DNA from: a bacterium | GTDB taxonomy: Bacteria; UBP15; UBA6099; DSWB01 | Length of the DNA: 10,896 nucleotides | Assembly (NCBI GenBank): GCA_020061125.1 | Contig: JAGUYV010000478.1 | Span: forward strand, 1 to 10,896 | Reading direction: 5' to 3' | Shown here: piece after piece, positions 1 through 10,896 of the stretch | How positions within the stretch are numbered: position 1 is the first letter of the stretch | Layout: every line of letters starts with the position of its first letter | Notes under the pieces: model-generated | The model's database searches: none | Seen by the model: only the letters and a program-made list of their open reading frames with translations | Told to the model about the DNA's origin: nothing | Position numbers and translations under genes: made by a program

Positions 1-1
1 G

Positions 2-409
2 GGTGACGAAACCCTGCTGGACCTGGCCCGCCGCCTGGCCCTGCCCCGGCGGCACGCGGCCCCGCTGCTGAACGCGCTCTACTATTCTCTGGACGCGCGC
101 GCTCCCCTCGAAGACCCGGACCTGGACCCGGCGGATGCCGAAGACCTGCTCGCAGGCGCAGAGGACGAAGTCCTGGCCTTCCTGTACGCGCTCGGCGATG
201 GCACGCGAGACCATGTCGCGCGCTTGGTGCAATCCCGCTCCGTGAAGCTCGAAATCAACGGCGGCGACCTCCTGGGAATGGGTCACGAGCCGTCCCCCGC
301 ATTCGCCGCCGTGCTCCGCGAAGTGCGCCGCTCAAAGATTCAAGGCAAAGTCAAAAACAGGAGGCAGGAACTGGCCCTGGCCCGCAAACTCCTCGACGCC
401 TGGGACTGA
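2..409 (+). CDS. tRNA nucleotidyltransferase (CCA/A-adding type), C-terminal part only
   Basis: The frame is open from the left edge to a TGA at 407-409 and gives 135 residues, so the 5' part of the gene lies outside the window. The last third reads EINGGDLLGMGHEPSPAF, then a helix rich in Arg/Lys (VLREVRRSKIQGKVKNRRQE) and LALARKLL. This is the usual ending of the class II CCA-adding / poly(A)-polymerase family (the G-x-DL-x-x-x-G-x-x-P-S/G-P tRNA-binding element). These enzymes add or repair the 3' CCA of tRNA. The nucleotidyltransferase head is not visible, so CCA-adding cannot be told from A-adding, and a DHH/CBS-type N-terminal extension cannot be excluded. The next gene starts 12 nt downstream on the same strand, consistent with one transcript. 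Family assignment is fairly secure, exact activity is not. Confidence 0.72.
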   Translation, partial: GDETLLDLARRLALPRRHAAPLLNALYYSLDARAPLEDPDLDPADAEDLLAGAEDEVLAFLYALGDGTRDHVARLVQSRSVKLEINGGDLLGMGHEPSPAFAAVLREVRRSKIQGKVKNRRQELALARKLLDAWD

Positions 410-421
410 TATCCGCAACCC

Positions 422-1111
422 ATGCCCAGCCCCGACACTCTCATCTTTCTTGTCGTGTTTTTCCCGCTTTTCATGATCGCCGTGATGGCCCACGAATTCG
501 CCCACGGCTATGTCGCATACCTGCAGGGCGACCCCACGGCCAAGTACGCGGGCCGCCTCACCCTCAACCCCGTGGATCACCTCGACCCCGTGGGCACGGC
601 CGTGTTCGTGTTCACGGTCCTGTTCTCCCCCTTCGTTTTCGGCTGGGCCAAGCCCGTGCCCGTGAACCCGCTGCTGTTCAAGGAATACCGAAACGGCATC
701 ATCCGCGTGTCCCTGGCGGGCGTGACCGCGAACCTGGGCCTCATCATCATCGCCCTTGTCGTGCTCAAAGCCCTCACCCTTGCGGGCATCGTCAACCCGC
801 AGGAGGTGTTCTGGGTCATCAACCATCTGCGGCCCTCGGAGCCGGGGCTGTCCTATTACCTCGCCTGGCTCCTGCACATGTTCATGACCCTGAACCTGGT
901 GCTGTTCGTGTTCAACCTCATCCCGGTGCCGCCCCTGGACGGCTCCAAGGTGCTCATGATGCTCCTGCCGCGCGAACAGGCCATGGCCTTCGAACGCATC
1001 GAGCCTTACGGCATGTTCATCCTGATCTTCCTTATCATGACCGGCATCATCGGCATGATCTTCAGCCCGGTCATGCGCTTTCTGAATATGGGCATTCTCA
1101 CGATCCTGTGA
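422..1111 (+). CDS. M50 family site-2 protease (intramembrane zinc metalloprotease)
   Basis: This is a 229-residue polytopic membrane protein. The zinc-binding HExxH motif is at residues 24-28 (HEFAH) in the first membrane segment, followed by G-Y-x-A-x-x-x-GD. A second conserved element is SLAGVTANLGLI (97-108), matching the family's G-x-x-x-N/S/G turn. The third zinc ligand lies in NLIPVPPLDG (165-174), with D173 as the expected ligand. I see about five hydrophobic segments (roughly 5-22, 58-75, 97-118, 146-168, 196-217). There is no PDZ domain, so this belongs to the short, RseP-distant group often annotated simply as site-2 protease family protein. Substrates are not predictable. The ATG at 422 sits 12 nt after the preceding stop with no strong Shine-Dalgarno, suggesting coupling. 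It is followed by trpS after a 90-nt gap. Confidence 0.93.
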   Translation: MPSPDTLIFLVVFFPLFMIAVMAHEFAHGYVAYLQGDPTAKYAGRLTLNPVDHLDPVGTAVFVFTVLFSPFVFGWAKPVPVNPLLFKEYRNGIIRVSLAGVTANLGLIIIALVVLKALTLAGIVNPQEVFWVINHLRPSEPGLSYYLAWLLHMFMTLNLVLFVFNLIPVPPLDGSKVLMMLLPREQAMAFERIEPYGMFILIFLIMTGIIGMIFSPVMRFLNMGILTIL

Positions 1112-1130
1112 CGCGCGCCTCCTCATTTCA

Positions 1131-1160
1131 TTGGCGGCCGCGCGCATTTGGGAATATAAT
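1131..1160 (+). promoter_or_regulatory. Putative sigma-70 promoter of trpS-scpA-scpB
   Basis: A perfect TATAAT lies at 1155-1160 and TTGGCG (4 of 6 to TTGACA) at 1131-1136 with an 18-nt spacer, in the only gap of any size in this block. Just downstream, TTCAC (1162-1166) and GTGAA (1173-1177) form a short inverted repeat near the expected transcription start; it could be an operator or leader hairpin, or chance. Confidence 0.5.
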
Positions 1161-1201
1161 CTTCACCGTGCAGTGAACAGAAACCGGAGTTTTTTCAAAT
1201 C

Positions 1202-2224
1202 ATGGCGGACACAAAGGCTGGAAAAAAGAAACGCATCTTGAGCGGCATGCGCCCCACGGGCCGCATCCACCTCGGCAATTACGAGGGTGCGCTCAAAAAC
1301 TGGGTCAAGCTCCAGGACGAATTCGACAGCTTCCACATGGTGGCGGACTGGCACGCGCTCACCAACAACCCCGACGCCGCGCACATCCACGCCGACACCC
1401 TGGACATGGTCATTGACTGGATGGCCGCGGGCCTGGACCCGAAAAAATGCACCATGTTCATCCAGTCCCATGTGCGCGAGCACGCCGAGCTGCATCTGCT
1501 GTTGAGCATGGCCACGCCCCTGGGCTGGCTCGAACGATGCCCCACCTTCAAGGAACTCTACCGCGACGACGACGAGCGCAAGGGCCTGTCCTACGGCATG
1601 CTCGGATACCCCGTGCTCCAGGCCGCGGACATCCTCATCTACAAGGCGCACTTCGTGCCCGTGGGCGAAGACCAGGTGCCCCACCTCGAAATCACGCGCG
1701 AAGTCTGCCGCCGCTTCAACAAGCTCTACGGCAAGGTGTTCCCCGAGCCGCAGGCCAAGCTCACGGAGACCCCGCGCATCCTGGGCGCCGACCGCCGCAA
1801 AATGAGCAAAAGCCTCGGAAACCATATCGTGATGTCGGACTCCCCGGACGCCATTCGCAAAAAGGTCCTCACCATGATCACGGACCCCAAGCGCCCCCGC
1901 AAAAACGATCCCGGGCATCCCGATGAATGCAATGTGTTCACTTTCCATCAGTTGTACAATAAGAACAGGGACCGCATCCCGGAGATTGAAAAAGGATGCC
2001 GCGCCGGAGACTGGGCCTGCTACGACTGCAAGCAGGAACTGGCGACCGCGCTCGTGGAGTGGCTCGAGCCGTTCCGCGAAAAACGCGAAGCTCTGGCCGC
2101 GGACCCGGATTTCGTGAAGGATGTGCTGCGCCAGGGCAACCTGGCCGCGCGCCGCGCCGCGCAGGCCGTAATGACCGAAGTGCGCGAAAAAACCACTCTG
2201 GGATCTTTGATCGCCGACGACTGA
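1202..2224 (+). CDS. trpS: Tryptophan--tRNA ligase (TrpRS)
   Basis: This is a cytosolic class I aminoacyl-tRNA synthetase that charges tRNA-Trp using ATP. The 340-residue product has the usual length for bacterial TrpRS. Visible landmarks in order: SGMRPTGRIHLGNYEGAL (14-31), holding the HIGH-type signature as HLGN at 23-26; ADWHALT (48-54); GYPVLQAADIL (135-145); VPVGEDQVPHLEITRE (152-167), the ATP/Trp pocket segment; and KMSKS at 200-204 inside RRKMSKSLGN. The C-terminal half has YDCKQELA, typical of the anticodon-binding helical part. All catalytic motifs are intact. The ATG at 1202 is preceded by CCGGAG about 10 nt upstream. The stop TGA (2222-2224) abuts the ATG of scpA, so translation of the two is probably coupled. 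A TATAAT-bearing promoter precedes the gene. Confidence 0.97.
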   Translation: MADTKAGKKKRILSGMRPTGRIHLGNYEGALKNWVKLQDEFDSFHMVADWHALTNNPDAAHIHADTLDMVIDWMAAGLDPKKCTMFIQSHVREHAELHLLLSMATPLGWLERCPTFKELYRDDDERKGLSYGMLGYPVLQAADILIYKAHFVPVGEDQVPHLEITREVCRRFNKLYGKVFPEPQAKLTETPRILGADRRKMSKSLGNHIVMSDSPDAIRKKVLTMITDPKRPRKNDPGHPDECNVFTFHQLYNKNRDRIPEIEKGCRAGDWACYDCKQELATALVEWLEPFREKREALAADPDFVKDVLRQGNLAARRAAQAVMTEVREKTTLGSLIADD

Positions 2225-3004
2225 ATGCGCTACGAAATCACGCTCTCATGCCCCGGGTTCGACGGCACTCTTCAGGTGCTGATCGAGCGCGTGCGCCGCT
2301 TCGAGATCAACATCCTCGATGTGCGCCTGGCCCCGCTCGCCCGCCAGGTGGCCCACGCCCTGCTCGACACCGAGGTGTACGACTTCACTCCCTGCACGGC
2401 CATGGCCGGGCTGATGTTCGTGAAATCCCGCGCCCTGCTCCCCTGGCAGGACCCCCTCGACGAACCCGAGCTTGAGGAAGACGAACTCGAAGCCGAACCC
2501 GAGGAGGAACCCACGCAGGTGCGCGAGCGCCTCTTGGCCCTGTACGAGGTGTTCCGCGAAGCCGCCGAGCATCTCAAGCTGCGCAGCGACGCCATGCAGG
2601 AGCGCCTGCGCGCCGCGCAGACCCGCGCCATGGGCGCGCCCAGCTTCCTCGACGAAGTCACCTTCGTGGACGAGGTCACGGCCTTTGACCTGCTCCTGGT
2701 CATGAACCAGGTGCTGCGACGCGCCTCCGAGGACCGCACCTACCATGTCAAGGTCAACGACACCTACCTGCTCAACCAGCGCATTTCCGAGGTCTTCGAC
2801 TTCCTCATCCAGCGCCGCGGCCGCGACACCGCCTTCACCGAAATCGTGTCCCGCGCCACGCCCAGAACCGAGGCCGTGCTCACTTTCCTCGCCATCATCT
2901 ACCTCGTGAATCAGGGCCGCATCCACGCCTGGCAGAAGGTGCCCTACAGCGATATCATCATGACCGTGAAAGAAAAATCCGAAACCGGAGCGGCCCCATC
3001 ATGA
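2225..3004 (+). CDS. scpA: Segregation and condensation protein A (kleisin of SMC-ScpAB)
   Basis: ScpA is the kleisin subunit that bridges the heads of the SMC dimer and, with ScpB, forms bacterial condensin for chromosome compaction and segregation. The 259-residue product begins like the family: FDGTLQVLIERVRRFEINILDVR (12-34), where other ScpAs have F-x-G-P-L-D-L-L-L and an I-D-I-x-D-I segment, followed by MFVKSRALLPW (64-74). A very acidic stretch (about 79-96, nearly all Glu/Asp/Pro) separates the N-terminal SMC-neck-binding part from the middle helices. The C-terminal winged-helix part shows TFLAIIYLVNQGRI, as expected. The Pro after Gly in the N-terminal motif is replaced by Thr. The ATG directly follows the trpS stop. 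The TGA overlaps the scpB start by 4 nt (ATGA), a classic coupled pair. Confidence 0.93.
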   Translation: MRYEITLSCPGFDGTLQVLIERVRRFEINILDVRLAPLARQVAHALLDTEVYDFTPCTAMAGLMFVKSRALLPWQDPLDEPELEEDELEAEPEEEPTQVRERLLALYEVFREAAEHLKLRSDAMQERLRAAQTRAMGAPSFLDEVTFVDEVTAFDLLLVMNQVLRRASEDRTYHVKVNDTYLLNQRISEVFDFLIQRRGRDTAFTEIVSRATPRTEAVLTFLAIIYLVNQGRIHAWQKVPYSDIIMTVKEKSETGAAPS

Positions 3005-3519
3005 ACCGGGATTACCTGACCAACCTGCTGCAGTGCATTCTCTTTCTGTCACCCGCTCCGGTGAAAAAAGAAGACATGGTGCTGCACTTCCATCTGGACA
3101 GGGACATTCTGGACCAGTGCGTGGACCGGCTCAAGGAAAAGTGCAACGGCACCGGCCTGGAGCTGATCGAGACCGCCGCGGGCCTGGAGCTGGCCACCCG
3201 CCGCGAGTTCATTGAGGACCTCAAGTTCTTCTTCGCCAACATCGAGAAAATGCGCGTGTCCCGCGCCGCGCTCGAAACCATGGCCATCATCGCCTACCGC
3301 CAGCCCATCACACGCGCCGAGATCGAGGCCATCCGCGGCGTCAACTCACAGGGCGTGATCAATTCCCTCATGGACAAGGGCCTGATCCGCATCAGCGGCA
3401 AGTCCGAAGCCGCGGGCCGCCCTTACATCTTCTCCACCACGGACGAATTCCTGCGCTTCATCGGCGCATCCAGCATCAAGGACATCCCGCCCCTCGAATC
3501 CCTGTCCAAGGACGGCTGA
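3001..3519 (+). CDS. scpB: Segregation and condensation protein B
   Basis: ScpB binds ScpA as a dimer of winged-helix domains and completes the SMC-ScpAB complex. The 172-residue product has the family signature VSRAALETMAIIAYRQPITRAEIEAIRGV, spanning residues 86-114, and VINSLMDKGLI (119-129). These are the second winged helix and the strongest recognition point for ScpB. RPYIFSTTDEFLRFIG (140-155) is the usual ending of the conserved core. The tail after it is short (17 residues), giving a compact ScpB. The start ATG overlaps the scpA stop by 4 nt. The gene ends 15 nt from the end of mscL, which is transcribed towards it, and no T-tract terminator is visible between them, so the 3' ends of the two transcripts probably overlap. 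Confidence 0.96.
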   Translation: MNRDYLTNLLQCILFLSPAPVKKEDMVLHFHLDRDILDQCVDRLKEKCNGTGLELIETAAGLELATRREFIEDLKFFFANIEKMRVSRAALETMAIIAYRQPITRAEIEAIRGVNSQGVINSLMDKGLIRISGKSEAAGRPYIFSTTDEFLRFIGASSIKDIPPLESLSKDG

Positions 3520-3534
3520 CCGGTTCCCGCCAGT

Positions 3535-3969
3535 TCACAGCTCGGAAGTGCAGTGCGGGCAGCGCGAGGCTTTGACCGGAATCTGGCTCATGCACCGCGG
3601 GCATTCCTTCTCCGACGGCGGCGCGGGCGCTTCTTCCTCTTTCTTGCGCAACCGGTTCATCTGCTTCACCATCAGGAAGATCACGAACGCGACCAGCACG
3701 AAATCTATGATGGTCTTGATGAACATGCCGTAGCTGATCGTGGCCGCGCCCGCTTCCTGCGCCTTGAGCAGGGTGTCGTAATGCTTGCCGTCAAGGGCGA
3801 TGAACATATTCGAGATGTCCATCTTGCCCAGCACCAGGCCGATGGGCGGCATGATGATGTCGTTGACCAGCGATGTGACAATCTTGCCGAACGCCGCGCC
3901 GATGATGATGCCCACGGCCATGTCCATGACATTGCCGCGCATGGCGAATTCCTTGAATTCCTTGAACAT
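3535..3969 (-). CDS. mscL: Large-conductance mechanosensitive channel MscL with C-terminal zinc-ribbon tail
   Basis: MscL is a homopentameric inner-membrane channel that opens under membrane tension and releases solutes on hypo-osmotic shock. The 144-residue product starts [20 protein letters not shown], followed by the pore-lining TM1 ([22 protein letters not shown], about 21-42), a periplasmic loop, and TM2 ([20 protein letters not shown], about 78-97). After a charged linker (RLRKKEEE, 107-114) comes a Pro-rich spacer and a four-cysteine tail: C123/C126 and C137/C140 (CPRC, ten residues, CPHC), ending in SEL. That is a rubredoxin-like or zinc-ribbon knuckle. E. coli MscL lacks it, though I recall similar tails on other bacterial MscLs. 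The frame stays open upstream, but the ATG at 3969 is set by a perfect AGGAGG (3983-3978) 8 nt away and by the conserved N-terminus. A TAAAAT box (complement of 3992-3997) could be its -10; the -35 is weak. Confidence 0.96.
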
Positions 3970-4073
3970 GATGACGCCCTCCTTTTCTGCTATTTTACGC
4001 CCGCGCCGCGAAAAGTGACATGGAGAAAATATTATCGTGCACGGCGCGTGTTGCATCCCGCGCCGAATTATGT

Positions 4074-4100
4074 TAATGTAATAGCGGCGATTGCCGATAA
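4074..4100 (+). promoter_or_regulatory. Sigma-28 (FliA-type) promoter of the fliN-like gene
   Basis: The -10 box GCCGATAA (4093-4100) matches the enterobacterial FliA consensus at all 8 positions. An exact 11-nt spacer separates it from TAATGTAA (4074-4081), which matches TAAAGTTT at 5 of 8 positions. The expected start near 4107 leaves a leader of about 65 nt to the ATG at 4172. The downstream gene is a flagellar switch-type protein, which independently fits sigma-28 control. Confidence 0.75.
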
Positions 4101-4171
4101 TATATGCATGCGCACGCACGCGGGCGCGGCACGCGCGTTTCCATTCGCGCGACGACAACCGGAGGCAGGGC

Positions 4172-4465
4172 ATGGCCGAACAGCAGAAAGACCGCAAAAT
4201 CGCGATGATCCACGATGTGGGCATGCAGGTCAGCGTGGAGCTGGGCCGCACCGACAAGTTCTTCAAGGACATCCTGCAGATGAAACCCGGCTCCGTGCTC
4301 GAGCTGAACACGCGCACCGGCGACCGCATTGATTTCCTGGTGAACAAACGCCTGGTAGCGCGCGGCGAGGTCATGGTCATTGACGGCAAATACGCCCTGC
4401 GCATCACCGACATCGTCGGCTCGCTCAAACAGGCCGTTCAGGAAGGGCTTGAAGACTGGTCCTGA
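4172..4465 (+). CDS. fliN: Stand-alone FliN-like SpoA-domain protein (flagellar switch/C-ring family)
   Basis: The 97-residue product is almost entirely one SpoA (FliN/YscQ C-terminal) domain. [21 protein letters not shown] (20-40) matches the family's V-x-V-E-L-G-R-T plus K/Q-x-x-x-[28 protein letters not shown] (56-82) matches L-V-N-x-x-x-x-A-x-G-E-V-V-V followed by I-T-D-I. FliN proteins form the lower part of the flagellar C-ring, bind FliM/FliH and take part in rotation switching and export. The short N-terminus (about 18 residues before the domain) is minimal for FliN. The ATG at 4172 has GGAGG (4161-4165) 6 nt upstream; an in-frame TTG at 4091 overlaps the promoter -10 and is rejected. 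No fliM, fliG or fliP neighbours are present, so this is an orphan copy and may be a paralogue. A type III secretion SpoA protein is the main alternative, disfavoured by the sigma-28 promoter. Confidence 0.85.
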
Positions 4466-4529
4466 CCGCGCGGCCCGGATCGTTCACCACCCACCCCTTA
4501 ACTCCTCGAAACCGGGACAACTTCAACGC

Positions 4530-4547
4530 AGGGGCCGCCGCGCCCCT
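4530..4547 (+). other. GC hairpin between fliN-like gene and obg
   Basis: AGGGGC (4530-4535) and GCCCCT (4542-4547) form a perfect 6-bp stem with a 6-nt loop, 20 nt before the obg start. There is no T-tract after it, so it does not look like an intrinsic terminator; it could affect translation initiation of obg or be neutral. Confidence 0.3.
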
Positions 4548-4567
4548 CGTTACGGAAACGAAAACCC

Positions 4568-5545
4568 ATGTTTATAGACCGCATTGAAATCACGGCAAAG
4601 GCCGGGCGCGGCGGCGACGGCTGCGTGAGCTTCCGCCGCGAAAAATACATCCCCCGCGGCGGCCCGGACGGCGGCAACGGCGGCATCGGCGGCTGCGTCA
4701 TTCTCAAGGCCCGCGACAAAGTCCCCGACCTGTCTTCCCTCCGCCACAAGTCCACGCACAAGGCCGAACACGGCGCACCCGGCGGCAAAGCCCGCAGACA
4801 GGGCCGCAACGGCAAAGACTGCGTAATCCATGTGCCCGTGGGCGCCATGGCCTGGGACGCGGACACCGGCGAATTCCTCGGCGAACTCCTCGAACACGGC
4901 GCCCTGCTCACCATCGCCCAGGGCGGCAGGGGCGGCGACGGCAATGTGCGCTTCGCCTCTCCCACCAACCGCGTGCCCCAGCAATGCACGCCCGGCACGC
5001 CCGGTCAGGAACGCCGCGTCACGCTCGAATTCGCCATCCCCGCGGACGCCGCCCTCGTAGGCTTGCCCAACAGCGGCAAATCCACGCTCCTGCACGCGCT
5101 CACCAACGCCAGCCCGCAAATCGCCGCTTACCCCTTCACCACCACCGAGCCGCACATCGGCGTGTGCGAAATCTCGCCCTACGCCCGCCTCATCGTGCTC
5201 GACCTGCCCGCCCTGTGCGCGGGCGCTTCCGGCGGACAGGGCCTTGGCAACTGGTTCCTGCGCCATCTGCACCGCGCGCGGCTCATCCTGTTCGTGCTCG
5301 ACCCTGCGGACGCCCAATCCCCGGCCGAGCAATTCCGAACCCTCGACCGCGAGCTGCGCGACGCGGAAATCCCCCTGAACGAAAAGAAACTGCTCATCGC
5401 TGTCAACGAAAAACAGCCGCTCACCCCGGACCAGATCGCGGAAATCAACGCGCTCGGCATCCCCTGGGAAGCGCTCAACCCCGCCAAAAACAACGCCACA
5501 GCCGCGCTCAAAGCCCGCCTGGCGGAACTGCTTGACATCGAATAA
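4568..5545 (+). CDS. obg: Obg-family GTPase-like protein with degenerate G3-G5 motifs
   Basis: Obg/CgtA proteins are essential ribosome-associated GTPases in large-subunit assembly and (p)ppGpp-linked growth control. This 325-residue product has a full glycine-rich Obg fold: VSFRREKYIPRGGPDGGNGG (20-39) and QGGRGGDGNVRFASPTNRVP (118-137). The G domain then begins with an intact P-loop GLPNSGKST (165-173) and switch I YPFTTTEPHIGV (188-199). G3 is DLPA (212-215) instead of D-x-P-G. G4 is NEKQ (280-283) instead of N-K-x-D, losing the Asp that reads guanine, and no S-A G5 is evident. The frame is continuous and otherwise well conserved, so it is not an obvious pseudogene. The C-terminal OCT/TGS extension is absent. 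The usual upstream rplU-rpmA pair is missing; the fliN-like gene lies 102 nt upstream with no clear terminator between. Only a weak Shine-Dalgarno (ACGGA) precedes the ATG. It may be the lineage's only Obg or a divergent second copy. Confidence 0.9.
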   Translation: MFIDRIEITAKAGRGGDGCVSFRREKYIPRGGPDGGNGGIGGCVILKARDKVPDLSSLRHKSTHKAEHGAPGGKARRQGRNGKDCVIHVPVGAMAWDADTGEFLGELLEHGALLTIAQGGRGGDGNVRFASPTNRVPQQCTPGTPGQERRVTLEFAIPADAALVGLPNSGKSTLLHALTNASPQIAAYPFTTTEPHIGVCEISPYARLIVLDLPALCAGASGGQGLGNWFLRHLHRARLILFVLDPADAQSPAEQFRTLDRELRDAEIPLNEKKLLIAVNEKQPLTPDQIAEINALGIPWEALNPAKNNATAALKARLAELLDIE

Positions 5546-5717
5546 CCCCGGCCGCCCAGCGCTGCTGAATCCTCCCGGTCACGAAATGAAAAAAGCAAAA
5601 AAGGGACTGGGAACGCGGCGTTCTTCCGCGTGCCTGTACCTGTTTTATACGTCCGCCGCGCTACCCCCCCCCTGCGCCCCGCGATTTCACCCCTTGCCCG
5701 TTTTTGAACGACTCTTT

Positions 5718-5741
5718 TCTCCGCGTCTCCGTGTCTCCGCG
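5718..5741 (-). repeat. Three tandem 8-nt units (TCTCCGYG)
   Basis: Units TCTCCGCG, TCTCCGTG and TCTCCGCG follow each other without gaps; on the minus strand they read CGCGGAGA-type. Related CGGAG-type units recur at 6619-6685 (plus strand) and 6790-6823 (minus strand), so this is one member of a small family of degenerate intergenic arrays. Confidence 0.6.
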
Positions 5742-5864
5742 GTATCCTTGCCCGCCAAAGGTTTTCTTCCCGCGCTTGCACTTAACAACCCCTCCGCCGA
5801 CAAAACAAAAATATCGCCTTAATAAAAGGTTTTTTTATTCCAAAAAATATTTTTGAGAAAACAT

Positions 5865-5891
5865 TTAAGTTTTCCTCAAGATCGCCGATAA
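5865..5891 (+). promoter_or_regulatory. Sigma-28 (FliA-type) promoter of the flgM-like gene
   Basis: TTAAGTTT (5865-5872) matches the TAAAGTTT consensus at 7 of 8 positions, followed by an exact 11-nt spacer and GCCGATAA (5884-5891), an 8 of 8 match to the FliA -10. It lies in an AT-rich island; the expected start is near 5898, about 24 nt before the ATG at 5922. This is the better of the two sigma-28 promoters in the window. Confidence 0.85.
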
Positions 5892-5921
5892 TGACAATAG
5901 AAGTGCGAAAAGGTGTTGTGG

Positions 5922-6230
5922 ATGGAAATTACAAACATTCCAAAACTTCCGGCCCAAAAGGCAGAGGAATCGCAAAAGGTTAACCGCGTTCCTCCCAAAG
6001 CGGGCAGCAACGCCTACGCCGCCAGCAAAGCCGCGGACCAGGCAGACATTTCGCCAAAGGCCCGGCAACTGCTCCAATTGCGGGAATCTTACCGCAAACT
6101 CGACGACGCCAAAGAGGAAAAAGTCGAGGCCCACAAGCTGGAGGAAAAGCTGGAGCAAGGTGTGACCAAGCTCTCTTCGGAGGAAATCGTGAGCAGCATC
6201 CTTCACGGGACGCTGTTCGAGGTCGTCTAA
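5922..6230 (+). CDS. flgM: FlgM-like anti-sigma-28 factor
   Basis: FlgM binds sigma-28 (FliA) and holds late flagellar genes off until the hook is complete and FlgM is exported. The 102-residue product has the right size and pattern. Its N-terminus is low-complexity, polar, probably disordered (about 1-40, rich in Ala, Lys, Gln). It is followed by ADISPKARQLLQLRES (41-56), like the family's V-x-I-S-x-x-A-x-x-L. Then EEKVEAHKLEEKLEQG (65-80) and SSEEIVSSIL (85-94) match the sigma-binding segment (R/E-x-x-K-V-E-A-L-K-x-x-I-x-x-G ... D-x-x-x-I-A-x-x-L-L). The key support is the near-perfect sigma-28 promoter in front, the expected autoregulated class 3 control. ATG 5922 is preferred over GTG 5913 because AAGG (5909-5912) is 9 nt upstream. 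The protein is divergent, so other small helical export substrates are possible. The gene is monocistronic, ending in an intrinsic terminator. Confidence 0.75.
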   Translation: MEITNIPKLPAQKAEESQKVNRVPPKAGSNAYAASKAADQADISPKARQLLQLRESYRKLDDAKEEKVEAHKLEEKLEQGVTKLSSEEIVSSILHGTLFEVV

Positions 6231-6261
6231 CCTTTTCGCCTCGTTGGGTCAAAACTTAAGC

Positions 6262-6298
6262 AAACCCTATACCTTGGTTAGGGTTTTTTGCGTTTTTT
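6262..6298 (+). terminator. Intrinsic terminator after the flgM-like gene
   Basis: AAACCCTA (6262-6269) and TAGGGTTT (6279-6286) form a perfect 8-bp stem with a 9-nt loop, running into a T-tract (6284-6289) and a second T run (6293-6299). It lies 31 nt past the stop codon. Confidence 0.88.
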
Positions 6299-6370
6299 TC
6301 AGGTTCAATAGCAATTAATTGTAATCAATAAGGCATTATAGTTCGTTGTCTGATGTGCGGAAAATTCAGG

Positions 6371-6408
6371 TTCGTGAATGAACACGAATTAAAATGAATC
6401 TCCACGAA
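6371..6408. repeat. TTCGTG/CACGAA element
   Basis: TTCGTG (6371-6376) and CACGAA (6383-6388) are perfect inverted copies around a 6-nt centre, with another CACGAA at 6403-6408, 20 nt after the previous one. Alternating ATGAA/CACGAA words fill the interval. This resembles degenerate 'CACGAATgaaCACGAA' intergenic elements of environmental bacteria. Confidence 0.45.
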
Positions 6409-6485
6409 CAAGCATTTTCCCGCGCTCACGGTGGACTCCCCAGATATTTGTGTTTTTATTTTTGAGTTTTTGTGCGCTCTTCGGC

Positions 6486-6507
6486 GGCGGCGTTCGGCGA
6501 CGCCGCC
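6486..6507. repeat. Strong GC stem-loop in spacer
   Basis: GGCGGCGT (6486-6493) and ACGCCGCC (6500-6507) are perfect 8-bp inverted arms with a 6-nt loop TCGGCG. No T-tract on either side in either orientation, so it is not a standard intrinsic terminator. Confidence 0.55.
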
Positions 6508-6618
6508 TTGCACGCTTCGAGATTCACAGATACGATGGGTCTTTTTGCATCCACAGCTTGACCTTTTTGCGGTCTTTGCGGGTTTGCGGTTTCTGAATCA
6601 ATCGTATCAAAAAGCAGG

Positions 6619-6685
6619 GCGGAGGCGCAGAGTCGTGAGCGATTTTCTTTCACGGAGAACGCGGAGTTTACACGGAGACACGGAG
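6619..6685 (+). repeat. CGGAG-type degenerate array
   Basis: CGGAG cores occur at 6620-6624, 6653-6657, 6662-6666, 6673-6677 and 6681-6685, mostly as CACGGAGA or GCGGAG. Spacing is irregular (33, 9, 11 and 8 nt). It is the plus-strand counterpart of the arrays at 5718-5741 and 6790-6823. Confidence 0.55.
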
Positions 6686-6789
6686 CTTTTGTTGAGATCG
6701 CTCCTCTATGGGGTGCGCTCACAACGCCTTTAGCGCCTATGTCCACAGCCCCTTGTCCGTATCCTTTTCCATAGCCCTTTATTGATCTT

Positions 6790-6823
6790 CTCCGTGCCCT
6801 CTGTGTCCTCCGTGATCTCCGTG
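6790..6823 (-). repeat. Four units with exact 9-nt period (CTCCGTGNN)
   Basis: CTCCGTG, CTCTGTG, CTCCGTG and CTCCGTG start at 6790, 6799, 6808 and 6817, an exact 9-nt period with one substitution and variable two-base linkers. On the minus strand the unit is CACGGAG, inverted relative to the array at 6619-6685. Confidence 0.7.
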
Positions 6824-6869
6824 GTAATCCCTGTTTTGCCTTTGCTTTTGTCTTTGCCCTCGCTTTTCC

Positions 6870-6897
6870 CTGCACCCTGCCCGCTGCACCCTGCACC
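6870..6897 (+). repeat. Four tandem 7-nt units (CTGCACC)
   Basis: CTGCACC, CTGCCCG, CTGCACC, CTGCACC run without gaps and stop exactly at the base before the glycosidase stop codon (6898-6900, minus strand). The array is a possible site of slippage or expansion. Confidence 0.7.
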
Positions 6898-8265
6898 CTA
6901 CTCCATCCACTGATCGCCGAACACGCCGTCGAGCGCCTCGGGCGCGTATTCGCGGACAAGGTCTTCGGTGATGGCGTTCTCTGCGATGATGGCGGAGAAC
7001 AATTCGGCGCTGCGGCGCGGGCGGCGCGCCAGGGCCGGGTCCGTGTGGTCCACGGCCACGAGGCCGAACTGTTTGCAGAACCCTTCCTTCCACTCGAAGT
7101 TGTCCATGAAGGACCAGTGGAAATATCCGCGGATGTCCGCGCCGTCCTGTATGGCGCGGTGAAGCTGGCGCAGGTGCCACAGCAGGTAGCGCGGCCGCAC
7201 CTTGTCCGCGGAGTCGGCGATGCCGTTTTCCGTGATGTAGATGGGCTTGCGGAACCGGTTCCAGGTCTCCATGAGAATCTTGTGGAATCCGGGCGGGTAG
7301 ATCTGCCAGCCCATTTCGGTTTTTTCGATGCCGTCCGGCATAGTGGCGGTGTCCATCATGGCCATGTCTGTTTTGGAGGGGTCGAATTTGAGGGACATGC
7401 GGAAGTAGTAGTTCACGCCGCAGAAGTCGTAGCTGTTCTGGAGGTTGGGGATTTCGCGCGAGCCGAAGGGGAACTGCGCGCGGCCCGAGACCACGCTTTC
7501 GTCCCAGCCCACGAAGCTGCCGTGGCGGAACACGCGCGCGGCCACCTGCTCGGCCATTCCGGGCAGGCCGTCGGATCCCCAGGGTTCAATCCATTGATAG
7601 GCCTGCGCGATGCCGGCCAGGGGGCGTGTGCCGCCGGGCGCGGGCGGGGCTTTTCTGTGGATCAACTGATACGCGCGCGCATGGCACTCCAGGAGCCGGC
7701 CCGTGACTTCGCCGTAAAGCTTGAAGGATTTCTTCTCGGGCGGGAATTCACCGCCGAGATATCCGGCCAGCGAGGGAACCAGAGGCTCGTTGAGCGTGAC
7801 CCACCACTCGGGGTATTCGCCGAGTTCGTCCACGATCAGATCCACAAATTTCATGAACCGGTCCGCGGAGGCGGGGTTGGTCCATCCGCCCTTTGCCGCA
7901 AACCACAGGGGCAGCACCCAGTGGTAGAGCGTGAGGCAGATGCGTATGTTGCGGTCTTTGAGGGATTTAAGGATGGCGCGGTAGCGCTCGATGGCCTGCG
8001 CGTCGAAATGTCCGTCGCGCGGCTCGACCTTGGCCCACTCCACGCCCAGGCGGAACGCCGGGTATCCGAGCGTGTTCATGAGCGCGTGGTCTTCGTCGTA
8101 TTTGTTCCAGTAATCCATGCAGCGGCCCGAGACCGTGCCGTCGTGGATCTTGCCTTCGTGCTCGAAGACCCACCAGTCGGACGCGCTGTTGTGGCCCTCG
8201 ATCTGGTGTCCGGCCGTGGCCGTGCCCCACACGAAATTTTTCGGGAATTCGAGTCTGTCGCCCAT
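6898..8265 (-). CDS. Glycoside hydrolase family 1 (beta-glucosidase/beta-glycosidase)
   Basis: GH1 enzymes are retaining (beta/alpha)8-barrel glycosidases releasing terminal beta-linked sugars. The 455-residue product has the usual GH1 length and no signal peptide, so it is probably cytoplasmic. Landmarks: FPKNFVWGTATAGHQIEG (7-24) with substrate-contact Gln21; YPAFRLGVEWAKVEP (68-82), the usual F-R-x-S/G-x-x-W; TLNEP (157-161), giving acid/base Glu160; FCGVNYY (281-287); YITENG (343-348), giving nucleophile Glu346; and YFHWSFMDNFEWKEGF (381-396), the aglycone-side loop. Both catalytic Glu are present. The family's HWDLP reads HWVLP (115-119), so the usual Asp is Val. Sugar specificity cannot be told. 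GCGGAGG lies 8 nt upstream of the ATG at 8265. The gene follows the flippase-like gene after 63 nt on the same strand, so co-transcription is likely; a weak internal promoter (TTGAAA at 8332-8327, TAAAGT at 8308-8303) is possible. Confidence 0.95.
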   Translation of the reverse strand: MGDRLEFPKNFVWGTATAGHQIEGHNSASDWWVFEHEGKIHDGTVSGRCMDYWNKYDEDHALMNTLGYPAFRLGVEWAKVEPRDGHFDAQAIERYRAILKSLKDRNIRICLTLYHWVLPLWFAAKGGWTNPASADRFMKFVDLIVDELGEYPEWWVTLNEPLVPSLAGYLGGEFPPEKKSFKLYGEVTGRLLECHARAYQLIHRKAPPAPGGTRPLAGIAQAYQWIEPWGSDGLPGMAEQVAARVFRHGSFVGWDESVVSGRAQFPFGSREIPNLQNSYDFCGVNYYFRMSLKFDPSKTDMAMMDTATMPDGIEKTEMGWQIYPPGFHKILMETWNRFRKPIYITENGIADSADKVRPRYLLWHLRQLHRAIQDGADIRGYFHWSFMDNFEWKEGFCKQFGLVAVDHTDPALARRPRRSAELFSAIIAENAITEDLVREYAPEALDGVFGDQWME

Positions 8266-8328
8266 GAGGCAAACCTCCGCGGAAAGAACGATATTTGGCT
8301 ACACTTTACGATGAAATGCGCCTGGTTT

Positions 8329-9912
8329 TCAAGCGGCCTGCGCGGCGGGACTCTTTTTGCGGCGGCGTTCGAGCAGGGCCAGGCCCGCGCCGAACACGGC
8401 CACCATCGCGCCCACGCCCGCGAACCACAGGGCCACGCCTCCGTCCGGCATGAACAGGGCCACGGGCACGGCCGCCAGGCACGCGCAGCACGCAGGCTCC
8501 AGCAGGGTCCACCACGGGAACAGCAGGTTGTAGCGGACGCGAAGCAGCAACAGGCTGCCAGCCGCGCCCAGCACCGGCGGAACCATGAAGCCCCACATGG
8601 CCGCATGCACCGTGCGGAACGCGAAGCTGGAGTACCCGATGCCCGCGATCAGGCCCATGAACACCAGGCCCATGACGGCGGCCGCGGCCGCGGGTTTCTT
8701 GAGTCCGATGAACAGGTGAACCAGCACGAACAGCAGGGCCACGCCCCCGCCGCCGATCACGGACAGCAGGGCCAGCGGGTGCATGACCGCGGCCGGAAAC
8801 TGCGGCCCGTTCATGAGCTGGATGATGCGCCCGCCGTACACCGCGAAGATCATGATGAAAACGGCCAGAACCGTGAAGCACTGCTGCAGCGCGCCGGTGT
8901 AGTATTCCTGCACCAGGTCGTGGCGGCCCTTGCCCTCGGCGTCGGACACCGCGGGCATGAGCGCGATGGCCACGCCCACAAGCAGCATGGTGGCCATGCC
9001 GAAAATGAGCGCGGTGCTGAAATATCCGATCTGGGCCAGGCACGCCTCGCGCGTGTCCCCGAACAGCATCCAGTACAGCCCCACGATGCGCACCAGCGGC
9101 GCGGCCAGGTTCTGCACCACGGCCAGGGCCACCATGGACACTGCGGCCAGGCCCCCGAATTTGAGGATTTTCACGAACAGGCCCTGCCGCCGCCGCAGGT
9201 CGTAGATTTCTCCCACGCTGGCGTGCCCGGTGCGCCGCACCATGAGCATGGCCGGAACCAGTCCGAACAACTGCCCCACGCCAAGCCCGGCCACGGCCGC
9301 CACGACCAGCCACCGGCTGTCCGGTCCCCACACCGCGCGCGCCGCCAGAATCAACGCCACGGATCCGATAAACTGCCCGATGGGAAACAGGAAATTGCCC
9401 ACGCTCACGAGGTCAATGCGCTGGAACCCGTTGAGCACGCTGTTCATGGCCCAGAACAGCATGCCCGCGCAGGCCGATGCCACCAGGGTCACGGCCATGG
9501 CGTAGGTGTAGAGGCTCATGGCGCCGAGCGCGAACGCCGCGCCGCCGCCCACGGCCGTGACACCCAGCGCAGCGATGCCGTTCAGCAACACCAGCCGGTT
9601 GCCGTCGCCGATGAACCGGCGGGATTCCTCCATGTCCAGATCCGCGTGCAGGGACACGAATGCGGTGATGGTCTGCGGCACGCCCAGGGCGATCACATTG
9701 CCCAGCACCCAGAACCAGCCCATCATGGGACCGAACAGGCCCATGAGTTCCGGCCCGAGAATGGTGGGCGTGAACGCCATCCACGCCACGGTGAACAGGC
9801 CCCCGGCGAGCAGCGTGCCCATGGCCAGAAGGCCCCCGGCCTTGAACCGGTCCTTCTTTTCTTCGTCCGTGCCGCCTTTGGAAAAAACAGACTCTTTTTT
9901 TGGTTTTGTCAT
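8329..9912 (-). CDS. MATE/MurJ-superfamily multi-pass membrane protein (polysaccharide flippase-like)
   Basis: The 527-residue product has a short charged cytoplasmic N-terminus (1-25, Lys/Glu/Asp-rich) and about 14 predicted membrane helices (roughly 26-48, 60-88, 107-130, 134-158, 170-194, 201-224, 250-275, 298-320, 343-365, 378-402, 409-430, 436-456, 472-488, 492-514). Size, helix number and details such as NSVLNGFQRIDLVSVGN (157-173) and MPAVSDAEGKGRHDLVQEYY (319-338) fit the MOP (MATE/Wzx/MurJ) exporters that flip lipid-linked sugars across the inner membrane. The second segment lies where the family has a P-x-x-S-x-x-x-G/A-x-G stretch. It is a distant member and substrate is unknown; O-antigen or exopolysaccharide transport is an inference. 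The frame stays open far upstream, but only the ATG at 9912 gives a plausible N-terminus, and an extended -10 box lies just before it. It is followed by the GH1 gene. Confidence 0.78.
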   Translation of the reverse strand: MTKPKKESVFSKGGTDEEKKDRFKAGGLLAMGTLLAGGLFTVAWMAFTPTILGPELMGLFGPMMGWFWVLGNVIALGVPQTITAFVSLHADLDMEESRRFIGDGNRLVLLNGIAALGVTAVGGGAAFALGAMSLYTYAMAVTLVASACAGMLFWAMNSVLNGFQRIDLVSVGNFLFPIGQFIGSVALILAARAVWGPDSRWLVVAAVAGLGVGQLFGLVPAMLMVRRTGHASVGEIYDLRRRQGLFVKILKFGGLAAVSMVALAVVQNLAAPLVRIVGLYWMLFGDTREACLAQIGYFSTALIFGMATMLLVGVAIALMPAVSDAEGKGRHDLVQEYYTGALQQCFTVLAVFIMIFAVYGGRIIQLMNGPQFPAAVMHPLALLSVIGGGGVALLFVLVHLFIGLKKPAAAAAVMGLVFMGLIAGIGYSSFAFRTVHAAMWGFMVPPVLGAAGSLLLLRVRYNLLFPWWTLLEPACCACLAAVPVALFMPDGGVALWFAGVGAMVAVFGAGLALLERRRKKSPAAQAA

Positions 9913-9919
9913 GAGCGAA

Positions 9920-9928
9920 AGTATACCA
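9920..9928 (-). promoter_or_regulatory. Extended -10 promoter of the flippase-like gene, likely leaderless message
   Basis: On the minus strand the sequence reads TGGTATACT: TATACT is the complement of 9920-9925, with a TG one base upstream (9928-9927). Seven bases separate the box from the ATG at 9912, so transcription should start at or within a base or two of the start codon. No Shine-Dalgarno is visible. There is no good -35, which an extended -10 tolerates. Confidence 0.45.
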
Positions 9929-9990
9929 CATTTCAAAAAGTTGCGGCATGCAGGGATTCTGGGTCCCGGCGCAATCCGCTCGCGCACCCT

Positions 9991-9999
9991 TGCTATAAT
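9991..9999 (+). promoter_or_regulatory. Extended -10 promoter of the secreted-protein gene
   Basis: TGCTATAAT at 9991-9999 is a perfect extended -10 element. No recognisable -35 at the expected 16-18 nt distance. The start near 10006 leaves a leader of about 18 nt containing GGAGG (10013-10017), 6 nt before the ATG at 10024. It is back to back with the promoter of the flippase-like gene. Confidence 0.6.
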
Positions 10000-10023
10000 A
10001 AGAAAACGGAACGGAGGGCCTCC

Positions 10024-10896
10024 ATGCGAAAAACCACATTGTCCGCAATGCTTCTCTTTATGCTGTGCGCCGCGCTGCGCGCTTCCGCTGCGCCCGTTCA
10101 CGACATCATGCCTGCGGACCTTGCGAAAAAATACGATCATTACATTGAGATATACAGGCTGCGGCACATGCACCAGGGCGGGACCGCCGAGGCCCTGCTC
10201 GACGAGCAGACCAAAACCGCGGTGCAGCAATACTGGGGCCTGGGCGACAGCCAGGGCTGGACCGGGCTGACCATGGCCGCATTCGCGTTTCAGGGACAAT
10301 GGGATCTGGTGCGCGCCAACCTCGGGTACTGGGACCTGTGCGAGGTGGAGCCGGGCCGCTACAAGCGCTGGCCCGAGATTCCCGCGGACTACGGACATGG
10401 CCAGACCAGCATTGACCAGTACGGGGAAATGCTCATGGGCCTGGCCTCTCTGGCCCTGGTTGCGCCCGGGGACCTCCAGCAGCAGGGCGCTCACATCACG
10501 GGCAACATGATCCGCTTCGGCAAAGCCAATGGCTGGATCATGGGCCAAGGCCCCTGGACAGACATCCGCAACATCCGGTTCCTGCTGCAACTGCTGGCGG
10601 AAAAATACGGGCTGGATGCGGACACTCTTGCGCCCGGAGAAACGCGGGACCAGGCGCGCGAAGAATTTCTTGCACAGTTCAAAAACGCATACCTCGTGCG
10701 CACCGGCAGCCCCAATTACTTCACGCTGAACCTCTACTTCGAGCGCATGTTCGTGGCCAAAATTCTTGCGCCGGACCTTCCGGGCCTTGACGCGGCCATC
10801 CGCGAATGGCACAAGGCCGTGAAGCGCGACGGCAACACCATGTTCGACTGGTTCCACGCGCGCGCCGCGGGCCGGGACACCGCGTTCGTGGCGGAC
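10024..10896 (+). CDS. Secreted protein of unknown function, 3' truncated by window end
   Basis: The frame is open for 291 codons to the right edge with no stop, so the gene continues outside. The first 22 residues (MRKTTLSAMLLFMLCAALRASA) are a typical Sec signal peptide with a likely cleavage after ASA at 22, so the product is exported. The mature part is rich in Trp, Tyr, Gly and Leu and looks mostly helical. Notable stretches are GYWDLCEVEPGRYKRWPEIP (101-120), YGHGQTSIDQYGEMLMGLAS (123-142) and GWIMGQGPWTDIRNIRFLLQ (170-189). Evenly spaced amphipathic helices with aromatic, Gly-rich turns recall the (alpha/alpha)6 toroid fold of several glycoside hydrolases and lyases. This is only an impression, as I recognise no catalytic signature. 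The start is well set by GGAGG 6 nt upstream and an extended -10 promoter. It is divergent from the flippase-GH1 pair, which suggests but does not prove a link to glycan metabolism. Confidence 0.75.
   Translation, partial: MRKTTLSAMLLFMLCAALRASAAPVHDIMPADLAKKYDHYIEIYRLRHMHQGGTAEALLDEQTKTAVQQYWGLGDSQGWTGLTMAAFAFQGQWDLVRANLGYWDLCEVEPGRYKRWPEIPADYGHGQTSIDQYGEMLMGLASLALVAPGDLQQQGAHITGNMIRFGKANGWIMGQGPWTDIRNIRFLLQLLAEKYGLDADTLAPGETRDQAREEFLAQFKNAYLVRTGSPNYFTLNLYFERMFVAKILAPDLPGLDAAIREWHKAVKRDGNTMFDWFHARAAGRDTAFVAD

Follow-up and report, generated by a model that had tools for sequence, protein, structure and literature searches.

The enterobacterial FliA/FlgM class-3 feedback is one of several described systems with which the locus analysed here can be compared. 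E. coli also has the sigma-28-dependent small RNAs UhpU, MotR, FliX and FlgO, of which three pair with flagellin mRNA; they derive from UTRs, find their pairing site within the fliC coding sequence and act on other targets as well (Melamed 2023, PMC10578931). In Campylobacter, CjNC1 and CjNC4 are short FliA-dependent RNAs whose action in an E. coli reporter did not need Hfq (PMC4626219); CJnc170 is FliA-dependent, and CJnc230 is RpoN-dependent and targets flgM (PMC11187230). Campylobacter flagellin is, in addition, under CsrA-FliW control (PMC4894983).

We analysed one entire contig of 10.9 kb (the window) from a genome of UBP15, a candidate phylum for which literature is almost absent; a literature search on UBP15 flagella gave nothing relevant. 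The genome (G000; 4.1 Mb, 79% complete) was compared with its six nearest relatives (G001-G006; C numbers denote contigs). Pattern searches and simulated genomes gave the genome-wide scale, and position weight matrix (PWM) scoring was applied to selected stretches. As in the enterobacterial circuit, there is a FliA orthologue, a FlgM-family protein and a sigma-28 promoter before flgM, with further sigma-28 promoters before flagellins, flgL and fliD. Unlike that circuit, G000 has two divergent flgM paralogues, each with a sigma-28 site; its flgM lies outside flagellar clusters, and the promoter spacers are 11 and 12. Like the E. coli RNAs, the two RNAs that we predict would be small, under sigma-28 and able to pair with flagellin mRNA, but they would be free-standing genes, each complementary to a single flagellin start, over 24/25 nt in one case and over a split 15+8 nt in the other. 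By description they also resemble CjNC1, CjNC4 and CJnc170, which are short, depend on FliA and act on flagellar messages. The Campylobacter RNAs, however, have as their predicted or shown targets the 5' UTRs of sigma-54 genes or, in the case of CJnc230, flgM, and not flagellin starts. The flgL-fliW-csrA-flagellin control that is known from Bacillus too has its gene order repeated on G000:C51, as read from translations, and differs in that G000 would add a sigma-28-dependent RNA complementary to the same Shine-Dalgarno sequence and start codon. We found no report in the open-access literature of free-standing sigma-28 RNAs near-perfectly antisense to a single flagellin start. FliA-dependent RNAs on flagellar messages are thus known already, and antisense RNAs for single flagellin starts look like the apparently new element. 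Our main reading, to which we assign a probability of about 0.76, is of a flgM unit, a separate fliN-obgE unit and two flagellin-repressing RNAs in one FliA regulon.

Sigma-28 sites and the probable flgM unit

The genes around the sites discussed below encode an M50 peptidase, TrpS (which we take to be so by eye), ScpA, ScpB, MscL, a FliN-like protein, ObgE, an FlgM-like protein and a GH1 glycosidase. The features of the window are as follows.

4051..4079, plus strand: predicted sigma-70-type promoter of fliN-obgE, TTGCAT-N17-TAATGT, with an extended -10 TG at 4071-4072
4074..4100, plus strand: weak sigma-28-like site of putative function, overlapping the -10 of the sigma-70-type promoter
4172..4465, plus strand: fliN-family gene, 97 aa, single SpoA domain (PF01052, 7e-23), first of the fliN-obgE pair
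4568..5545, plus strand: obgE (GTP1/OBG GTPase; PF01018, 1.5e-53)
5865..5891, plus strand: predicted sigma-28 (FliA) promoter of flgM, one mismatch to the consensus
5922..6230, plus strand: flgM-family anti-sigma-28 gene, 102 aa, ATG start matching that of relatives
6233-6259, minus strand: third match of sigma-28 type, lying antisense to the flgM 3' end
6262..6289, plus strand: intrinsic-terminator-like hairpin and T run after flgM, fold -11.4 kcal/mol

The first-pass annotation of this DNA had described two matching sigma-28 promoters, and both sites are where it placed them: TAATGTAA-N11-GCCGATAA at 4074-4100 (-35 5/8, -10 8/8) and TTAAGTTT-N11-GCCGATAA at 5865-5891 (-35 7/8, -10 8/8). It had seen no third copy of the -10 box, and GCCGATAA indeed has just two occurrences in the window, at 4093 and 5884, both on the plus strand. 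Allowing up to 3 mismatches, the window contains 3 consensus matches, against 0.03 expected. The third, at 6233-6259 on the minus strand, had been missed; it reads TTAAGTTT-N11-GGCGAAAA, has a PWM score of 20.8 that falls among those of accepted sites (chance expectation 0.8 in a genome and 0.002 in a window), and could yield an antisense flgM transcript.

FliA itself, whose presence had been proposed as a check, is encoded in G000 (profile search, 254.8 bits against a cut-off of 189.6), where it also matches E. coli FliA structures, and in all six relatives, one copy being cut by a contig end. Scans with spacers of 11 and 12 placed good sites before flgL (16/16), fliD and the window flgM, and before the flagellins on C200, C275, C422 and C472; the second flgM, on C497, is also preceded by a site. 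Judged from these sites, FliA of this UBP15 genome reads the enterobacterial consensus at spacings of 11 or 12 bases, so the suggestion that this consensus is nearly unchanged holds good. Perfect matches outnumber those to a reversed control pattern by 2 to 0 in G000 and by 9 to 0 across the seven genomes, and what follows them is flgL, flgM, another short gene or a predicted RNA. Matches with up to 3 mismatches number 24 genome-wide, against 36 for the reversed control; weak matches alone therefore mean little. That every sigma-28 match considered here arose by chance would fit the latter counts, yet it is contradicted by the perfect matches and the genes behind them, and we give it almost no credence; for the 5865 site it is already refuted. 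The enterobacterial sigma-28 code would then work nearly unchanged in an uncultured phylum, whose class-3 flagellar genes would be readable from sequence.

Reading every 3-mismatch match as a promoter was rejected, the count being no higher than that of the reversed control, as were the matches on C314 and C464, both inside long open frames. Sigma-28-like sites were also seen at G000:C456:621-1320, before a 199-aa protein of no recognised kind, and at G000:C391:2518 on the minus strand, before a short YjfB-like protein.

The two plus-strand sites of the window differ in strength. The 5865 site has a leave-one-out PWM score of 28.1 bits; none that good is expected per genome, and simulated genomes contained 0 sites as good (1 mismatch). 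Sites as good as that at 4074 numbered from ~6 (spacer-12 score) to 24 (spacer-11 score) in the simulated genomes. Taken alone, the 4074 site is at background level and the 5865 site above it. The flgM homologues of G001, G002 and G006 have sigma-28 sites in the same place. By score and conservation, the predicted promoter at 5865-5891 is a genuine FliA promoter driving flgM.

The description of the downstream protein as FlgM-like stands on its family and not on its own domain score: the window protein matches PF04316 with E=4.4e-4 and 20.8 bits, under the 25-bit cut-off, but 5/6 family members match the FlgM domain (best 2.4e-7), and the family profile matches the solved FlgM structures 9wsf (1e-5) and 1rp3 (0.006). 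Its C-terminal sigma-binding segment aligns to the C-terminal half of 9wsf_B and 1rp3_B. On these matches the protein is a divergent, FlgM-like one. Because a hairpin and T run lie 3' of flgM, the gene is likely a single-gene transcription unit. From 5865-5891, FliA would drive its own antagonist FlgM, closing a feedback loop. A flgM behind sigma-28 is ordinary biology; the twist is that there are two paralogues, each with a sigma-28 site, the second (G000:C497:1613-1984, minus strand) being 42% identical to the first. G006 also carries two flgM genes.

The proposed fliN-obgE unit

The protein following the 4074 site had been called FliN-like, and its SpoA domain bears this out (80.8 bits against a cut-off of 23.8), as do matches to the FliN structures 1o6a and 8umd. 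Orthologues occur in 6/6 relatives, are 69-72% identical and are followed by obgE in each. In the relatives, the fliM-linked SpoA protein is separate and longer, and the obgE-paired FliN, which is not in the fliM operon, is an extra copy. The fliN-obgE pair (window 4172-5545) is kept throughout the order and lies away from the fliM operon.

Upstream of fliN, all 7/7 genomes share a sigma-70-type pattern, TTGC-N17-TAnnnT with a TG one base before the -10 (TTGC..N14-TG.TA...T). It has 5 matches in 548 kb (both strands), each before fliN, a count that illustrates specificity and is no independent test, the pattern having been derived from these same sequences. The TAATGT that serves as -35 box of the 4074 site is the -10 of this promoter, and a housekeeping promoter makes sense with obgE downstream of fliN. 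The 4074 site scores 15.5 (N11) or 17.9 (N12) by PWM, against 19.7-29.6 (leave-one-out) for accepted sites. We propose that fliN-obgE would be a separate unit read from the conserved sigma-70-type promoter at 4051-4079, on which a weak sigma-28-like match is superimposed.

In the flagellar system of Salmonella and E. coli, some genes are known to carry an early as well as a late promoter. The 4074 site might likewise function as a sigma-28 promoter that this lineage acquired on top of the housekeeping one; fliN, and with it obgE, would then rise with active FliA. The 8/8 -10 box of the site and its correct spacing, ~70 nt before the fliN start, agree with this, and its N12 score is close to those of two presumed real sites, before sRNA1 of G001 (17.2) and sRNA2 of G000 (18.7; both RNAs are described below). 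The chance of finding a perfect GCCGATAA at such a position ahead of a flagellar-type gene is ~1e-4 for a given 200-nt stretch; since such placement is unlikely by accident, we keep a superimposed sigma-28 promoter as a possibility, at slightly less than even odds. Against it, the site is the lowest-scoring of the gene-linked sigma-28 candidates, its -35 half is accounted for by the conserved -10, no sigma-28 match was found upstream of fliN in the six relatives, and ~6 equally good matches are expected per genome.

With fliN-obgE read as a separate unit, the proposal that two promoters define one late-flagellar locus is left with its flgM half: that promoter is real and kept in relatives, whereas the fliN site scores lowest, has no counterpart in relatives and overlaps the conserved sigma-70-type promoter. 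The position outside any flagellar cluster applies to the 10.9-kb contig, but in G001, G002 and G003 a single contig carries both fliN-obgE and the fliM cluster, ~25 kb apart. The neighbourhood of flgM and fliN-obgE is particular to G000; in G001 and G002 the gene after obgE is proB, and flgM is on a different contig.

Predicted sigma-28-dependent RNAs and flagellin starts

Following the sigma-28 code led to candidate RNA genes, which are invisible to protein-based annotation.

G000:C352:2662-2765, plus strand: sRNA1, predicted from sequence; perfect sigma-28 promoter and ~70-nt terminator-ended RNA
G000:C235:1255-1145, minus strand: predicted sRNA2 with its promoter; sigma-28 site at 1229-1255, then a conserved segment and terminator
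G001:C156, from 2597 down: predicted sRNA2 of G001, with a perfect sigma-28 site

G000 has two perfect sigma-28 sites, and the sRNA1 promoter (G000:C352:2662-2689) is one of them. The locus lies between what we take, by eye, to be valS and an atpI-like gene. Reading it as a small-protein gene was rejected, as there is no convincing ORF at the promoter. In its predicted fold, the RNA has a hairpin of 7 bp and a strong terminator (-33 kcal/mol, z -5.2). BLAST found homologues in G001, G005 and G006, each behind a sigma-28-like site, the G006 copy being ~385 nt away from the homologue closest to the window flgM. The first 20 bases are identical in the four genomes, and the flanks have diverged. 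The terminator stem has two compensated pairs, as seen in four sequences only and equalled by 53/500 shuffles. A scan of the sRNA loci against Rfam gave nothing, with no match for sRNA1 at the gathering threshold.

The 5' segment of sRNA1, GAGUUGAAGUUAGUGUUGcCGAUUG, is antisense at 24/25 positions to the start of the flagellin on G000:C173 (AUG GCA AUC GUC AAC ACU AAC UUC AAC UC, MAIVNTNFNS). The only exact matches to the 25-mer were, in G000 and in G001, sRNA1 and a single flagellin start, and, in G005, sRNA1, the flagellin start there having 3 mismatches; a control for the 25-mer had no matches in the seven genomes. The predicted duplex reaches -41.9 kcal/mol, against a mean of -16.8 (sd 3.4) and a best of -26.6 for 107 other gene starts, for which a slightly shorter RNA segment was used. 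Among 84 flagellin-domain starts from the seven genomes, the strongest pairing was with the NFN-type flagellins of G000, G001, G002 and G006 (-39 to -42 kcal/mol) and G005 (-34), the NFN-type being the best-pairing flagellin in all five genomes that have one. In G002 the target flagellin is present and sRNA1 was not found by BLAST; in G003 and G004 neither sRNA1 nor an NFN flagellin was found. No sigma-28 site of their own was found within ~330 nt of the sRNA1 targets in G000 and G001. From its promoter, lack of an ORF, terminator, conservation and pairing, sRNA1 is predicted to be a sigma-28-dependent trans-acting sRNA.

A reversed flagellin fragment could in principle have become an RNA gene with no regulatory role, and a duplication could give 25 nt of near-identity to one gene. 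We think this improbable: the paired segment is the part unchanged in four genomes amid diverged flanks, every copy retains a sigma-28-like promoter and the terminator with its compensated pairs, and pairing with the NFN flagellin persists where codons have changed (G006, G002), partly through G-U pairs.

sRNA2, found in G000 and G001, contains the conserved segment AAUGAUUGACAUGGUUGCUG[C/U]UAGCCACAGCAACUCCUCCU, followed by the terminator. Its AUGAUUGACAUGGUU is the exact complement of AACCAUGUCAAUCAU, 15 nt across the start codon of the flagellin linked to flgL-fliW-csrA on C51, and its CUCCUCCU complements AGGAGGAG, 8 nt at the Shine-Dalgarno sequence of the same flagellin. Outside the RNA genes and this target, the scanned stretches contain no ATG with more than 11 bases complementary to sRNA2. 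The pairing energy is unremarkable (z -2.4), because the CUCCUCC of sRNA2 pairs with many Shine-Dalgarno sites; since the energy is not outstanding, the pairing of sRNA2 is less certain than that of sRNA1.

Proposed role of the RNAs

Sequence comparison provides the sites, their conservation and the complementarity; from these we infer transcription, repression and its direction. Most likely, sRNA1 and sRNA2 would each pair with a single flagellin mRNA at its translation start and keep it from being translated, and active FliA would switch on late genes and flagellin-specific repressor RNAs together. We consider it somewhat more probable than a coin toss that FliA in UBP15 bacteria transcribes two or more free-standing antisense RNAs, each for one flagellin start among about twenty, as a switch that sets filament composition when the late programme starts. 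Since the sRNA1 target is without a sigma-28 site, such a switch would replace that target by sigma-28-dependent flagellins. If so, bacteria with many flagellins may choose among them by sigma-28-driven antisense RNAs.

The RNAs might instead activate or stabilise flagellin mRNAs, or sponge CsrA. Pairing across the start codon and Shine-Dalgarno sequence usually means repression, and that is the geometry here, so we regard these alternatives as unlikely; a single GGA motif would also make a poor sponge. In their favour, E. coli MotR and UhpU raise flagellin, whereas FliX lowers it (PMC10578931), sRNA1 has an unpaired AGAGGA, and the sRNA2 target follows fliW-csrA, where CsrA control is expected.

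The flagellin set of G000 is unusually large, the flagellin N-terminal domain being matched 21 times in the incomplete genome, flgL counted. One flagellin of a different type, on C328, pairs at -37 kcal/mol through the 3' arm of the sRNA1 hairpin; the arm sequence GCAACACCCU complements AGGGUGUUGC just before the C328 start codon, making this flagellin a possible second target.
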